A DNA stretch of 62,053 nt from Candidatus Zixiibacteriota bacterium. GTDB lineage: Bacteria; Zixibacteria; MSB-5A5; SM23-73-2. Position 1 is the stretch's first letter. Every line of letters starts with the position of its first letter. The translations under genes were made by a program, and so were the position numbers. The stretch is taken from NCBI GenBank assembly GCA_030615745.1, contig JAUWYR010000009.1, positions 1 to 62,053 of the forward strand, read 5' to 3'. Shown in pieces: positions 1-62,053 of this stretch. The notes below the pieces were generated by a model. The model did no database searches and was not told the DNA's origin. It saw nothing but the letters and a program-made list of their open reading frames with translations.

Positions 1-2705
1 TCGATGAATTTGAGGGACAGATGTTTATAGTCATGGAATATTGTGAGGGAAAGACTTTGAAAAAGATAATTGAAAAAGAAACTCTCTCGGTAAAAAAGGT
101 TTTGGATATTGGGATACAGATATGTGAAGGTCTAACCGCAGCCCATAAGAAGGAGATAGTCCATCGGGATATAAAATCAGACAATATCATGGTTACCCAA
201 GAGGGGCAGGTTAAGATAACAGACTTCGGCTTAGCCAAGCTAAAGGGAGCCACTAAGCTGACCACGACCGGTTCAACTTTGGGAACTGCCGCCTATATGT
301 CGCCTGAACAGGCGTGTGGCGACGAAGTTGACTCCAGATCAGATATTTTCTCCTTTGGAGTTATTCTCTACGAGATGGTTACGGGTAAGCTGCCTTTCAG
401 CGGAGAACACGAAGCGGCGATAGTATACTCTATTTGCAACGAAGAGCCTGAACCTCTTGCACGCTATAAAACTGGTGTTCCAGAAGGATTGCAGAGGATA
501 ATTGACAAGGCTCTGGCTAAAGATAGAGAAGAAAGGTATCAACATGCAGATGAGGTATTGGCAGATTTGAGGCGGGAGAAGAAGAGTTTGGAATATGTGA
601 AGACCACTCAGATTCCTTTAGAGGCTGTGCCACCCAAACCCAAAAAGAGACTTCTCCCCTTTATAGTTCCCGCCTCGATCGTTTTTATCATTGTTTTACT
701 TTTCTTAATTCTCAAACCTTTCAGATTTGAGATAGTTCCTGAAAAAGGGGCAATAGCTAAAGAGAACTCTTTAGCCATAATGTATTTTGAGAATATGGTT
801 GATCCTGATGATAAAGATAGATTTGCCCAGATGATCACAGCTTTGTTGATAACTGACCTCTCTGAATCACAATATATGAGGGTAGTCAGTCGGCAAAGAC
901 TATATGATATTTTGAAGCTTCTGGGCAAACAAGACATGAAGATGATAGATAGAACCGTTGCTTCGGAAGTTGCCAAAAAAGCTGGCGTGAAATGGATTTT
1001 GACCGGAGATATACTCCAGACTGAACCGAATATAGTTTTGACCTCCGATATATCCGAAGCCACAACCGGAGAAATCTTAGCTACCCAACGTGTCACCGGA
1101 GAGACAGGTGAAGATCTGTTCACAGTGATTGACAAGCTGAGTGTTGAGATTAAAGAAGATTTGTCCCTGCCGGATGCGGCGAAAAAGGAGCTGGATAGAC
1201 CTGTGGCGGATGTCATAACTCATTCATCGGAAGCATATCGCTTTTATCTGGAGGGAATTGATTACCATAATAAATTGTATTTCACAGAGGCTAAGAAAAG
1301 CTACAAGATGGCTTTGGAGTTTGATTCCACCTTTGCTATGGCATATTTCAGGTTGGCTCAGCTTAAAGGGGGCTGGGAGAAGAAAAAATTAATAGCCAAA
1401 GCAGTGGAATACTCAGATAAAGTCAGCCAGAAGGAAAAACATTATATAAAAGCTCAGGAAGCATTTGTATCAGGAAATTATACGCAGGCGATTACAGAGC
1501 TACAGAAGATAGTAGAACGCTCTCCCGACGAGAAAGAGGCTTTCTCTCGGTTAGGGTCCATTTATCGGAATGTACTTCGACAACCCGAAGAGGCTGTTCG
1601 TCAATTAACTAAAGCCATTGAGATAGACCCTCTATATAAGGACCCGTATAACTTGCTTGCCTATACCTACGATGAAATCGGGGATTTTGATAAATCTATC
1701 TGGGCTATAAATAAATATATATCCTTAGCACCGGATGAAGCCAATCCCTATGACAGCCGAGCTGATCTTTATGCTTACAACGGGAAGATAGACCAGGCAA
1801 TTGAATCTTACAAAAAAGCTTTAGAGATAAAACCTGACTTCTATATGTCTCTGGCTAAGCTGGGGCACATGTATCTTTTTAAAAGAGAATATGCCAAAGC
1901 TGAAAGCTGTTATCAAGAACTTTGCTCCAGTAATGAAAAAGATAACCGGTCAATGGGAAGACTTTATCTGGCTCTTATCCCACTTTATCAGGGGAAGCTC
2001 GAAGAAGCGCTTGAGGTTTTGGACGATGGCCTTGGCGCAGATAGAATGGAGCAGGCTGAAGGAGAGCAGAATGCAAATAAACATCTCTTAAAGGCAACTA
2101 TCTATGAGGAGAAGAAAAATCTTAAAATGGCTTTAAAGGAAGCTGAAATTGGCAGGGAAATTTATGAAAAGGCCTACCCTGAGAATCCGGTGGGTTTGCG
2201 GGATTTTTATGCCTATCTTTTGGCAGAGAGTGGAAAGATAAAAGAAGCTGAAGAAGTCGCCCGGGTTTTGAAAAAGGATATTGAGGGAAAGAATCCTACT
2301 TTTATGTATGCTTACTGGCTGACTTTAGGCATTATTGAGCGAGCTAAAGGAAATACAAAGACTGCGGTGACTTATTTGGAAAAAGCAAATGAGGAGGCAA
2401 CATCTCCGCTTTTTCAGGTGCGGTTTTCTCTTGCCGAAGCTTACCTGGAGTCAGGCAGACTCGGAGAAGCGGTAGATGTCTTGGAGAAGACACTTTCCAG
2501 ATATGATCAAAGCAGGGCATTAACCCCGATTTGGGCAGTGAAGTCCTATTATCTTTTGGGATTAGCTTACGAGAAGTCAGGTTGGAATAAAAAAGCGATT
2601 GAGAAATATGAGGAATTTCTCGATATCTGGAAGGATGCTGACCCGGGAATACCTGAGGTTGAGGATGCGAAGGAAAGGCTGAAGAAATTAAAAATTAAAA
2701 GTTAA
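1..2705 (+). CDS. Membrane Ser/Thr protein kinase with TolB-like and TPR domains (5' end outside window)
   Basis: The reading frame is open to the left edge (from position 3), so the glycine loop and VAIK lysine lie outside. Counting from the Met at 21, the kinase core shows HRDIKSDN at 48-55, DFG at 68-70 and GTAAYMSPEQ near 88-97, typical of bacterial Pkn2/PknB-type kinases. One transmembrane helix follows near 210-233. The next segment (NSLAIMYFENM, then about 120 residues) resembles the TolB-N/FlgO-like domain often found after such kinases. The C-terminal half is a run of TPRs. Inferred topology: cytoplasmic kinase with an extracytoplasmic TPR sensor. The substrate cannot be read from sequence. 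No neighbour shares its strand closely, and the 3' end runs straight into AT-rich tandem repeats. Confidence 0.9.
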   Translation, partial: DEFEGQMFIVMEYCEGKTLKKIIEKETLSVKKVLDIGIQICEGLTAAHKKEIVHRDIKSDNIMVTQEGQVKITDFGLAKLKGATKLTTTGSTLGTAAYMSPEQACGDEVDSRSDIFSFGVILYEMVTGKLPFSGEHEAAIVYSICNEEPEPLARYKTGVPEGLQRIIDKALAKDREERYQHADEVLADLRREKKSLEYVKTTQIPLEAVPPKPKKRLLPFIVPASIVFIIVLLFLILKPFRFEIVPEKGAIAKENSLAIMYFENMVDPDDKDRFAQMITALLITDLSESQYMRVVSRQRLYDILKLLGKQDMKMIDRTVASEVAKKAGVKWILTGDILQTEPNIVLTSDISEATTGEILATQRVTGETGEDLFTVIDKLSVEIKEDLSLPDAAKKELDRPVADVITHSSEAYRFYLEGIDYHNKLYFTEAKKSYKMALEFDSTFAMAYFRLAQLKGGWEKKKLIAKAVEYSDKVSQKEKHYIKAQEAFVSGNYTQAITELQKIVERSPDEKEAFSRLGSIYRNVLRQPEEAVRQLTKAIEIDPLYKDPYNLLAYTYDEIGDFDKSIWAINKYISLAPDEANPYDSRADLYAYNGKIDQAIESYKKALEIKPDFYMSLAKLGHMYLFKREYAKAESCYQELCSSNEKDNRSMGRLYLALIPLYQGKLEEALEVLDDGLGADRMEQAEGEQNANKHLLKATIYEEKKNLKMALKEAEIGREIYEKAYPENPVGLRDFYAYLLAESGKIKEAEEVARVLKKDIEGKNPTFMYAYWLTLGIIERAKGNTKTAVTYLEKANEEATSPLFQVRFSLAEAYLESGRLGEAVDVLEKTLSRYDQSRALTPIWAVKSYYLLGLAYEKSGWNKKAIEKYEEFLDIWKDADPGIPEVEDAKERLKKLKIKS

Positions 2706-2920
2706 AAATTAAAAATTAAAAAATAAAGAGAAAAGAGTTAAAAGTAAGCAGTAGACAGTAGGCTTAAGAAATTAAAAATTAAAAGTTAAAAATGAAAAAT
2801 TGAGAATAAAGAGTAAATGGGAGGCAGTATTCAGATATGATTGGTAAGAACATTTTAGGCATAAATCGAATTTCTTTTATTCCCGGATTCCCGCAAGCTA
2901 TCGTCATACAAAAATCTTTC

Positions 2921-3128
2921 TTAAAAGTTTTGAAATAGGTTTGTACTTTAAAGGTTTAAAGTTTAAAGACAGGCTTGATAATTCATAGGTGGTGTCAGGA
3001 GTTACCTCCTGACATCTATACCCGTCGGGAGAAACTCCCGACAGTACATGAGAAATATAGCAAAACTATATTATCCAAATACATTTTTGCCCCTTAAAAG
3101 TTTTGAAATAAATTTGCACTTTATAGGT
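2921..3128 (+). repeat. 35-bp imperfect direct repeat (2921-2955, 3094-3128)
   Basis: The two copies differ at 4 of 35 positions. Both begin TTAAAAGTTTTGAAATA. Between them lie two hairpins of the REP-like kind. Function unknown. Confidence 0.6.
2993..3042. repeat. Pair of REP-like hairpins
   Basis: TGTCAGGAG/CTCCTGACA (2993-3014, loop TTAC) is followed by GTCGGGAG/CTCCCGAC (3024-3042, loop AAA). The first matches in format the hairpin at 25125-25148, with a changed stem sequence. Confidence 0.7.
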
Positions 3129-3537
3129 ACAATATTAAAAAAAACATAACAATTTGATTCAGATAATTTTTGAAAAAGTTGAGTAAGTTTTTTTGTTGGG
3201 ATTAGTTCAGTTTTTTCAGATTGGTACAAGTTTGAGCGTTATTCTGCTCATATGATAATTTTTTCGCCTTCAAATTTCCACCATTAAAAACAATAAAAAC
3301 TTTTTTCTGTAACTACCTTCACTTTTTTTCAAGTGCTTATGGAAATCTGAGAATATTGATAAAAAGATAAGAGTTTATTTAGATTTTGTTATAGTTTTTA
3401 TCTTGCCTTCTGCCCGTATTATATTTAAGTTTTTTGGTAACTTTTAAGAAACAGGAAAATCTTTTTTAAAAAATTTGCTCGAAAAAAAGAATTCGCTTTC
3501 TTGGTTGAAGAAAAGAAGCGAGAGTAAAGAGCGCTGA

Positions 3538-3606
3538 GTTTAAAGGTTCAAAGTTCAAAGGTTTAAAGTTCAAAGGTTCAAAGTTCGAAGGTTCAAAGTT
3601 CAAAGG
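3538..3606 (+). repeat. Tandem array of 7/8-bp units (TTCAAAG/TTCAAAGG)
   Basis: About nine alternating 7- and 8-bp units related to TTCAAAGG end 9 bp before the methyltransferase start codon at 3615. Low-complexity DNA; no regulatory role can be read from it. Confidence 0.7.
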
Positions 3607-3614
3607 ACTGAAAG

Positions 3615-4295
3615 ATGAGAAAAAGAATTGATTTCGATAAGGTTGTTGCTAAAGAATATGATTTGTGGTATCAGACCGAAGAGGGGAGATATATCAGTTT
3701 TTTGGAGAATAAATTGATGCTCGATTTGCTCAAACCTCAAGCTGGTCAAAAGCTTTTGGACATCGGATGCGGAACCGGGAATCATCTTTTGCTTTTCTTA
3801 GAGAAAAAACTTTTTGCTTTTGGAATAGATTCCTCTTTTTTCATGCTAAAGGAGGCAAAAGAAAAAATCAGAGAAAAAAAAATTGTTATTTTGGCTTGTG
3901 CTGAATCTTTGCCATTTTTGGATAAATGTTTTGACACATCAATTATATTCACAACCCTTGAATTTTGTGATGACCCTATACAGGTTTTAAAGGAGGCAGA
4001 AAGGGTTACTAAAGAGAGGATTTTTTTAGGGATTTTAAACAGTTATTCTTTGAGCGCAGGCTTGAGGAGAATAAAAGGGTGGTTTAAATCTTCGATTTAT
4101 AATAAAGCAAGATTTTATAATATCTGGGAGTTAAAAAAGATACTTGAAGGCTCTTTTCGGTTCAGCTCAATCGAGTGGGGAGGAGCAAATTTTTTTCCAC
4201 GGATAAATTCCCCTTTTTTTAGATGGCTGGATAAGAAATTCTCAAAGAGGAAAAATCCCCTTTCAACTTTTTTAGGAATATTGATTCAACTTTAA
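3615..4295 (+). CDS. Class I SAM-dependent methyltransferase
   Basis: 226 residues of the Methyltransf_11 type. The SAM-binding motif I is LLDIGCGTGNH (about 48-58), the acidic end of beta-2 is GID (about 70), and motif IV-like FDTSIIFTTLEF (about 106-117) follows. The substrate cannot be told; small-molecule and lipid methyltransferases share this fold. It starts with ATG directly after a TTCAAAGG tandem array, without a strong Shine-Dalgarno. The DUF1847 gene follows 30 bp later on the same strand, so the two are probably co-transcribed. Confidence 0.8.
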   Translation: MRKRIDFDKVVAKEYDLWYQTEEGRYISFLENKLMLDLLKPQAGQKLLDIGCGTGNHLLLFLEKKLFAFGIDSSFFMLKEAKEKIREKKIVILACAESLPFLDKCFDTSIIFTTLEFCDDPIQVLKEAERVTKERIFLGILNSYSLSAGLRRIKGWFKSSIYNKARFYNIWELKKILEGSFRFSSIEWGGANFFPRINSPFFRWLDKKFSKRKNPLSTFLGILIQL

Positions 4296-4325
4296 GATAA
4301 ATCAAACTTATGCGGAGGAGATGAG

Positions 4326-4913
4326 ATGAATTGTGCATTGTGTAAGGAAAAGGAGTGCTATCAGGGGAAGGATTGTTTTAATACAGCAGAGGATATAAAA
4401 ACAAAAAATTTTGACCCGCAGACCCTTAAGCTTATAAAAGTAGCCTCCGAAATAGAAGCACAATATTATATGAAAGCTTGCAGGTTAGAAGAACTTTTAT
4501 TTTTCTGTAATAAGATGGAATATAAGAAATTAGGAGTTGCCTTCTGTATCGGGCTTGAAAGTGAAGCGAAAATTTTGCAAAAGCTCTTAGAGAAACACTT
4601 CGAAGTCTTTTCGGTTTGTTGTAAAGTGGGTGGAGTGGAAAAAGAATTTTTTGATTTGCCTAAAATCAGATGTGAGCAATATGAGGCTATGTGCAATCCT
4701 GTGGGGCAAGCGATGGTGTTGAACAGAGAAAAAGTTGATTTGAATATAATTTTGGGTTTGTGCATCGGGCACGATATATTATTTACCCAAAATTCTTTTG
4801 CTCCGGTAACGACTTTTGTGGTCAAAGACCGGGTATTGGCTCATAATCCAGTTGGTGCTTTGTATTCTAAGTATTATCAGAATAAATTGAACAGGTTGGA
4901 GCTTTCTTCTTGA
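4326..4913 (+). CDS. DUF1847 family cysteine-rich protein
   Basis: 195 residues. The N-terminus MNCALCKEKECYQGKDC has four cysteines in the spacing expected of a small metal site, and further cysteines lie in the core (CCKVGG, RCEQYEAMCNP, LGLCIGHD). The length and the GVAFCIGLESEA and NPVGQA segments match the DUF1847 family of putative metal-binding proteins, whose function is unknown. A GGAGGAG-like Shine-Dalgarno lies just before the ATG. It probably forms an operon with the upstream methyltransferase. The stop codon is followed at once by a palindromic repeat. Confidence 0.8.
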   Translation: MNCALCKEKECYQGKDCFNTAEDIKTKNFDPQTLKLIKVASEIEAQYYMKACRLEELLFFCNKMEYKKLGVAFCIGLESEAKILQKLLEKHFEVFSVCCKVGGVEKEFFDLPKIRCEQYEAMCNPVGQAMVLNREKVDLNIILGLCIGHDILFTQNSFAPVTTFVVKDRVLAHNPVGALYSKYYQNKLNRLELSS

Positions 4914-5071
4914 TGCATCGGCATTAGGAAATGCCGATCTCTGATGGTTTTGGGAATTCCCGTTCTCGAATCATCATAGAAACAGCAGCTGTTGAGGTAT
5001 GGAGCTAATCGCTGGCGCGGGTAGAGGACACAAGTCAGAGTCACCCAGGGATTAGCAATGGATAGTGGATT
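4914..5071. repeat. Palindromic repeat element, copy 1 of 3 (CGGCATT-agg-AATGCCG)
   Basis: The hairpin ATCGGCATT/AATGCCGAT (4917-4938) begins right after the DUF1847 stop and is followed by a GGGAATTCCC palindrome. Related copies lie at 9115-9210 and 13597-13626. No gene is seen between here and 5072. Confidence 0.7.
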
Positions 5072-5674
5072 CTAAGCTACCGGCTTCCTTAGGGGCCGCA
5101 CCCCATATCCAAGGACATAGTCGGGCCATACGGGTCGCACAGGTCGAAATAACGCTGCATCAATCAGGTTCGGTTTAGTGAACGATATTTCCTTCCACCT
5201 AACGAGATACCCTGCGATGTCTTTGTCGGTGGGTTCCCGACGGAATTTCGTGCGAATGTCAAGGGGGCCGGGTTGATATATCGGGTCTCCCGCAATGGCT
5301 CCGGGAGGTGCCGCTATGTGAGCGCAGGTTAGGCCTAAGAGTTCTCCAGTCTCATTGTCCCATACAAACGTTCCGAGCGTGCCTACACTAACGTTACGAT
5401 GACCGATGGAGATGCCGCTGATCAGGATGTCGAACCGCTCCTTTGGATCCGTTGGGAATGTCGCTGGGTTAAATAGGCGTGCGTCATAACTTGCAGATAC
5501 CGGTGGCTTAAAGCTAATTCCCAGTAGCCTCTCGATATTCGAGGCTTTGCAAACGGAGGTTTCGCCCGTCGCTTGTTTCACCGCGACCACGAGGCCAACA
5601 GGAGAACCGTCTTCGGCAAATACAAGGCTCCCGCTATCCCCCGGAAGGGCAAATTGACTCGGACAGTTTGCCAA
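5072..5674 (-). pseudogene. Broken trypsin-like serine protease
   Basis: The frame opens at a TTG straight after two in-frame stops. It encodes the C-terminal end of a chymotrypsin-fold domain (LPGDSGSLVF, residues about 10-19, catalytic Ser). A linker then leads into the N-terminal part of what looks like a second protease copy: GTLGTFVWDNETGELLGLTCAHI with the catalytic His, and NLIDAALF with a likely catalytic Asp. It ends before a second GDSG. Upstream, another frame on the same strand still reads coding-like (LDGTRELIVGKL, near 5675-5700), which points to a frameshift around 5670. Missing N-terminus, frameshift and truncated second domain together suggest a decayed gene. Base composition is richer in GC than the housekeeping genes. 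Confidence 0.6.
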
Positions 5675-5801
5675 CTATTAGCTCCCGCGTGCCATCTAAG
5701 CTAACGCCAGGGGTGAGCCGCCAAGTTCACGAGGTCGGCTCGACCCTCTTGTTTGATTACGGTACATCGGACCGTTTCTCATACCCCATCCGTCTTGCGA
5801 A

Positions 5802-5849
5802 CCTGACAAATGAATAGTGACAGGAGCACGGGGCTCCTGACCTACTACT
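5802..5849. repeat. REP-like element, duplicated at 8040-8087
   Basis: The stem (G)ACAGGAG/CTCCTGAC is followed by CTAC, which on the opposite strand is the GTAG foot. About 48 bp, including the flanking text CTGACAAATGAATAGTG, are nearly identical at 8040-8087, so the repeat unit is larger than the hairpin. Confidence 0.75.
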
Positions 5850-5902
5850 GCTAGTCAGAAACACGTGCTCCATGAACCATTGCTTGAGTCCTTCATCAAG
5901 GA

Positions 5903-6979
5903 CTAGGTAGAAACCTTCACAATTTCAAATCCAATTAGTTCCTTGAGAATATCCGTGGCTTTTGCTTCGAGTTCATCTTTCTCAAAGGATATGTAACCCA
6001 AGTCCCTGAAGTTCGTGGGGAAATCTACCTCATTCTCTTTCATTATGACGATTCTGTTGTCGTAAAGATAACCTGCTGCGCCCAATTCATATACGACATT
6101 TTGACTTGGACGAAAGATCGTCTTCCCGCCCTTATCAGTGAATTCTTCATCAGCCGTAAAGACCAGGATCGCACAGTTGCAAGAGTGCATTATCTCCCTC
6201 ACCTTACCGCTTATTGGGCGTCCAAGGTTCGGTTCGTCTACAGCAACTTTGTATGGAATTTTGAATTGGTCGAGAATCTTCTTTAGCTGTTCTAGTGGCT
6301 TTTTGTTCTTTCCGTGAGCAATAAAGATCGCCTGACCTAGCGGTTTATGGTAGGCTTCCTCTTTCGCACGCGTTTTGGGCCGACCTTCCGGCTCCTTTTG
6401 TTCTTCTTCCGAAGGCACCTCACTTTCGTCCTTCATAGGTTCAGTCACCTGAACTTTACCTTTGATGTATGCAGTTAGCGATTCTGCAAAGAAGCTAATG
6501 CGAGTAGGACTGCCATGCCTCCCTGCAATTATTGTTCCTAACCCAGCTCCAGTCACTATGTGGAAGAAGCAAACAGCTTGGTCCTTTATGATTTTGTCTG
6601 TGTCTGCAACCTCTTCTCGAAAGTGGTCATGCCAATGAGCAGCCACATCCTGCGTGCTAAGAGAATCCTCGTGTTGATGCGCAGCTCGTTCAATCACGGC
6701 AGAATAAGCAGGAATACGACGAATAACATCTGTAAGAATCTTTTTACGATGGTTCTCACTCTTAACTAGTTCTCGTCCTGTAGGGGTGAGTTTCAGCCGA
6801 CCATCCTGTTCCTCACTAATAATATGCCAAAATTTAAATGCCGAAATCTTCCGATTGTCAAGTCTTTTAGGGTCAAGAACAGATTTGGCATCTTTTACAG
6901 TCGCGCCGGTTGGCTTTGTAGCCAAGTACCTGCAAACCTCCGTGATGTCATCCAGTGTCGTCCTTATTGGAAGTGAAAT
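5903..6979 (-). CDS. TIR-like (PF10137-type) effector protein with N-terminal winged-helix-like region
   Basis: The C-terminal half has the hallmarks of the TIR-like nucleotide-binding family used in CBASS/Pycsar and related anti-phage systems: QAIFIAHGKNKKPLEQLKKIL, then NCAILVFTADEEF, then NVVYELGAAGYLY, whose Glu corresponds to the catalytic NADase residue. The N-terminal part, including KFWHIISEEQDGRLKLTPTGRELV, looks like a winged-helix module. A TTG at 6925 is the first usual start codon. However, the frame stays coding-like upstream (LPIRTTLDDITEVCRYLATKPTG), and a full AAGGAGG box (6988-6994) stands 8 nt before an ATT codon at 6977-6979, so I favour ATT as start. No cyclase or other partner gene is adjacent. 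It is GC-rich relative to the core genes. A defence role is inferred from the family. Confidence 0.75.
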   Translation of the reverse strand: MSLPIRTTLDDITEVCRYLATKPTGATVKDAKSVLDPKRLDNRKISAFKFWHIISEEQDGRLKLTPTGRELVKSENHRKKILTDVIRRIPAYSAVIERAAHQHEDSLSTQDVAAHWHDHFREEVADTDKIIKDQAVCFFHIVTGAGLGTIIAGRHGSPTRISFFAESLTAYIKGKVQVTEPMKDESEVPSEEEQKEPEGRPKTRAKEEAYHKPLGQAIFIAHGKNKKPLEQLKKILDQFKIPYKVAVDEPNLGRPISGKVREIMHSCNCAILVFTADEEFTDKGGKTIFRPSQNVVYELGAAGYLYDNRIVIMKENEVDFPTNFRDLGYISFEKDELEAKATDILKELIGFEIVKVST

Positions 6980-7148
6980 TTTCCTTCCCTCCTTTCTATG
7001 AGATCTTAAACCTTCGTACGTTAGGTACTCTCAACACCTGACTAATGATTATTGTCTTTTCGCGTAATTTCTTGGAAAATTATCTATTCATAGAAGTTAT
7101 TATAATCATTTATAGAGACTTGTCAAGCACTTTTTTAGGGGGATGATC

Positions 7149-7168
7149 GGGCAAGGCGCCCGTCCTAC
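7149..7168. repeat. REP-like hairpin with GTAG foot
   Basis: GGGC-AAGGC-GCCC followed by GTCCTAC; read on the minus strand it is GTAG plus hairpin. Confidence 0.55.
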
Positions 7169-7293
7169 GAAAATCATCACTTACCCTATTCGCAATATTT
7201 GATTTGGTTAATTGGCTTTTGGAGTTTGTAGGTCAACCATCCCGAAAGCTATTTGGCTTCCTATGGATCCAAATGGACAAATGAGGTGTGGTT

Positions 7294-7480
7294 GACAATC
7301 TTTTTCGTCAAGCAGTCCTGTGGACATGCTTGACCTACGACTGACTGACTGTGGTTCGACTTTGCCCTTCGGTCTGAGCTCAACATCGAAGACTCACCAC
7401 CCTGAGCTTGTGCTTCGATTTTGCTCAGCACCCTGAGTTTATCGAAGGGTCGAAGGGCGGACATGCTTGACCTACGAGAT
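7294..7480. repeat. Long composite repeat, copy A (arms TCAAGCA/TGCTTGA)
   Basis: Shares its left end (GACAATCTTTTTCGTCAAGC), middle (TTCGACTTTGCCCTTCGG, CACCACCCTGAGCTTGT) and right end (CGAAGGGCGGACATGCTTGA) with copy B at 7926-8038, but carries two extra internal segments. The arms TCAAGCA and TGCTTGA are inverted, and CCTAC at the right end gives a GTAG foot on the other strand. A CCCTGAGC...TCGAAGGG inner palindrome is present. Confidence 0.75.
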
Positions 7481-7518
7481 TCCCGAAGCATTAGAATATC
7501 CGATGTGGAGTATTCTGA

Positions 7519-7767
7519 TCACCCAATGCATCGCAATTCAAGCGTGATGCCACAGGGATCAGGACAGTGGATTACAGCGACGCCCTTTTCACTTTCCCAA
7601 GGGAAGTTGCCACCATAGCGTAGGGCAGTCAGATAGGGAGCAATGGCCTCCCAGGCGCCCAGGCACATCCCTTCAGGGGTAGTCTCGTCGACAGTGAATA
7701 CCTGTCCAATCTCGTGGATCTTACCCTGACATACTCCGTCTTTGATTGTGATACGTACCGCCGCCAC
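7519..7767 (-). CDS. TIGR04076 family small protein
   Basis: 82 residues. The pattern VRITIKDGVCQGKIHEIGQVFTV, then PEGMCLGAWEAIAPYLTALRYGG, then CPDPCGITLELR is that of TIGR04076, a small conserved family of unknown function with paired cysteines. GTG start at 7767 with an AAAGGAG box about 10 nt upstream. It stands alone among repeats. A motif resembling the R' half of integron attC sites (GTTAGAC) lies about 30 bp before its start, as it does before the gene at 8833-9033, so it may have arrived as a cassette. Confidence 0.75.
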   Translation of the reverse strand: MAAVRITIKDGVCQGKIHEIGQVFTVDETTPEGMCLGAWEAIAPYLTALRYGGNFPWESEKGVAVIHCPDPCGITLELRCIG

Positions 7768-7801
7768 TTGTGTCTTGTTCTCCTTTCATTTATCCGGGTT
7801 C

Positions 7802-7834
7802 GTCTAACGATTGATTATATGGTTTCCGTATAAC
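7802..7834 (-). other. attC-like motif, copy 1
   Basis: On the minus strand the segment reads TTATACGGAAACCATATAATC and runs on to CGTTAGAC. It matches 9069-9100 at most positions and ends in GTTRRRY, the integron R' core. I could not find a matching R'' half, so this is only a resemblance. Confidence 0.3.
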
Positions 7835-7925
7835 ACTCCTTTAATATTGAATCAATAGATAAATCTATAGTTAACACTCTCCAATGTCAAGTTATTCTAA
7901 CGAGGACTTAAAAAAGTAGAAGAGA

Positions 7926-8038
7926 GACAATCTTTTTCGTCAAGCAGTCCTGTGGTTCGACTTTGCCCTTCGGTCTGAGCTCAGGGTCGAAGACTCACCA
8001 CCCTGAGCTTGTCGAAGGGCGGACATGCTTGACCTACG
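7926..8038. repeat. Long composite repeat, copy B
   Basis: Shorter version of 7294-7480 with the same ends and inverted TCAAGCA/TGCTTGA arms. It lacks the two internal insertions of copy A. Confidence 0.75.
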
Positions 8039-8039
8039 A

Positions 8040-8087
8040 CTGACAAATGAATAGTGTCAGGAGCACGGGGCTCCTGACCTACTACTA
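8040..8087. repeat. REP-like element, second copy of 5802-5849
   Basis: GTCAGGAG/CTCCTGAC stem with CTAC following. Here the stem is restored (T) where the 5802 copy has a mismatch (A). Confidence 0.75.
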
Positions 8088-8113
8088 CTCTTATTCTCTA
8101 AGTTTAGATAAAA

Positions 8114-8138
8114 GGTCGGATATGGAAATCCGACCTAC
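8114..8138. repeat. REP-like hairpin GGTCGGAT/ATCCGACC with GTAG foot
   Basis: The stem is followed by CTAC (GTAG on the minus strand). Same format as 52892-52916, 43993-44016 and 44111-44134. Confidence 0.75.
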
Positions 8139-8151
8139 AAATTCTATTTAA

Positions 8152-8766
8152 TTATTGTTCTTTATAAAAAGTTAAAAAGAAATAAAAACTTGTAAAAAAC
8201 ATAAACGCAAATATCGGAATAAAAATAACAGGAAATTCTCTGGAATAATTCCAAAGCCACTTAAATTTTCCTGAATAATGATAATTAAATAAAATAAATG
8301 TTCTAATCAAAGTTGAAATTGAAGATCCAATAATAGCTAAAAATATGGCAAGCTTCAAATTTGATTGCACATTATGAGTCGTCTCTCTATAAAATATAAT
8401 AAAGAAATACAATGAAAATATAGAACTTATCAAAGGTGCAATAATATTAAAAACATGAGAGCGGAAAACATATAAATTAAAAACAACCAGAAAGCCTTTT
8501 AGAAATAGAAATAATACTGCAAAAGAACCAATAATTGCAAATATGGAAGCATTTTTTAAAGTTATTTGTTTTTCCTGAACGTAATCTTTATAAAAATAAA
8601 TATAAAAAACGACGATGGCTAAACTTGCGAATAAAGATAATAATGTGTTAATTCGTGTTACTACAAGATTTATGAAAATTTCTGGAAAAAAGGTAGCAAT
8701 AGCTCTGGAAACGAAAATATATGAAATTCCAATAATTGATAATAATGTGACCTTTTTTAAATTCAT
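8152..8766 (-). CDS. Polytopic membrane protein, unknown
   Basis: 204 residues, almost all in hydrophobic blocks: about six transmembrane helices starting near 7-27, 40-58, 73-93, 105-125, 140-160 and 180-200, joined by short basic loops. I recognise no family. It is AT-rich, unlike the GC-rich accessory genes around it. It lies 66 bp downstream of the two-helix protein at 8833-9033 on the same strand, so the pair may be co-expressed. The ATG start has no strong Shine-Dalgarno. Confidence 0.6.
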   Translation of the reverse strand: MNLKKVTLLSIIGISYIFVSRAIATFFPEIFINLVVTRINTLLSLFASLAIVVFYIYFYKDYVQEKQITLKNASIFAIIGSFAVLFLFLKGFLVVFNLYVFRSHVFNIIAPLISSIFSLYFFIIFYRETTHNVQSNLKLAIFLAIIGSSISTLIRTFILFNYHYSGKFKWLWNYSREFPVIFIPIFAFMFFTSFYFFLTFYKEQ

Positions 8767-8832
8767 TTTTAATCCGAAATTAAATTGTAGAACGATTAAG
8801 TGAATAAAAAGCAGAGACTCAAATTACTAATT

Positions 8833-9033
8833 TTAGTTATTATCTTTTTTATAAATTATGTATTCAACAAGTAAAAGAAATAACGGGAAAGAAATACTCA
8901 ATAAGATTTGAGTGTCCAAACCAATAACACTATCTCCTTTGATTAAATTTAGTGACCTAAATAATAGAAATACTATTATACCCAATGATAAGCTTTGAAG
9001 TATCCCAAAAATCCAAAACATTTTCTTGTTCAT
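8833..9033 (-). CDS. Small two-helix membrane protein, unknown
   Basis: 66 residues with two hydrophobic helices (about 6-26 and 42-60) and a lysine-rich tail. No family recognised. The ATG is about 30 nt downstream of an attC-like GTTAGGC motif, and the next gene on this strand (8152-8766) is also a membrane protein, so the two may act together. Confidence 0.5.
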   Translation of the reverse strand: MNKKMFWIFGILQSLSLGIIVFLLFRSLNLIKGDSVIGLDTQILLSISFPLFLLLVEYIIYKKDNN

Positions 9034-9068
9034 GATTAATCTCTTTATGCTTAAAGATTTATTTAGTG

Positions 9069-9100
9069 CCTAACCATTGATTATATGGTTTTAGTATAAG
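9069..9100 (-). other. attC-like motif, copy 2
   Basis: On the minus strand it contains AAAACCATATAATCAATGG followed by GTTAGGC, nearly the same as 7802-7834. It lies about 30 bp before the start of the gene at 8833-9033. Confidence 0.3.
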
Positions 9101-9114
9101 AACCTTTATCTACC

Positions 9115-9210
9115 TCGATGCATCGGCATTAGGAAATGCCGATGTCTTCCAGCTTCGGGAATTCTCCCGCGTGTGGCGGGATCTTGAGACTATTCCCGAA
9201 GCATCGAGAT
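9115..9210. repeat. Composite palindromic element with CTCGATGC/GCATCGAG arms, copy 2 of 3
   Basis: Outer arms CTCGATGC (9115-9122) and GCATCGAG (9203-9210) enclose the hairpin CATCGGCATT/AATGCCGATG and a GGGAATTCTCCCGCG...GCGGG palindrome. It looks like a complete unit of which 4914-4971 and 13597-13626 are partial copies. It abuts the PEPCK stop codon (9213). Confidence 0.7.
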
Positions 9211-9212
9211 TT

Positions 9213-10997
9213 TTACCTGTTCATCACTGCATCCATGATCTTTTTGTCCACACCGAACTTGCTTAAAAATTCCTCCCTTTCCTTTTTGATTTTATTAACC
9301 CATTCTCTGTATTGGTCTTCTCTTCCTTTTTGTTTATAAAAGATTACAGGGTTCAAAATCTCCTTGGGCACTTTTTTCAGAAGCTCTTGGTTTTCAGATG
9401 CATCCACATCAACGATCTCGTATCCAAAATCAGGGTCTTTTTTCCATTTTATCCTCTTAGAAAGCATAGCCTCAAGCATAGCTGAGGAATGGGGGATCTT
9501 GATTTTAATTGCATTTCCTTCTTTTTCATCTATTTGATCTCCGCCAATATATCCTGTATTCATAAGCCATGTCTCCAATCCCTGGAGCTTAGATGCAAGC
9601 TCTGAGAACCTTTTTGCCTGAAGCCCATAGGGACTGGGAAAGAAAGGTTGAGTAAAAGGCGAACGGGTTTTTCCTCTTTCTTTACCTGCAGCAGAGGTTT
9701 TAGAGGTCTCTCCGAGCATGAAATATCCTGCTGCCAGCTCATAGGTGGGAAAATGAACGATTCCCGGCATTGCAGCATCTGAACCCTCATCCCGATTCAG
9801 TATTCCTAATGATTTTACCGGGGGGATATTTTCGAAACTTGCTGCATCTTTTATTGCCTTCATCGGAATAATGCTTCTTCCATTTTGAGTCCATACACAA
9901 AAATCCCAGCCATCCTGAGGAATATCGTATTCATCCACCACATCATCTATTTTCACTTTTCCGGAGATAAACAAATCCACATTTTCAGGCGGTGCTCCGG
10001 AGGCAATCAACATATCCCTTAACCGTGCAACATCTTGTGGAGTAAGACGAACCTTGCTGAAATCGAAAGTGCCATCAGGATTTGGAAATACATTTTCCAC
10101 CCATGCATCTGGATGGGTAGTTCCATCGTAGATAGTCGGCTCAGACTCACGGGTGAGTCCATAGGTTTTGGCAAAACATCCATTTTCGGTGATAGTGCAA
10201 CTTCCATCAGGCCAGAGCATTATCATATCATCTTGAATCGGCTGAGCTAAATCACCCTGTTTGCCGAAAGTGGTTGTGGTCTTCCCTGTGCCGGAAAGTC
10301 CCATGATTCCCATGGTCAAGAGTTTGTCACCAATCTTCACTTTTTTAGCTCCTGCGTGGAGGACCAGACCTCCTTGTCGATATATGTATTCATTCAGCAT
10401 CCTTAAAGCGCCCTTTTTGCTCTCGCCAAAATAATCGGGCCAGATAACATAGGTGGTCCAGTTTTTTAAATCGACTAAGATAGCTTGATTTCCTGGCATT
10501 CCGGGTGCATCAATTCCAGAAGTCATAACCAGGCGATATCTGGGGTCAAATGGTCTTTTAAGCTGTTCAGGGGTTTCAACGAAAGAGCGAGGAAATGATA
10601 AAACCTGCTGCATCCCAGCTATATTAGCTGTTTCCTTGTCGTAAAGCCATTGGATGGGCTGGGCAGTATCTCCTATGCCGTAATATCCATTGATCTCTAT
10701 CAGCTCCCCTTGCGCCTCGAGATAAGCTTTTTGCCTCTCTATAAGTTTTTTTGCCTTATCCGGGTCTATCACGTTGCCAGAATAATTATTTTTCTCTGAT
10801 TCAGGAGCAATTATATAGGTGTATTTAGCCATCCTGGCCTTATTTTTGGAAAGCTTGTTGATATTGCCATAGGCGGTTTTCATTATGGCAGGGGTGAATT
10901 TCAAAGCTAATTCCCTAATCTGAGCCTGGGAGGGCTCGGTGATATATTTAACATTGTAAGGTTTAGGTTGTAATTTGGTATTTTCTTTTACTGACAT
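9213..10997 (-). CDS. pckA: Phosphoenolpyruvate carboxykinase (ATP type)
   Basis: 594 residues, longer than the usual 530-540 of ATP-dependent PEPCK. The P-loop is GIMGLSGTGKTTTT (kinase-1a), followed by the metal-binding kinase-2 aspartates in PIQDDMIML. The active-site segment RLVMTSGIDAPGMPGNQAILVD and the downstream VRLTPQDVARLRDML fit the superfamily. It converts oxaloacetate and ATP to phosphoenolpyruvate and CO2, in gluconeogenesis or anaplerosis. It is monocistronic, divergent from the kinase at 11352, and has a promoter at 11080-11107. Extra length and weak conservation at the ends suggest a divergent clade; the nucleotide type (ATP) is inferred. Confidence 0.9.
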   Translation of the reverse strand: MSVKENTKLQPKPYNVKYITEPSQAQIRELALKFTPAIMKTAYGNINKLSKNKARMAKYTYIIAPESEKNNYSGNVIDPDKAKKLIERQKAYLEAQGELIEINGYYGIGDTAQPIQWLYDKETANIAGMQQVLSFPRSFVETPEQLKRPFDPRYRLVMTSGIDAPGMPGNQAILVDLKNWTTYVIWPDYFGESKKGALRMLNEYIYRQGGLVLHAGAKKVKIGDKLLTMGIMGLSGTGKTTTTFGKQGDLAQPIQDDMIMLWPDGSCTITENGCFAKTYGLTRESEPTIYDGTTHPDAWVENVFPNPDGTFDFSKVRLTPQDVARLRDMLIASGAPPENVDLFISGKVKIDDVVDEYDIPQDGWDFCVWTQNGRSIIPMKAIKDAASFENIPPVKSLGILNRDEGSDAAMPGIVHFPTYELAAGYFMLGETSKTSAAGKERGKTRSPFTQPFFPSPYGLQAKRFSELASKLQGLETWLMNTGYIGGDQIDEKEGNAIKIKIPHSSAMLEAMLSKRIKWKKDPDFGYEIVDVDASENQELLKKVPKEILNPVIFYKQKGREDQYREWVNKIKKEREEFLSKFGVDKKIMDAVMNR

Positions 10998-11351
10998 GAT
11001 CTTCTCCTTCTATTTTTAAAAGAGTGTTTTTTGCCTAAAGGTTTCAAATCTCGACTATGTGAAATTTGTAACAAAGTAATAATAATATAAAAAGCTTTAA
11101 ATGTCAATTATTTTTTCTGTAAAAAATATGGATTTAAAATACTTTCGCCTTTAAGATTTGCGAAATTCGATTAAAAAGCTAAAATAAGATAATTTGAAGA
11201 CAAATAAATACTTAAGAATCGTAAAAAACTTATCTTTCTTAAGTTTCTTTCAGATAACCCGATATATTTCTTAGAAAATCATTTCAAAAAAGCTTAAAGA
11301 AAGAGCTTTTAAAAAACCTATTTTAATTTTTTGTCCTGAGGCTATTTTTTT
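10998..11351. other. Divergent intergenic region between pckA and the hybrid kinase
   Basis: It must carry promoters for both directions. The pckA promoter is visible; for the rightward gene I see only AT-rich sequence and no clear consensus. Confidence 0.5.
11080..11107 (-). promoter_or_regulatory. Probable sigma-70 promoter of pckA
   Basis: On the minus strand TTGACA (11107-11102) and TTATTA (11085-11080) are separated by 16 bp, about 80 bp upstream of the pckA start. Confidence 0.55.
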
Positions 11352-13406
11352 ATGGATCACGAAAATAAATTCAAAAAAGTTTTGATTGTGGATGACGAAA
11401 AACATATCTGCGAGATGCTTTCTGAGTTTTTCAGCGAGAATGGATTTGGGGTGGAGACCTCATTTACTGGAAAAAAAGCATTAGAAAAAATTGAAAAAAA
11501 GGGATTCTCAGTGATGCTTCTGGATATAAAAATGCCCGATGTAGATGGAATAGAGATTTTAAAAAAAGTAAAAAAGATTGACCCGGATTTGCCTGTGATT
11601 ATGATGACCGGAAATATAAGTGCAAACTCTGCTATAGAGTCGGTGAGGTATGGAGCTTATGATTATATCACCAAGCCATTTGATTTAGAAGAAGCTTTCT
11701 CAGCAGTAAGGCGAGGGTGGGAAAAAAGAACTCTCGAAATACAGAACAGGATATTACTTGAAGAGCTAAAAAAGAAGGTTTTTGAGTTAGAGGTTTTATA
11801 TGAGACAGCTAATGCTATAAGCTATACCTTAGACCATAAGGAACTTTTAAGGTCCCTTCTGGAATCGCTTCAAAAGGTTGTGAAATATGACCTCTCCTGT
11901 TCTCTTTTAGTCAACAAGGACAAGGAAGCTGAAATTTATCTTCAAATGATAAATCCTGTGACCAATGGCTTTATTGAAAGTGCCAAAAAGAGGGCAGTTG
12001 AGCTTTTTAACACTGAAAGTGAATTAAGAATAAATAAGAAGGATATCAATATAATCAAAATCCCTGAGCTGAAAAAATCCTCTCCTACCAACTTAAAAAA
12101 GAAATTAAAAGATATCCGCTCCAACGTGTTTGCATTCCTCAAGAACAATGGAAAAATAGAGGGGGTAATAAATTTAAGTGGTGGAGAAAAGAAAGCTTTC
12201 ACTCCAAATGATATAAGGCTTTTAAATACTATTGCCTCCCAGATGTCCTCTGCTATTCGTGGACTGAGAGGGGTGAAGATGTCAGAAAAAAGCAAGATGG
12301 AAAAGCTGGTGGAGTCGATGTCAGATGGTGTGATGATGACTGATGAGGTTGGAAATATTGTGGTGATGAACCCCCAGGCGATGAAAATGCTCTGTTATAG
12401 AAGAAAAGAGGACAATGGAATCAACTTCACCCAAAACTTTTTAAGAAAAGAGAGGAACTTTGACCTTGACCAGATTCTAAAGAATTTGAAAAAAGCAAAG
12501 GGTAGGGTTGTCTCTTGTGAGATAAAGTTGAACTTCCCTCAGGAGGTAATCCTTACAGCAGATGCAACTGAGGTGAAAAGCAAAAATGGTCATTTTGTTG
12601 GAGCAGTGATTGTGTTAAGGGATATAACCGAGCAGAAGTGTATGGAAAAAATGAAATCAGAATTTATCTCTAATATATCCCATGAGCTCAGAACTCCTTT
12701 AACCTCAATAAAAAATTCTGTGAGCATCCTCATCTCTGGTGTAGCTGGGAGTTTAAATGGAGACCAAAAAGAATTTCTATCCATCACCAGAAGGAATGTT
12801 GAGAGATTAAACCTTTTAATAAATGCTGTTTTGGATTTCTCCAAATTAGAATCGCGCAAGATGAAGATTAACAAAAAGCTAATAGACCTATGTTCTCTCT
12901 GTGATATAGTTTTCAAAGCAATTCAGTCCCAGGCTTTAGAGAAGAAAATAAAGCTCCAAAAAGAATTTTGCAAATCTCCTGTTAAAACCTATGCTGATCC
13001 AGAAAGGATCAAGCAGGTTTTGACTAACCTTTTGGGTAATGCTATTAAGTTTACTCCAGAAGGTGGCAAAGTCTTTTTAGGAGTAGGGGAAATTTCAGCT
13101 AAAGAACTTAAAAAATATAAATTAAATTTAGATTCTAAAAGAAAGTTTGTTATAGTCTGGGTAAAAGATACTGGAATTGGAATCAAAGCCAAATATCTGG
13201 ATAAAATCTTTGATAGATTTCATAGGATTGAGGAGGAGGATGAGATCTCAACCCATAAGGTTTGTGGGACTGGACTGGGTCTGGCTATAAGCAAAGAGAT
13301 CGCGGAGCTTCACGGTGGAAGGACATGGGCGCAAAGCGAGTTCGGCAAAGGTAGCACTTTTTATTTTATTATTCCAGCAATTGTGAAAAGAAGAAAGGCG
13401 GTTTGA
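11352..13406 (+). CDS. Hybrid response regulator / sensor histidine kinase (REC-GAF-PAS-HisKA-HATPase)
   Basis: 684 residues, soluble. The receiver domain (8-125) has the acidic pair at 14-15, phospho-acceptor D58 and K108. A GAF-like region spans about 150-305 and a PAS domain about 315-428 (ending VLRDITEQK). In HisKA the phospho-His is H444 (ISHELRTPLTS). HATPase_c has N563 in the N box, DTGIGI near 606 and GTGLGL near 639. A receiver at the N-terminus implies it is switched by another kinase. A response-regulator stub follows 4 bp after its stop, so this was once a two-gene operon whose partner has been cut off. Confidence 0.9.
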   Translation: MDHENKFKKVLIVDDEKHICEMLSEFFSENGFGVETSFTGKKALEKIEKKGFSVMLLDIKMPDVDGIEILKKVKKIDPDLPVIMMTGNISANSAIESVRYGAYDYITKPFDLEEAFSAVRRGWEKRTLEIQNRILLEELKKKVFELEVLYETANAISYTLDHKELLRSLLESLQKVVKYDLSCSLLVNKDKEAEIYLQMINPVTNGFIESAKKRAVELFNTESELRINKKDINIIKIPELKKSSPTNLKKKLKDIRSNVFAFLKNNGKIEGVINLSGGEKKAFTPNDIRLLNTIASQMSSAIRGLRGVKMSEKSKMEKLVESMSDGVMMTDEVGNIVVMNPQAMKMLCYRRKEDNGINFTQNFLRKERNFDLDQILKNLKKAKGRVVSCEIKLNFPQEVILTADATEVKSKNGHFVGAVIVLRDITEQKCMEKMKSEFISNISHELRTPLTSIKNSVSILISGVAGSLNGDQKEFLSITRRNVERLNLLINAVLDFSKLESRKMKINKKLIDLCSLCDIVFKAIQSQALEKKIKLQKEFCKSPVKTYADPERIKQVLTNLLGNAIKFTPEGGKVFLGVGEISAKELKKYKLNLDSKRKFVIVWVKDTGIGIKAKYLDKIFDRFHRIEEEDEISTHKVCGTGLGLAISKEIAELHGGRTWAQSEFGKGSTFYFIIPAIVKRRKAV

Positions 13407-13410
13407 GAAA

Positions 13411-13500
13411 GTGTCTAAGATTCTTTTGGTTGAAGATGATGAAGATATAGTAAGAACAATAGAATATGTTTTGAACTTGGAAGTAAACTCCTCTGATTGA
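13411..13500 (+). pseudogene. Truncated response regulator (receiver N-terminus only)
   Basis: GTG start 4 bp after the hybrid kinase stop. It translates as MSKILLVEDDEDIVRTIEYV and continues LNLEVNSSD to a stop. This is the first beta strand, acidic pocket (E8, D9, D10) and helix 1 of a receiver domain. Homology stops after VLNLE, where most receivers continue with GYEV..., and the rest of the domain, including the phospho-acceptor Asp, is missing. I looked for the lost part on the far side of the neighbouring TIR-CHAT gene (18050-18463) and did not find it. The break lies about 90 bp from the end of the foreign-looking gene at 13592. Confidence 0.7.
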
Positions 13501-13591
13501 GATCTTATCTTCTATCGACACAGGTCTCTTGATCGATACCGATTGAGGACAGCCTGTGTTACCTTTGTTATCATAATAAATCAATTAAAAT

Positions 13592-16500
13592 TTATCTCGA
13601 TGCCTCGGCATTAGGAAATGCCGAGGAAAAGCTTTTGCAAAGATAAGAAGAAATCTTAGCTTGACTTGCCCCCAGCTTCTCAAGCAAAAACAAGACTTCT
13701 GCTGCATCATCATATTCCAATTCAGGATCAGCAGCCAGCTCAGGATTGCGAGAACCTTTAAGGATAGCCTGCAATTTAGAAATCAATGGCCTTAATGATG
13801 GATCTATTTGAGGATCGCTCGCTAGTTGCGACAGACGATTTGCCATCTCCTTTGTCTTGTTATCTTGAATTGCCTGCCAGAAAGCAAGACATAGGCGCCC
13901 GCCCGGATCATGGTTTTCCCCGCCGTCCCGGCGGTAAGCAAGATATAGCTTAATAGCCATCTGCCACGCTCGGGCTACCGCTTCCTGATTGCCTTGAGCC
14001 TGTTCGATTAGATGCAATATTGCCCAGGCTTTCCAGGGATTAGTAGTATGGCCATAAGGTTTTATACACTCAAGTGATCGTTGAATCTCCTCGCGAGCTT
14101 CATCATATCTCTTAAGTAACATCAATGGAATAGCTAAACCATAACGCGCGAGTCCTTCACTTTTGATATTCTTAATTTCAACATTTTTATTCGCAGCTTG
14201 TCGATAAAATATCACAGCCTCCTCGAAACGGCCCATTCCATTGTAAAGGTTGCCCAAGTGTAGTAAAGACGTGGCCTCTCCTGCTGCGTCCTTTTGCTGC
14301 ACCTTAATGGCCAGCGATTGCCGATAGGCATTTTCCGCTGCTTCAAATTGATTTGCTTTTTCATGAACCATGCCAATCTGATGCCACGCAACGGCAACCA
14401 TCTTAGGTTCGCCAAGATTTTCGAATATTTGTCTCGCTTCGTCATAAGCTTTGAGGGCTTCATCATAGCGCCGTTGAGCCAAACGTACCGCTCCAAGTTG
14501 GCCTTTTCCAACAGCAACTTCTCTATTATCTTTCAATTCTCGCGATCGCTTTACAAGTTCTTCATAAACAGCAGCAGCTTCCTCCAATCGTCCAAGTTCT
14601 ATTAGACATCCTCCCGTTTCTTCAAATGTAAGTGCTACCATTCTTGAGGCAGCCATAACTCCCTGATCTGCGAGAAGCTGAGAACGTTGGTATGTCTCAT
14701 TAATTGGTTGAAGTGCGGCTTCAGCAGCGCCTCCTAATCTCATTACACGCCCAAGCAAAAAATAAGCCACAGCTGTATCATAATCTGCTCCTGAATAAGC
14801 TCCTTCACCAATCTGTAAACATTTATCCAGCAGTGCCTGCGCATCCTGCAATGCCTGAGGCAAATTTCCACTGCCTAATATTCTTTCAATCTCCATTCTC
14901 GATGATTCAAATCTGGTATGGCTCCAATCCCCTAATTTTACCGTTTCAGCTTCCCGAATCGCCACTACCTGAGCCAGAAGGTGTTGTCTACCCAATGGTG
15001 CAATCAATTGTTCAAGCCTTGTAGCCAGGTCTACGGTGGTCTCTGGTTCACCCTGCGCTTGTACATATTCCAGCAGTCGCATCAGGTTTGGCAATTCCAG
15101 CAGCGTTAATGTTGCAGAAAGTTGGGCATCTTTGAATTGCTGATCGTATAAGTAGTAACTCAATTGCTTCATACTCTCAACCCATCTTGCTGTGCTGCTG
15201 GTGCGTGCAGTTTGGTCCAATTCCTGCCACAGGTAGGGGCACAGCGCGGGGTGAAAAAGTAAGAAGCCATAGGGCTTTGGCTCAGCCAGACCAATTTCCA
15301 CTAATTCACGAATTAGCAAATCTCTTTCTTCATCAGTTAGTTCTAATACTTCTTTCAGCGTGAATAAGTCTGCACCTCCCTGAAACACGCCCAGCGCCTT
15401 GATTTTCTCTCGTGATTTGGGTGACAGCCTGCGTAAGGAAAGCTCCACGCTGGCGAATAGGGAGCATTCCCGTTCGTTGGGGTATTTCTTGTGCAGTTCA
15501 GCCATTAAACGACTCAGGTTATCGGTGGTGGGTTGGACGCTAAATTCGCTGATATAGGGTGCCAAAAGCACCAGGCTGCGGGCATGGCAATTTACGGCTT
15601 CTACCAGTGCTTCTATTTCTGGTTGGGTATTGCCAGATTCATCTTCTTTGGGCGCTAAATTTTGGACGGTCATGGCTTGGTGCACTAATTCAATTGCGTC
15701 TTGTTTGATCAAGCGTCCGAGAATTACCCTCTGGAACTTGGTATCAAATGGGGCAGGCATGACTTCGCGAGAGGTGAATAGCAGACGGGTGCCATCAACT
15801 GCCAATAGTTTTTTGCAGAGGTAAAAAAATGTCTTCAAAGCTTCAGGCTCGAACCTGGCTATTTCTGCCAGGGTGGAGTCGGTATTGCTTGCTGCTGGGG
15901 GGAGGATGCTTTCGATATTATCGAGGATAATAAGGGTACGATCGTTCTTCAACTCACGTTCAATGGGGTGCAAGGCTTTGGTCAACAAGTCTTCAGGAGA
16001 ATATTCTGCTACAGAATAGTTGGGAATAAGCTGCTTACCAATTCTATCCACTACGGTACGTACATCATGAACATCTTCAAAGCAAACAAAAGCTCCCCTT
16101 TGAAAACGGTTGGTACGTATTAACCAGCGCGCCAGCTCTGCTGCCAAAGTAGTTTTTCCTTCACCCCCTTGGCCGCACAAAACAGCATAAGGCTTTTGCG
16201 CGAGCAAACGCTCCAATTTCAGAAGTTCCCTGCTGCGCCCTACAAAATGGTGTTCTGGAGTTGGGGGCAACTTGCCGAAACGATTTTCCAGAGCTTTTTT
16301 GTCAATGGATTCTATCTCCCTGGAAGGCACTCGAGTGAGCAGCTGTAGGTCATCCTCTTCCTGGTAAAGCACCGGCACGAACCAGTCCTGCAAGTCTAAG
16401 CTGCCGGCTCCAAATATTTTGATGCGAAAACTGTCGGATTTCAAGGTAAGCTGTCCAGCCAACATAGCTTCACCTACACGAGCACCAGTTGCCAGTTTTT

Positions 16501-18049
16501 GGTAAAAGCTTTCCACAAATCGGCGGGCAGTTTCTACCAGCACCGAATGGCTCATAGCCACGACTGAGGCAACGCCTTCATCCAATAAAGCAGCTGCTAC
16601 CGAAGCTGTGGGATCTTGTTCAGCTTTAGCAGTTTCACAGGCTTCAAGAAAAAACAGGGGGATACGATGATCTCTGATAACAGCAGCTAACTCCTTGGCA
16701 TCAATTATCTGCGAACGCCTCTTTTCCAATTTTTGGCTGTCTTGTGGATCTTCAAAGCAAAGACCACCCAATCCCAAATCCTTGCGAAACACACCATGAC
16801 CATTAAAATGCACCACATGGTAAGGAATTCCTGCCTCCCGTGCTCGCAACAATTCTTTTTCAAGAGCCGGAAAAGTCGGCGGTGAGAGCACAGTAAGTTC
16901 TGCCAATTTGCCCAAGCTTTCCAGCGCGGTGACCAACGGCAGAGCACTGACCCGGTGATCGATATATCCTGCTTTTTCATCTTCAGGCCTTGGACTGACC
17001 AGCAAAATGCGTATGGGTGACTCAGCCACGATTCCTTCAAAGGCTTTTGTGTTGGGCAAGCGTCTTCGTGCTTGCACTGGCTTCGCACCATGGAATAGAT
17101 AACTTCTGCCATCATGCAAAAGTTCCCATGGCAGGGTTAGCAGCAAAGTGGCAGCTTCGCCGGCCTCAGCCTGTTTCTTCGTGTCAGCGCCTTTTACTAA
17201 TTTCGAATCAACGAAAACAGTAAAGCGTCGAGCTGCTCCGGTTTTTGCTGTTTCCCAGGCAATCAGCACGTTACGAACTGATTCATCATTTAAAACAGCA
17301 TCATAGAGTGCTTTTCCCCATTTAGGCAGTTTTGTTTCTACGTTTTGCGCGCGTTCTTTGAATACTCCTGTGGGCCACATGTAATACCGTTCAAGGTACC
17401 AGCTCAACTCTTCTGCTTCAATCGGACCAAGGGGGGAGGTGAATGTGAATCTCACTTTGCTGGCGACTTTACGTTTTCCAGGCTCACTGGGGATGTAGTT
17501 TAATCTTGCTGTTGCCTGCGCTCGGCGAACACCTTCCTTTTCAAAAATGCATGGATCGGTAAGGTCTAAAAGTAGCTCTTCTTGAGGTTTTTCCAGAGGT
17601 CTACGCATGGGTTGAAGATCATCAGGAAGCCGATCACCTAATGCAGCCAATATTTGAGGCATGGCTTCACTGATACCTCCGGGACCAATTTGAATCTTTA
17701 TTGCAAGAGGTTCTTCTTTAAAATACAGTTTTAATGCTTCTGGTTCAACACCCTCTAAAAGAAGAGGAATCACTTGGTAATCACCAGCACGTTTTTTCTT
17801 GACTCTCAGTGCATATTTTGTTTCCTTCAAAACCCATGGGGAATTAAAAGCGTTAATGCTGAGCACAACAATAAATGCACGGGCTTGTTCAATAGCCTGC
17901 TTTATCTCAGGCTCCAATTCATCGCCAGGTGCTAACTCCCGCGAATCAATCCAGGTTGCCAACTTCTGGATTTCCAAGCTCTCGCGAAGAGCTTTTACAA
18001 ATTCTTTATCTTTGCTGCTGTGGGAAATGAAGATTTTATTTTTAGTCAT
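13592..18049 (-). CDS. TIR-CHAT-STAND ATPase-TPR conflict/defence protein
   Basis: 1485 residues. A TIR domain at 5-125 opens with KIFISHSSKDKEFV and has the likely NADase Glu at position 76 (WVLKE). A CHAT caspase-like protease domain at about 290-560 has the catalytic dyad H418 (HFNGHG) and C471 (FFLEACETA), preceded by the family's LPWELL motif. A STAND/NB-ARC-type ATPase starts at FVGRSREL (602), with P-loop GQGGEGKTT (626-634), Walker B LIILD (706-710) and a sensor RLLFTSRE near 755-762. A winged-helix-like part follows, then TPRs (about 1090-1400). Families of this build are ligand-triggered switches in bacterial immunity and cell suicide; here two effectors sit on one switch. No partner gene is adjacent. 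Base composition is clearly richer in GC than the flanking genes, suggesting transfer. The ATG has AAAGG upstream. The C-terminal tail is encoded by a palindromic repeat. Confidence 0.88.
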   Translation of the reverse strand: MTKNKIFISHSSKDKEFVKALRESLEIQKLATWIDSRELAPGDELEPEIKQAIEQARAFIVVLSINAFNSPWVLKETKYALRVKKKRAGDYQVIPLLLEGVEPEALKLYFKEEPLAIKIQIGPGGISEAMPQILAALGDRLPDDLQPMRRPLEKPQEELLLDLTDPCIFEKEGVRRAQATARLNYIPSEPGKRKVASKVRFTFTSPLGPIEAEELSWYLERYYMWPTGVFKERAQNVETKLPKWGKALYDAVLNDESVRNVLIAWETAKTGAARRFTVFVDSKLVKGADTKKQAEAGEAATLLLTLPWELLHDGRSYLFHGAKPVQARRRLPNTKAFEGIVAESPIRILLVSPRPEDEKAGYIDHRVSALPLVTALESLGKLAELTVLSPPTFPALEKELLRAREAGIPYHVVHFNGHGVFRKDLGLGGLCFEDPQDSQKLEKRRSQIIDAKELAAVIRDHRIPLFFLEACETAKAEQDPTASVAAALLDEGVASVVAMSHSVLVETARRFVESFYQKLATGARVGEAMLAGQLTLKSDSFRIKIFGAGSLDLQDWFVPVLYQEEDDLQLLTRVPSREIESIDKKALENRFGKLPPTPEHHFVGRSRELLKLERLLAQKPYAVLCGQGGEGKTTLAAELARWLIRTNRFQRGAFVCFEDVHDVRTVVDRIGKQLIPNYSVAEYSPEDLLTKALHPIERELKNDRTLIILDNIESILPPAASNTDSTLAEIARFEPEALKTFFYLCKKLLAVDGTRLLFTSREVMPAPFDTKFQRVILGRLIKQDAIELVHQAMTVQNLAPKEDESGNTQPEIEALVEAVNCHARSLVLLAPYISEFSVQPTTDNLSRLMAELHKKYPNERECSLFASVELSLRRLSPKSREKIKALGVFQGGADLFTLKEVLELTDEERDLLIRELVEIGLAEPKPYGFLLFHPALCPYLWQELDQTARTSSTARWVESMKQLSYYLYDQQFKDAQLSATLTLLELPNLMRLLEYVQAQGEPETTVDLATRLEQLIAPLGRQHLLAQVVAIREAETVKLGDWSHTRFESSRMEIERILGSGNLPQALQDAQALLDKCLQIGEGAYSGADYDTAVAYFLLGRVMRLGGAAEAALQPINETYQRSQLLADQGVMAASRMVALTFEETGGCLIELGRLEEAAAVYEELVKRSRELKDNREVAVGKGQLGAVRLAQRRYDEALKAYDEARQIFENLGEPKMVAVAWHQIGMVHEKANQFEAAENAYRQSLAIKVQQKDAAGEATSLLHLGNLYNGMGRFEEAVIFYRQAANKNVEIKNIKSEGLARYGLAIPLMLLKRYDEAREEIQRSLECIKPYGHTTNPWKAWAILHLIEQAQGNQEAVARAWQMAIKLYLAYRRDGGENHDPGGRLCLAFWQAIQDNKTKEMANRLSQLASDPQIDPSLRPLISKLQAILKGSRNPELAADPELEYDDAAEVLFLLEKLGASQAKISSYLCKSFSSAFPNAEASR
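13597..13626. repeat. Palindromic repeat, copy 3 of 3, forming the 3' end of the TIR-CHAT gene
   Basis: CCTCGGCATT/AATGCCGAGG hairpin (13603-13626) with the CTCGATGC-type arm beside it. Read on the minus strand, it supplies the last eight codons (FPNAEASR) of the 1485-residue protein. Confidence 0.7.
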
Positions 18050-18463
18050 AAAACACCTTTCCTGTAATAACCCTACCCCTATGCATATTTATGCCGGGAT
18101 GAGTAACATACACCTCCTATTATCAGTTTCATTTCGCAAAAAATTTAATATACAATTCCACTCCTAAAAGTCAAGAGAAAAATGCCTCAGACTTTTGCAC
18201 GCTTTGTGATCAACTTGTGTTTATCCAAAGTAAAAACAAATGAAAAATGGAGATTCTTAACAGGCTAAGGTTTACTTCGTAATTTAATGGTGGAGAAAAG
18301 CTTATGATAATGCTTATATTAAAACCCCAGTCTCTCCGTTTTTAAATTATCTGTATAACAAGAAGTTAGCTCCGATAGGAAAAAATCAATTGCTAAAAAT
18401 GGACTTTTAAATTAAATTAAAAGTTAAAAGTTTAATTTTTGTCGGGATACTACCCTTATTGTT
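18050..18463. other. Gene-free region between the TIR-CHAT gene and dapF
   Basis: AT-rich and presumably holding the TIR-CHAT promoter (leftward) and the dapF promoter. A short TTAAAAGTTAAAAG run lies at 18418-18435. I see no consensus promoter clear enough to place and no remnant of the truncated response regulator. Confidence 0.4.
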
Positions 18464-19315
18464 ATGAAAATAAGATTTGAAAAACTTCAAGCTTTGGGCA
18501 ATGACTATATTTTCATAGATTGTGTCCGCCAGACCTTAGGCAAAATAGACCTTTCTTTACTTTCAAAAAAAATATGCGATAGGAATTTCGGGGTGGGCTC
18601 TGATGGCTTGATTTTAATAGAGTCGGAGAAGAGAACAAGATTTCGGATGAGGATGTTTAACCCTGATGGTTCAGAGGCTGAGTTGTGCGGAAATGGAATC
18701 AGATGTTTTTCCAGATATATTTTTGAATCCGGACTTTCCAGAAAAAAAACACAAAAAATAGATACAAAAAAAGGTGTCATCAAAACCGAGATTTTGTCTT
18801 CTTCTTTTGAAAAATTTTTTGTGAAAGTTGATATGGGGAAACCGTTATTAGAGGCTAAAGAAATCCCGGTTAAAAGCAAGCAAAAATTTTTCATCCAGGA
18901 GAAGATAAAAGTTGGTAAAAAGAAGGTTCTGGCAACCTGTGTTGCTATTGGCAATCCTCATGTAGTAATTATTGTAAAAAATTTTCCAGAAGATTGGAAA
19001 GAGATCGGTTCAAAAATTGAAAAGGATAAAATGTTTCCAAAAAGAACCAATGTGGAATTTGTGAAAGTGAAGGGCAGAAAAAGAATTGAACTTCGAGTTT
19101 GGGAAAGGGGTGCTGGAAAGACTTTAGCTTCAGCTACTGGTGGATGTGCAGCTCTGGTCGCCTGTGTCTTGAGCGGTAATACTGATCCTGAAATTGAGGC
19201 TTTATTTGAAAAGGGAAGTCTAAAGATATTCTGGGATAAAGACGAAAATCACATATTCGTAGAAGGTCCTGCTGAGCGTGTTTTCTCAGGTGTTTTTCTT
19301 TTTAGAAATCCCTAA
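18464..19315 (+). CDS. dapF: Diaminopimelate epimerase, with second catalytic Cys replaced by Ser
   Basis: 283 residues, a normal DapF length. DapF converts LL- to meso-diaminopimelate for lysine and peptidoglycan. The first catalytic cysteine is C75 in NPDGSEAELCGNGIRC. The second half shows NPHVV, RTNVEFV and VWERGAGKT as in the family. The usual ACGTGA that carries the second catalytic Cys reads ASATGG here, with Ser at residue 223 (TCA, 19130-19132). C228 aligns with the non-catalytic Cys of GACA. The Glu-Arg pair for substrate binding is kept. Either a serine-assisted variant, a related racemase/epimerase activity, or reduced function. argS follows on the same strand 47 bp later. Confidence 0.88.
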   Translation: MKIRFEKLQALGNDYIFIDCVRQTLGKIDLSLLSKKICDRNFGVGSDGLILIESEKRTRFRMRMFNPDGSEAELCGNGIRCFSRYIFESGLSRKKTQKIDTKKGVIKTEILSSSFEKFFVKVDMGKPLLEAKEIPVKSKQKFFIQEKIKVGKKKVLATCVAIGNPHVVIIVKNFPEDWKEIGSKIEKDKMFPKRTNVEFVKVKGRKRIELRVWERGAGKTLASATGGCAALVACVLSGNTDPEIEALFEKGSLKIFWDKDENHIFVEGPAERVFSGVFLFRNP

Positions 19316-19362
19316 AAAAGATTTTATTGAAACTCAGGTTTATTTTTTTATATTAACTTTGT

Positions 19363-21060
19363 ATGAACAGATTTGTTGAAGAGATTAAAGAAATTTTAAA
19401 AACAGAAGTTGATCTATCTGAGGAGGAGATTGAGAGAATAATTGAGATTCCTCCTGAGGAGAAGTTGGGGGATTATGCTTTCCCTTGTTTTATCTTAGCA
19501 AAAAGGTTAAAAAAATCACCGGAAAAAATCGCATCTAATCTATTGGAAAAACTTAAGCCAAAAGATTTGATCGAAAAGATATATTCAATAGGTCCTTATG
19601 TTAATTTCAGGGTGAATAAAAAGAAATTAGCTGAGTTTGTCCTAACCGATATTTTTGAAAAGAACAAATCCTATGGCAAGGATATTTTAGGAGAAGGCAA
19701 AACCATAGTGATAGATTTTTCCTCCCCTAATATTGCCAAGCCTTTTGGAGTTGGGCACTTGAGATCCACAGTTATAGGCAACTCCCTCTATAAGATATTT
19801 GAACACTTGGGTTATAAATGCATAGGAGTAAATCATCTTGGAGACTGGGGCACCCAGTTTGGAAAGCTCATCGTTGCATATAAAAACTGGGGAGATGAGA
19901 AAAAACTTTCATCGGACCCGATAATGACTTTGTTTGATCTGTATGTTAAATTTCACCAGGAGGCAGAAAAAAAGCCTGAATTAGAAGATGATGCAAGATC
20001 CTGGTTTAAAAAGCTTGAGAATGGGGATGAAGAAGCAAAAAAGATATGGCAGAGATTTAAAGACTATAGCTTAAAGGAGTTCGAAAAGATTTACCTGATG
20101 TTAGAGATCTCATTTGATTCTTATGCAGGAGAAAGCTTTTATAATAAATATATAGACCAGACTATAGAAGAAGTCCAGAAAAAAGGTCTGGCTGAAAAAA
20201 GTCAGGATGCCTTGGTGGTTAATCTAAAAAAATTTAATCTTCCGGTTTGCCTTTTGAGAAAAAAGGATGAGGCAACCCTCTATGCAACCCGGGATATAAC
20301 AGCAGCTATTTACAGATATAAAACTTACAGATTTCATAAGCTTTTATATGTGGTTGGATCTGCACAGAAGCTCCATTTTCAACAGGTTTTCAAAGTATTG
20401 GAGCTTATGGGTTATCCCTGGGCAAAAGATTTGGTCCATGTTGATTTCGGCTGGATAAAGTTTGAAAAAAAGATTCTGTCAACAAGAAAAGGAGATGTCA
20501 TTTTTCTGGAAGATGTTTTGAAAAAGTCGATCGAAATAGCCTTGGATATAATTCAAAAGAAAAATCCAGATTTAGAGAAAAAAGATGAAGTAGCTTTCGA
20601 GGTTGGCATTGGTGCTGTGGTATTCGCTGATCTGTCAACTAAAAGGCAAAAGGATATAAATTTCGACTGGGAGGAGGTATTGGATTTTGAGGGACAGACA
20701 GGTCCTTATATCCAATACACCCATGCGAGGTTGTGTAGCCTTATAAGAAAATATGGGAAACCTGTAAAAAAGGATGTCGATTTCTCTGTTTTTTCCTTAG
20801 AGGAGGAATATTCGATTATAAAAAAATTGGACGATTTTCCAAGAAAGATAAAAATAACAGCTGAGATGTATGAGCCCTCGATTTTGTGTTCCTATCTTTT
20901 AGATTTGTGCTCAGTTTTCAACAGATTTTATCAGAAAGAAAGAATTATAACAGATGACAAAAACTCAACGGATTCAAGGATTTTTATGATCAAAGGGGTA
21001 AAGACAGTGATTGAGTTAGGATTAAATCTTTTAGGGATAAAAGCGCCGGAAAGAATGTGA
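19363..21060 (+). CDS. argS: Arginine--tRNA ligase
   Basis: 565 residues, class I synthetase. The N-terminal Add-1 domain covers about 1-110. The HIGH-like motif is GHLRST within SSPNIAKPFGVGHLRST, and the KMSKS-like loop is LSTRKG, degenerate as usual in ArgRS. The C-terminal anticodon-binding DALR domain includes TGPYIQYTHARLCSL and ends LLGIKAPERM. It charges tRNA-Arg. ATG start without a clear Shine-Dalgarno; probably co-transcribed with dapF. The stop codon is followed at once by a 7-bp tandem array. Confidence 0.95.
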   Translation: MNRFVEEIKEILKTEVDLSEEEIERIIEIPPEEKLGDYAFPCFILAKRLKKSPEKIASNLLEKLKPKDLIEKIYSIGPYVNFRVNKKKLAEFVLTDIFEKNKSYGKDILGEGKTIVIDFSSPNIAKPFGVGHLRSTVIGNSLYKIFEHLGYKCIGVNHLGDWGTQFGKLIVAYKNWGDEKKLSSDPIMTLFDLYVKFHQEAEKKPELEDDARSWFKKLENGDEEAKKIWQRFKDYSLKEFEKIYLMLEISFDSYAGESFYNKYIDQTIEEVQKKGLAEKSQDALVVNLKKFNLPVCLLRKKDEATLYATRDITAAIYRYKTYRFHKLLYVVGSAQKLHFQQVFKVLELMGYPWAKDLVHVDFGWIKFEKKILSTRKGDVIFLEDVLKKSIEIALDIIQKKNPDLEKKDEVAFEVGIGAVVFADLSTKRQKDINFDWEEVLDFEGQTGPYIQYTHARLCSLIRKYGKPVKKDVDFSVFSLEEEYSIIKKLDDFPRKIKITAEMYEPSILCSYLLDLCSVFNRFYQKERIITDDKNSTDSRIFMIKGVKTVIELGLNLLGIKAPERM

Positions 21061-21061
21061 G

Positions 21062-21117
21062 GGTAGGTGGTAGGTAGTAGGTGATAGGTAATAGGTAGTA
21101 GGTAATAGGTTGTAGGC
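21062..21117. repeat. 7-bp tandem array (NNTAGGT) x 8
   Basis: Eight units of NNTAGGT with variable first two bases. The last unit, TGTAGGC, merges into the hairpin GTAGGCACGGAT/ATCCGTGC (21112-21133). The array starts 1 bp after the argS stop. Confidence 0.9.
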
Positions 21118-21133
21118 ACGGATTTATCCGTGC
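21112..21133. repeat. REP-like hairpin (GTAG + GCACGGAT/ATCCGTGC)
   Basis: The GTAG foot stands directly before the stem, and TTTTTT follows shortly after, so it may also terminate argS transcription. Confidence 0.65.
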
Positions 21134-21164
21134 ATTTTTTAGTTACAAAAGTTAAGAGGTGTGT

Positions 21165-21815
21165 ATGGATAAAAATAGATTCTGGTATTATAAAACCTTA
21201 GCTCAGAAAGTTATTAGGAGTTTAAAAAAGAATAACATCGATTGTATTTTCTGTGAGACATCTGATGAAGCAAAAAAAAGGATTTTATCGATGATTCCTG
21301 AAGGCTTATCTGTTGGTTTGGCTGGGTCTGTTACTATAAAAAAGTTAGGCCTCTTAGATGAGCTTTCCAGAGGTGATTGGAAACTTTATAATCAATACCT
21401 GCCAAATCTTTCCAGAGAGGAGAGTGAAAAGATCAGAAAAGAAGGAACCTTAGCTGACTTTTTTCTTAGCGGGACAAATGCTATCACCTTAAATGGAGAG
21501 CTGGTAAATATCAACGCAATGGGAAATAAAACAGCAGGTTTAGCTTACGCTAAAAAGGTTATAATTGTTGCGGGGGTTAATAAGATAGTCAAGGATGTAA
21601 AAAAGGGTATCGAGAGAACAAGAAACATAGTAGCTCCTATGAATGCAAAGAGATTGGATTTTAACACTCCTTGTAAAGAAACAGGTTTTTGTGATTACGA
21701 TAGGTGCAGACCACCAGAGTATGATAGGATGTGCAATCAGTTGCTTATAATAGAAGGGGAAAGAGAAAAAGGGAGGGTCACAGTGGTTTTAGTAGGAGAA
21801 GAGCTTGGATTTTAG
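21165..21815 (+). CDS. LUD domain protein (LutC/YkgG-like)
   Basis: 216 residues from the ATG at 21165 (AAGAGG box at 21154-21159); a GTG two codons upstream is an alternative start. The pattern is that of the LUD/DUF162 family: GLSVGLAGSVTIKKLGLLDEL, then ADFFLSGTNAITLNGELVNINAMGNKTAGLAYAKKVIIVAGVNKIV, then RNIVAPMNAKRL. A cysteine-bearing tail (CKETGFCDYDRC) may bind metal. LUD proteins occur in lactate oxidation (LutABC), but single LUD proteins like this one are of uncertain function and no lutA or lutB is nearby. The gene is bracketed exactly by two related 7-bp arrays. Confidence 0.8.
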   Translation: MDKNRFWYYKTLAQKVIRSLKKNNIDCIFCETSDEAKKRILSMIPEGLSVGLAGSVTIKKLGLLDELSRGDWKLYNQYLPNLSREESEKIRKEGTLADFFLSGTNAITLNGELVNINAMGNKTAGLAYAKKVIIVAGVNKIVKDVKKGIERTRNIVAPMNAKRLDFNTPCKETGFCDYDRCRPPEYDRMCNQLLIIEGEREKGRVTVVLVGEELGF

Positions 21816-22453
21816 TTATTAGGTGGTAGGTGGTAGGTAATAGGTAGTAGGTAATAGGTTATAGGTAATAGGTAGTAGGTAGTAGGCACGGATTTATTCT
21901 TGCTTTTTTTATGTTTGTGTAAAACCATAGATTGATAGTCACGGAGATCTTCTCCGTGACAAAGGATTTAGTTGCTTGATTTATCAAGTCCCCGCCAAAG
22001 GTGGGGGCAACTACATAACTTACTCCAAGATCTGGGTGGATGTTATCCCTGGACGGGCAGGCCAATTCCCAGACCAACGTAGAGTAGTTGTAATGAAGTG
22101 TCAAGCTTCAGCTTGACTCAAAATCATTAAAAGGTTTTCAACAAACCTGAAGCGATATGTTTACTTCAGACAAAGTGAAAATGTCATCTAAGATTTCAAA
22201 CACTTTCGCAACCTGAAGGTTGCGGCTACCAACTAAAAATTCCATAAAAATATAAGAACATGTTAGTAAACCTGCCTGCCCGGCCAGGGAAGGTTTACAC
22301 TCCAAACCACCTTTAATTATTTTCTGTGCAAAAAAGATACAGCCTGAAAAATGAACTTTTATCGGTGCCTTCCGATAAAGAAATGTGAACTTTGCTCGAA
22401 AAATAAATTTAAAAAAACCAGCAGGATGCGCAACATAGAAAGGCGGTTAAAAA
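21816..22453. other. Gene-free region rich in tandem and palindromic repeats
   Basis: After the 7-bp array come the palindrome GTCACGGAGATCTTCTCCGTGAC-type stem (21938-21960), a nested hairpin around GCCAAAGGTGGGGG (about 21970-22015), CTTCAGCTTGA and GGTTGCGGCTACC fragments and a CCTGCCTGCCCGGCC stretch. No gene is seen. Confidence 0.6.
21818..21887. repeat. 7-bp tandem array (NNTAGGT) x 10
   Basis: Ten units beginning 2 bp after the LUD stop codon. The array ends in the same GTAGGCACGGATTTAT sequence as the upstream array, but the hairpin's second arm has decayed (TTCTTGC). Confidence 0.9.
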
Positions 22454-23947
22454 ATGGAAAGTAAGGCAAAAATCCTGGTGGTAGACGATGAGAAATATAT
22501 ATGTAGTCTGATTGAGGAGATGCTGGAGGATGAAAGATACTCCATAAAAACCACCACCGACCCCCAAAAAGCACTTGAGCTTTTAGAATCCGACCCTCAA
22601 GACCTTATCGTCACCGATTTAGTTATGGATGTGGTAAGCGGAACAGAGATTCTAAAAAAAGCCAAAAAGATAAGGCCAGAAAGTGTGGTTATTCTGATGA
22701 CTGGTAAACCCACTATTGAAAATGCAGTATCGGTTTTGAAATCAGGTGCGTATGATTATCTGATAAAGCCATTTTCCCTCGAAAATTTGAAAGCTACAGT
22801 GCAAAGAGGATTGGAGAAATTCAGACTCTATCAGGAGAATATTCATCTTAAAGAAACGGTCTCATTATATAGAATCTCCGAGGCTATGGTCTCTACTGTT
22901 GAATTGGAGGAGCTTCTTAATTTGATCCTGAAAACAGCAGTAAAGGAGCTTGAGGCTGATATAGCATCTATTTTGCTCTGGGATCCGAAAACAAAAAAGC
23001 TAAAGCCCAAAGCTTATTTGGGAATGGGTCCCGATCTTTTGAAAAATGAATTTTTACTTGGGATTGACCCTTTATCTGATTGGGTTTTAAAAAATGCAAA
23101 GCCAAAAGTTTTCAACCCTAATCAGATCCATATTTTATTTAAGAACAAGAAGGTCAAATCCTTGATCTCACATCCTCTTTTAGCTAAAGGGAGGATTATC
23201 GGGATTTTAAATCTTTTAAGGAAAAAGAAACTATCACCTTTCAGCCCGGGAGAACTGCATTCTCTATCCATCCTTGCTTCAAAAGCAGCCACAGCCATTG
23301 AGAATTCAAGGCTTTATGAGAACCTGAAAGAAGCGTACCTGGAGACCTTAACTGCGCTGGCGAATGCGGTTGAGGCAAGGGATGTCTATACCGCAGGTCA
23401 TACTGAGAGGGTCTGGTATATGGCTGAGTCTTTAGCAAAACAACTTGGGTGGGGGGAGGATAAGATAGCAGAGGTTAGAATGGGAAGCATTTTGCACGAT
23501 ATTGGTAAGATTGGAGTTCCGGATGCAATTCTGAATAAACCAGTCTCTTTGACCTCAAAGGAATTCGAGATTATGAAAATGCATACGGTGCAAGGGACAA
23601 AAATTCTGGAGGGGATCTCCTTTTTGAAGCCAGCCCTACCTTATGTCCTTTACCATCACGAAAGATATGATGGCAAAGGGTATCCAGAAGGGTTGGGAGG
23701 AGAGGATATACCAATGGAGGGGAGGCTTATGGCGGTGATCGATACTTTCGATGCTATCACCTCAGAACGACCATATAGAAAAAAAAGAGATCTGGAAACA
23801 GCAGTTGATGAGATAAAAAGAAATTCAGGGACACAGTTCGACCCTTTTGTGGCAGAGATCTTTGTGAACGCATGGAAATCAAAGATTTTTGACAAGAGGC
23901 GATTGGTGATTAAAGAAAAGATAAAAAAATCAAAAGTTTTAGTTTGA
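22454..23947 (+). CDS. Response regulator with GAF and HD-GYP domains (probable c-di-GMP phosphodiesterase)
   Basis: 497 residues. The receiver domain (5-122) has the acidic pair D11/D12, phospho-acceptor D55 and K105. A GAF-like segment covers about 140-285. The HD-GYP domain starts near 295: AGHTERV, HD in SILHDIGKIGVP (H348, D349), and the GYP signature in HHERYDGKGYP (409-411), then DTFDAITSERPYR. Intact HD-GYP domains hydrolyse c-di-GMP, so this protein likely turns a phosphorelay signal into a fall in c-di-GMP. It stands alone on its strand, so its kinase is unknown; the hybrid kinase at 11352 is one candidate. Confidence 0.9.
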   Translation: MESKAKILVVDDEKYICSLIEEMLEDERYSIKTTTDPQKALELLESDPQDLIVTDLVMDVVSGTEILKKAKKIRPESVVILMTGKPTIENAVSVLKSGAYDYLIKPFSLENLKATVQRGLEKFRLYQENIHLKETVSLYRISEAMVSTVELEELLNLILKTAVKELEADIASILLWDPKTKKLKPKAYLGMGPDLLKNEFLLGIDPLSDWVLKNAKPKVFNPNQIHILFKNKKVKSLISHPLLAKGRIIGILNLLRKKKLSPFSPGELHSLSILASKAATAIENSRLYENLKEAYLETLTALANAVEARDVYTAGHTERVWYMAESLAKQLGWGEDKIAEVRMGSILHDIGKIGVPDAILNKPVSLTSKEFEIMKMHTVQGTKILEGISFLKPALPYVLYHHERYDGKGYPEGLGGEDIPMEGRLMAVIDTFDAITSERPYRKKRDLETAVDEIKRNSGTQFDPFVAEIFVNAWKSKIFDKRRLVIKEKIKKSKVLV

Positions 23948-24017
23948 AAACCAAAAAGCCAAATATATTTGAAACTTAAAAGAGATTAAATTTATATATA
24001 AAAAAGAAATTTTTTTG

Positions 24018-24045
24018 TTGACATAAATTAAATCAAGACTATATT
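24018..24045 (+). promoter_or_regulatory. Sigma-70-type promoter of the flavin reductase gene
   Basis: TTGACA (24018-24023), 16 bp, TATATT (24040-24045). The downstream ATG is at 24172, giving a leader of about 120 nt. Confidence 0.6.
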
Positions 24046-24171
24046 AGTTTTTTAAAGGAAACACTTTTTACTACATATTAAGTTTTCCTCAAAAAAAAAT
24101 TTTCTTTTGTAAAAAACTTTTGTTTTTGATGAAAAAAACCTAAATCAAAAAGACAACCATAGGAGCCCAAG

Positions 24172-24777
24172 ATGAAAAAGGAGATTGAGAAACTTGATTT
24201 TGAAGTAACAGGATTGACCAACATAGGGACATTTCCTATAGTTGGTGGAGGTATTCATTTCCCTTTGGTGGGGCAGTTAGTTTTGGTAACTACAGTAAAT
24301 AGGGATAAGATTCCAAATGTGGCACCCAAATCCTGGATATCGGTTTTCGCATCAAAACCAGCGATAATTGGGTTTGGATGTAATATGAACCACGATACTG
24401 CAAAGAATATTCTTTCAACAGGTGAGTTCGTGGTGAACATCCCCGGAGCTGAGCTGGCTAAAAAGATCTGGCAAGCAGCGGAGCTTAAAGGGACACACGA
24501 AAATGAGATAAAAAAAATCGGATTGACCCCGATCAAGTCAAAAAAGATCTCCTCACCACGTATCGCTGAGTGCAAAGCTCATCTTGAATGCGCTCTGGAC
24601 TGGACTAAAAAATATGGTGATGAGGTTATTATCTTCGGAAGAGTCTTATTAGCATCGATTGATAAGAAGGTGGTGGAAGCGAGCTTAGAGGAAAGATATA
24701 AATATCTGAAGCTTATCACTCACTTGGATGAGAACTTATACGGGGTGATAAAAGAGGTGAAAAGGGTCAAGCCCTGA
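24172..24777 (+). CDS. Flavin reductase-like (FMN-binding) domain protein
   Basis: 201 residues of the flavin-reductase-like family (DIM6/NTAB type). Typical segments are the FMN-binding core LVTTVNRDKIPNVAPKSWISVFASKPAIIGFGCN, then HDTAKNILSTGEFVVNIP and the later ECKAHLECAL strand. Members bind FMN and pass electrons from NAD(P)H, or have lost enzymatic activity; the partner is unknown. An AGGAG box precedes the ATG. Monocistronic, with its own promoter at 24018-24045. The region after it is a repeat nest. Confidence 0.85.
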   Translation: MKKEIEKLDFEVTGLTNIGTFPIVGGGIHFPLVGQLVLVTTVNRDKIPNVAPKSWISVFASKPAIIGFGCNMNHDTAKNILSTGEFVVNIPGAELAKKIWQAAELKGTHENEIKKIGLTPIKSKKISSPRIAECKAHLECALDWTKKYGDEVIIFGRVLLASIDKKVVEASLEERYKYLKLITHLDENLYGVIKEVKRVKP

Positions 24778-24952
24778 TTGTTTAGCTCTATTATTTTGAA
24801 GGGGAATTCAAGCAAAGATTTTTTTTCTTTAGGTTTTATCTACTTAGTTTTGTACTCGCTATCTGTTGGTGTTCCATGGCTGGCAGGCTTCACCAACAGA
24901 AAGATTCCATAAGTTATCAAGCTGTTGGTCAAGAAGACCAACCGCCAGCAAG

Positions 24953-25002
24953 AGAGCCATAAAGGCTCTCCTACGCGTAGCAGAGGGTTTATCCCTCTGC
25001 TG
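24953..25002. repeat. Permuted form of the 50-bp composite hairpin element
   Basis: AGAGCC-ataaa-GGCTCT, then CCTACGCGTAG, then CAGAGGG-tttat-CCCTCTG. The building blocks match 44161-44210 and 52799-52848 but in a different order, as if circularly permuted. Confidence 0.65.
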
Positions 25003-25124
25003 TGAACCATTAACTATTGACCATCTGCTGTTTTGTGCCTGCCAGGTCCCCTGACCTGGCGGAATACCTGGGTTCAGCAATTCCAATTGCTGAACCAACA
25101 GAACAGATGTAATTTTTTTCAGTG

Positions 25125-25148
25125 CTGTCGGGAGTTACCTCCCGACAG
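25125..25148. repeat. REP-like hairpin CTGTCGGGAG/CTCCCGACAG
   Basis: Perfect 10-bp stem with loop TTAC, the same loop as at 2993-3014. Confidence 0.7.
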
Positions 25149-25232
25149 AGCCTTTTGCGTCAGCCTGCCCGCCCAGGGGAGGAAACTCCTGACGCCACAA
25201 TATAAATCTTTTCGAGTAAAAAGTCTTTGCCT

Positions 25233-26303
25233 CTATTTTATAGGAATCGGGGTAAAACAGAGGACAAATATAGCCAATGAAATCCAGCCGATTACCTTTC
25301 TTTTTCTGTCCAGAGGTATGGAATCATTTAAGGTTGGTGGATGAGATAAGTTTAACACAAAAAGACCCAAACCTGCCCACAGGAGCCATCCCAACCAGAA
25401 ATAGCCTAAGGGAATCAAAGCTAAAACAACATATTTTGATACTTTTTTTTGCTTTCTGCCCAAAAGTGCATAAGTTATATGCCCTCCATCCAGCTGACCG
25501 ATGGGTAAAAGATTAAGCATAGTAACGAAAAGCCCGGCCCACCCTGCAAATGCAGTTGGACTTAAAACTAACTGGTGTCCTTCCGGGACATTTAAAAATA
25601 GTTTGGATAAAAATAAAAAGATCAAGGAATCACCCAAAATGAAGCCCTCCTTTGAAACTTCCTCAACTATCTCCGAGCTTGAAAACCCTATTATCACAAC
25701 AAAAACTGAGATGATAAATCCCCATATAGGACCAGATGCACCTACATCCAAGAGGTCTTTTCTCGATTTAAAAGGTGATCTTGATTTTATCACCGCGCCA
25801 AATGTTCCCAGAATTGTTGGTCCTGGAATAAAATAAGGTAGGCTTGTTTTGATTTTCCTTCTTTTTGAAAAGAAATAATGTCCGAACTCATGGAAAAGTA
25901 AAATTAGCATAAGGGGAATTGCAAAGGATGCTCCATAACGAATCAAGAGTGGATTGGAAAGTATGTTTTTGTTTTCAAAAAGAACTGCCCCTACGGAGAA
26001 GGTGGAAACCAAAGTCAAAAAGAATAGAATGATGTTAAACCAGGGTATTTGTTTTTTTGTTTTTCCAACCTTTTTTAGCTCCAATATCACCTGGCCATTG
26101 TTGTCCTCAAAAGAGGTTTTAAATCCTAAGGAAGAAAGTCTTACTTTTGTAACGTCTTTCCAATTCGGGTCAAAATAGAAAGGCTTTCCAATAATCATTA
26201 TATCTTTTCCATCATGATAGGCTCCGGTGACTATCATGATATCCAAAAGCGCTTTCCGGCAAGCCTCTATTTCCTCTTTTAGCTTTTGTTTAGATTTTTT
26301 CAC
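25233..26303 (-). CDS. Site-2 protease-type (M50) membrane metalloprotease
   Basis: 356 residues with a soluble N-terminal domain (1-90) and several transmembrane helices. The zinc motif is HEFGH at 138-142 and the third ligand is D272 in PIGQLDGGH, both diagnostic of M50 proteases. SSGPxxG-like DVGASGPIWG is present. The order of elements resembles plant EGY and cyanobacterial S2P-like proteins. It probably cleaves membrane-embedded substrates. GTG start at 26303 overlapping the stop of the propeller gene by 4 bp, so the two are translationally coupled. Together with the TPR gene it forms a three-gene operon. Confidence 0.88.
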   Translation of the reverse strand: MKKSKQKLKEEIEACRKALLDIMIVTGAYHDGKDIMIIGKPFYFDPNWKDVTKVRLSSLGFKTSFEDNNGQVILELKKVGKTKKQIPWFNIILFFLTLVSTFSVGAVLFENKNILSNPLLIRYGASFAIPLMLILLFHEFGHYFFSKRRKIKTSLPYFIPGPTILGTFGAVIKSRSPFKSRKDLLDVGASGPIWGFIISVFVVIIGFSSSEIVEEVSKEGFILGDSLIFLFLSKLFLNVPEGHQLVLSPTAFAGWAGLFVTMLNLLPIGQLDGGHITYALLGRKQKKVSKYVVLALIPLGYFWLGWLLWAGLGLFVLNLSHPPTLNDSIPLDRKRKVIGWISLAIFVLCFTPIPIK

Positions 26304-27397
26304 AGGACCATCTCAAGTATATGCGAAGCATTCTTCAGATTTTCTACTCTTTGGATCAACTCTTCTTTTGAAATAACCTGATTTAACCTTAAAAAGTATA
26401 TCTCGAAATATTGATCTTTTTGATCTTTTGGTTTAGTCACATAGACGACCGTTTTCCCATCTGGAGAAAAAGATGGATATTTCTTATCCATTCCATCATA
26501 GGTTAATCTTTTTTGCTTTGTTCCATCTGAGTTCATAATGTAAAGCTCGTCCTCTCCATCTCTTTTGGATACAAATACAATTTTTCGACCATCAGGGGGA
26601 AAGGAAGGAAAAAAGTCCTCATTTTTCAAATGGGAGAGACACTTTAAGTTTTCACCATTTGAGTCCATCAAATAGATTTTCCTTTTGTCAAATCCAGCAT
26701 CGAAGGTTATCTTTTTCCCATCAGGGGAGAAGGAAGGATAAAATGGCAGATATGGTCTTTTTTTTCTTAACATTTTTTTATTCTTTCGATAAAGACTTTT
26801 TACTTTCTGAGTATCTAAATTCAGGGTGCAGATTCCTCCATATTGATCTGAGACAAAAAGAATTTTTTTGTCATCAGGGGAGAAAGAGGCTATCCCATCA
26901 TAGAGGTCGTTTTGGGTCAATCTTTTCTCTTTTTTATTTTCTAAATCTTTTAAGAATATGTCACGGTCATAATTGAAAACTAAAGCCTCTGTTTCTGAAG
27001 TTATGTTTTCTTTTTCATAGACGATCTTTTTTCCATCTTTTGAGAAAGAGGGAAACTTTTCAGAAAAATCTTGTGAGGTTAAGCATGATTTATTTCCTCC
27101 TTTTATATCCATAATGAATATTTTGCTTTTTTTAATAACTTTTTTTTTCAAACCATAATCCTCGAGTAAAAATGAAGTGTCTGAGAAAAAGGCGATCTTT
27201 TTCCCATCCGGTGAAAATTTCGGAGCATAGTCTGCAACCAAATCGAAAGTTTTTCTTTCTATTTTAAATCTCCCTGCAGTTAGATTGGCTATTTCTTCGA
27301 TTTTTTCTTTTTTGTCTGAATTTTTTAAGACGAACAAAAAATCGGATAAAGCCTTTCTCTTTTTATTCTCCACCCATCTTTCCCCCCCCCTTTTCAA
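26300..27397 (-). CDS. TolB-type six-bladed beta-propeller protein (WD40-like PD40 repeats)
   Basis: 365 residues, made of about six repeats with the core FSPDGKKIxFxSD (for example KFSPDGKKIAFFSD, SFSPDDKKILFVSD, SFSPDGKKITFDAG, SFSPDGKTVVYVTK), as in TolB and DPP6-like propellers. The apparent TTG start at 27397 gives no signal peptide, odd for such a protein. The start lies within the end of the TPR gene, right at a run of nine Gs (27382-27390 as C on the plus strand). Losing one G would fuse both into one secreted TPR-propeller protein. It probably works with the M50 protease downstream, whose start overlaps its stop. Confidence 0.82.
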   Translation of the reverse strand: MKRGGERWVENKKRKALSDFLFVLKNSDKKEKIEEIANLTAGRFKIERKTFDLVADYAPKFSPDGKKIAFFSDTSFLLEDYGLKKKVIKKSKIFIMDIKGGNKSCLTSQDFSEKFPSFSKDGKKIVYEKENITSETEALVFNYDRDIFLKDLENKKEKRLTQNDLYDGIASFSPDDKKILFVSDQYGGICTLNLDTQKVKSLYRKNKKMLRKKRPYLPFYPSFSPDGKKITFDAGFDKRKIYLMDSNGENLKCLSHLKNEDFFPSFPPDGRKIVFVSKRDGEDELYIMNSDGTKQKRLTYDGMDKKYPSFSPDGKTVVYVTKPKDQKDQYFEIYFLRLNQVISKEELIQRVENLKNASHILEMVL

Positions 27398-27752
27398 ATC
27401 TAATATCGCACAAAAGATTTTTTGCCTTTTGGCTTTCAGGATTTAACTCAAATGTTTTTTGACACTCATATTCAGAAAGTGATAGATCCCCTTTTTTATA
27501 ATATGCTAAAGCTAAATGAAAGTGTGCTAAGAAATCATCTGGATTTTCTTTTAAAGCAAAAGAAAGCAAAGAGATTGCTGAATCGGGTTTTTCTTTGTCC
27601 AGAAACTTTTTTGCCTTGTCAATACATTTTTCCTTTTCAGAAATGGGAAAGGAGTGCTCAGAGGGGGAAAATAGATTTTTAGTTCCTAAAAAGATAACCA
27701 AATTTAAGGCACAGAGCAAAAGAATACTCAAAAATGGAAAAAGATTTTTCAT
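27363..27752 (-). CDS. Membrane-anchored or secreted TPR protein
   Basis: 130 residues from the ATG at 27752. The frame extends 43 codons further upstream to 27881, but the internal Met places a basic residue and a hydrophobic helix (LFPFLSILLLCALNLVIFLG) at the N-terminus. Two to three TPR motifs follow (KAKKFLDKEKPDSAISLLSFALKENPDDFLAHFHLALAYYKKGDLSLSEYECQKTFELNPES). It ends KGGGKMGGE just past a G9 tract and overlaps the propeller gene by 35 bp in another frame. It is probably the N-terminal half of a single TPR-propeller protein. Confidence 0.7.
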   Translation of the reverse strand: MKNLFPFLSILLLCALNLVIFLGTKNLFSPSEHSFPISEKEKCIDKAKKFLDKEKPDSAISLLSFALKENPDDFLAHFHLALAYYKKGDLSLSEYECQKTFELNPESQKAKNLLCDIRFEKGGGKMGGE

Positions 27753-28077
27753 ATTGTTAATATACGAAAAAGAAAAGATTAAAAAAGAGCAAAGACTTTT
27801 TATATCTTTTGATAAATTTGAAAGGTATAAGGTTGAAAAGAATCGATCTTCCGAAAAGAGAAATGCTATATTGGTTTTCAATGACCAACTACTGTATAAC
27901 TGTCTGTTAACTTAAATAGATTTAGCGAAATTATTGAGTTTACCAGCCAAAATCCAAGCTTGCTAAAAAATAAAAGAATTACTAAATTACTTCTGGAATA
28001 TATACTTTACATAGGGAGAAGAGCTAAAGGTGATCAGGTTTTTTTATTAGGCAAAAGAAAACTTTTTGCTCCCAATT

Positions 28078-30360
28078 ATGAGTGGACTTTTATATCTGAA
28101 AAGAGCAGCCAACTTTACAGGAAAAAACGGAATGTTTATTGGAATCCTGGGACTTTTGTTTGGAGTCCCCATCATCTTTTCCCCTTACACCGAATGCACC
28201 GTTTTTCTGATGAAGGCTGTGTTTTTCCAGACAGTGGTTTTTGCCCTTTTTATTTTGCTTGTGGTAAAAAAATTTTTAAAAAAAGAGCCCTTCGTCTCCA
28301 TACCCTTGAAAGTTCCTATGCTTTTGTTTTTATGCTTAGGCTTTTTATCTTTTGCCCGTTCACCATACAGCTATGCTATCTTTGAGGAGCTTTTACGATT
28401 TCTGTCATTTTTTTTCCTTTACATTCTGGTTCTGGAAACGGTGACAAATCATAAAAGGAAAGCGGTAGTATTAGATTCATTGACTTTAGTAACTTTCATT
28501 GTTTGTGTCTACGGAGTTCTTCAACGTATGGGTTTCTACCTTTTTAACTGGATACCTGCAGGAGGCTTAAGGATTTCATCTTTTTTTGGCAATCCTAATC
28601 TTTTTGCTACCTATTTAGTTGCTGTTATTCCTCTTTTGTTTGTTCTCTTTTTAGAAAAAACTAAGCTGAGAAAAGTTATTGCTGGGATCACCTTAGGGCT
28701 GGCTTTGGTATGTTTGACCTTAACCGGCACAAGGAGCGCGTGGGTCGCTTTTGTTGCCTCTTTCATATTTTTTATTCTTTTGATTCGGTGGATCAAAGCC
28801 ATTAGATTAAATTGGGAAAACTTACTTCGATTTGGCACGCTTCTTTTGATTATATTGTTACTTGTAGTCTTTAATTGGAATATGATAGCTGGGAGAATCT
28901 TACAAGTAACTGATCCTTTCGGAAGCGTATTCATCAGAATACATATCTGGGAAGTAACTTTGAATATTATCAAATCAACTCCTATTTTAGGAACTGGATT
29001 AGGGACTTTTCAGATTGAGTTTCCAAAATTCAAGTATCCCGATTTCGATTTAGAGGTACGCATTGAGAATCTTTTACATGCACACAACGAATATCTTGAG
29101 ATTTTAGCAGAGATGGGGATTTTGGGACTGGGGATTTTCCTGTGGCTTATGATTAGTTTTTTCGGTTATGCTTTTAAATATCTAAAAAACAAAGGAGGGG
29201 AAAACCTTACCGTTGTGGGCTTGATATCCGGAATAGTAGCGGTCCTTGTAGCTTCCCTTTTCAGTGTTAGTCTGAGATGGACAGGCCCAGCGTTTATCTT
29301 TTGGTTTCTTATCGGTTTGACTATGGTTATAATTTCTCCTAAAACTGAATCAAAAGAACCACCGAAGAAACCAAAAAAAGGAAGGTTTTCGCACCTTCTC
29401 CTCTTTTCAGTAGCTTTAATCTCAATTTTCTTGATTGCTGGGTGGTATATCAGAATGTATCAGGCTAATGTTTATCTGGCAAGAGGGGAGATTTTTTTAA
29501 AGAAAGGTATGAAAGGTAAAGCTATTTTCGAGCTAAAAAGATCACTGGATAAAAACCCCTTTTGTGTGGTTGCAATATATCTTCTGGGTTGTCTCAACGT
29601 TGAGCCGGGGAGCCTTAATGAAGCTCAAAGTTGGTTTGAAAAACTGGAAAAATTAGCTCCTGACTTTACCAATGTTCATGAGTGGAAAGGTCAACTTTAC
29701 TTCAGATTGAATGATTTTGCTAAGGCTGGAAAAGAATATAAGTTAGCCACGAAATCCAGAGGAACGATTTCCAACCATAATATGCTGGGCAGGATTTATT
29801 TCCTTGAAAAAAAGTGGGATCTGGCAATAGAGGAGTTTGAACGCGCCTGCCAACGGGGTGCTAATTTTGTGAAATCTTTAGCTAAAACCAAAAAAGATCT
29901 AACCATTGAGATGAAACCAGCTTACAAAGAAAAAGATGAGATTATAAATGCCTTTATTTACTGCGCTAAGGCCTATTATGAGATAGGTGAGTATGAAAAA
30001 TCGATTCAAAAGGTAGAGAAAATAGAAAAAGAGACCCTAACTCAGCTTCAGACAAACACAGTGGTACATCTATACACAAACATCGCTTGGAACTATGCCA
30101 AGAAGGGAGAAAATTTGGACAAAGCAATTCAACTTTGCCGGAAAGCACTTGGTTTAAACTTCTCTCACCCGGAGATAATTCATTATACTTTTGCTTGGGT
30201 CTATTTTAAAAAGGGTAGGTTCAACCAGGCTAAAAAAGAGATGCAAAAGGCTTTGGAGCTTGCTCCAGGGAATCAAAGATTTAAAAAGCACCTTTCGATA
30301 ATGGAAGATGCGATTAAAGGTAGACTTCAAAATGTAAAGATGGGGGAAATTGAGAAGTAA
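28078..30360 (+). CDS. O-antigen ligase/polymerase-family membrane protein with C-terminal TPRs
   Basis: About 760 residues. The first 430 hold 10-12 transmembrane helices and the Wzy_C/WaaL signature region, with the large loop GTGLGTFQIEFPKFK...LHAHNEYLEILAEMGILG; the HNEYL motif is typical. The C-terminal 300 residues are TPRs. Relatives join O-antigen or other sugar polymers to lipid A or proteins at the periplasmic face; the substrate here is unknown and no sugar-biosynthesis cluster is nearby. Start is uncertain: TTG 28066, ATG 28078 or ATG 28132 (with AGGA upstream). It runs divergently from the propeller operon. Confidence 0.82.
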   Translation: MSGLLYLKRAANFTGKNGMFIGILGLLFGVPIIFSPYTECTVFLMKAVFFQTVVFALFILLVVKKFLKKEPFVSIPLKVPMLLFLCLGFLSFARSPYSYAIFEELLRFLSFFFLYILVLETVTNHKRKAVVLDSLTLVTFIVCVYGVLQRMGFYLFNWIPAGGLRISSFFGNPNLFATYLVAVIPLLFVLFLEKTKLRKVIAGITLGLALVCLTLTGTRSAWVAFVASFIFFILLIRWIKAIRLNWENLLRFGTLLLIILLLVVFNWNMIAGRILQVTDPFGSVFIRIHIWEVTLNIIKSTPILGTGLGTFQIEFPKFKYPDFDLEVRIENLLHAHNEYLEILAEMGILGLGIFLWLMISFFGYAFKYLKNKGGENLTVVGLISGIVAVLVASLFSVSLRWTGPAFIFWFLIGLTMVIISPKTESKEPPKKPKKGRFSHLLLFSVALISIFLIAGWYIRMYQANVYLARGEIFLKKGMKGKAIFELKRSLDKNPFCVVAIYLLGCLNVEPGSLNEAQSWFEKLEKLAPDFTNVHEWKGQLYFRLNDFAKAGKEYKLATKSRGTISNHNMLGRIYFLEKKWDLAIEEFERACQRGANFVKSLAKTKKDLTIEMKPAYKEKDEIINAFIYCAKAYYEIGEYEKSIQKVEKIEKETLTQLQTNTVVHLYTNIAWNYAKKGENLDKAIQLCRKALGLNFSHPEIIHYTFAWVYFKKGRFNQAKKEMQKALELAPGNQRFKKHLSIMEDAIKGRLQNVKMGEIEK

Positions 30361-30679
30361 AAAAGTACACTACCTCAAATTTAGATCTTTTCTTTATCGG
30401 AAAGATTATCTTTTGAGGTTTAACTTTTGAAAATTGCGTTATCTGAAAACGGCGCGTCAAAGTTATAGGTATTGATAGAGGTTCAAGAATCAAGTAAGCT
30501 GTTAGATCTTTAGAATGGATTTTTTAGGGAGGATTGACTGAATTAGCTGAAGTTTGGCCCCCCTTAGTAGTAAAAAAGGGAGAGCGGAAAGGATAGTGAA
30601 TTGTGGTTATTTTGGTTCACTATAAAAGATTAAATTAGTCATACCCCAGAAGTGGAACCAAATATTTTTAAAAATATAG

Positions 30680-30708
30680 TTGAGGAAAGAGAGTTTTCCG
30701 TATTATAT
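30680..30708 (+). promoter_or_regulatory. Promoter of tRNA-Leu
   Basis: TTGAGG (30680-30685), 17 bp, TTATAT (30703-30708), ending 9 bp before the mature tRNA. Confidence 0.6.
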
Positions 30709-30717
30709 TTGAAAAGA

Positions 30718-30801
30718 GCCGAAGTGGTGGAATTGGTAGACACGCTGCGTTCAGGGCGCAGTGTCCGAAAGGATGTGCGGGTTCGAATCCCGCCTTCGGC
30801 A
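30718..30801 (+). tRNA. tRNA-Leu (anticodon CAG)
   Basis: 84 nt class II tRNA. Acceptor arms GCCGAAG/CTTCGGC with discriminator A. Anticodon stem CTGCG/CGCAG with loop TTCAGGG, anticodon CAG at 30752-30754. Long variable arm TGTCCGAAAGGATGT-like, and T arm GCGGG-TTCGAAT-CCCGC. CCA is not encoded; TTTTT follows directly. Confidence 0.97.
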
Positions 30802-30862
30802 TTTTTAGAGAAAAACTGAAGTTTGTCTTTTTCCTCTATTTAAAATTAGTTCCAAAAATCGG

Positions 30863-30890
30863 TTGACGACAAAGCTTTTTATATTATATT
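30863..30890 (+). promoter_or_regulatory. Sigma-70-type promoter of the TPR lipoprotein
   Basis: TTGACG (30863-30868), 16 bp, TATATT (30885-30890); the gene starts at 30943. Confidence 0.6.
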
Positions 30891-30942
30891 TATATACAAA
30901 TTTTTTAAAGGAAAAAAGTTTGAAAAACAAAAAGGAGCAGTT

Positions 30943-31536
30943 ATGAAGATTAAAATATCTGTAAAAATTCTTCTCTTACTTTTGAGCTTGGCTATGTTAA
31001 TTATTAATTGCTCACAGGAAAAAACAGAAAAACAGCTTTTTTCTGAGGCTGATTCTGCTTTAGCCCGTGGGGATGTTAAGTCTGCACTAAGAGCTTATAA
31101 GGGTATTATAAAGCTTTATCCCCAAACTCCCAGTTCTCCAAAGGCACTCTTTATGATAGGGGTCACTTATTTAGATCAATTCAACGAAGACGAAAAAGCT
31201 AAAGAGACTTTTCAAAAAATTTTAAATGATCATCCTGATTACGATTTGGAAAAAGAGTTTTTCGATTATGCCCAGGAAAGTCAAAACAGTGGCAAACCAA
31301 AGCTGGCAATTAAGCTTTATCAGGAGGCAATAGAGTCTTTTCCAGATAGCCCTAATAAATATAAGGCTTTATTTTTAATAGGTTTTGTCTATTCAGAGCA
31401 GTTACAAGATTACGATAAAGGGAGGGAGGCTTATAAGAAAGTGGTGGATTTATATCCAGATTGCGATTTAGCTGATGATGCTGAGTTTATGCTAAAAAAC
31501 TTGGGGTCGGATTCATTGCCTGAGGTGTTGAAATAG
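30943..31536 (+). CDS. TPR lipoprotein (BamD/YbgF-like repeats)
   Basis: 197 residues. The signal peptide MKIKISVKILLLLLSLAMLI is followed by a lipobox IINC (Cys near 23), so it is a predicted lipoprotein. The repeats ADSALARGDVKSALRAYKGIIKLYPQTPSSPKALFMIG and IKLYQEAIESFPDSPNKYKALFLIG are of the outer-membrane lipoprotein TPR type seen in BamD and CpoB/YbgF. At about 200 residues it is shorter than BamD and lacks a clear partner gene, so I do not name it. An AAGGAG box precedes the ATG. Confidence 0.8.
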   Translation: MKIKISVKILLLLLSLAMLIINCSQEKTEKQLFSEADSALARGDVKSALRAYKGIIKLYPQTPSSPKALFMIGVTYLDQFNEDEKAKETFQKILNDHPDYDLEKEFFDYAQESQNSGKPKLAIKLYQEAIESFPDSPNKYKALFLIGFVYSEQLQDYDKGREAYKKVVDLYPDCDLADDAEFMLKNLGSDSLPEVLK

Positions 31537-31645
31537 AGATTATGCGTGAATAGGAAACATGCCAATCAAAAGTATTTTATCTTCCTTTTACATACCTTAT
31601 CTACAGGGTTATTGCTAAACGCAGAGACTCATTGAAATAAAAAAA

Positions 31646-31664
31646 GCGAGGCTTTTTGCCTCGC
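31646..31664 (-). terminator. Rho-independent terminator of the triple-repeat protein gene
   Basis: On the minus strand the stem GCGAGGC/GCCTCGC with loop AAAAA is followed by seven Ts, about 25 bp past the stop codon at 31689. On the plus strand the T-run is weaker but it may also stop the lipoprotein transcript. Confidence 0.85.
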
Positions 31665-31688
31665 CTATCATTTTAATATGAGCGTGCA

Positions 31689-32915
31689 TTATTTTTCCTT
31701 AAACTCCACCCTTTCGAAATCCTCCCAGTCTATCCTGTATTCTTTCCCGTCAGTTATTATGTAGATTCCTTTGTTCTCATCTGTGACATCGTTGGAGTTT
31801 TCCAAAACAAAAGTGTTCCCATTTTTGAGAATTATCTCTGCTCCCCAGAAGGAGCGCTTTTTAATCGATTTTATCTGACCAAATTCCACCATAACCTCTA
31901 AGTCATTATAATCTCCATCAAGCATCTCCCAGGTGTATTTCTCATCATCGTCCCAGGTGATAAATCCGGTATAAAAGTCGCCATCTTCAGTATAGACTGT
32001 TCCATAAAGTGGTTTTCCCCCATCATATTCATCATAACTTTTCAGATATTTTTCACCACTTTTTAAAAATTTCACCTCACCGAAATCGCCCCACTCCACC
32101 TCAACTCTTCCGAAATTAAAATCCTTTACTAAAATCCCGCGGTTGGAGGAGTTAACGTCGTTGGTGCCACTTAAATCGATCTCTTCTCCATTTTTTAAAA
32201 AGACCGTGGCTGAATTGCGTGAGCGACGCTTGATTTTTTCGATATTCTTAAATGGTATCTCCCAATCTCTCCCATCTTCTTCTCCGTCCAAGATATCAGT
32301 GGAGAAAATCTCATCATGGTCCCAGGTGATGAATCCAAGAAACTCATCTCCGTCTCTGGTTACAAGCTTTCCAAAAAGCCTAATCTTATTATCTTTTGGA
32401 AGTCCCTCTGGTTCGGTTTCAAAAATCACTTTGTCTAAATCAGACCATTCCAATCTCACCTTTCCATAATCTTGGTCCTCAACCACAATTCTTCTTACAG
32501 AGCTTCCGATGTCAGTTCCATATCCTTTGACTTTAACCCTATCACCCGATTTCAGATATATCGTTGCCCTGTGTTTTGAGCGTGGTCTTATCGATTGAAT
32601 ATGCCCGAATTTAATACCCATTGAGGAGCGCAAATACTCTCCGCTTTTGCTCCAGCTAATGCGGAGTCCGAATATCTCGATAGACTCCTCTTTTTCGTAA
32701 CCCTCGTAATGAGGTGTGCGATAGCTTTTGGTGCAGTCAAGTATGTCCTCCCAGATTCCCTCATTTTTATCCCATGTGATCCTACCTTCGTAAACATCAC
32801 CATCTTCTGTGTAAATTTTGCCATAGATTCTGCCGGTGGCAGAAAAAACACCAGCTACGTCCAAAAGAGTGAAAAGAAGCAAAAAGAAACAAGCTGATAT
32901 CAAATGCTTAATCAT
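31689..32915 (-). CDS. Secreted protein with three repeated beta-rich domains, unknown
   Basis: Starting at the ATG at 32915 gives a signal peptide (MIKHLISACFFLLLFTLLDV...FSA); the frame runs 49 codons further upstream but that part is not signal-like. Mature protein: three copies of an approximately 120-residue unit opening with GKIYTEDGDVYEGRITWDKNE, GKLVTRDGDEFLGFITWDHDE and GTVYTEDGDFYTGFITWDDDE. Each continues to KSIKKRS(R/F)xxAxIxLKNGxxxxLxxxxDV and ends with a KVxFE-like strand. Each unit looks like an all-beta sensor or adhesive module. I do not recognise a named family. Monocistronic with a strong terminator. Confidence 0.7.
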   Translation of the reverse strand: MIKHLISACFFLLLFTLLDVAGVFSATGRIYGKIYTEDGDVYEGRITWDKNEGIWEDILDCTKSYRTPHYEGYEKEESIEIFGLRISWSKSGEYLRSSMGIKFGHIQSIRPRSKHRATIYLKSGDRVKVKGYGTDIGSSVRRIVVEDQDYGKVRLEWSDLDKVIFETEPEGLPKDNKIRLFGKLVTRDGDEFLGFITWDHDEIFSTDILDGEEDGRDWEIPFKNIEKIKRRSRNSATVFLKNGEEIDLSGTNDVNSSNRGILVKDFNFGRVEVEWGDFGEVKFLKSGEKYLKSYDEYDGGKPLYGTVYTEDGDFYTGFITWDDDEKYTWEMLDGDYNDLEVMVEFGQIKSIKKRSFWGAEIILKNGNTFVLENSNDVTDENKGIYIITDGKEYRIDWEDFERVEFKEK

Positions 32916-33049
32916 ATTAGATCCCTGGTTTAAAGTTTTATCCAAACAAAATATTTTGTTTGCTTTTTGTTTCAATTTCCTATAAAATATATGTGAAATA
33001 AAATGAAAAGTTTCAAAAATTTCGATACTATATATATTGTTTTTTTCTG

Positions 33050-33078
33050 TTGACAATAACAAAATGTTGTGTTAATTT
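33050..33078 (+). promoter_or_regulatory. Sigma-70-type promoter of the dtd-maf-rodZ operon
   Basis: TTGACA (33050-33055), 17 bp, TAATTT (33073-33078), 25 bp before the dtd start codon. Confidence 0.6.
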
Positions 33079-33102
33079 TTCGAAAAAATTAAGGAGATAA
33101 TC

Positions 33103-33543
33103 TTGAAAGTAGTTTTGCAAAGGGTTAAAGAAGCATCTGTTGAAGTTGATCAGAAGGTCGTAGGTAAAATTACAAAAGGGCTGGTTCTTTTATTGGGTGC
33201 AAAAAACCGGGATACTGACAAAGATTGTGCCTACTTAGCAGACAAGTTGGTGAACTTGAGAATATTTGAGGATGATCAAGGTAAGATGAACCTTTCAGCC
33301 CTGGATGTGAAAGCTGAAATATTGGTTATTTCTCAGTTTACTCTTTATGGCGATACTTCTAAGGGGAGACGACCGAGCTTTACCGATGCCTTAGAGCCTG
33401 AAGAAGCAGAAAGACTTTATTTGAGATTTGTTGATTTTATAAAACAAAAGGGATTGAAGGTGGAAAAGGGGGTGTTCGGTGCTAAGATGTTGGTTAAAAT
33501 TTACAATTGGGGTCCGGTTACTTTTATTCTGGAGAACAAATGA
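33103..33543 (+). CDS. dtd: D-aminoacyl-tRNA deacylase
   Basis: 146 residues, the family length. The conserved SQFTLYGDTSKGRRPSF motif lies near 79-95, and the Gly-cisPro motif region NWGPVT lies near the C-terminus, where NDGPVT is usual. The enzyme removes D-amino acids or glycine from mischarged tRNA. TTG start at 33103 with AAGGAG about 8 nt upstream. It leads an apparent operon: the maf reading frame overlaps its stop codon (ATGA). Confidence 0.93.
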   Translation: MKVVLQRVKEASVEVDQKVVGKITKGLVLLLGAKNRDTDKDCAYLADKLVNLRIFEDDQGKMNLSALDVKAEILVISQFTLYGDTSKGRRPSFTDALEPEEAERLYLRFVDFIKQKGLKVEKGVFGAKMLVKIYNWGPVTFILENK

Positions 33544-34190
33544 GTTGTTTTAAAGAAGGTTGGCAGATCAATATGAAACTGGAAAAGTTTAAAAGTTTAA
33601 AAAAGTTTAAAAGTTTAAAAGATGTAAAATTAATCTTGGCTTCAACTTCTCCAAGAAGAGCAGAGATATTAAGAAGGGAAGGGATCGAATTCGAGATTTT
33701 AATTCCTGATAATATCGAAAAGGATGAGCTTTTTGGGGATCCGGTATCTTATGTTTTAGAGCTTTCAAGAAAAAAGGCTGAATCTGTTGCAAAAAAAGTT
33801 GAAGATGGTCTGGTCTTAGGAGCTGATACTATTGTTGTGCTTGATGATAAAATATTGGGAAAACCAAAGGACAAAAAAGAAGCTAAATCTATTCTGAAAA
33901 GTTTAAGTGGTAAATATCATAAAGTTTACACAGGAATAACTTTAATCCACAAAAAAAGTGGTAAAACCGAATCAGATTATGGGTGCACAAAGGTCAAATT
34001 CAACCAATTGAAAAAAGAAGATATATTAAAATACATTGCCACAGGTGAACCTCTGGACAAGGCTGGAGCTTATGGAATTCAGGGAATGGGGAGTTTTCTG
34101 GTTGAAAATATTGAAGGTGATTTAGATAATGTTATCGGGCTTCCTTTGAAGAAATTAAAAAAGTTACTGGAAAAATTTATCGAAAAATAA
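33540..34190 (+). CDS. maf: Maf-like nucleoside triphosphate pyrophosphatase
   Basis: 216 residues from the ATG that overlaps the dtd stop (GGAG box just upstream); an internal ATG at 33573 is also possible. The family signatures are LILASTSPRRAEILRREGI (substrate-binding loop), VLGADTIVVLD and GEPLDKAGAYGIQGMGS, so it is probably a dTTP/UTP- or m7GTP-type pyrophosphatase that cleans the nucleotide pool. Odd point: the N-terminal extension KFKSLKKFKSLK is encoded by a tandem AAAAGTTTAAAAG repeat (about 33585-33622). Maf proteins normally begin at the LILASTSPRR segment. Confidence 0.9.
   Translation: MSCFKEGWQINMKLEKFKSLKKFKSLKDVKLILASTSPRRAEILRREGIEFEILIPDNIEKDELFGDPVSYVLELSRKKAESVAKKVEDGLVLGADTIVVLDDKILGKPKDKKEAKSILKSLSGKYHKVYTGITLIHKKSGKTESDYGCTKVKFNQLKKEDILKYIATGEPLDKAGAYGIQGMGSFLVENIEGDLDNVIGLPLKKLKKLLEKFIEK
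33585..33622 (+). repeat. AT-rich tandem repeat inside maf
   Basis: AAAGTTTAAAA-type units encode KFKSLKKFKSLK, of the same low-complexity kind as intergenic arrays at 2690-2800 and 3538-3606. Confidence 0.7.
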
Positions 34191-34195
34191 GCAAA

Positions 34196-34960
34196 ATGGA
34201 AAGCTTAGGAACATATCTAAGGTCTAAAAGGAGATTAAAAGGTTTAAAAATATCTCAGGTAGCTGATGAGCTGAAAATAAAGCCTGAGTATATTGAAGCT
34301 ATGGAGAATGACAGATTGGACCTATTGCCCACAAAAGCTCATCAGAGGATTTTTTTAAAGTCCTATGCTGAATTCTTAGGAGTTGATTTTGAAAAGCTTA
34401 AAGAGAAGTTTATGGTAGAAGAGAAGAAAAAGGAAGGGGAACAGGTTGATCTTTCATCTAAGACCAATGGTGGTCTGTTTTATATTTTTTTAGGACTTGT
34501 CTTGGGTTTTCTGATAATTGGGTTTTTCCTCAGATACGCTGGATACAAAGAATTTCAAAAAGAATCTGAGATAAGTGATGTGGTTTTCGGTCCTTTCCTT
34601 CTTGAAAAAGATACTATACCTATAATTGTTCCTTTTTTCCCTGACACAGAGGATAAGATGCTTTTGAGGCTGGAGGCATTTAAAAATAGCTGGCTTATGG
34701 TCGTGGGAGATGGTGTACCCTTGTTTAATGGGATTATGGGTGGTAATACCACTATGGAATTCATAGCGGAGAAAAACTTTGTTATCCGGATGGGGAAACC
34801 AGAGGTTTTGAGAGGATTTGTAAATGGGCAGATTCTTAAACCATTTCATTTAGGAGAGAATCCCAAGAAATTAGAATTGGGCATAGAAAACTATCTCTTT
34901 TTTTTAGATAGCACTTATATCAGAAAGCCAACTTTTGAATCCAAAGAGAAAAAGGACTAA
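34196..34960 (+). CDS. rodZ: RodZ-like helix-turn-helix membrane protein
   Basis: 254 residues. The N-terminal HTH_25 domain (MESLGTYLRSKRRLKGLKISQVADELKIKPEYIEAMENDRLDLLP) is followed by one transmembrane helix (GLFYIFLGLVLGFLIIGFFL) and a C-terminal DUF4115-type beta domain (MLLRLEAFKNSWLMVVGDGVPLFNGIMGGNTTMEFIAEKNFVIRMG). This is the layout of RodZ, which links MreB to the cell-wall machinery; no mreB lies in the window. It follows maf by 5 bp in the same operon. Confidence 0.88.
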   Translation: MESLGTYLRSKRRLKGLKISQVADELKIKPEYIEAMENDRLDLLPTKAHQRIFLKSYAEFLGVDFEKLKEKFMVEEKKKEGEQVDLSSKTNGGLFYIFLGLVLGFLIIGFFLRYAGYKEFQKESEISDVVFGPFLLEKDTIPIIVPFFPDTEDKMLLRLEAFKNSWLMVVGDGVPLFNGIMGGNTTMEFIAEKNFVIRMGKPEVLRGFVNGQILKPFHLGENPKKLELGIENYLFFLDSTYIRKPTFESKEKKD

Positions 34961-34961
34961 A

Positions 34962-35528
34962 TTGAAAGATAAGCTTCGGACAAATTTTTTGGTTAAAAAC
35001 TTTCTGGTCTTGAAAACAAGACTTTTTTTCAGACCGAAAGTCATCTCTTTTTCTGAAGTTTTAAACAATGCTAAAAGGGTTTTAATTTTTCTTCCAACTA
35101 AGGTTGAGTCATTCCCAATAGCTTTAAATCATCTCAATTTTTTCAATTCTTTTTTCTCTGATTCACAAAAATTTTTGCTTTTACCTTTTGATGGAGAAGG
35201 ATTTTCATCAAATCTTTTTAAGTTCGAAATAATAAGTTTAAAAAAATCTTATCTGAACTGGTTTTCTTTGCCCAATAAAAGATTTGTTAAAAAACTTAGA
35301 GAGCTCAAATTCGATATTACCCTTGATATGGATTTGGAAAGGAGTTTTTTCAACGCTTATCTTTCGTTTTTATCCGGTTCAAGATTACGAATTGGAGTCA
35401 AAGGTGGATGGGGGCTTCCATTTTATAATCTGGAGATTTCTTTGTCAAAGGATGGCAAATATCTGGACGAATTGTATGATTCTTTTGTAAATACATTAAA
35501 GAGGTTAAAAAGCCTGTCAAACAAGTGA
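34962..35528 (+). CDS. Glycosyltransferase family 9-like protein, half length
   Basis: 188 residues from a TTG just after the rodZ stop; an upstream TTG at 34935 overlaps rodZ. The segments AKRVLIFLPTKVESFPIALNHL, LRELKFDITLDMDLERSFFNAYLSFLSGSRLRIGV and WGLPFYNLEIS recall the N-terminal Rossmann half of heptosyltransferase-type GT9 enzymes (...DLVIDL...SGAKRRIG). GT9 enzymes have about 330-350 residues, so the nucleotide-sugar-binding C-terminal half is absent. It lies in a tight operon between rodZ and smc. Either a diverged half-domain protein or a remnant that stayed in frame. Confidence 0.6.
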   Translation: MKDKLRTNFLVKNFLVLKTRLFFRPKVISFSEVLNNAKRVLIFLPTKVESFPIALNHLNFFNSFFSDSQKFLLLPFDGEGFSSNLFKFEIISLKKSYLNWFSLPNKRFVKKLRELKFDITLDMDLERSFFNAYLSFLSGSRLRIGVKGGWGLPFYNLEISLSKDGKYLDELYDSFVNTLKRLKSLSNK

Positions 35529-35535
35529 GGTAAGA

Positions 35536-38500
35536 TTGTATTTATCAAAGGTTTCTCTTTTGGGTTTTAAATCTTTTCCTTTTAAAACTGAGATAATCTT
35601 AGATAGTGGTATAACAGCTATTGTTGGACCTAATGGATGTGGAAAGACTAATATCCTGGATGCTATTAGATGGGTTTTGGGTGAGCAAAAAACTTCTGTT
35701 CTGCGTGGTGATAGGATGGAGGAGGTTATCTTCAATGGGACAAAAGAGCTTAAGCCTATGGGAATGGCGGAGGTGCGTTTAACCATTCATAACGAATCTC
35801 AGATTTTGCCCATAGAATACTCAGAAGTTGAAATCACAAGAAGATTTTTTCGCTCAGGTGAGTCGGAGTTCTTTCTAAATAAAGTTCCCTGCAGATTGAA
35901 GGATATCGTTGACCTTTTTTTGGACACCGGTGTGGGTGCCCATTCTTACTCTATGATCCAGCAGGAGATGATCGATACCCTTTTATCTTCAAATGTAGAT
36001 GGGAGGAGATTTTTGTTCGAGGAAGCAGCAGGGATATCAAAATATAAAAAAAGAAAAAGAGAAACAGAAAGAAAACTTCTTGCCACAGAAAATGATATCC
36101 AAAGAATTAAAGATGTCATGGCTGAGGTTGAAACACAGGTCAACTCTTTAAAAAGGCAGGCACAAAAAGCAAAAAGGTTCAAAGATCTTCAAGAAAAGTT
36201 AAAAGACCTTGAGCTGAAATTATTTAAAGAAAAACACAAGGATTTAATCCTCTCCCTTAATCAAATAGATATGAGGTTTGAAAAAAAAGATAGTGAAAAA
36301 GAGGAAAACAAAAAAGAGATTAAAGAAAAAGAAAAAGAATTAGCTTCACTTAAAGCTGAACTTCTAAAAAAAGAAAAGGAGATTTCATCTTTACAGGAAA
36401 GGGATTTGTTTCTGTCGCAAAGCTCACATGAGGTGGAAACAGAGATTTTAATAAAAAAGGACCAGAAAAAAAATTTAGAGGAGCTTATAAATAAATCGAG
36501 TCAGGAGATAAAAAATCTGAATTCGAAAATTTTCTCAATAAAAGAGGAACTTAAAGAAAAAGAAAAAGAGCTTACTTGCTGGCAGGATCAGTCAAAAAAC
36601 AAAGAAAAAGAAAGTTTGGAAATAGAGCAAGCACTTAAATCCCAAGAACAAAGACAAAAAAAAGCTAAGAAAGAATTTGAGGATTTGGATTCAATGTCAA
36701 AAGAGGTAGAAGAAAAATTAAATAGGTCTGAGTATGAACTAAAAATCGAAAAAAGTAAGTTAGAACAAAGAACAAAACAAAACTTTGTTTTAGCTGAGAA
36801 GGAAAAAAAATTAGATTCTCAATTAAAAGAAAATGAATTGAAATTGAACCAACTTTCTTCTGAATATAAAGAGGAACAAAATCTTTTAGAAAAAGAGAGG
36901 AAAGCCCAGGGTGAATTTCAAAAAGAGTTTAATTTTCTTTCAAAAGATTTAGAGAATTTTTTAAATGAAAAAATAAGATTGGAATCTGAGCTGAAATTAC
37001 AGAACGCAGAGCACAAGATTTTAGATGAGTTGCTCGTAACCTATGAGGGTTACGGGTCTGGAACAAAAGCGATTTTAGAAAACAAAAAGAATCTTTTTGG
37101 GATAGTTGACTCTCTGGCTAATCTGATAAAAACAGAAGAGACTTATCTTTCTGCAATTGAGCAAGCTTTGGGTGAAGCTTTAAATTATATCGTGTGTGAG
37201 GATGAAGAAAGTGCCAGGTCCGCAATAAACTTCTTAAAAGAAAAAAGAGCTGGAAAAGCCACTTTTTTGATTTTAGATAGATTGGAGGATAAAAAAATAG
37301 ATTTCAAATCTCTTGATGCATACGCAAATCCTGATTTATCTGAAAAAAAAGAATTCGTTTTTTCGCATAAGATAATCGGCTGGGCAAATGAGTTGATTCA
37401 GTGCGATCAAACTTACAAGATTTTGTTCGGTCTTTTTTTAGGCAGGGTTTTAGTAGTTTCTAAGTTCGAAAATTTATTTGAAAACCTTTCTTTTTTAGAT
37501 GATTTTTCTAATTATGATATTGTTTCACTTGATGGAGAGGTTTTTCGCAAAGGTTTTATCTTAGAGGGAGGTGAAAAAAAGGAGGTATTCCTTTTAGGAA
37601 GGCAAGATAGAATCAATTCGATAAAACAAAAAATAGTGAGTATAAAAAATAATCTCGAAAAGATTAAAACACAGATAACTAATTTGAGTGAGAAAAAAGG
37701 TCAAATTGAGCTGAACCTGAAAGAAAAGGGTGAAAAAATTGAAAACCTTAAACTTTCAATAGATAAAAATGTTCAGGAGATAAAAGAGTTAACTTTTAAA
37801 AAGGATATGCTCTTTTCAGAACTTGAGGAAATAAAAGATGTGAAGGATAAAGAAGATTTAAAAATTTCTGAACTTACCCTGAGTTTAAAAGAAAAGGAAA
37901 AGGAGAACTTAAGCTTTTCAAAAGAAAAAGAGCTTTTGGGAACACAACTCGAAGAATCGGAAAAAATCTTGGGTGATTTGGAAAGAGGACAGGAAAAAAG
38001 CTATAAAAAGCTAAATGACTTAAGATTTGAAACGGTCAGTTTACAAGGAAAAGAGGAAAAGCTTAAATCTGAAAGCAAAAGGCTTTTAGAGGTGATAGAT
38101 GAGTTAAAATCCGCTCTTTTAGAGAAAGATAAAGAAAAAAAGAATTTTTTTGAAAAGCTTCAAACCATCAAAAGTTACTTTGAGGAAAAAGAAAAAAGAA
38201 AAGAAGAGCTTTCACAACAAAAAGAGTTGCAGAAAAAAATAGTTGAGTCAAAAGAGAACATAAAAAAAGGGCTTTTTGATTCGACCACTGAGATTGAAAA
38301 AGATTTAGAATCTTTAAGAAAAGATAAGGAGGTTATCTCAGAAGAACTCCACCAGATTCAGCTTGAAAAATTGACCATATCTTCTGAGATTCAAAGGTTA
38401 AAAGAAAAGGTGTGGGAGGAATATCAGATAGAGACAGAGAAGCTCTCTTTACCTGAAGACAAGGAAAAGGAAAATATGCGGAGCATCTTGACGATAGAGG

Positions 38501-39156
38501 AGCACAAAAATAAAGTCTGGGTTTTAAAAGAGAGGCTGAAAAAGATTGGAACAGTAAACCTTTTAGCCTTGGATGAGTATCAATCTCAGAAAAAGAGGTT
38601 AGATTTTCTAACCTATCAGCTTGATGATCTTCTTTCTGCTAAAGACTCTCTTAATGAAGCTATTGTTATCATCAACAAAACCGCAAGAGGGCTATTTTTG
38701 GAGACATTTGAGAAGATAAAAGCAAATTTCCAAAAGGTCTTTTCAGAGCTTTTTGAAGGAGGGGAAGCGGATATAAGACTTAAGGATGGAGATGATCCTT
38801 TAGAGGCATTCATAGAGATCACAGCTAACCCCAAGGGGAAATCACTTCTGAGCTTAAATCAACTCTCAGGAGGAGAGAAAGCCTTGACCGCAATCTCACT
38901 TCTTTTTGCAATCTATTTAGTCAAACCCAGCCCTTTCTGCGTCTTAGATGAGGTGGATGCTCCTTTAGATGATGCCAATCTTTTGAGATTTATAAAGCTT
39001 TTAAAAAATTTCAGTCAGAACACCCAGTTTGTGATCATCACCCATAACAAACTCACAATGGAGGCGGCTGATGTCTTACACGGGGTAACTATGGAGAAAT
39101 CTGGAGTTTCAAAGATAGTCTCAGTTAAATTGAAAAAAGAGGAAATAATCGCATAA
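35536..39156 (+). CDS. smc: Chromosome segregation protein SMC
   Basis: 1206 residues, a normal length. The N-terminal ATPase half has the Walker A GPNGCGKTN (near 32-40), followed by two long coiled coils around a hinge (about 500-680, with YEGYGSGTKAIL and GEALNYIVC). The C-terminal half has the signature LNQLSGGEKALTAISLLFAIY and Walker B PFCVLDEVDAPLDDAN. It organises the chromosome together with ScpA and ScpB, which are not in the window. TTG start at 35536 with GAGGTAAG upstream, 7 bp after the previous stop. ftsY follows after 23 bp, a common neighbourhood. Confidence 0.97.
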   Translation: MYLSKVSLLGFKSFPFKTEIILDSGITAIVGPNGCGKTNILDAIRWVLGEQKTSVLRGDRMEEVIFNGTKELKPMGMAEVRLTIHNESQILPIEYSEVEITRRFFRSGESEFFLNKVPCRLKDIVDLFLDTGVGAHSYSMIQQEMIDTLLSSNVDGRRFLFEEAAGISKYKKRKRETERKLLATENDIQRIKDVMAEVETQVNSLKRQAQKAKRFKDLQEKLKDLELKLFKEKHKDLILSLNQIDMRFEKKDSEKEENKKEIKEKEKELASLKAELLKKEKEISSLQERDLFLSQSSHEVETEILIKKDQKKNLEELINKSSQEIKNLNSKIFSIKEELKEKEKELTCWQDQSKNKEKESLEIEQALKSQEQRQKKAKKEFEDLDSMSKEVEEKLNRSEYELKIEKSKLEQRTKQNFVLAEKEKKLDSQLKENELKLNQLSSEYKEEQNLLEKERKAQGEFQKEFNFLSKDLENFLNEKIRLESELKLQNAEHKILDELLVTYEGYGSGTKAILENKKNLFGIVDSLANLIKTEETYLSAIEQALGEALNYIVCEDEESARSAINFLKEKRAGKATFLILDRLEDKKIDFKSLDAYANPDLSEKKEFVFSHKIIGWANELIQCDQTYKILFGLFLGRVLVVSKFENLFENLSFLDDFSNYDIVSLDGEVFRKGFILEGGEKKEVFLLGRQDRINSIKQKIVSIKNNLEKIKTQITNLSEKKGQIELNLKEKGEKIENLKLSIDKNVQEIKELTFKKDMLFSELEEIKDVKDKEDLKISELTLSLKEKEKENLSFSKEKELLGTQLEESEKILGDLERGQEKSYKKLNDLRFETVSLQGKEEKLKSESKRLLEVIDELKSALLEKDKEKKNFFEKLQTIKSYFEEKEKRKEELSQQKELQKKIVESKENIKKGLFDSTTEIEKDLESLRKDKEVISEELHQIQLEKLTISSEIQRLKEKVWEEYQIETEKLSLPEDKEKENMRSILTIEEHKNKVWVLKERLKKIGTVNLLALDEYQSQKKRLDFLTYQLDDLLSAKDSLNEAIVIINKTARGLFLETFEKIKANFQKVFSELFEGGEADIRLKDGDDPLEAFIEITANPKGKSLLSLNQLSGGEKALTAISLLFAIYLVKPSPFCVLDEVDAPLDDANLLRFIKLLKNFSQNTQFVIITHNKLTMEAADVLHGVTMEKSGVSKIVSVKLKKEEIIA

Positions 39157-39179
39157 CTTTTAAAAAAAGATTTCATTTT

Positions 39180-40097
39180 ATGTTTGTTTTGAAAAAATTA
39201 AAATCAGGGCTTTCCAAAACCAGAGGGAATTTACTTAAAAAAGTAAAGGAATTAGTCGGGCTTCATCCAAAACTCGATCAAAAATTTTTAGAAAAGCTGG
39301 AGGAGATACTTCTATCCGCTGATATTGGAGTTGAGGGAACTTCCAAAATCATCTCTGGTATCAAAGAAAAATCAAAAAAAGAAGATATTGGAGGATCTGA
39401 AAAAATCGTTGAGCTTTTAAAAGATAATATGAATTCAATCTTCGAGGATTCTTATAAATACGATGCCTCAGAGGATTTATCCACCACCCCTTGGGTCCAG
39501 ATGATAGTGGGTGTTAATGGCACCGGTAAGACAACCACAATTGGCAAATTAGCAAAAAAATATTTAGATGATAAAAAGAAAGTGTTGGTTGCTGCCTGTG
39601 ATACCTTCAGAGCAGCTGCAGGAGAGCAGTTGGAGATATGGGCAAAAAGAGTTGGGGCGGATATGGTCAGGTCTCAGTTAGGTCAGGACCCAGCATCTGT
39701 TGCTTTCGATGCTGTAAAAGCTGCAATTTCAAGAAAAGTGGATGTGCTTATAGCAGACACAGCTGGAAGGCTTCACACAAAGTCAAACTTAATGGAGGAG
39801 CTGAAAAAGATAAAAAGGGTTTTGGAAAAATGTCTTTCTGGTGCCCCTCATGAGATTCTTTTAGTCATTGATGCCACCACCGGTCAGAATGCTTTGTCCC
39901 AGGCTAAGTTTTTTAACGACGCTTTGGGAGTATCTGGAATTGTTCTTGCCAAATTAGATGGAACAGCTAAGGGGGGGATTGTGGTTGCGATCGCTTCCGA
40001 ACTTAAAATACCTGTTAAATGGGTTGGGGTGGGGGAGGATGTTTCTGATTTAGAAAAATTCGATTCAAAATCTTTTGTGGAGGCTTTGTTAGAATGA
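39180..40097 (+). CDS. ftsY: Signal recognition particle receptor FtsY
   Basis: 305 residues: the NG domain only, without the acidic A domain of enterobacterial FtsY. G1 is GVNGTGKTTTIGKLA, followed by AACDTFRAAAGEQL, G3 DTAGRLHTKSNLMEEL, G4-like LAKLDGTAKGG, and the closing VGVGEDVSDLEKF. It is the GTPase that receives ribosome-SRP complexes at the membrane. It is probably co-transcribed with smc, and its stop overlaps the next start by 4 bp. Confidence 0.96.
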   Translation: MFVLKKLKSGLSKTRGNLLKKVKELVGLHPKLDQKFLEKLEEILLSADIGVEGTSKIISGIKEKSKKEDIGGSEKIVELLKDNMNSIFEDSYKYDASEDLSTTPWVQMIVGVNGTGKTTTIGKLAKKYLDDKKKVLVAACDTFRAAAGEQLEIWAKRVGADMVRSQLGQDPASVAFDAVKAAISRKVDVLIADTAGRLHTKSNLMEELKKIKRVLEKCLSGAPHEILLVIDATTGQNALSQAKFFNDALGVSGIVLAKLDGTAKGGIVVAIASELKIPVKWVGVGEDVSDLEKFDSKSFVEALLE

Positions 40098-40492
40098 TAA
40101 AAGAATTATCTGTAAAAACCTCCTCTCAGGTTGAATTAATAGATATAACCCACATGGTTGAGAAGGTGGTCTCCGAAAGCAAAACGAAATCTGGAATTTG
40201 CACTGTATATGTTCCTCACACCACTGCCGGGATAACCATAAATGAGAATGCTGACCCATCGGTGAGAGAGGATATAATAAAAGAGTTGAATAAGATCATC
40301 CCTTTCGACGATAACTACTCTCATCTGGAGGGGAATTCCGCTGCACATATAAAGGCAACAGTGGTTGGCTCCTCTGAGACTGTTTTGATAGAGGACAGAA
40401 GGCTTGTTTTGGGAACCTGGCAGGGTATATATTTTTGCGAATTCGATGGTCCGAGGACACGGAAGGTGATTGTAAAGATTGTTGAGGGATAA
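40094..40492 (+). CDS. YjbQ family protein (UPF0047, secondary thiamine-phosphate synthase-like)
   Basis: 132 residues, full family length. Signatures: CTVYVPHTTAGITINENADPSVREDI, then HLEGNSAAHIKATVVGSSETVLIEDRRLVLGTWQGIYFCEFDGPRTRKVIVKI. The conserved His and Asp/Glu residues are kept. Members can complement thiamine-phosphate synthase loss but the physiological role is unclear. ATG overlaps the ftsY stop (ATGA), so it is translationally coupled. Confidence 0.92.
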   Translation: MIKELSVKTSSQVELIDITHMVEKVVSESKTKSGICTVYVPHTTAGITINENADPSVREDIIKELNKIIPFDDNYSHLEGNSAAHIKATVVGSSETVLIEDRRLVLGTWQGIYFCEFDGPRTRKVIVKIVEG

Positions 40493-40527
40493 AAAAACTA
40501 CCTAAGGAAATGTTGACTTAACCCTTT

Positions 40528-40552
40528 GGGCGGAGACAAGCTCCGCCCCTAC
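40528..40552. repeat. REP-like hairpin GGGCGGAG/CTCCGCCC with GTAG foot
   Basis: The stem is followed by CTAC. It lies between yjbQ and rlmH. Confidence 0.75.
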
Positions 40553-40563
40553 ACATGCTTTAA

Positions 40564-41037
40564 ATGGTAAATCTTAAAATTATCGTTGTTGGAAAGACCA
40601 AATATAAATGGCTTGAACAGGGGCTTTCGCATTATTTTAAGCTTTTAAAAAAATATCTTGACCTGAATTTGATAACAATTAAGGATGAGAAGATCACCTC
40701 TTCTAAGTCTTCTGATTTAATCTTAGATAAAGAGGCAGAAAGGATTTTGAAGTATTTTGATAAAAAATCTTTTAGGCTTGTTTTAGATTCCAAAGGGGAA
40801 ATGCTTTCATCTGAGGGTTTAGCTAAGCTTTTTTCAGGCCAGATGAATAAAGGCTATGGCGATTTTACCTTCATTATAGGTGGACCATTGGGCTTATCAC
40901 AAAAAGTTGTCAAAAACTGTCATTTTAAGTTATCTTTGTCGAATATGACCTTCACCCACCAGCTTTTGAGACTTTTTCTTTTGGAGCAGATTTACCGCGC
41001 TTTTTCGATTATCAAGGGGGAGAAATATCATAAGTAA
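40564..41037 (+). CDS. rlmH: 23S rRNA (pseudouridine1915-N3)-methyltransferase RlmH
   Basis: 157 residues, SPOUT-fold family length. LVLDSKGEMLSSEGLAKLF, the SAM-binding knot TFIIGGPLGLSQKV and the C-terminal MTFTHQLLRLFLLEQIYRAFSIIKGEKYHK are diagnostic. It methylates pseudouridine 1915 in helix 69 of 23S rRNA. The ATG is close after a REP-like hairpin; its closest upstream neighbour on the strand is yjbQ. Confidence 0.95.
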   Translation: MVNLKIIVVGKTKYKWLEQGLSHYFKLLKKYLDLNLITIKDEKITSSKSSDLILDKEAERILKYFDKKSFRLVLDSKGEMLSSEGLAKLFSGQMNKGYGDFTFIIGGPLGLSQKVVKNCHFKLSLSNMTFTHQLLRLFLLEQIYRAFSIIKGEKYHK

Positions 41038-41324
41038 TTGGTTGATAATAACGGACACCCTTGTGCGTTAATTTTGGTTTTTCGTTATATTTGTCCTTTG
41101 GGGATGTTATCATCCCTAAGGATGAAAGGGAGAGGACTCCGATAAATCGGGCGCCAGGCTCAACAAGCCCCTCCTCTACTTTTTTGTTGAAGCTGGATAT
41201 ATTATTAGCTTCTGTTGCTGAATTTTAAATTCAGCAACAACATAGAAAAGTTATAAATTCCTTGATTTTTTGAAGAAATATATTAAATTTATTTTTTAAA
41301 AATTTTTTACAAATGGAGATGCAA

Positions 41325-41555
41325 ATGTCGAGAATAGAAGTTGATGAAAAAAGATGTAAAGGGTGTGAGCTTTGTGTGATTGCCTGTCCCTTTGGAGTTT
41401 TGGCTTTATCAGATGTATTCAGCTCAACTGGATATTATCCAGCTAAGATGGTTAAGCCTGAGAAATGCACTGGATGCACTCTTTGTGCTCTGGTCTGTCC
41501 GGATGTGGCGATAGAGGTTTATAAAGAGGTAAAAAAGACAGGAGCAAAAAAATGA
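41325..41555 (+). CDS. korD: 2-oxoacid:ferredoxin oxidoreductase, delta subunit (2x[4Fe-4S] ferredoxin)
   Basis: 76 residues from the ATG at 41325, chosen for its GGAG box at 41315-41318; two in-frame ATGs lie just upstream. Two ferredoxin motifs are intact: CKGCELCVIACP and CTGCTLCALVCP. It carries electrons from the enzyme to ferredoxin. Its stop overlaps the alpha-subunit start, opening a four-gene operon in the order delta-alpha-beta-gamma, typical of 2-oxoglutarate-type KorDABC. The exact 2-oxoacid is inferred. Confidence 0.9.
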   Translation: MSRIEVDEKRCKGCELCVIACPFGVLALSDVFSSTGYYPAKMVKPEKCTGCTLCALVCPDVAIEVYKEVKKTGAKK

Positions 41556-42613
41556 ATGAGAAGATTTTGATGAAAGGGAATGAAGCTTTAGCCGAGGGTG
41601 CGGTTAGGGCTGGATGTAGATTTTTTTCTGGCTATCCGATCACTCCTCAGAACGAGATACCTGAGTATATGTCCTGGAGGCTTCCTGAGGTTGGTGGAAC
41701 TTTTATTCAGGCAGAATCCGAAGTTTCCGCTATTAATATGCTTTTCGGGGCTTCTGCTTGTGGTATCAGGGTAATGACCTCCTCATCTGGTCCAGGAATA
41801 AGCTTAAAACAGGAGGGGATATCCTATATCTCAGGTGCAGAACTTCCGATTTTTTACGCAGATATAATGAGGGGTGGTCCTGGTTTAGGTAATATTGCTC
41901 CTGCACAGGGTGACTATTTTCAGGCAACAAGAGGTGGGGGACACGGTGATTATCGGGTTATCGTATTTGCTCCTAACTCAGTAAGCGAGATGGGGAATTT
42001 TCCTAAAATATGCTATGAACTGGCGGATAAATATAGAGTTCCCACAATGGTTTTAGCTGATGGACTTTTGGGACAGATGATGGAGCCCATTGTATACAAT
42101 TTCGAACCTGTGGATCCAAAAGACCTTCCTGAAAAAGACTATACCTTAGGCTGTGCTGAGGGAAGAGAACGCAGGGTTATAAGGTCATACGACTTAAGAC
42201 CTGGTTATCTTGAAAAAAATACCTTGAGATTGGGAGAGAAGTTCAAAAAGATAGAAGAAAACGAAGTAAGATATGAAAAGATAAACTTAGAGGGGGCTGA
42301 TATAGTTATAGTGGCTTTTGGCACAGCCTCGAGGGTCTGTAAATCTGCGATTCCCTTGGGAAAGGAAGATGGTATAAAGATTGGTCTTTTGCGTCCCATA
42401 ACTTTGTGGCCCTTTCCTATGAAGGTTTTAAACCAGATAGCGGATAAAGTGGAGAACATCTTGGTGGTTGAGATGAATATTGGGCAGATGGTGGAGGATG
42501 TCAAATTAGCAGTTGAAGGAAAGGCTAAAGTCCATTTTTATGGTAGACCCTCAGGTGGTATCCCAACTACTGAGGAGATATTCGAGCAGGTGAAGAAGAT
42601 ACTTAAAAGATAG
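41552..42613 (+). CDS. korA: 2-oxoacid:ferredoxin oxidoreductase, alpha subunit
   Basis: 353 residues. The pyrimidine-binding domain of the TPP enzyme: KGNEALAEGAVRAGCRFFSGYPITPQNEI, the catalytic Glu region FIQAESEVSAINMLFGAS, and TSSSGPGISLKQEGISYISGAELP. The C-terminal part is the transketolase-C-like domain (GLLRPITLWPFP). Together with the beta subunit it decarboxylates a 2-oxoacid to its acyl-CoA with reduced ferredoxin, or runs in reverse. Start overlaps korD by 4 bp. Confidence 0.93.
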   Translation: MNEKILMKGNEALAEGAVRAGCRFFSGYPITPQNEIPEYMSWRLPEVGGTFIQAESEVSAINMLFGASACGIRVMTSSSGPGISLKQEGISYISGAELPIFYADIMRGGPGLGNIAPAQGDYFQATRGGGHGDYRVIVFAPNSVSEMGNFPKICYELADKYRVPTMVLADGLLGQMMEPIVYNFEPVDPKDLPEKDYTLGCAEGRERRVIRSYDLRPGYLEKNTLRLGEKFKKIEENEVRYEKINLEGADIVIVAFGTASRVCKSAIPLGKEDGIKIGLLRPITLWPFPMKVLNQIADKVENILVVEMNIGQMVEDVKLAVEGKAKVHFYGRPSGGIPTTEEIFEQVKKILKR

Positions 42614-42626
42614 ATGGAGAGAGGTT

Positions 42627-43436
42627 ATGAAAGAGAAAAAAGTTTTTAAAAGAACAAAGGGCTTAACCGATATTCCGATGCGATATTGTCCAGGATGTGG
42701 TCATGGGATTATTCATAGACTTGTGGCTGAAGTTATTGAGGAATTGGGGGTATTAAAAAGGACCATAGGAATTGCTCCAGTAGGATGCTCTGTTTTTGCG
42801 GATGAGTATTTTAACTGTGATATGATTCAACCTGCACATGGAAGAGGTCCTGCTGTGGCTACTGGGATCAAAAGGACAAGGCCCGATTGCATTGTTTTCT
42901 CCTATCAGGGTGATGGCGATTTAGCATCCATAGGGATGGCGGAAACAGTGCATGCTTGTGCTCGCTCTGAAAATATAACCATAATCTTTGTGAACAACGC
43001 TATCTATGGTATGACCGGTGGACAGATGGCTCCAACCACTCTGATCGGTATGAAATCGACCACCACCCCCTTTGGAAGGGATGTTAAAGTGGCTGGATAT
43101 CCGATTAAGGTGTGTGAGCTTCTGGCACCTTTAGAAGCTCCTGGTTATTTAGTTAGAGTATCGGTTCATAAAGCTTCCCAGGTGATGAAGGCTAAAAAGG
43201 CTATAAAAAAAGCATTTCAGGTGCAGATGGATGGATTGGGATTTTCCTTAGTTGAGATCATATCGCCGTGTCCCACAGATTGGTTTTTAACCTCTCTTCA
43301 AGCAGTTGAATTTGCTGAAAAGCAGATGATTCCTTATTTTCCTTTAGGTGAGTTCAAAACCCCTTACAAAAAAGAAGAGGTAAAAAAGGAAGCTAAGGAG
43401 GGGATTGAGGTAGAATATCGAACAGATTTTAATTAG
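42627..43436 (+). CDS. korB: 2-oxoacid:ferredoxin oxidoreductase, beta subunit
   Basis: 269 residues. TPP-binding subunit: YCPGCGHGIIHRLVAEV, then the diphosphate/Mg motif GDGDLASIGMAETVHACARSENITIIFVNNAIYGMTGGQMAPTT, then EIISPCPTDW. It binds TPP opposite the alpha subunit. AGAGAGG precedes the ATG, 13 bp after korA. Confidence 0.94.
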   Translation: MKEKKVFKRTKGLTDIPMRYCPGCGHGIIHRLVAEVIEELGVLKRTIGIAPVGCSVFADEYFNCDMIQPAHGRGPAVATGIKRTRPDCIVFSYQGDGDLASIGMAETVHACARSENITIIFVNNAIYGMTGGQMAPTTLIGMKSTTTPFGRDVKVAGYPIKVCELLAPLEAPGYLVRVSVHKASQVMKAKKAIKKAFQVQMDGLGFSLVEIISPCPTDWFLTSLQAVEFAEKQMIPYFPLGEFKTPYKKEEVKKEAKEGIEVEYRTDFN

Positions 43437-43451
43437 CAAATTGGAGGGAAG

Positions 43452-43982
43452 ATGTATCAGGGTGTTATAATATCAGGTTTTGGTGGACAGGGTATTATCT
43501 CCGCAGGAATACTTTTAGCCTATTCTGGAATGGTTGAGGGGAAATACGTTACTTTTTTCCCAGCCTATGGTGCTGAGATGAGGGGTGGAACTGCTAACTG
43601 TTCAGTTGTCGTCTCATCTGAGGAAGTGGCTTCTCCGGTCGTTGCGCATCCAGATACTTTAATTGTTATGAATGAGCCCTCACTTCTCCGTTTCGAGCCA
43701 TCGGTCAAGTCTGGAGGACTTTTGCTTTTAAACAGCTCTTTAGTGTCAGCAAAACCTAAAAGAGATGATGCAGAGACAGTGTTTATTCCTGCTAATAGCA
43801 TCGCTGAGAAGATCGGAACTATAAAGGTGGCTAATATGGTTATGCTTGGAGCATTTGCAAAAAAGACTGGCGCAATCAACATAGATTCGATAATAAAGAC
43901 TTTGCCAAAGGTTTACACCAAAGCAAAGGAGGATATGTTAAAAAAGAATGAGGAGGCTTTGAGAAAGGGGATGGAGGTTTAG
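43452..43982 (+). CDS. korC: 2-oxoacid:ferredoxin oxidoreductase, gamma subunit
   Basis: 176 residues. GFGGQGIISAGILLAYSGMVEGKYVTFFPAYGAEMRGGTANCSVVVSSEEVASPVV is the family signature. It ends the korDABC operon, 15 bp after korB with a GGAGG box. Confidence 0.94.
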   Translation: MYQGVIISGFGGQGIISAGILLAYSGMVEGKYVTFFPAYGAEMRGGTANCSVVVSSEEVASPVVAHPDTLIVMNEPSLLRFEPSVKSGGLLLLNSSLVSAKPKRDDAETVFIPANSIAEKIGTIKVANMVMLGAFAKKTGAINIDSIIKTLPKVYTKAKEDMLKKNEEALRKGMEV

Positions 43983-43992
43983 ATAATTATTC

Positions 43993-44016
43993 GTCGAGTT
44001 TGGAAACTCGACCTAC
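43993..44016. repeat. REP-like hairpin GTCGAGTTT/AAACTCGAC with GTAG foot
   Basis: An identical 24-bp copy lies at 44111-44134; both end in CTAC. Confidence 0.8.
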
Positions 44017-44110
44017 GTGCTTCTTTTTAAACTATATCATCCGTGCCTGTCGGGTCCCCTGACCCGACAGTTTTACTCGCTAGGTCGGGGGACCTGGCGA
44101 GCACACGAAA

Positions 44111-44134
44111 GTCGAGTTTGGAAACTCGACCTAC
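44111..44134. repeat. REP-like hairpin, identical to 43993-44016
   Basis: Same stem, loop and CTAC end, about 95 bp further on, with the GTCGGGTCCCCTGACCCGAC hairpin between them. Confidence 0.8.
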
Positions 44135-44160
44135 GATTATTATGGTCTCCGATTCATCCG

Positions 44161-44210
44161 CGTAGCGGAGGTTTTACACCTCCGCAGAGCCATAAAGGCT
44201 CTGCTACGCG
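44161..44210. repeat. 50-bp composite three-way-junction element, copy 1
   Basis: The outer stem CGTAGC...GCTACG encloses two hairpins: CGGAGG-ttttaca-CCTCCG and AGAGCC-ataaa-GGCTCT. Copy 2 (52799-52848) differs by a compensatory pair change in the first inner stem. Confidence 0.8.
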
Positions 44211-44482
44211 TTTTATTTTCACACCCACGTTGGGGGGCAACGTGGGTTTATCTTTTTAGGTTGCGTAAGTCATTGGAATTCAATACTTCAATTCGCAGGC
44301 TAAAGCCTGCGGCTACCAAAATAGGAGTTTTCACACAATCTGACGTGGGTTTACCGATTACATTTGGGCAACGTGGGTTTACTGAGCTAGCTTACAGTTT
44401 TGAAGATAGAGAGGGAAAACTCCTTTTTGGGAAGGAATAATAAATTGTTGCATTCCTGATATTTTTTTGTATTTTTTAAATT

Positions 44483-47041
44483 ATGAATCATTTGTCTGAA
44501 AAAATTGAAAAAGAGTTTATGCCCTTTGTTTTAAAGCCAGGAAGATATTCAGGTAATGAACTGAATATTGTTAAAAAAGAACATTCTGATAAAATCAAGG
44601 TGGCTTTGGTCTATCCTGACTTGTATGAGATTGGAATGTCTTATTTAGGTTTGGCTATTTTGTATAATATAATAAATAAAAGAGAAGATACAGTGGCTGA
44701 AAGGGCTTTTGCTGTGGGATTTGATGCGGAGAATATCCTTAGGGAGAAAGACATTCCCATTTTCTCTTTGGAATCTCATACCCCTTTAAAAGAGTTCGAC
44801 ATAATAGGATTTTCCTTATCTTATGAGCTGACCTATACAAATGTTTTAAATATCCTAAACCTGGCAAAAATACCTGTTTATTCATCTGAAAGAAAGGAGG
44901 ATGACCCACTGATCTTAGCAGGGGGATTTTGCACCTCTAATCCTGAACCAATGGCTGATTTTATCGACCTTTTCGTGTTAGGAGATGGTGAAGATGTGAT
45001 CAATGAGATTTTAGATTTAGTCAAGGAGAAAAAAAGCATAGGGGTTTCAAGAAAAGATTTGATCTATGAACTTTCCAAGATCTCAGGAGTCTATGTTCCT
45101 TCATTTTACCAGCCCGAATATGACCTTGAAGGTGATTTCGAAAAGTTCGTTGTAATAAATAAAGATGCTCCAGAGAGGATAAAGATTAGAACCTTAGATT
45201 TACTCAAGACTGAATACTATCCACTTTTCCCAATTCTTCCCTTTGTTGAGATAATCCATGACCGGCTTACAATTGAGATAATGAGGGGATGCCCTCATAA
45301 GTGCAGGTTTTGTCAGGCTGGTTTTTTATACCATCCGAGAAGGGAAAGACCAAAAGACGAGATAATTAAACAGGCAGATATAGGTATTGCTAACACCGGA
45401 TGGGAGGAGGTCTCTTTAGCTTCTTTGTCTTCAACTGACTATCGGAGTTTAGAGGAGTTGATTGAGGGTTTAAAAAATATACTTTATCCAAAAAGGGTCT
45501 CTATCTCTTTGCCTTCCCTATATCCTGGAAGTTTCTCTGAAAGGATTACTAAAACTTTAGCTGAGATCAGAAAAACAGGGTTGACCTTTGCACCTGAAGC
45601 TGGAACTCAAAGATTAAGAGATGTGATAGGGAAAAGGGTGAAAGAAAATGAGATTCTAAAAACAGTTGAGACGGTCTATTCTTCTGGATGGAATCTTTTG
45701 AAGCTATACTTTATGATCGGTCTTCCTACTGAGACAGAAGATGACCTTTTCGGGATTGTGGATTTGATAAAAAAAGTTTTGAAAATCGGCAAAAAAGTAG
45801 GTCCTAATAAATTTTTGAATGTCTCTCTTTCGCCCTTTATTCCCAAACCCCATACACCGTTTCAATGGGAAAAGATAGAGGAGATTGACTTTATTCAAAA
45901 AAAGATATATTTTCTAAGAGGACGACTGAAAGATAGAAATCTAAATCTGAGGTTTCGTAATCCCAAAATCTCATTTCTCGAAGGGATTGTTGGGAGAGGG
46001 GATAGAAGAATGTGTAAAGTCATCTATTCTGCATGGGAGAGGGGAGCAAAACTCGATGCCTGGATGGAGCATTTTAACTATGATATCTGGAAGAAAGCTT
46101 TCGAAGAAAATGAGATTGACTTGAAAAAACTTTCCCAAGCAAAAAACGTAGATAAGCCTCTGCCGTGGGACCGTATTGAGACCAGGATTAAAAAGGAGGT
46201 TTTAAAAACACAGAAAAAGAAAACTATTTCTTTCTTACCTGAGGATCTGGCTGAAAAGAAGTCTGAGTTTTTTTTAAAAAAGGAGCAAGCTTATGAGTCA
46301 AAAAAGAATTCATTCGATCGCAAGAAGAAAAAGAGGTCTTTTGTTTTAAGGTCTGGGATTGCCAAAACTAAAGTGAGGTTAAAATGGGAAAAAGGGGAAG
46401 AGGTCAGGTTCACCTCCCATCTTGATGTTATCCGAATGTTCGAGAGGGCGGTGAGAAGATCCGGGATTCGGGTTGCGTATTCTTTAGGATTTAACCCCCA
46501 TCAGAAAATTGCATTTGGACCACCTTTGCCCCTGGGTTTTGTCTCTGATTCCGAGTATCTGGACCTTCAGCTGGAGGAGCCATACAAGGAGGGTGTTTTT
46601 CATCTTCTGAACAGCGCTTTACCACAAGGTTTTAGGCTTTTGCAGGCAAAGCCGATATTTGGGAAAACTCTGTCTTTGTCTTCGGTGATAAATTCAGCTT
46701 CCTATGTTATGAGGATACCCCGACCAAAAGAGGTGCTTCAAGATATTATAGAAAAGATTTTAAGCAAAAAAAACTTTTTTGTAAAAAGAATGGTAAAAGG
46801 TCAACAAAAAGAACTTGATATAAGATATAATATACTTGAATTAAGTTGTAAAGATTTTGGAGAGTGGGTGATTTTAAAAACGGTTTTGAGAATCCAGGGA
46901 GCTGATTTTGCAAGACCTGAGGAGATATTATCATTTGGTTTTGGTCTGAATGATTTTGAGATAAAATCTTTGATTATAAAAAGGGATGGTCTATATGTTT
47001 TAAAAGATGAAAAAATTTTAACTCCGATGGATTTGATATAG
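44483..47041 (+). CDS. Fused B12-binding radical SAM protein (TIGR03960) and TIGR03936/DUF2344 domain
   Basis: 852 residues. The N-terminal B12-binding-like region (VALVYPDLYEIGMSYLGLAILY...) precedes a radical SAM core with the cluster motif RGCPHKCRFCQAGF (CxxxCxxC, near 270) and the EAGTQRLRDVIGKRV segment. From about residue 635 a second module begins (VRLKWEKGEEVRFTSHLDVIRMFERAVRRSGIRVAYSLGFNPHQKIAFGPPLPLG), the DUF2344 domain. In many bacteria these are two adjacent genes; here they are one. The substrate is not known. The ATG lacks a strong Shine-Dalgarno. Confidence 0.9.
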   Translation: MNHLSEKIEKEFMPFVLKPGRYSGNELNIVKKEHSDKIKVALVYPDLYEIGMSYLGLAILYNIINKREDTVAERAFAVGFDAENILREKDIPIFSLESHTPLKEFDIIGFSLSYELTYTNVLNILNLAKIPVYSSERKEDDPLILAGGFCTSNPEPMADFIDLFVLGDGEDVINEILDLVKEKKSIGVSRKDLIYELSKISGVYVPSFYQPEYDLEGDFEKFVVINKDAPERIKIRTLDLLKTEYYPLFPILPFVEIIHDRLTIEIMRGCPHKCRFCQAGFLYHPRRERPKDEIIKQADIGIANTGWEEVSLASLSSTDYRSLEELIEGLKNILYPKRVSISLPSLYPGSFSERITKTLAEIRKTGLTFAPEAGTQRLRDVIGKRVKENEILKTVETVYSSGWNLLKLYFMIGLPTETEDDLFGIVDLIKKVLKIGKKVGPNKFLNVSLSPFIPKPHTPFQWEKIEEIDFIQKKIYFLRGRLKDRNLNLRFRNPKISFLEGIVGRGDRRMCKVIYSAWERGAKLDAWMEHFNYDIWKKAFEENEIDLKKLSQAKNVDKPLPWDRIETRIKKEVLKTQKKKTISFLPEDLAEKKSEFFLKKEQAYESKKNSFDRKKKKRSFVLRSGIAKTKVRLKWEKGEEVRFTSHLDVIRMFERAVRRSGIRVAYSLGFNPHQKIAFGPPLPLGFVSDSEYLDLQLEEPYKEGVFHLLNSALPQGFRLLQAKPIFGKTLSLSSVINSASYVMRIPRPKEVLQDIIEKILSKKNFFVKRMVKGQQKELDIRYNILELSCKDFGEWVILKTVLRIQGADFARPEEILSFGFGLNDFEIKSLIIKRDGLYVLKDEKILTPMDLI

Positions 47042-47083
47042 AAATTGTCTGGGATAAAAGGTCTTGTGAAAAGTGTTATGATG

Positions 47084-47158
47084 GTAGCCGCCCCGCTTTT
47101 AGCGGGGCGAAAAATGCCTATTGGTTTTCAACAAGTTGCGCCCATATGGGCGGCTACC
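47084..47158. repeat. Two facing REP-like hairpins (GTAGCC... and ...GGCTAC)
   Basis: GTAG + CCGCCCCGC/GCGGGGCG (47084-47109) and GCGCCC/GGGCGGCTACC (47138-47158) lie in opposite orientation 28 bp apart, the arrangement of a REPIN (paired inverted REPs). Confidence 0.75.
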
Positions 47159-47239
47159 AACTTTTTAACATCTATTATGATCTGACAGAAATTTTATATT
47201 GGCTAAATTGTAAATCTTTAAACCACTTTCATCTTCGAT

Positions 47240-48565
47240 TTGGTGAAAAAAATTAATTCAAGAGAGATCGCTCTAAAGATTTTATACGAAATAGAGACTG
47301 AATTTTCTTTTACCAATGAGTCTATTTCTCAATTTTCAAAGAGGTTTGGTCTATCAGATCTGGATAGAAGGTTTATAACAGAGATTGTTGTTGGAACCAC
47401 AAAATACAGAAAAAGAATCGATTACCTTTTAAGCTTTGTTTTAAAAAAGGATTTGATGAGTTTGACTCCATGGATAAGAAATATCTTAAGGATGGGGATT
47501 TATCAGATTGAATTTATGGATAAAGTTCCTCATCCATCAGCAGTTGATGAGTCGGTTAAGTTAGCTTTGAAGTTTGGACATAAGGGGACCTCCTCTTTGG
47601 TTAATGCGGTTTTAAGAAATTACCTCCGGGAGAAAAAGAACATAAGATATCCTGGTGATAAAATCGAATGTTTAAGTGTCTATTACTCTTTTCCCGAATG
47701 GATGATAAGATCATGGATATCTTTTTTCGGAGAAAAAGATACGATCAAATTATGTGAGTATTTTAACCAACCCCCGAGTCTTTGTTTTAGGGTGAATTCA
47801 TTGAAAGCGGATTTGGGAGAGTTTGAGGATGCATTGGATTGTTCCAAATTAAAATACAGAAAAGGTTTCTATTTAAAAAATTTCTTTTATCTTGACTCCC
47901 ACATAGATTTGGAGGGTTTTTTACCTTTTTCTGCTGGCGCAATCTATGTTCAGGATGAAAGCGCTGGTTTGTCGGTTTTACTTTTAGATCCAAAACCAGA
48001 TGAGGTTGTTTTAGACCTTTGTGTTGCACCAGGTGGAAAGGCTGGCTTTTTAGCTGAGCTCATGGAAAATAAAGGTGAGATCTTTGGCGTGGATATAAAT
48101 CAAGAAAGGCTCAAAATAACTGAGAAAAATCTTAAGAGGTTGGGGGTTAAAATTGTTAAATTAATCTGTGCAGATGCAAAAGAATTCTTTTTTTCGCCCG
48201 TTGATAAAGTTTTGGTTGATGTCCCTTGCACTGGTTTGGGTGTTTTGGGAAGAAACGCTGATTTGAGATGGCGTAAAAAAGAAAAAGATATTGAAAAAAT
48301 GGCGGATTTGCAGTTGAAAATCCTTTTAAACTCTGCGGATTTAGTCAAAAAAAAGGGTGCTTTAGTATACAGCACCTGCACCCTTAGCCAAAAAGAAAAT
48401 GACGAGGTGGTCAAAGATTTTTTGAAAAAAAGGACTGATTTCAAAAAAGTCTCTGCTCTAAAATTTATAAGTAAAAAGCTTGTGGATGAAAAAGGGATGG
48501 TCAGGACTTTCCCTTTCAAACACAAAATCGATGGGAGTTTTGCCTGCAGATTGGAAAAGATATGA
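47240..48565 (+). CDS. rsmB: 16S rRNA (cytosine-967-C5)-methyltransferase RsmB
   Basis: 441 residues. NusB-like N-terminal domain (about 1-140: SREIALKILYEIETE...VDESVKLALKFGHKGTSSLVNAVLRN), then the RsmB/NOP methyltransferase with SAM motif VLDLCVAPGGKAGFLAELM, the catalytic Cys of motif IV in DVPCTGLGVLGRNADLRWR, and motif VI STCTLSQKEND. It makes m5C967 in 16S rRNA. TTG at 47240 or GTG at 47243 is the start. Its stop overlaps the PASTA gene by 4 bp. Confidence 0.94.
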   Translation: MVKKINSREIALKILYEIETEFSFTNESISQFSKRFGLSDLDRRFITEIVVGTTKYRKRIDYLLSFVLKKDLMSLTPWIRNILRMGIYQIEFMDKVPHPSAVDESVKLALKFGHKGTSSLVNAVLRNYLREKKNIRYPGDKIECLSVYYSFPEWMIRSWISFFGEKDTIKLCEYFNQPPSLCFRVNSLKADLGEFEDALDCSKLKYRKGFYLKNFFYLDSHIDLEGFLPFSAGAIYVQDESAGLSVLLLDPKPDEVVLDLCVAPGGKAGFLAELMENKGEIFGVDINQERLKITEKNLKRLGVKIVKLICADAKEFFFSPVDKVLVDVPCTGLGVLGRNADLRWRKKEKDIEKMADLQLKILLNSADLVKKKGALVYSTCTLSQKENDEVVKDFLKKRTDFKKVSALKFISKKLVDEKGMVRTFPFKHKIDGSFACRLEKI

Positions 48566-49320
48566 GGATATATCCAAATTTCATAAGAGAAAGACCAAAT
48601 CTGAAAAAAATTGCATTGGTTTTTTATTTTTTCTTTTTTCTTTTGATTTTTGTCTTCTTGATGGACTTGATAGTTATGCCGATTGTAACCCGTCATGGAA
48701 AGGAGTCTGTGGTTCCCTCGGTTTTGAATCTGACTCTGGAGGAGGCAAAAGAGATTCTTAAAAAAAAGGGTTTGGGCTTAAGAGTTATGTCTGAAAAATA
48801 TATACCTAATACACCTTCTGGTGTGATAATTTTTCAGACCCCTGATCCTGAGTTTATAATTAAAAAAGGTAGAAGAATCAAGGTGGTGGTGAGCAAAGGC
48901 ACAAAATTGACCACTGTCCCGGATTTAAAAGGCGTTTCTTTGCGCCAGGCTGAGATAATGCTTTCTGAGAAAGATTTGAAAATAGGAGATATATCCTGGA
49001 CAGCAAATGATAGCTTTCCTGAGAATGTAGTGGTTTTTTCTACTCCTTCTTTTGGTGCAGCTGTTCCAGCAGGGCTTTCAATCCATCTAGCGGTTAATCA
49101 AATTAGCGCATCCGAGGTGGTTATAGTCCCAAATTTTTTGGGGAAAAACTTACAGAAGGCATATAAGTTAGCTGAGGATTTCGGTCTTAAAATCGGTGAG
49201 ATAAAATATAAAGTTGATAACTCACTTCTTCCGAGGACAGTAATAGAGCAAATCCCCAAGCCTGGAGCAGAGGTTGATAGAGGAACTGAAATTGAGCTGG
49301 TTGTGAGCATAACTGAATGA
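48562..49320 (+). CDS. Membrane-anchored PASTA-domain protein
   Basis: 252 residues: a basic N-terminus, one transmembrane helix (about 16-40), then three PASTA domains opening with VVPSVLNLTLEEAKEILKKKGL, TVPDLKGVSLRQAEIMLSEKDL and IVPNFLGKNLQKAYKLAEDFGL. PASTA domains bind peptidoglycan fragments; they usually sit on PknB kinases or PBPs, but here the extracellular part stands alone. ATG overlaps the rsmB stop, so translation is coupled; rpe follows after 40 bp. The rsmB-PASTA-rpe order is common in Firmicutes-like kinase loci, with the kinase itself missing here. Confidence 0.88.
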   Translation: MRIYPNFIRERPNLKKIALVFYFFFFLLIFVFLMDLIVMPIVTRHGKESVVPSVLNLTLEEAKEILKKKGLGLRVMSEKYIPNTPSGVIIFQTPDPEFIIKKGRRIKVVVSKGTKLTTVPDLKGVSLRQAEIMLSEKDLKIGDISWTANDSFPENVVVFSTPSFGAAVPAGLSIHLAVNQISASEVVIVPNFLGKNLQKAYKLAEDFGLKIGEIKYKVDNSLLPRTVIEQIPKPGAEVDRGTEIELVVSITE

Positions 49321-49360
49321 GAGAATATAATTTTTTGGTGATGTAAAAAAGGAGGAAAAA

Positions 49361-50023
49361 TTGATAAAGATAGCCCCTTCTTTTCTTTCAGCAGATTTTA
49401 GGAATATTCAAAAAGAGGTAAAAAAAATTGAGTCCGCTAAGGCTGATATGATTCATCTGGATGTAATGGATGGTCATTTTGTTCCGAACATCACCTTTGG
49501 ACCGATGATTGTAAAGGATATAAAAAGATGCACCAAGCTTCCTTTAGATGTTCATCTGATGGTAGAGAATCCAAACTTTTATCTAAAAGCATTTAAAGAC
49601 GCAGGTGCGGATTATTTAACCATATCAATAGAGTCAGAAATTCATCTTCACAAAACTTTATCTCAGGTCAAGGATTTAAAACTAAAAGTGGGGTGTGCTT
49701 TAAACCCAGCCACTCCTTTTGATTTGGTCAAGCCAGTTATGAAACATCTTGACCTATTGCTTTTGATGACAGTGAATCCTGGTTTTGGGGGACAGAAATT
49801 TATACCTGATGTGTTGAATAAGATCAAATGTGCAAAAGATTTCATTATAAAGAACAAGCTTAAAGCCGAGATCGAGGTGGACGGAGGGATAAATCCTCAG
49901 ACTGCGAAATTAGTGGTTAAAGCTGGTGCCACTATTTTGGTTGCCGGGGATGCGATTTTTAAAAGCAAAGATTATAAGAAGGTGATAAAAAGGATGAGAG
50001 ATTTGGGGAAAATCCAATTATGA
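49361..50023 (+). CDS. rpe: Ribulose-phosphate 3-epimerase
   Basis: 220 residues, TIM barrel. IAPSFLSADF, MIHLDVMDGHFVPNITFGP (metal ligands), DVHLMVENP, LLMTVNPGFGGQKFIP and EVDGGINPQT are the family blocks. It interconverts ribulose 5-phosphate and xylulose 5-phosphate. TTG start with a full AAGGAGG box. Last gene of the rsmB-PASTA-rpe group. Confidence 0.95.
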   Translation: MIKIAPSFLSADFRNIQKEVKKIESAKADMIHLDVMDGHFVPNITFGPMIVKDIKRCTKLPLDVHLMVENPNFYLKAFKDAGADYLTISIESEIHLHKTLSQVKDLKLKVGCALNPATPFDLVKPVMKHLDLLLLMTVNPGFGGQKFIPDVLNKIKCAKDFIIKNKLKAEIEVDGGINPQTAKLVVKAGATILVAGDAIFKSKDYKKVIKRMRDLGKIQL

Positions 50024-50092
50024 AAAAGCTGAGGCAAACTCCGCCTGTGCAATTTGTCAAAAAGAATAGGAAAAACCCCAGTAATTTATGAT

Positions 50093-51691
50093 TTAGAAAT
50101 TGTATCCTATATTAACCATCCAAGATTTTATCTCAGTTATATCATCCTGGACAAAGACATCCATATAGATTTTTCGCTTGTATGAAAAACCTATTCCTAA
50201 AGAATAGGAACCTTTTAGGCTTGTAGAGGAACTTTTATCTAAATATTTTGTATGCTGGTAAACCACCATTCCGCCAAGCCTTCCTTTGACCATCTTGTGA
50301 AATTTTGCTTCAACGCAAATTGGAAGGACAACATTGTAGTTATCATTAGTTACCCTCACACTCTTCTCCCATTGAGCAGTATGAGAATAAATGAGTGAGT
50401 CGTTAATTGTCTCTTGGATAAAATTGGTTTCCTTCTCTTCTCTTCTTACCTTAACCCTGTCCCAATAACCTTTCAACGCTATGGCGAATTTTATTGAGGG
50501 ACGGAAATTATGCTCCAAACCACCGCCCACCAGAAAACTTAAAATTTCGTCTCTATTTTCACTGGGCCAAAAATACCCGGAAGATTTTTCTCTTTCAAGA
50601 GTGTCAATTGAGCTCCAGATAGAACGAAAATCGTCTCTATATCCAGCTATATTGTTCTCCTGAAATCTTCCACTCACAAGGAAGGTAAGTGTGGAACGAT
50701 AGTTGGGGCTATATTTGATATTTATATCAGCTCCCCACGATTTTATTTTATGCTTATAATTTCTTTTATACTGATTTTCCGAACCAGAATAGCGCGATGG
50801 AGTATCGCCATAGTAGTAGGTGTACTTATACTCACTCCAATTATGAGATGTATCGTTATAAGAAATACTCTCATAATGCAAAGTTAAATCGAGTCTGGTT
50901 GAGCTTTTTGGGAGAAGAATAATTCCTATGCTTCCTCTATGTAAATCAGGAGAGTTATCTGTGTAACGATCACTTTTCGATAAATTAATAGATTTCAAGC
51001 TGTCAGTATCAATATATCTTCTGATGTTTTCACTTTCTGAGTGGTATTCATAAAAATCATAATTTTTCAAATAGGTGTAATCCAGACCAACCCTTAGTTG
51101 CCGAGAAATTTTAATACCGTAGATGGCTTTGAAATTACTGATTGTCTTTTTTGTAGAGCTTTTGGTAAAATAGGTGTGGTCTTGATAATAGTCTGTGTAT
51201 AGATATCTTTGTTGATACGAATCATGAGTATTTTTCTCATCCGGTTTTAGCTCTCCAACCAAAGCTATGCTTCCGTAGTTGAAAACAGGGAGAACCACCC
51301 CGCCTAAAGAGGCGTTTTTGTTGTGGAAGTAACCCTGGATGTTTGTCTGTTGGTAAGATGAGGTGCGAAACTTAATATTGGTTGAATTAGCTTTTTCCTG
51401 CACCGATTCAGGAATTCCAACAATAGGATAATTGATTTCAGTTCTCCAATTAAAATATACAAATGTGGGCTCATAATAATTATTATACTGCCCGAATATC
51501 TTTATCCTTTTAACATAGGAAAGATAGGCTGGATTCCTGTAAATGTCTGTATAGCCATCATCAATAATGCCGACAAACTCGTCTCCTAAAGCCCTGATGC
51601 GCAAGGATGGATTTAAGTAGGCAAAGATTTCATTTGCAGAAAAAAGTAAAAAGAGGAAAAAGAAACTTAAAACAAAAAATCTTTTCATCAT
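50093..51691 (-). CDS. Outer-membrane beta-barrel protein, unknown
   Basis: 532 residues. Clear signal peptide (MMKRFFVLSFFFLFLLFSANEIFA), then an opening LNPSLRIRALGDEFVGIIDDGYTDIYRNPAYLSYVKRIKIFGQY that resembles the start of PorV/UPF0164-like barrel proteins (alg...afvai.dd..aiyyNPA.la). The rest alternates hydrophobic and polar residues in Tyr- and Ser-rich strands, and the chain ends in aromatic GYNF, as outer-membrane barrels do. Function and substrate unknown. ATG with GGAGAAC box. Upstream lies a hairpin nest and a terminator. Confidence 0.75.
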   Translation of the reverse strand: MMKRFFVLSFFFLFLLFSANEIFAYLNPSLRIRALGDEFVGIIDDGYTDIYRNPAYLSYVKRIKIFGQYNNYYEPTFVYFNWRTEINYPIVGIPESVQEKANSTNIKFRTSSYQQTNIQGYFHNKNASLGGVVLPVFNYGSIALVGELKPDEKNTHDSYQQRYLYTDYYQDHTYFTKSSTKKTISNFKAIYGIKISRQLRVGLDYTYLKNYDFYEYHSESENIRRYIDTDSLKSINLSKSDRYTDNSPDLHRGSIGIILLPKSSTRLDLTLHYESISYNDTSHNWSEYKYTYYYGDTPSRYSGSENQYKRNYKHKIKSWGADINIKYSPNYRSTLTFLVSGRFQENNIAGYRDDFRSIWSSIDTLEREKSSGYFWPSENRDEILSFLVGGGLEHNFRPSIKFAIALKGYWDRVKVRREEKETNFIQETINDSLIYSHTAQWEKSVRVTNDNYNVVLPICVEAKFHKMVKGRLGGMVVYQHTKYLDKSSSTSLKGSYSLGIGFSYKRKIYMDVFVQDDITEIKSWMVNIGYNF

Positions 51692-51776
51692 TGTTCTCCT
51701 TTTTGGATTTCTTAAGATTATAAAAGCTCCAGTTTTATGCTAAAAACAATATACTATTTTAAAGAGCATTGTCAAG

Positions 51777-51811
51777 GAAAAAGCCTGCCATCAAAGATAG
51801 GCAGGCTTTTA
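51777..51811. terminator. Bidirectional Rho-independent terminator
   Basis: AAAAGCCTGCC/GGCAGGCTTTT with T-runs on both sides. In the minus direction it can end the cyclophilin transcript before the beta-barrel gene. Confidence 0.75.
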
Positions 51812-51865
51812 AATCATTTTTCTTTTGTTCGTCACAGACTTTTTGGTCCGTGATGACTTATTTAT

Positions 51866-51935
51866 GGTAACGGATAGGGTATCCGTTACCAACAGAGATT
51901 TTTCTCTGCCGTGTTCGGGGTAAGGTACCCCGAAC
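51866..51935. repeat. Two REP-like hairpins
   Basis: GGTAACGGATA/TATCCGTTACC (51866-51890, loop GGG) and GTTCGGGGTA/TACCCCGAAC (51913-51935, loop AGG), between the cyclophilin stop and the terminator. Confidence 0.75.
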
Positions 51936-51948
51936 CAACTAATTAATT

Positions 51949-52587
51949 CTATTCTTTTTCGTAAGCTTTGATTATTTTCACCTCTTCTTGTGGAAAGCTT
52001 CTTGCGTCGGTTGGAACCTGAGCAATTTTATCCACAACATCCATACCTGCTATAACATGAGCGAAGACAGTGAAATCCTTATCGAGATGAGCAGTTCTTT
52101 CTGCGCTCAGAGAGATATAGAACTGACATCCTGCTGTATTTGGTCCTGATTTTGCCATTGCCAAGGCTCCTCGCTCGTGCTTTTTTACAGTTGGTTCATC
52201 AGCGATCTGGTATCCGGGCCCACCGGTTCCATTGCCTTTGGGGTCTCCACCCTGAATAACGAAGTTTGGCACTATACGGTGAAAGGTCAAGCCATTATAA
52301 AATTCTTTGTTAACCAGATACAAGAAATTCTCCGCAGTCTTGGGAGACTCCTTCCAGTAAAGCTCAATCTCGATGTTCCCGAAATTGGTTTCCATTACAA
52401 CCACTGGATTTTTCTCCCTTTGAATCGAGCCCCAGACAGGAGCGGATAAATTCTCCCTCCAGTTAGCTTCTGTTTCTGGTATCACCTTTTCAGCTTCCTC
52501 AGCCTTTTTCTCCTCTTTTTTCTCTGCTTGACCGCAGGCGAGAAATATGGCTATGACAACAATCAGCAAATAAGTTAGTCTTTTCAT
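51949..52587 (-). CDS. Peptidyl-prolyl isomerase (cyclophilin), lipoprotein
   Basis: 212 residues. Signal peptide with lipobox IFLACG (Cys near 19), then a charged Glu/Lys linker, then a cyclophilin domain: METNFGNIEIELYWKESPKTAENFLYL, catalytic FHRIVPNFVIQGGDPKGNGTGGPGY, and GALAMAKSGPNTAGCQFYISL. It speeds cis-trans prolyl isomerisation of exported proteins in the envelope. Monocistronic; GGAGAAATTCTATG-like Shine-Dalgarno. Confidence 0.92.
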   Translation of the reverse strand: MKRLTYLLIVVIAIFLACGQAEKKEEKKAEEAEKVIPETEANWRENLSAPVWGSIQREKNPVVVMETNFGNIEIELYWKESPKTAENFLYLVNKEFYNGLTFHRIVPNFVIQGGDPKGNGTGGPGYQIADEPTVKKHERGALAMAKSGPNTAGCQFYISLSAERTAHLDKDFTVFAHVIAGMDVVDKIAQVPTDARSFPQEEVKIIKAYEKE

Positions 52588-52723
52588 AGAATTTCTCCTT
52601 TTGTTTTAGAATTAAAAGGGTTTAAAAACTTGAATTTTTTTCACCTCCTTTTTGTTTTTAAAGTTTTACAAATATATAAAACCATTTCAACTTTTGTCAA
52701 GTGATTTTATTTTGTCTTTTTAA

Positions 52724-52746
52724 GTAGCGGACAAGGTGTCCGCTAC
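52724..52746. repeat. REP-like hairpin GTAGCGGAC/GTCCGCTAC
   Basis: Loop AAGGT; the GTAG tetranucleotide stands at both feet. Confidence 0.75.
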
Positions 52747-52798
52747 TATCAGTATAAAGTCGATTTTAAAATTTGACTTATGACCTACGATTCGTTCG

Positions 52799-52848
52799 CG
52801 TAGCGGAGCTTTTATAGCTCCGCAGAGCCGTAAAGGCTCTGCTACGCG
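52799..52848. repeat. 50-bp composite three-way-junction element, copy 2
   Basis: Same plan as 44161-44210. Inner stem 1 is CGGAGC-ttttata-GCTCCG instead of CGGAGG...CCTCCG, a compensatory exchange. Inner stem 2 differs only in its loop (gtaaa for ataaa). Confidence 0.8.
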
Positions 52849-52859
52849 ATTATAGAATA

Positions 52860-52916
52860 GTAGGTCGATTTTCTAAAATCGACTTTCTTTTAGTCGGATT
52901 TGGAAATCCGACCTAC
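52860..52916. repeat. Two REP-like hairpins in opposite orientation (REPIN-like)
   Basis: GTAG + GTCGATTTT/AAAATCGAC (52860-52883) and GTCGGATTT/AAATCCGAC + CTAC (52892-52916). The pair has GTAG at the outer ends, as REPINs do. Confidence 0.8.
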
Positions 52917-52927
52917 TTTTTAAAAAA

Positions 52928-53338
52928 TCACATCCTTTTGATATAAGAATCATATATCTTTATTCTGTTTAAAGCTCTCCTTACCGCAGCTGAGGCGCGA
53001 GGGATATCGATTCCTGGATCTTTAGATTTCAATCTCTTTTTGGCTCTATCCAAAGCTTTTTGTGCTCTTTCTATATCTATATTTTCAAGTGATTCTATTG
53101 AGTCTGCTAATATGGTAACCTGGTTTTTATAAACCTCTAAAAATCCTCCGGATATAGCATAATTTTTTTCCTGGTTGTTTTTATCTTTAGCAGTCAATTT
53201 TCCTGGAACAAGTGTGGTTATCAAAGGCGCATGGTTAGTTAGAACTCCTAAATACCCCTCTGAGCCAGGGGCTATTATTGAATTGACTTCTAATTCTTTA
53301 AATATCTTCTCCGGCGTTACTATGCTGAGTTTAAACAT
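52928..53338 (-). CDS. atpC: F-type ATP synthase epsilon subunit
   Basis: 136 residues from the ATG at 53338, 4 bp after the atpD stop (53343); an upstream in-frame ATG at 53443 lies inside atpD and gives a non-family extension. The N-terminal beta-barrel reads FKLSIVTPEKIFKELEVNSIIAPGSEGYLGVLTNHAPLITTLVPGKL, and the C-terminal helical hairpin includes ERAQKALDRAKKRL. It couples and inhibits rotation. Last gene of the atp operon. Confidence 0.93.
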   Translation of the reverse strand: MFKLSIVTPEKIFKELEVNSIIAPGSEGYLGVLTNHAPLITTLVPGKLTAKDKNNQEKNYAISGGFLEVYKNQVTILADSIESLENIDIERAQKALDRAKKRLKSKDPGIDIPRASAAVRRALNRIKIYDSYIKRM

Positions 53339-53342
53339 CTTA

Positions 53343-54770
<1,428 letters not shown>

Positions 54771-54894
54771 TTAATCTTTTTAGTTTAGGTTTTAAAAGTT
54801 AAATCTCTGCATTTTAAAGGCGTTAATTGTTTTCATTTTTGTTAAAATTTTTTCATTAGTAAAGCTGAAGCTTTACACTCCAGAGTTTTAAAGA

Positions 54895-54917
54895 GCACGA
54901 ATAGAATTCGTGCCTAC
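54895..54917. repeat. REP-like hairpin between atpG and atpD
   Basis: GCACGAAT/ATTCGTGC followed by CTAC (GTAG foot on the minus strand, the direction of atp transcription). A short AAGCTGAAGCTTTAC palindrome precedes it. Confidence 0.75.
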
Positions 54918-54974
54918 AATTTCTTGTATATCTTTTTTTACGTATAAAAAATAGTCTTAACAAATTGAATAGAA

Positions 54975-55835
54975 TCATCCTTTCAACGCCTCTGCTCCGG
55001 ATGCTATCTCAAGCATCTCTTTGGTTATGGCTGACTGTCTTAATTTATTACGGGTTAAAGTTAGCTCTTCTATCATCTCCTCTGCATTTTTGGTTGCTGA
55101 GCTCATAGCTGTCATCCTTGACCCATGCTCTGAGGCAAAAGATTCAAAAAGTGCCATCTGAATTTTGTTTATACAATATTTTGGCAGTAAAACCTTAAAT
55201 ATTTTATCTATATTGGGCTCAAAGATGTATTTTATCTCTTCTTTCCCCTCCTCTTTTTCAGATTCTATATCTAAAAATTTTTCTAAGGTGACCTCAGAAG
55301 TTACAGGATTTATAAATTTAGTATAAAGGATATATACCTCATCAACTTTTTTCGATAAAAAAAGCTCGATTAAAAGATTGGTCATACTTTTTAATTGGGA
55401 AATTTCAACTCTTCCTTCTAATCCCAAATATTTTTGTTCGATCTCCCAGTGTTTTTTTCGAAAAAAGTTAAAGCCTTTTTTGCCAACGGTTATCAGGCTA
55501 ATCTTATTTTTTTCATAATTTTTTAAAAAAGATTCTGCCTCTTTTATGATATTGGTATTAAAAGGTCCGCATAAGCCACGGTCAGAGGTTATAAGAAAAA
55601 GTAAAGTTTTTTTGACCTGTTCCTTTTTCTGGAAAAGTGGATGAAAAGCCACTCCTTTTACCCTTGAGAGGTTTTTTAACAGATTTTGGAGTTTGTTCGC
55701 ATAGGGTCTTGAGGATTCCACCTTGCTCTGAGCTTTTTTAAGGCGCGCAGCAGCCACCATCTCCATAGCTTTGGTGATCTGCTGGGTATTCTGAACTGAT
55801 CTTATCCTTCTTCTAATTTCTCTTAAAGCCTGCAT
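54975..55835 (-). CDS. atpG: F-type ATP synthase gamma subunit
   Basis: 286 residues. N-terminal helix REIRRRIRSVQNTQQITKAMEMVAAARLKKAQ, the LFLITSDRGLCGPFNTNI block and the C-terminal EHGSRMTAMSSATKNAEEMIEELTLTRNKLRQSAITKEMLEIASGAEAL are all diagnostic. It is the rotating shaft of F1. It follows atpA by 2 bp. Confidence 0.96.
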   Translation of the reverse strand: MQALREIRRRIRSVQNTQQITKAMEMVAAARLKKAQSKVESSRPYANKLQNLLKNLSRVKGVAFHPLFQKKEQVKKTLLFLITSDRGLCGPFNTNIIKEAESFLKNYEKNKISLITVGKKGFNFFRKKHWEIEQKYLGLEGRVEISQLKSMTNLLIELFLSKKVDEVYILYTKFINPVTSEVTLEKFLDIESEKEEGKEEIKYIFEPNIDKIFKVLLPKYCINKIQMALFESFASEHGSRMTAMSSATKNAEEMIEELTLTRNKLRQSAITKEMLEIASGAEALKG

Positions 55836-55837
55836 CT

Positions 55838-57349
55838 TTATCTTTTTTTAAAGATGTTTTTAAACTCGAGGATTCCACTTTTTAATTTTTCTTCAGTTTT
55901 CTCATCCAGATCCTTGGTCTTTAAGATAAGGTGCCCAACATCAGGATATTTTTCATCCATGAATTTCAAAAAATTTTTCTCGAATTTTTTTATATCCTCG
56001 GTTGGAACATCATCCAAATACCCATTGATCACAGCATAGAGTATCATCACCTGATGGGACAGGTTCATTGGAACGAATTGGTCCTGTTTTAGCACCTCTG
56101 TTGCTTTCTCCCCTCTTATAAGTTGAGCTTTGGTCACCTCGTCCAATTCAGCTCCAAACTGGATAAAAGCAGCGAGTTCTCTATATTGAGCCAAATCGAG
56201 CCTTAATCTTCCAGCAACTTTTTTGATCGCCTTGGTCTGAGCATTTCCACCAACTCTTGAGACAGATATCCCAACATTAATAGCTGGTCTTATCCCCGCA
56301 TAGAAAAGGTCGGTTTCTAAGAATATCTGACCATCTGTGATGGAGATCACATTTGTAGGGATATAAGTCGAGATATCGCCAGCCTGAGTTTCTATCACCG
56401 GCAAAGCAGTCAAAGACCCACCTCCCAGTTCGTCTGAAAGCTTGGCTGCTCTTTCTAAAAGTCTGGAGTGGAGATAGAACACATCTCCAGGGTAAGCTTC
56501 CCTTCCTGGAGGACGTCTCAAAAGCAAAGACAGCTGCCTGTATGACTGGGCATGCTTGGATAGGTCATCGTAAACTACCACAACATGTCTTCCGGTATAC
56601 AAAAACTCCTCTCCCATAGCACATCCGGCATAAGGTGCAAGATATTGCAATGGGGCAGGGTCTGTAGCTGATGCCACTACCACAGTGGTCCAGTCCATTG
56701 CACCGTAATCCTTAAAGATTTTAACCACCTGAGCTACTGTGGATGATTTCTGTCCTATGGCTACATAGATACAATAGATATCAGAGTCTTTTTGATTTAT
56801 TATTGTATCCAAAAGAATGGCAGTCTTGCCAGTCTGACGGTCACCGATTATAAGCTCCCTCTGACCTCTTCCAATGGGTATCATCGAATCTATTGCTTTA
56901 ATTCCAGTTTGAACCGGCTCCTTTACAGGTCTTCTTTGAACAACATTTGGAGCTCCTCCTTCCAGAGGACGATACTTGTCTGTGACTATTGGACCCTTTT
57001 CATCAATTGGCTGGCCCAATGCGTTGACCACCCTTCCGACCAGAGCCTCTCCAACAGGGACTGAGGCGATCCTTTTTGTCCTTTTAACCTGATCACCCTC
57101 CTTTATTTGCTCATCAGAGCCTAAAATCACTGCTCCGACATTATCCTCTTCCAAATTCAGAATCATCCCTATAATACCGTTGGGGAATTCGATAAGCTCG
57201 CTCATCATAGCATCTTCTAACCCCCAGATCCGAGCTATCCCATCGCCCACCTGAAGGACTGTTCCAACACTTTCCATCTTAAGCTCGGATTTATATTTTT
57301 CGATCTCTTTCTGTATTATAGAGCTCACCTCTTCTGGATTTAAAGGCAT
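55838..57349 (-). CDS. atpA: F-type ATP synthase alpha subunit
   Basis: 503 residues. Walker A is [15 protein letters not shown], and the signature [26 protein letters not shown] carries the arginine finger. The N-terminal [12 protein letters not shown] block is also present. It is the non-catalytic nucleotide-binding subunit of F1. GGAG box before the ATG; it lies 14 bp after atpH. Confidence 0.97.
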
Positions 57350-57363
57350 ATAAATCTCCTCTT

Positions 57364-57912
57364 TTACAAGACCTTAGCTTTTTTGGCTTTCTCTTTTATT
57401 TGATTTAGTTGATATTTTACGCTTCTATCGATTACTTTACCTCCAACCACTACCACCATCCCTCCAATTATAGAGGGGTCAACTTTTTTTTCCATCTCTA
57501 TTTTCTTTTTGGTTTTCTTCTCCAATTTCTCTTTTAGCTTTTGTGCTAAATCTTCATCCAAAGGCATTGCTGTAATAATTTCAGCCTTTATGATTCCTTT
57601 ATCCTCTTTTTTTAATGTTCTAAACTCCGAGCATATCTCGGGCAAAAAACTTATTCTGTTTTTCTCTATTAAAAGTAAAAATAGATTTAACAAAATATCT
57701 GAGATTTTATTTTCAAATATAGCTTTTAATAGGTTTTTTTTGTCTTTGTCCCGAATCCTCGGAGAGACTAAAAAGTTTTTAAATGAAGGGTCTTTTTCAA
57801 AAAATTTTAAGACAAGCAAAAGGTTATTTTCTATAGAATCTGTCTTATGGTATTTTTTAGCAGCTCTGAAAAGTGCTTGTCCATATTTTTTTCCGACCTC
57901 AGCTCCAATCAT
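57364..57912 (-). CDS. atpH: F-type ATP synthase delta subunit
   Basis: 182 residues of the OSCP/delta family: [25 protein letters not shown] at the N-terminus and the C-terminal [33 protein letters not shown]. It links F1 to the peripheral stalk. Its start overlaps the atpF stop by 1 bp. Confidence 0.94.
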
Positions 57913-58394
57913 CAGATATTTTCCACCTCGTTGATGAAATCTGTTATCAACTTTTTATGTTTTTCTTCATCTAATTTTTCTTGAAGGATTTTTTCTGTTA
58001 CCGCCAGCGTCATATCAACCAAATCATCTCTGAGTTGAACCTTAGCCTTTTCCACATCCCTTTGAAGTTCTTCTTTTGCTCTTTGGATTAAGATCTGGGC
58101 ATCTTTTCTTGCAGCCTCTTTAATATCTAAAGCCATCTTCTGTCCTTCTTTTGCTGCTTCCTGTATCTTTTTCCGAGCTAAAGAATCTATATCCTTTAAC
58201 TTAGCCTCATATTTAGAGGTCAGGTTCTCCATCTCAAATTTCTTTTGTCCGATGGTGTCAAACTCAGATTTAATCTTTGATTTTCTTTCATCCAGCAGTC
58301 TCAAAAGAGGTTTCCAGGCAAACTTTTTTAAAATCCACAAAGCGATTAAGAATCCGATAATCTGAGTTACAATTTGAGCCAATTCCAAATTCAT
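57912..58394 (-). CDS. atpF: F-type ATP synthase b subunit
   Basis: 160 residues. One N-terminal membrane helix (LAQIVTQIIGFLIALWILKKFAWKPLL) with the conserved KKFAWKPLL turn, then a long charged coiled coil. It forms the peripheral stalk. A GTAG-type hairpin (58416-58448) separates it from atpE. Confidence 0.95.
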   Translation of the reverse strand: MNLELAQIVTQIIGFLIALWILKKFAWKPLLRLLDERKSKIKSEFDTIGQKKFEMENLTSKYEAKLKDIDSLARKKIQEAAKEGQKMALDIKEAARKDAQILIQRAKEELQRDVEKAKVQLRDDLVDMTLAVTEKILQEKLDEEKHKKLITDFINEVENI

Positions 58395-58415
58395 TTAGTT
58401 CTCCTTGAAAGCAAG

Positions 58416-58448
58416 GTAGTTGCCCCCCGTCTTTTAGACGGGGGGCAT
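58416..58448. repeat. REP-like hairpin inside the atp operon
   Basis: GTAG + TTGCCCCCCGTC/GACGGGGGGCA with loop TTTTA, between atpE and atpF. This is the strongest stem in the window; on the plus strand it is followed by seven Ts. In the direction of atp transcription it may act as an attenuator or as an mRNA-stabilising 3' end for the atpE message, which is needed in excess. Confidence 0.8.
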
Positions 58449-58452
58449 TTTT

Positions 58453-58686
58453 TTAAGATATCTTTCCCTGCAATATGAAAACAGTCACCAGAGCATAAAT
58501 AGTCAGAGCTTCAAGAAGTGCACATCCGATGATCATTCCAGTCTGAATACGAGTAGCAGCTTCAGGCTGACGTCCCATCGCTTCCATAGCTGCGGAGACT
58601 GCTCGACCCAAGCCGAAAGCAGACCCGATTGCTGCTATGGCTAATCCGATCGGTAAAGTTAATGCTAATGCAATCTGATAGGTCAT
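58453..58686 (-). CDS. atpE: F-type ATP synthase c subunit
   Basis: 77 residues, two-helix hairpin with the RQPEA loop (38-42 region) and the ion-binding Glu near 59 (GCALLEALTIYAL). The positions that mark sodium-binding rings (Gln in helix 1, Ser/Thr after the Glu) are Leu and Ala here, which argues for protons. AGGAGG box before the ATG. Confidence 0.95.
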   Translation of the reverse strand: MTYQIALALTLPIGLAIAAIGSAFGLGRAVSAAMEAMGRQPEAATRIQTGMIIGCALLEALTIYALVTVFILQGKIS

Positions 58687-58719
58687 CTGACCTCCTTTCT
58701 TTTTTTAAAAAAGTTTTTT

Positions 58720-59541
58720 TCAATGTTGTTCATGTGGCATCATCAGTGAAAAATATATAGTTGAAAGTAGAGTGAAAACTAAAGCCTGAATAGTTGCGAA
58801 AAGAATGTTTAAAAAGATGAAAGGCACCTGCAGAGGAAGTCCAATCGGAGCCTTTAAGAAACTTAAGGAAGCTACTCCTAATCCAACGAAAACCGCAACC
58901 AAAATATCCTCTCCCATTATATTTCCAAAAAGACGCACAGATAAGCTTAGAGGCTTTATGAATTCCTCGAGTAGGTGAATGGGTAAATTCAGAGGGACTA
59001 AGACCCATCCTACGACATCCTTAGGCTCTCCTGATAGGTGTGAGAGATAGCCTAAGATGCCAAATGACCTTATTCCAGTATATTGGACATAGAAAAATAC
59101 GCAAATGGCTAAAGCTACGGTGGTGTTTATATTTGAAGTTGGAGATTTCATAATTGGCAGAAGACCCAATAAGTTCATACAAATTATATAGATGAATAAT
59201 GTGCCCAAAAATGGTGTAAATCTTCTCCCTTTTGGTCCTAAAACTCCACACACGAAATTATCAAGGCTTTCCACACAATACTCAACGAAATTCTGCAAAC
59301 CTTCTGGGATTAGTCTGCTTTTTCGAGAAGCTAAATAAGCAATAGTTCCTAAAAAAGCAACCACCAATAATGAGAAAACTAAATTCTCCCAGGTGTGCAA
59401 AAATTGAACAAAAGCTTTTTCACTATATTTCTGGTAAAGGAGTGTGACAAAATTTGGTAGCTCTGGTTGACCAGAGGGGTGAGTCTGGCTTGTGTTATCT
59501 CCAACAGCAGAAAGAATTAAAAATAAAAAGTTCGACAGCAT
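58720..59541 (-). CDS. atpB: F-type ATP synthase a subunit
   Basis: 273 residues with five to six membrane helices. The essential Arg lies in SLSVRLFGNIMGEDIL, and the C-terminal QALVFTLLSTIYFSLMMPHE matches the family. It forms the proton path next to the c ring. It starts 6 bp after the subunit I gene. Confidence 0.95.
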   Translation of the reverse strand: MLSNFLFLILSAVGDNTSQTHPSGQPELPNFVTLLYQKYSEKAFVQFLHTWENLVFSLLVVAFLGTIAYLASRKSRLIPEGLQNFVEYCVESLDNFVCGVLGPKGRRFTPFLGTLFIYIICMNLLGLLPIMKSPTSNINTTVALAICVFFYVQYTGIRSFGILGYLSHLSGEPKDVVGWVLVPLNLPIHLLEEFIKPLSLSVRLFGNIMGEDILVAVFVGLGVASLSFLKAPIGLPLQVPFIFLNILFATIQALVFTLLSTIYFSLMMPHEQH

Positions 59542-59547
59542 GGTCTT

Positions 59548-59961
59548 TTAACCTTTAGATTTTTTTTCTAAAGACCCTAAGGATGATTGCTTTTCAGCAG
59601 AGATTGAGATAATCCACCTTCCTAAAGCTTTTAAAAATATCACCACAAAAATAAGGGTGAATCCAGAAAGAAGGCTTAAAACAGGGAAATAGTCTGTTCT
59701 CAAAAGAAAATAACCCAAAAGGTAAAGCAAAGGGAACTTAACTAAGATAATCAAGGCTATTTTAGTGTTTTTTGGCTTTTGGGCACCTAAAGCTTCTTTT
59801 ATAAGGTTTGTTAAAAAATATAAGTTCAGACAACTCCATCCACAACCAGCTAAAATCCCTGAGCCGAATTTGAAATCATAATAAAAAGTTACGCAGACAA
59901 AGAGTATTACTGAGACAACCAGTGAAGTTTTTATTACCCTGTGGATAAATTCTATGCCCAT
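59548..59961 (-). CDS. atpI: ATP synthase subunit I family membrane protein
   Basis: 137 residues with four hydrophobic helices (about 12-32, 34-53, 64-85 and 90-112) and a polar tail. Position between atpZ and atpB and the four-helix layout fit the ATP synthase I family, a c-ring assembly helper. Sequence similarity is weak, as is usual for this family. Confidence 0.75.
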   Translation of the reverse strand: MGIEFIHRVIKTSLVVSVILFVCVTFYYDFKFGSGILAGCGWSCLNLYFLTNLIKEALGAQKPKNTKIALIILVKFPLLYLLGYFLLRTDYFPVLSLLSGFTLIFVVIFLKALGRWIISISAEKQSSLGSLEKKSKG

Positions 59962-59978
59962 CGAAGATCCTTCGGATG

Positions 59979-60215
59979 TTATTTGTTATTCTCCTTCATT
60001 GCTCTCACTATTATATTATATACTTGCTTTCCACTTGCAATAAAGCCAAATGTGATGAAAAGAATCATCAGATAGGGTTCTGTTCCAAATTTTTTATCTA
60101 AAAAACTACCGATGAGATATCCGAGAATAGGACCAGCAGCCAACATAAATGGTATGGTGGTTAAAAGCCCTATCTGTTTATATTGCTTATACTTATCTTC
60201 CTCGTTTTTTTGCAC
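59979..60215 (-). CDS. atpZ: AtpZ/AtpI-type two-helix protein
   Basis: 78 residues, two membrane helices (about 14-35 and 45-65). GLLTTIPFMLAAGPILGYLIGSFLDKKFGTEPYLMILFITFGFIASGKQVYNIIVRAMKE follows the AtpZ pattern. First gene of the atp operon. Its promoter is at 60295-60322. Confidence 0.82.
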   Translation of the reverse strand: MQKNEEDKYKQYKQIGLLTTIPFMLAAGPILGYLIGSFLDKKFGTEPYLMILFITFGFIASGKQVYNIIVRAMKENNK

Positions 60216-60235
60216 ACTAAAAGCCTTTCAGTTCC

Positions 60236-60257
60236 CTGTTGGTCTTAAGACCAACAG
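60236..60257. repeat. Perfect palindrome in the atp operon leader
   Basis: CTGTTGGTCTTAAGACCAACAG, an 11-bp perfect inverted repeat without loop, lies in the predicted 5' leader. Its stem word GTTGGTC also occurs at 24923-24940. Confidence 0.7.
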
Positions 60258-60294
60258 ATAGCAAAAAGTTTTATCTCAAAAAATTGACTCAAAT

Positions 60295-60322
60295 ATTATA
60301 TATTAAGTCTAAAAAAAGTCAA
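60295..60322 (-). promoter_or_regulatory. Sigma-70 promoter of the atp operon
   Basis: On the minus strand TTGACT (60322-60317), 16 bp, TATAAT (60300-60295). A near-consensus promoter, about 75 bp before atpZ. Confidence 0.75.
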
Positions 60323-60336
60323 GGACTTTTTAGACT
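60305..60336. promoter_or_regulatory. Inverted repeat overlapping the atp promoter (possible operator)
   Basis: AAGTCTAAAAAAAGTC and GACTTTTTAGACTT are near-perfect inverted arms spanning the -35 box and spacer. The position suits a repressor site; no regulator is identified. Confidence 0.55.
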
Positions 60337-60474
60337 TAAACTGCATAAGAATAAGCAATTTCTTAAGATTTTTCTTGACTTAAAGTTATTTTTTTGTAAA
60401 TTTTATTAAAACATCAATTTTTGTGATAGGGGTTTTTAAACTGGGATTTTAGACTTTATTTAAGAAGGTGTAAG

Positions 60475-62053
60475 ATGAAAAAGGTTTTTTGGTTCATTTT
60501 ATTTTTAATACTTTCAAGTTTTTTGGGATCGAATAATCTTTATTCAAGGGATATGAGTTCTCAAAAGTTCGAAGAAAGAGGCTCTCAAAGACTTTTTAAT
60601 CAAGACGTGGTGGCTCAGCAAAGGGTTCAGCGGAGATGGAATGGTAATTTCTGTATCACTAACTGGGGATTTTTTGGAAGCCAGATGAGGAGTTTTTATG
60701 AATCTGTTGGGTGTTGGTTCTGCGACCATCCGGATGACCCTTATTATCCTGCTGAATCTTTTGAATTTCCATCTGGGTCTGGCTTGGAATATCTTTTTCA
60801 GGGTTCTTTGTGGATTGGTGGGATAGTTAATGAGGAGACTTTGGTTACAGTTGGATGTGATGGCTGGTTCTGGATCTATGAGATGGCACCGGAGGCAGGA
60901 GCTGGTGGAAGTATCACAGAAAGTGAGGGACCCTACGGTGATCAGGAATGTATAGCTGTTTATTATGACACCGCTGTCCCTCCGCCTTTGAGCCCCTGGC
61001 CAGTTCCAATGGATTGGGACTGCAGGGAGCATATTCCTTTAAATCTGAAGATCACTCAGCATTCATATTCCTGGGAGATTCCTCCATTTGACGACTTTGT
61101 GATTATAGAGTTCTGGCTAAATAATATTGGGATAGATTCAATTCAAAAGAGCTATATTGGATTTTTTATGGATATGGATATAATGCATATGGATGAGAGT
61201 CCATACGCCCCAGAAGCAGGTGCTCAGGATGACGTTACAGGTTTTTTAAAAGAGTTCGAAACTTTACCAGGGGAAACAACAAAAGTAGATATATTCTGGG
61301 CTGCGGACAACAATGGTCAACCTTATGATGGAGTTTTCACTGAGAAAAGCCCAATAGGGGTAATAGGATTGAAACTCTTAGATTGCTCAAATCCAAATCC
61401 TGAAATCTCTTTCAATTGGTGGATATCTAATGGTATAGGTCATCCCCAGGATTGGGGTCCTTGGAAAGAGTCGAGTCTGGCGAGATGGAGAGAGATTAAG
61501 CCTTATGGAGGTATACCCTATTTTCCTGATGGGGTTTTGGGCACCCCAGGGGGCGATCTATCCAAGTATTTTATTCTTTCTAATGGAGAAATAGACTATG
61601 ACCAAATATTTAGCGCTCAAGATCATACTGCTGAAGGTTGGCTGCCACCGAGTCCCAAGGGATATGATTTCGCTGACGGATTTGACAGCAAGTTTTTATT
61701 TTCCTTTGGTCCTCTTGATGTTCCTCCTGGCGATTCCATATTCGCAGTGATTGCGGTTGTAGCAGGAGACAGTTTCCACAGAGACCCAACTAACCGAGAC
61801 AATCTTCCACTTTATCCAGAAATATATTACCAGAATTTGGATTTCTCTGACTTAGTGGAAAATACTCAGAGAGCTTTGGTTGTTTACCACAGTGGATATG
61901 CTTTGTCGCCTCCGATTTTCATAAACGAGTTTATGGCAGATAATTATAGTTTCATACAGGATGAAGCAGGTGACTACGATGGCTGGCTGGAGTTGTACAA
62001 TCCTGGAGCTGAGACGATGAACTTAGGTGGAATGTATCTGACAGATGATTTTT
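60475..62053 (+). CDS. Large secreted protein with lamin-tail domain (3' end outside window)
   Basis: The frame is open from the ATG at 60475 to the right edge (526 codons). Signal peptide MKKVFWFILFLILSSFLGSN. The following about 450 residues are rich in Trp, Asp, Pro and Gly, with strands such as SGSGLEYLFQGSLWIGGIV and FDDFVIIEFWLNNIGIDSIQKSYIGFFMDMDI; I recognise a resemblance to secreted proteins of FCB-type candidate phyla but no named family. From about residue 480 a lamin-tail domain begins (PIFINEFMADNYSFIQDEAGDYDGWLELYNPGAETMNLGGMYLTDD). A C-terminal sorting domain would be expected outside the window. Confidence 0.8.
   Translation, partial: MKKVFWFILFLILSSFLGSNNLYSRDMSSQKFEERGSQRLFNQDVVAQQRVQRRWNGNFCITNWGFFGSQMRSFYESVGCWFCDHPDDPYYPAESFEFPSGSGLEYLFQGSLWIGGIVNEETLVTVGCDGWFWIYEMAPEAGAGGSITESEGPYGDQECIAVYYDTAVPPPLSPWPVPMDWDCREHIPLNLKITQHSYSWEIPPFDDFVIIEFWLNNIGIDSIQKSYIGFFMDMDIMHMDESPYAPEAGAQDDVTGFLKEFETLPGETTKVDIFWAADNNGQPYDGVFTEKSPIGVIGLKLLDCSNPNPEISFNWWISNGIGHPQDWGPWKESSLARWREIKPYGGIPYFPDGVLGTPGGDLSKYFILSNGEIDYDQIFSAQDHTAEGWLPPSPKGYDFADGFDSKFLFSFGPLDVPPGDSIFAVIAVVAGDSFHRDPTNRDNLPLYPEIYYQNLDFSDLVENTQRALVVYHSGYALSPPIFINEFMADNYSFIQDEAGDYDGWLELYNPGAETMNLGGMYLTDDF

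What the first reader, a model, noticed from the sequence alone, without database searches (positions are those of the whole stretch)
19064..19165. DapF with the second catalytic cysteine replaced by serine
DapF works with a cysteine pair. C75 is present, but the ACGTGA motif reads ASATGG with Ser223 (TCA). In the structurally related proline racemase family, a Cys-to-Thr change at one of the pair turns a racemase into a dehydratase, so this may alter the reaction rather than merely weaken it. It is the only dapF in view and sits next to argS.
Basis: partly seen in the sequence, partly recalled or inferred. Interest (0 to 1): 0.6.

Follow-up and report, generated by a model that had tools for sequence, protein, structure and literature searches.

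The report
DapF enzyme with natural catalytic serines
In a whole little-known bacterial phylum, the enzyme that normally flips one carbon of a cell-wall amino acid using two cysteines has one or both cysteines replaced by serine while its binding pocket is kept, in bacteria that also lack the usual genes for making that amino acid.

Summary
The 283-aa ORF at 18464-19315 is the only DapF homologue in a 98.6% complete genome. Cys75 is TGC; the second catalytic position is Ser223 (TCA, 19130-19132), in ASATGG. It is not a sequencing error: an independent species of the same genus (75% identity) has Ser there too.

The pattern covers the phylum (inferred to be Zixibacteria). Among 87 readable DapF sequences the pair is Cys/Ser in 17 (including the window's order), Ser/Ser in 54, Ser/Cys in 4 and Cys/Cys in 12. 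No third residue occurs at either site. DAP-contacting residues are conserved, selection is purifying, and the Cys/Ser state changed several times.

The pathway is also odd: no dapB in 133 genomes, no dapA over cut-off and no Ddh in 39, yet MurE carries the meso-DAP motif. A full-score LysA occurs only where the second position is Cys.

Best reading: a DapF-derived enzyme still acting on DAP or an isostere, with serine taking over an acid/base role. Elimination is possible but not favoured: in the proline racemase superfamily a Ser/Cys pair still epimerises, while a Thr partner marks dehydratases. Activity is untested.

The parts
18464..19315 (+). DapF homologue (283 aa) with a Cys75/Ser223 pair
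   Evidence: TIGR00652 265.1 bits; AlphaFold model mean pLDDT 96.5, best PDB match the Anabaena DAP epimerase 9mro, TM 0.91
18686..18688 (+). Codon 75, TGC: first catalytic Cys, kept (just before helix 76-88)
19130..19132 (+). Codon 223, TCA: Ser where the second catalytic Cys belongs (just before helix 224-236)
19127..19144 (+). A222-S-A-T-G-G227, the ACGTGA-equivalent motif
18500..18502 (+). Asn13, contacts the proximal amino group in Anabaena DapF
   Evidence: Alignment; contact role from PMC12039745
18659..18661 (+). Asn66, distal amino-acid contact
18953..18955 (+). Asn164, distal carboxylate contact
19049..19051 (+). Asn196, distal carboxylate contact
19103..19108 (+). Glu214-Arg215, distal amino group and carboxylate contacts
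19363..21060 (+). argS, conserved downstream neighbour
   Evidence: TIGR00456 541.6 bits; synteny

Best explanation
This is a conserved, functional offshoot of DapF in which serine replaces cysteine at the second catalytic position (here) or at both (most of the phylum). SHOWN: the substitution, its conservation and repeated change, purifying selection, the intact DAP-binding pocket, and the lack of dapA/dapB/ddh next to a meso-DAP-type MurE. INFERRED: the enzyme still binds DAP or an isosteric diamino-dicarboxylic acid such as lanthionine; Cys75 and Ser223 at the two helix N-termini pass the alpha proton across, with Ser acting as the hydroxyl acid/base as in a natural Ser/Cys proline-superfamily epimerase; and it makes, probably slowly, the meso form for MurE, from substrate that is scavenged or made by another route. 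The slow rate may be tolerated because no LysA drains meso-DAP into lysine in these lineages.
For: Only Cys or Ser occurs at both positions in 87 in-phylum sequences, with apparent Ser-to-Cys returns (G059, and probably G109) inside Ser/Ser clades, so the two residues look interchangeable. N13, N66, G76, N77, N196, E214 and R215 are invariant and N164 and T225 at least 90% conserved in a 40-sequence alignment of Cys and Ser types; they match the DAP contacts of Anabaena DapF. dN/dS by NG86 is about 0.03-0.19 in close pairs. MurE of the window's genome has DNPR and GKGHEDYQ, as meso-DAP MurE does. The fold is that of DapF for both the Cys/Ser and a Ser/Ser protein. A Ser93/Cys236 4-hydroxyproline 2-epimerase exists in the related superfamily. 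Full-score LysA: 10 of 16 sequences with second-position Cys, 0 of 71 with Ser.
Against: Engineered Cys-to-Ser mutants of this fold are nearly dead: under 0.1% residual activity in PddB, turnover greatly reduced in F. nucleatum HisR. A natural Ser/Ser epimerase of this fold is not known to me. Without dapA/dapB no source of LL-DAP is visible. Family f6 keeps MurE but has no DapF. The LysA association rests on few independent contrasts (2 agree, 0 disagree, 3 uninformative), and several Ser/Ser families keep a divergent LysA-family protein below cut-off. No activity data exist.
Confidence: 0.45

Rival explanations
1. The substrate pocket is kept but the chemistry has changed: with one Cys base (Cys/Ser) or none (Ser/Ser) the enzyme catalyses one-base chemistry such as elimination or isomerisation on a beta-substituted diamino acid (lanthionine, cystathionine or hydroxy-DAP).
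For: Cys/Thr and Ser/Thr proline-superfamily enzymes are dehydratases. Cys-to-Ser glutamate racemases still eliminate chloroglutamate. No dapA/dapB, so LL-DAP may not be the substrate.
Against: Thr never occurs at either position. A Ser/Cys epimerase exists. Ser/Ser has no Cys base, and no new acidic or basic residue common to all Ser types was found. Cys and Ser states interchange within clades.
Confidence: 0.2
2. Substrate switch: like F. nucleatum HisR (annotated DapF in an organism without the DAP pathway), the protein racemises a different amino acid, perhaps in step with the aminotransferase encoded just upstream in most genomes.
For: HisR precedent. A KATII/LysN-like aminotransferase gene lies directly upstream of dapF in most genomes, and trp, aro and argS genes follow. 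An orthologue is elsewhere in the window's genome. No DAP pathway.
Against: The residues that hold the distal amino acid of DAP are conserved. The protein scores far above the DapF cut-off, and its best structural matches are true DAP epimerases; HisR and CntK rank far lower.
Confidence: 0.17
3. Catalysis is lost and the protein is kept for another role, for example as a binding or RppH-stimulating partner, as E. coli DapF forms a complex with RppH.
For: Loss of both thiols in most lineages; dapA and dapB missing; a DapF-RppH complex is solved (6d13, listed).
Against: A non-catalytic protein should also show Ala, Gly or Thr at the two sites and drift in the substrate pocket; neither is seen in 87 sequences. 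RppH contact residues were not examined.
Confidence: 0.13
4. A decaying gene or a base-calling error.
For: The second Cys is essential in textbook DapF.
Against: Fixed in independent genomes, TCN codons with varied third bases, low dN/dS.
Confidence: 0.01

Closest known systems
Canonical diaminopimelate epimerase DapF (TIGR00652; 9mro Anabaena, 3ejx Arabidopsis, 1gqz H. influenzae)
   Same: Fold, length, DAP-binding residues, first catalytic Cys, 42% identity to the best structural match
   Different: Second catalytic Cys is Ser (both Ser in most of the phylum); no dapA or dapB in the genome
Engineered H. influenzae DapF C217S (2q9j) and C73S (2q9h)
   Same: Same residue state at the second (or first) position, found in nature here
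   Different: Those are laboratory mutants; this is an evolved, conserved state
Ser/Cys 4-hydroxyproline 2-epimerase (Avi_0518, B9JQV3) and Ser/Thr trans-3-hydroxyproline dehydratase (Avi_7022, B9K4G4), proline racemase superfamily (PMC4113996)
   Same: Natural Ser in place of a catalytic Cys in a related fold
   Different: Different family and substrate, about 10-15% identity; Ser at the first position, not the second
F. nucleatum HisR (PMC11602996)
   Same: DapF homologue kept in an organism without DAP biosynthesis
   Different: HisR has both Cys and a different substrate; its C67S and C209S mutants are much weakened
PhzF isomerase
   Same: DapF-like fold; PF02567 matches at 27.5 bits against a 27-bit cut-off
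   Different: DapF motif and DAP pocket are intact; TM about 0.7 at 10-18% identity

Membership tests
DapF (DAP epimerase) | Curated family score | tested here: met
   TIGR00652 265.1 bits against a cut-off of 114.65
DapF (DAP epimerase) | DapF fold | tested here: met
   Model mean pLDDT 96.5; 9mro TM 0.91
DapF (DAP epimerase) | DAP-binding residues | tested here: met
   N13, N66, N77, N164, N196, E214, R215, T225 present (contacts)
DapF (DAP epimerase) | Pair of catalytic cysteines | tested here: not met
   Cys75/Ser223: file as a DapF-derived variant, not a canonical DapF
DapF (DAP epimerase) | DAP pathway context (dapA, dapB, dapL or ddh, lysA) | tested here: not met
   dapA, dapB, lysA and ddh not found in the window's genome by family search; meso-DAP-type murE present
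DapF (DAP epimerase) | Epimerase activity on LL-DAP/meso-DAP | not testable with these tools
   Needs purified enzyme
Proline racemase superfamily | Sequence and fold membership | tested here: not met
   Only 10-15% identity to its solved members, ranked well below all DapF structures
Histidine racemase (HisR/CntK) | Closest structural kin and both catalytic Cys | tested here: not met
   HisR/CntK at rank 43 and below, 14-17% identity; only one Cys
PhzF | Catalytic Glu45-type residue without the DapF motif | not tested
   Only a borderline PF02567 score; the DapF motif is intact

The most novel reading that the evidence does not exclude
A whole phylum makes (or salvages) the meso diamino acid of its cell wall without DapA and DapB, using an epimerase of the DapF fold with serine in place of one catalytic Cys (here) or both: natural serine-based members of the DapF family, linked to a non-canonical source of DAP or of an isostere such as lanthionine.
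Probability: 0.25. Interest if true: 0.85.

Novelty: new variant of a known kind. Interest (0 to 1): 0.6.

Why it matters
DapF is a textbook two-thiol enzyme and a drug target, and Cys-to-Ser is the standard way to disable it. A lineage that has fixed Ser at one or both positions, repeatedly and under purifying selection, is a natural test of whether a hydroxyl can do the thiol's job in this fold. It also points to a phylum whose MurE calls for a meso-diamino acid while dapA, dapB and ddh are missing, which makes the source of that amino acid a direct question.

Tried and rejected
(1) Sequencing error or decay: rejected. (2) A second dapF or a Ddh in the genome: none. (3) DapL: only aminotransferases below the TIGR03542 cut-off; the one at G000 C61 scores 466 bits to PRK09276 (cut-off 507) and sits beside murQ, unresolved. 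(4) AAA lysine pathway by LysX: over cut-off in 1 of 133 genomes only. (5) A new base compensating for the lost thiol: no column common to all Ser types found; Cys38 is invariant in Ser/Ser but also common in outgroup Cys/Cys enzymes. (6) A trp or aro pathway role from synteny: the aminotransferase-dapF pair is the most constant part and the genes behind it vary, so this was not taken as function. (8) Literature searches found no paper on natural Ser-type DapF nor on DAP synthesis in Zixibacteria, within an open-access library only.

Full report
Observation. The window holds one dapF homologue at 18464-19315 (+), followed by argS at 19363-21060. The protein passes the DapF equivalog cut-off by a wide margin (265.1 against 114.65 bits), and no other PF01678 protein was found in the 98.55% complete genome. 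The first catalytic Cys is present (Cys75, TGC); the second is Ser223 (TCA, 19130-19132) in ASATGG.

Not an error. Its DapF is 75% identical and has Ser at the same place. I collected DapF from 90 loci across the phylum. Among 87 rows with both positions readable there are 17 Cys/Ser (families f1-f3, the window's order; f8; f13; one in f17), 54 Ser/Ser (f4, f7, f9, f10, f15-f17), 4 Ser/Cys (f11, G059) and 12 Cys/Cys (f5, f12, f14, f18, f19). All 79 DapFs examined from outside the phylum are Cys/Cys. All Ser codons at position 223 are TCN with varied third bases.

Evolution. In a tree built without the two catalytic columns, the phylum's DapFs stand apart from the 18 outgroup rows on a supported branch (SH-aLRT 99), which fits vertical inheritance from a Cys/Cys enzyme; at least 3 changes at position 1 and 6 at position 2 are needed. 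The window's order and f8/f13 lie in separate clades, and G059 (Ser/Cys) and G109 (Cys/Ser) are nested in Ser/Ser clades. dN/dS by NG86 is about 0.03-0.19 in the pairs where dS could be estimated. No residue other than Cys or Ser was seen at either site.

Pocket and fold. Residues that contact DAP in Anabaena DapF (PMC12039745) are present: N13, N66, G76, N77, N164, N196, E214, R215, T225; only the Gly after the second Cys, a backbone contact, is Ala here. Most are invariant and the rest at least 90% conserved across 40 Cys- and Ser-type sequences. Models of the window protein (pLDDT 96.5) and of a Ser/Ser relative (95.1) both match DAP epimerases best (9mro, TM 0.91 and 0.90), with C75 and S223 at the N-termini of two helices. 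The match list includes the laboratory mutants C73S and C217S of H. influenzae DapF, which these proteins resemble at those sites.

Pathway. dapB: 0 of 39 genomes (TIGR00036) and 0 of 133 (PF05173). dapA: no genome of 39 over cut-off, one contig-edge fragment below it. Ddh: none over cut-off. DapL (TIGR03542): none over cut-off. Control genomes rang in each search. LysX: over cut-off in 1 of 133. murE matches in all 39 relatives and in the window's genome carries DNPR and GKGHEDYQ, the meso-DAP type. LysA above its cut-off occurs only in f5, f11, f12 and f18, all with Cys at position 2: 10 of 16 Cys rows, 0 of 71 Ser rows. Rows are related, and independent pairs give only 2 in favour, 0 against and 3 silent, so this is a pattern and not a proof. 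Several Ser/Ser families keep a LysA-family protein at 160-275 bits whose activity is unknown. In f5 and f12 lysA lies in a cluster with what look like an alanine racemase, an NlpC/P60-type endopeptidase, an LD-carboxypeptidase and a dipeptide epimerase (names from my reading of the sequences, not from a family search), which would fit peptidoglycan salvage.

Neighbourhood. dapF directly follows an aminotransferase gene in most genomes (that cluster occurs near dapF in 66 of 85 genomes), with trpE-trpG-trpD, a major-facilitator transporter, argS and aroA behind it in varying combinations. The aminotransferase resembles PH0207 and LysN of the KATII type. In the window's order dapF is unlinked from it; an orthologue lies at G000 C65 (L320).

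Mechanism. I think it most likely that the protein still binds DAP or an isostere and moves its alpha proton, with Ser223 as a slower acid/base partner to Cys75. The literature cuts both ways. Engineered Cys-to-Ser mutants keep under 0.1% activity in PddB (PMC8225329) and turnover is greatly reduced in HisR (PMC11602996). But a natural Ser93/Cys236 enzyme of the proline racemase superfamily is a working 4-hydroxyproline 2-epimerase, and it is a Thr partner that marks dehydratases (PMC4113996). What the substrate is, and where it comes from without dapA and dapB, is not shown. F. nucleatum, which lacks the DAP pathway, uses lanthionine and has a DapF homologue that turned out to be a histidine racemase, so a substrate switch must be kept in mind; the intact distal-amino-acid pocket argues against it here.

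Verdict. Real, conserved, and a new variant of a known kind. Activity is untested.

Noticed in passing
window 13592-18049 (-): A 1485-aa protein with TIR (residues 6-104), CHAT protease-like (302-539), NB-ARC/AAA and TPR regions, transcribed divergently from dapF; looks like a STAND-type TIR-CHAT protein, possibly antiphage defence.
   Followed up: partly
Phylum genomes G000-G132: No dapB in 133 genomes and no dapA over cut-off in 39, although MurE is of the meso-DAP type where examined; the source of the wall diamino acid is unknown.
   Followed up: partly
G013, G022, G029, G036 (family f6): These 92-94% complete genomes have MurE but no DapF match at all.
   Followed up: no
L204 and L205 (G059): Two DapF copies, both Ser at position 1 and Cys at position 2, inside a Ser/Ser clade: an apparent Ser-to-Cys return.
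   Followed up: no
L168:8074-10193 (G000 C61): A DapL-like aminotransferase (466 bits to PRK09276, cut-off 507) directly beside murQ; a similar pair is seen in L170.
   Followed up: no
L151 (G032) and similar loci in f10, f15-f17: LysA-family proteins at 160-275 bits, below the LysA cut-off and with no better NCBIfam match where tested; possibly a divergent decarboxylase.
   Followed up: partly
DapF residue 38 (window 18575-18577): Cys38 is invariant in all 54 Ser/Ser sequences and frequent in the rest; role unknown.
   Followed up: no

Follow-up and report, generated by a model that had tools for sequence, protein, structure and literature searches.

A single TPR and TolB-like propeller gene of a Zixibacteria genome is frame-broken at a G9 tract, probably by accident

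Homopolymer tracts inside coding regions have been described in two quite different roles. In Campylobacter, genes are switched by tracts of G8 and longer, and in Campylobacter jejuni G runs exceed chance, as described in the available part of that study (PMC6321876). In other cases, frame breaks at a homopolymer that are confined to a single genome have been ascribed to indel mutation or to sequencing error, according to the accessible text of a survey of prokaryotes (PMC3711429). Our literature search on Zixibacteria and phase variation found no report, only an unrelated paper. Here we analyze one such tract in a window of 62,053 nucleotides (contig JAUWYR010000009.1 of assembly GCA_030615745.1), which comes from a Candidatus Zixiibacteriota genome of 2.28 Mb in 74 contigs that is 98.55% complete. 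If the tract did switch in nature, which nothing in our results shows, this would be an unusual case of contingency switching in an uncultured sediment bacterium.

Nine consecutive C on the plus strand, at 27382-27390, make up a G9 tract on the minus strand (27390-27382). Around this tract, two minus-strand ORFs in different frames, one with TPRs (27363-27881) and the other with a PD40 propeller (26300-27397), overlap by 35 bp (27363-27397), so that both the tract and the overlap given in the preliminary description are present in the sequence. That description also attributed a signal-type N-terminus to the joined frame, and a hydrophobic stretch, MKNLFPFLSILLLCALNLVIF, is indeed found in the TPR ORF, counted from the ATG at 27752; it was equally accurate in noting that the propeller ORF, as read, has its earliest start codon, a TTG, at 27397 and an N-terminus without a hydrophobic stretch. 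Removal of one base from the tract would join the two frames, as had been stated, but the length of the joined frame would be ~483 codons from the ATG at 27752, by our count, and not ~495. On the minus strand, the joined gene consists of a 5' part that contains the N-terminal hydrophobic anchor helix and the first TPR helices (27393-27752, with the ATG fitting the relatives), the G9 tract as the site of the frame break, as judged from the sequence and the relatives' genes, and a 3' part in the other frame that contains the remaining TPR region, the PD40/TolB-like beta-propeller, the C-terminal helix and the stop codon (26300-27381).

The two ORFs are one gene, with the frame broken exactly at the G tract, because the gene is a single open frame in all orthologues and because the break interrupts a TPR helix. 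The orthologues, of 447-536 codons and without internal stops, come from six relatives, all of them candidate division Zixibacteria MAGs (SM23_73_2, SM1_73, SM23_73_3, PFL53, GMC4 and bin1014), among which SM23_73_2, hereinafter the sister, belongs to the same genus and shares 72% identity across the propeller part. Altogether, 10 of the 132 genomes of the class contain a match at E <= 1e-25, namely, the window's own genome, the six with orthologues and three with propellers that are more distant, and only in the window's own genome does the match contain stops; the order's other family, with four genomes, has no match at this threshold. The residue alignment runs unbroken across the tract, with CDIRFEK followed by ERWVENKKRKALSDFLFVLKNS in the window and CDVRFEKAKEKWQKDEKRKALFDFLFVLKNS in the sister. 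The nucleotide sequences of five relatives (all six except SM1_73, which the search motif did not catch) contain no G tract at the junction, and the genes of the six relatives have G and C runs of at most 5 (for bin1014, in the readable 3' part). The preliminary description had looked to relatives for two clearly separate genes without a G tract; the tract is indeed missing there, but the gene is a fused one. When further sequences of this species were sought, 21 bases flanking the tract had no match in viral_contigs, the plasmid collection yielded none either, and genome_contigs returned only the six relatives, with records of the window's own genome possibly left out.

The intact sister protein was modeled with AlphaFold2 from a 7-row alignment (mean pLDDT 81.7, pTM 0.76). 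The model consists of an N-terminal hydrophobic helix (residues 29-53), helices of the TPR region (58-181), the propeller strands (185-482) and a helix at the C-terminus. Mapped onto this model, the break coincides with residues 145-146, in the middle of the TPR helix 131-150 and ~40 residues ahead of the propeller, with pLDDT >90 in these blocks. Thus, the tract does not mark the border between two domains, and the preliminary placement at the TPR/propeller junction gives way to a position inside the TPR region. Among solved structures, TolB propellers (PDB 4r40, 7mx5 and 1c5k) are the closest in fold, followed by S9 peptidase propellers; the cut-off of the TolB equivalog model TIGR02800, 343.15 bits, is missed by a wide margin both by the window's part (158.7) and by the whole sister protein (140.1). 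The product is best described as a predicted periplasmic, membrane-anchored protein with TPRs and a TolB-like beta-propeller that is conserved in a branch of Zixibacteria. Given the single N-terminal hydrophobic helix, it is predicted to be held in the inner membrane by this anchor and to have its domains on the periplasmic side. With this one helix, nothing points to a surface location, which the preliminary description had associated with phase-variable G tracts.

Directly after the propeller gene, on the same strand, lies a gene for an M50 peptidase, recognized by a domain match (25233-26303). Its GTG overlaps the propeller stop codon (GTGA) both in the window and in the sister, and it follows the TPR/propeller gene in all six relatives. 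This conserved adjacency suggests that the two genes form a functional pair.

Comparison with the sister (Nei-Gojobori) gave dN/dS values of 0.17 for the 5' part (118 codons) and 0.12 for the 3' part (345 codons), both within the range of 15 neighboring genes (0.03-0.21). By this measure, both halves of the gene are under purifying selection, so that a real break would be recent, although with dS at ~1.4 these values exclude only long-lasting decay. At sites identical in four distant orthologues, 14 private changes were counted in the window, compared with 26 in the intact sister, positions at which both differ being uncounted. An old pseudogene is therefore rejected: apart from the break, each half is an open frame under selection, and at conserved sites private substitutions are no commoner than in the sister.

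Within the window, two overlapping 8-mer G matches are seen against an expectation of 1.14, and 32 of 100 shuffles reach two; by composition, a run of at least eight G in the window is at chance level and unremarkable. The whole genome has 15 such 8-mer matches, which amount to 11 tracts of at least eight G, four of them G9. Five of the other tracts lie in ORFs with Pfam domains, those of a formyl transferase (G9), a glyoxalase, gyrase B and two dockerin proteins (G8 each), and all five ORFs are in frame and intact; the remaining five tracts fall in sequence without a recognized gene (one of the five ORFs was put to Pfam). In 380 kb, comprising the window and 16 stretches of the same genome, 4 G/C runs of at least eight were counted, with 6.4 expected from a first-order Markov model. 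Thus, neither the tract counts nor the reading frames at the other tracts within genes support a genome-wide poly-G contingency system. ORF maps around 13 of the 34 tracts of G8 or longer in the sister genome are without an obvious split, a weak observation made on ORFs alone, with no homology. In the same 380 kb, A/T runs of 5-8 are above the Markov expectation, and those of at least nine are strongly depleted (19 vs about 67 expected), a pattern suggestive of selection against A/T runs that are prone to slippage.

How the break came about can be weighed on this evidence. The sequence as given reads as two genuine separate genes with a 35-bp overlap, one for a small protein with TPRs and the other for a cytoplasmic propeller protein, but one gene in each of the six relatives and a break position within a TPR helix rule this arrangement out and leave it a practically negligible probability. 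It is also unlikely that the break is real but tolerated, with slippage of RNA polymerase or of the ribosome on the G run, or reinitiation at a GTG behind it, still yielding product, either the full-length protein or an unanchored propeller. A candidate reinitiation site can be read from the sequence, a GTG in the propeller frame (27371-27373, minus strand) located 8 nt past the G run, which itself might act as a Shine-Dalgarno sequence, and 5 nt ahead of the TPR-frame TAA (27365-27363), and the selection on both halves fits such a rescue. However, reinitiation would give a propeller without the anchor and without the first TPRs, studies of bacterial transcriptional slippage, in the part available, concern A/T runs (PMC1088944), and the site is conserved in no relative: where a programmed frameshift would have a conserved site, all six orthologues have one frame and no tract.

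Phase variation, as proposed in the preliminary description, would have slipped-strand mispairing at the G tract toggle the full-length protein in a selected and reversible manner. A G9 tract within a coding region, at which a single-base change shifts the reading frame, has the length of the Campylobacter switches, and apart from the tract both halves are intact. Against this, the tract is absent in all six orthologues, long G runs are not in excess, the reading frame is intact at the other intragenic tracts in ORFs with domain matches, nothing points to a surface location, and the break lies in a TPR helix common to all relatives. We consider such a switch improbable, and a more elaborate form, in which it would toggle the M50 partner as well by translational coupling at the GTGA overlap, somewhat less probable still. 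We infer instead that the break is accidental: with a rough probability of 0.78, this is one gene with a one-base homopolymer break and not an evolved switch. The G tract would have arisen in the window's lineage, and a one-base change in its length would have broken the frame in one assembly only, as a chance event, either an error of sequencing or assembly or an indel that arose recently by replication slippage in the cells sampled. The preliminary description had named a sequencing indel as the other option, and error remains among the leading explanations. Comparison with the sister shows unbroken frames in all of the 18 other syntenic genes covered, so that the assembly is good in general, and an error-ridden one is not supported; with a clean assembly elsewhere and an in-frame G9 in the formyl transferase gene, an error at just this tract would be an unlucky coincidence. 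Conversely, strong purifying selection makes catching a fresh mutant unlikely; neither point settles the matter. In our judgment, which is not a computed value, error comes close to an even chance and a recent chance indel is somewhat less probable, the lean toward error being slight. A seeming second break, at the atpC/atpD ORF overlap (53343-53443), was dismissed, the two ORFs being two ATP synthase subunits, each with its own Pfam domains. Judging by its name, the sister is the White Oak River bin SM-73-2; the project behind the SM bins used HiSeq 2000 PE100 reads and IDBA-UD co-assembly, according to the available part of its description (PMC4411801).

For annotation, the two 'genes' at this locus are to be recorded as a single gene with a broken frame, and the apparent lack of an export signal on the propeller is not to be taken for a biological observation. 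Elsewhere in the window, a 1485-aa protein (13592-18049, minus strand) contains TIR, CHAT, NB-ARC/AAA and TPR domains, with weak matches of the TIR to defence models, and a contig of the sister joins the conserved flanking blocks without this gene; domain content and synteny suggest a lineage-specific STAND protein, possibly with a role in defence. A 457-aa protein (31689-33062, minus strand) with repeated 'ED/RDGDxxxGxITWD' segments is conserved in the sister and has a Pfam match only below the cut-off (LytTR).

Among known proteins, TolB (TIGR02800; PDB 4r40, 7mx5 and 1c5k) gives the best fold and profile matches and has the PD40 propeller repeats in common with the product of this gene; unlike TolB, the gene here encodes an N-terminal anchor helix and TPRs, and has an M50 protease gene alongside. 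With the poly-G phase-variable genes of Campylobacter, as presented in the accessible part of that work (PMC6321876), the locus shares a G9 within the coding region at which one base shifts the frame, a frame-changing simple repeat on length alone; in Campylobacter, poly-G is above chance and accounts for most of the repeats, whereas here it is not above chance (4 vs 6.4 expected), and the tract is kept in 0/6 orthologues. From the singleton homopolymer frameshifts of prokaryotes, within the text available for that survey (PMC3711429), we found no difference: as there, one member is broken, in one genome and at a homopolymer, and all of its homologues elsewhere are intact.
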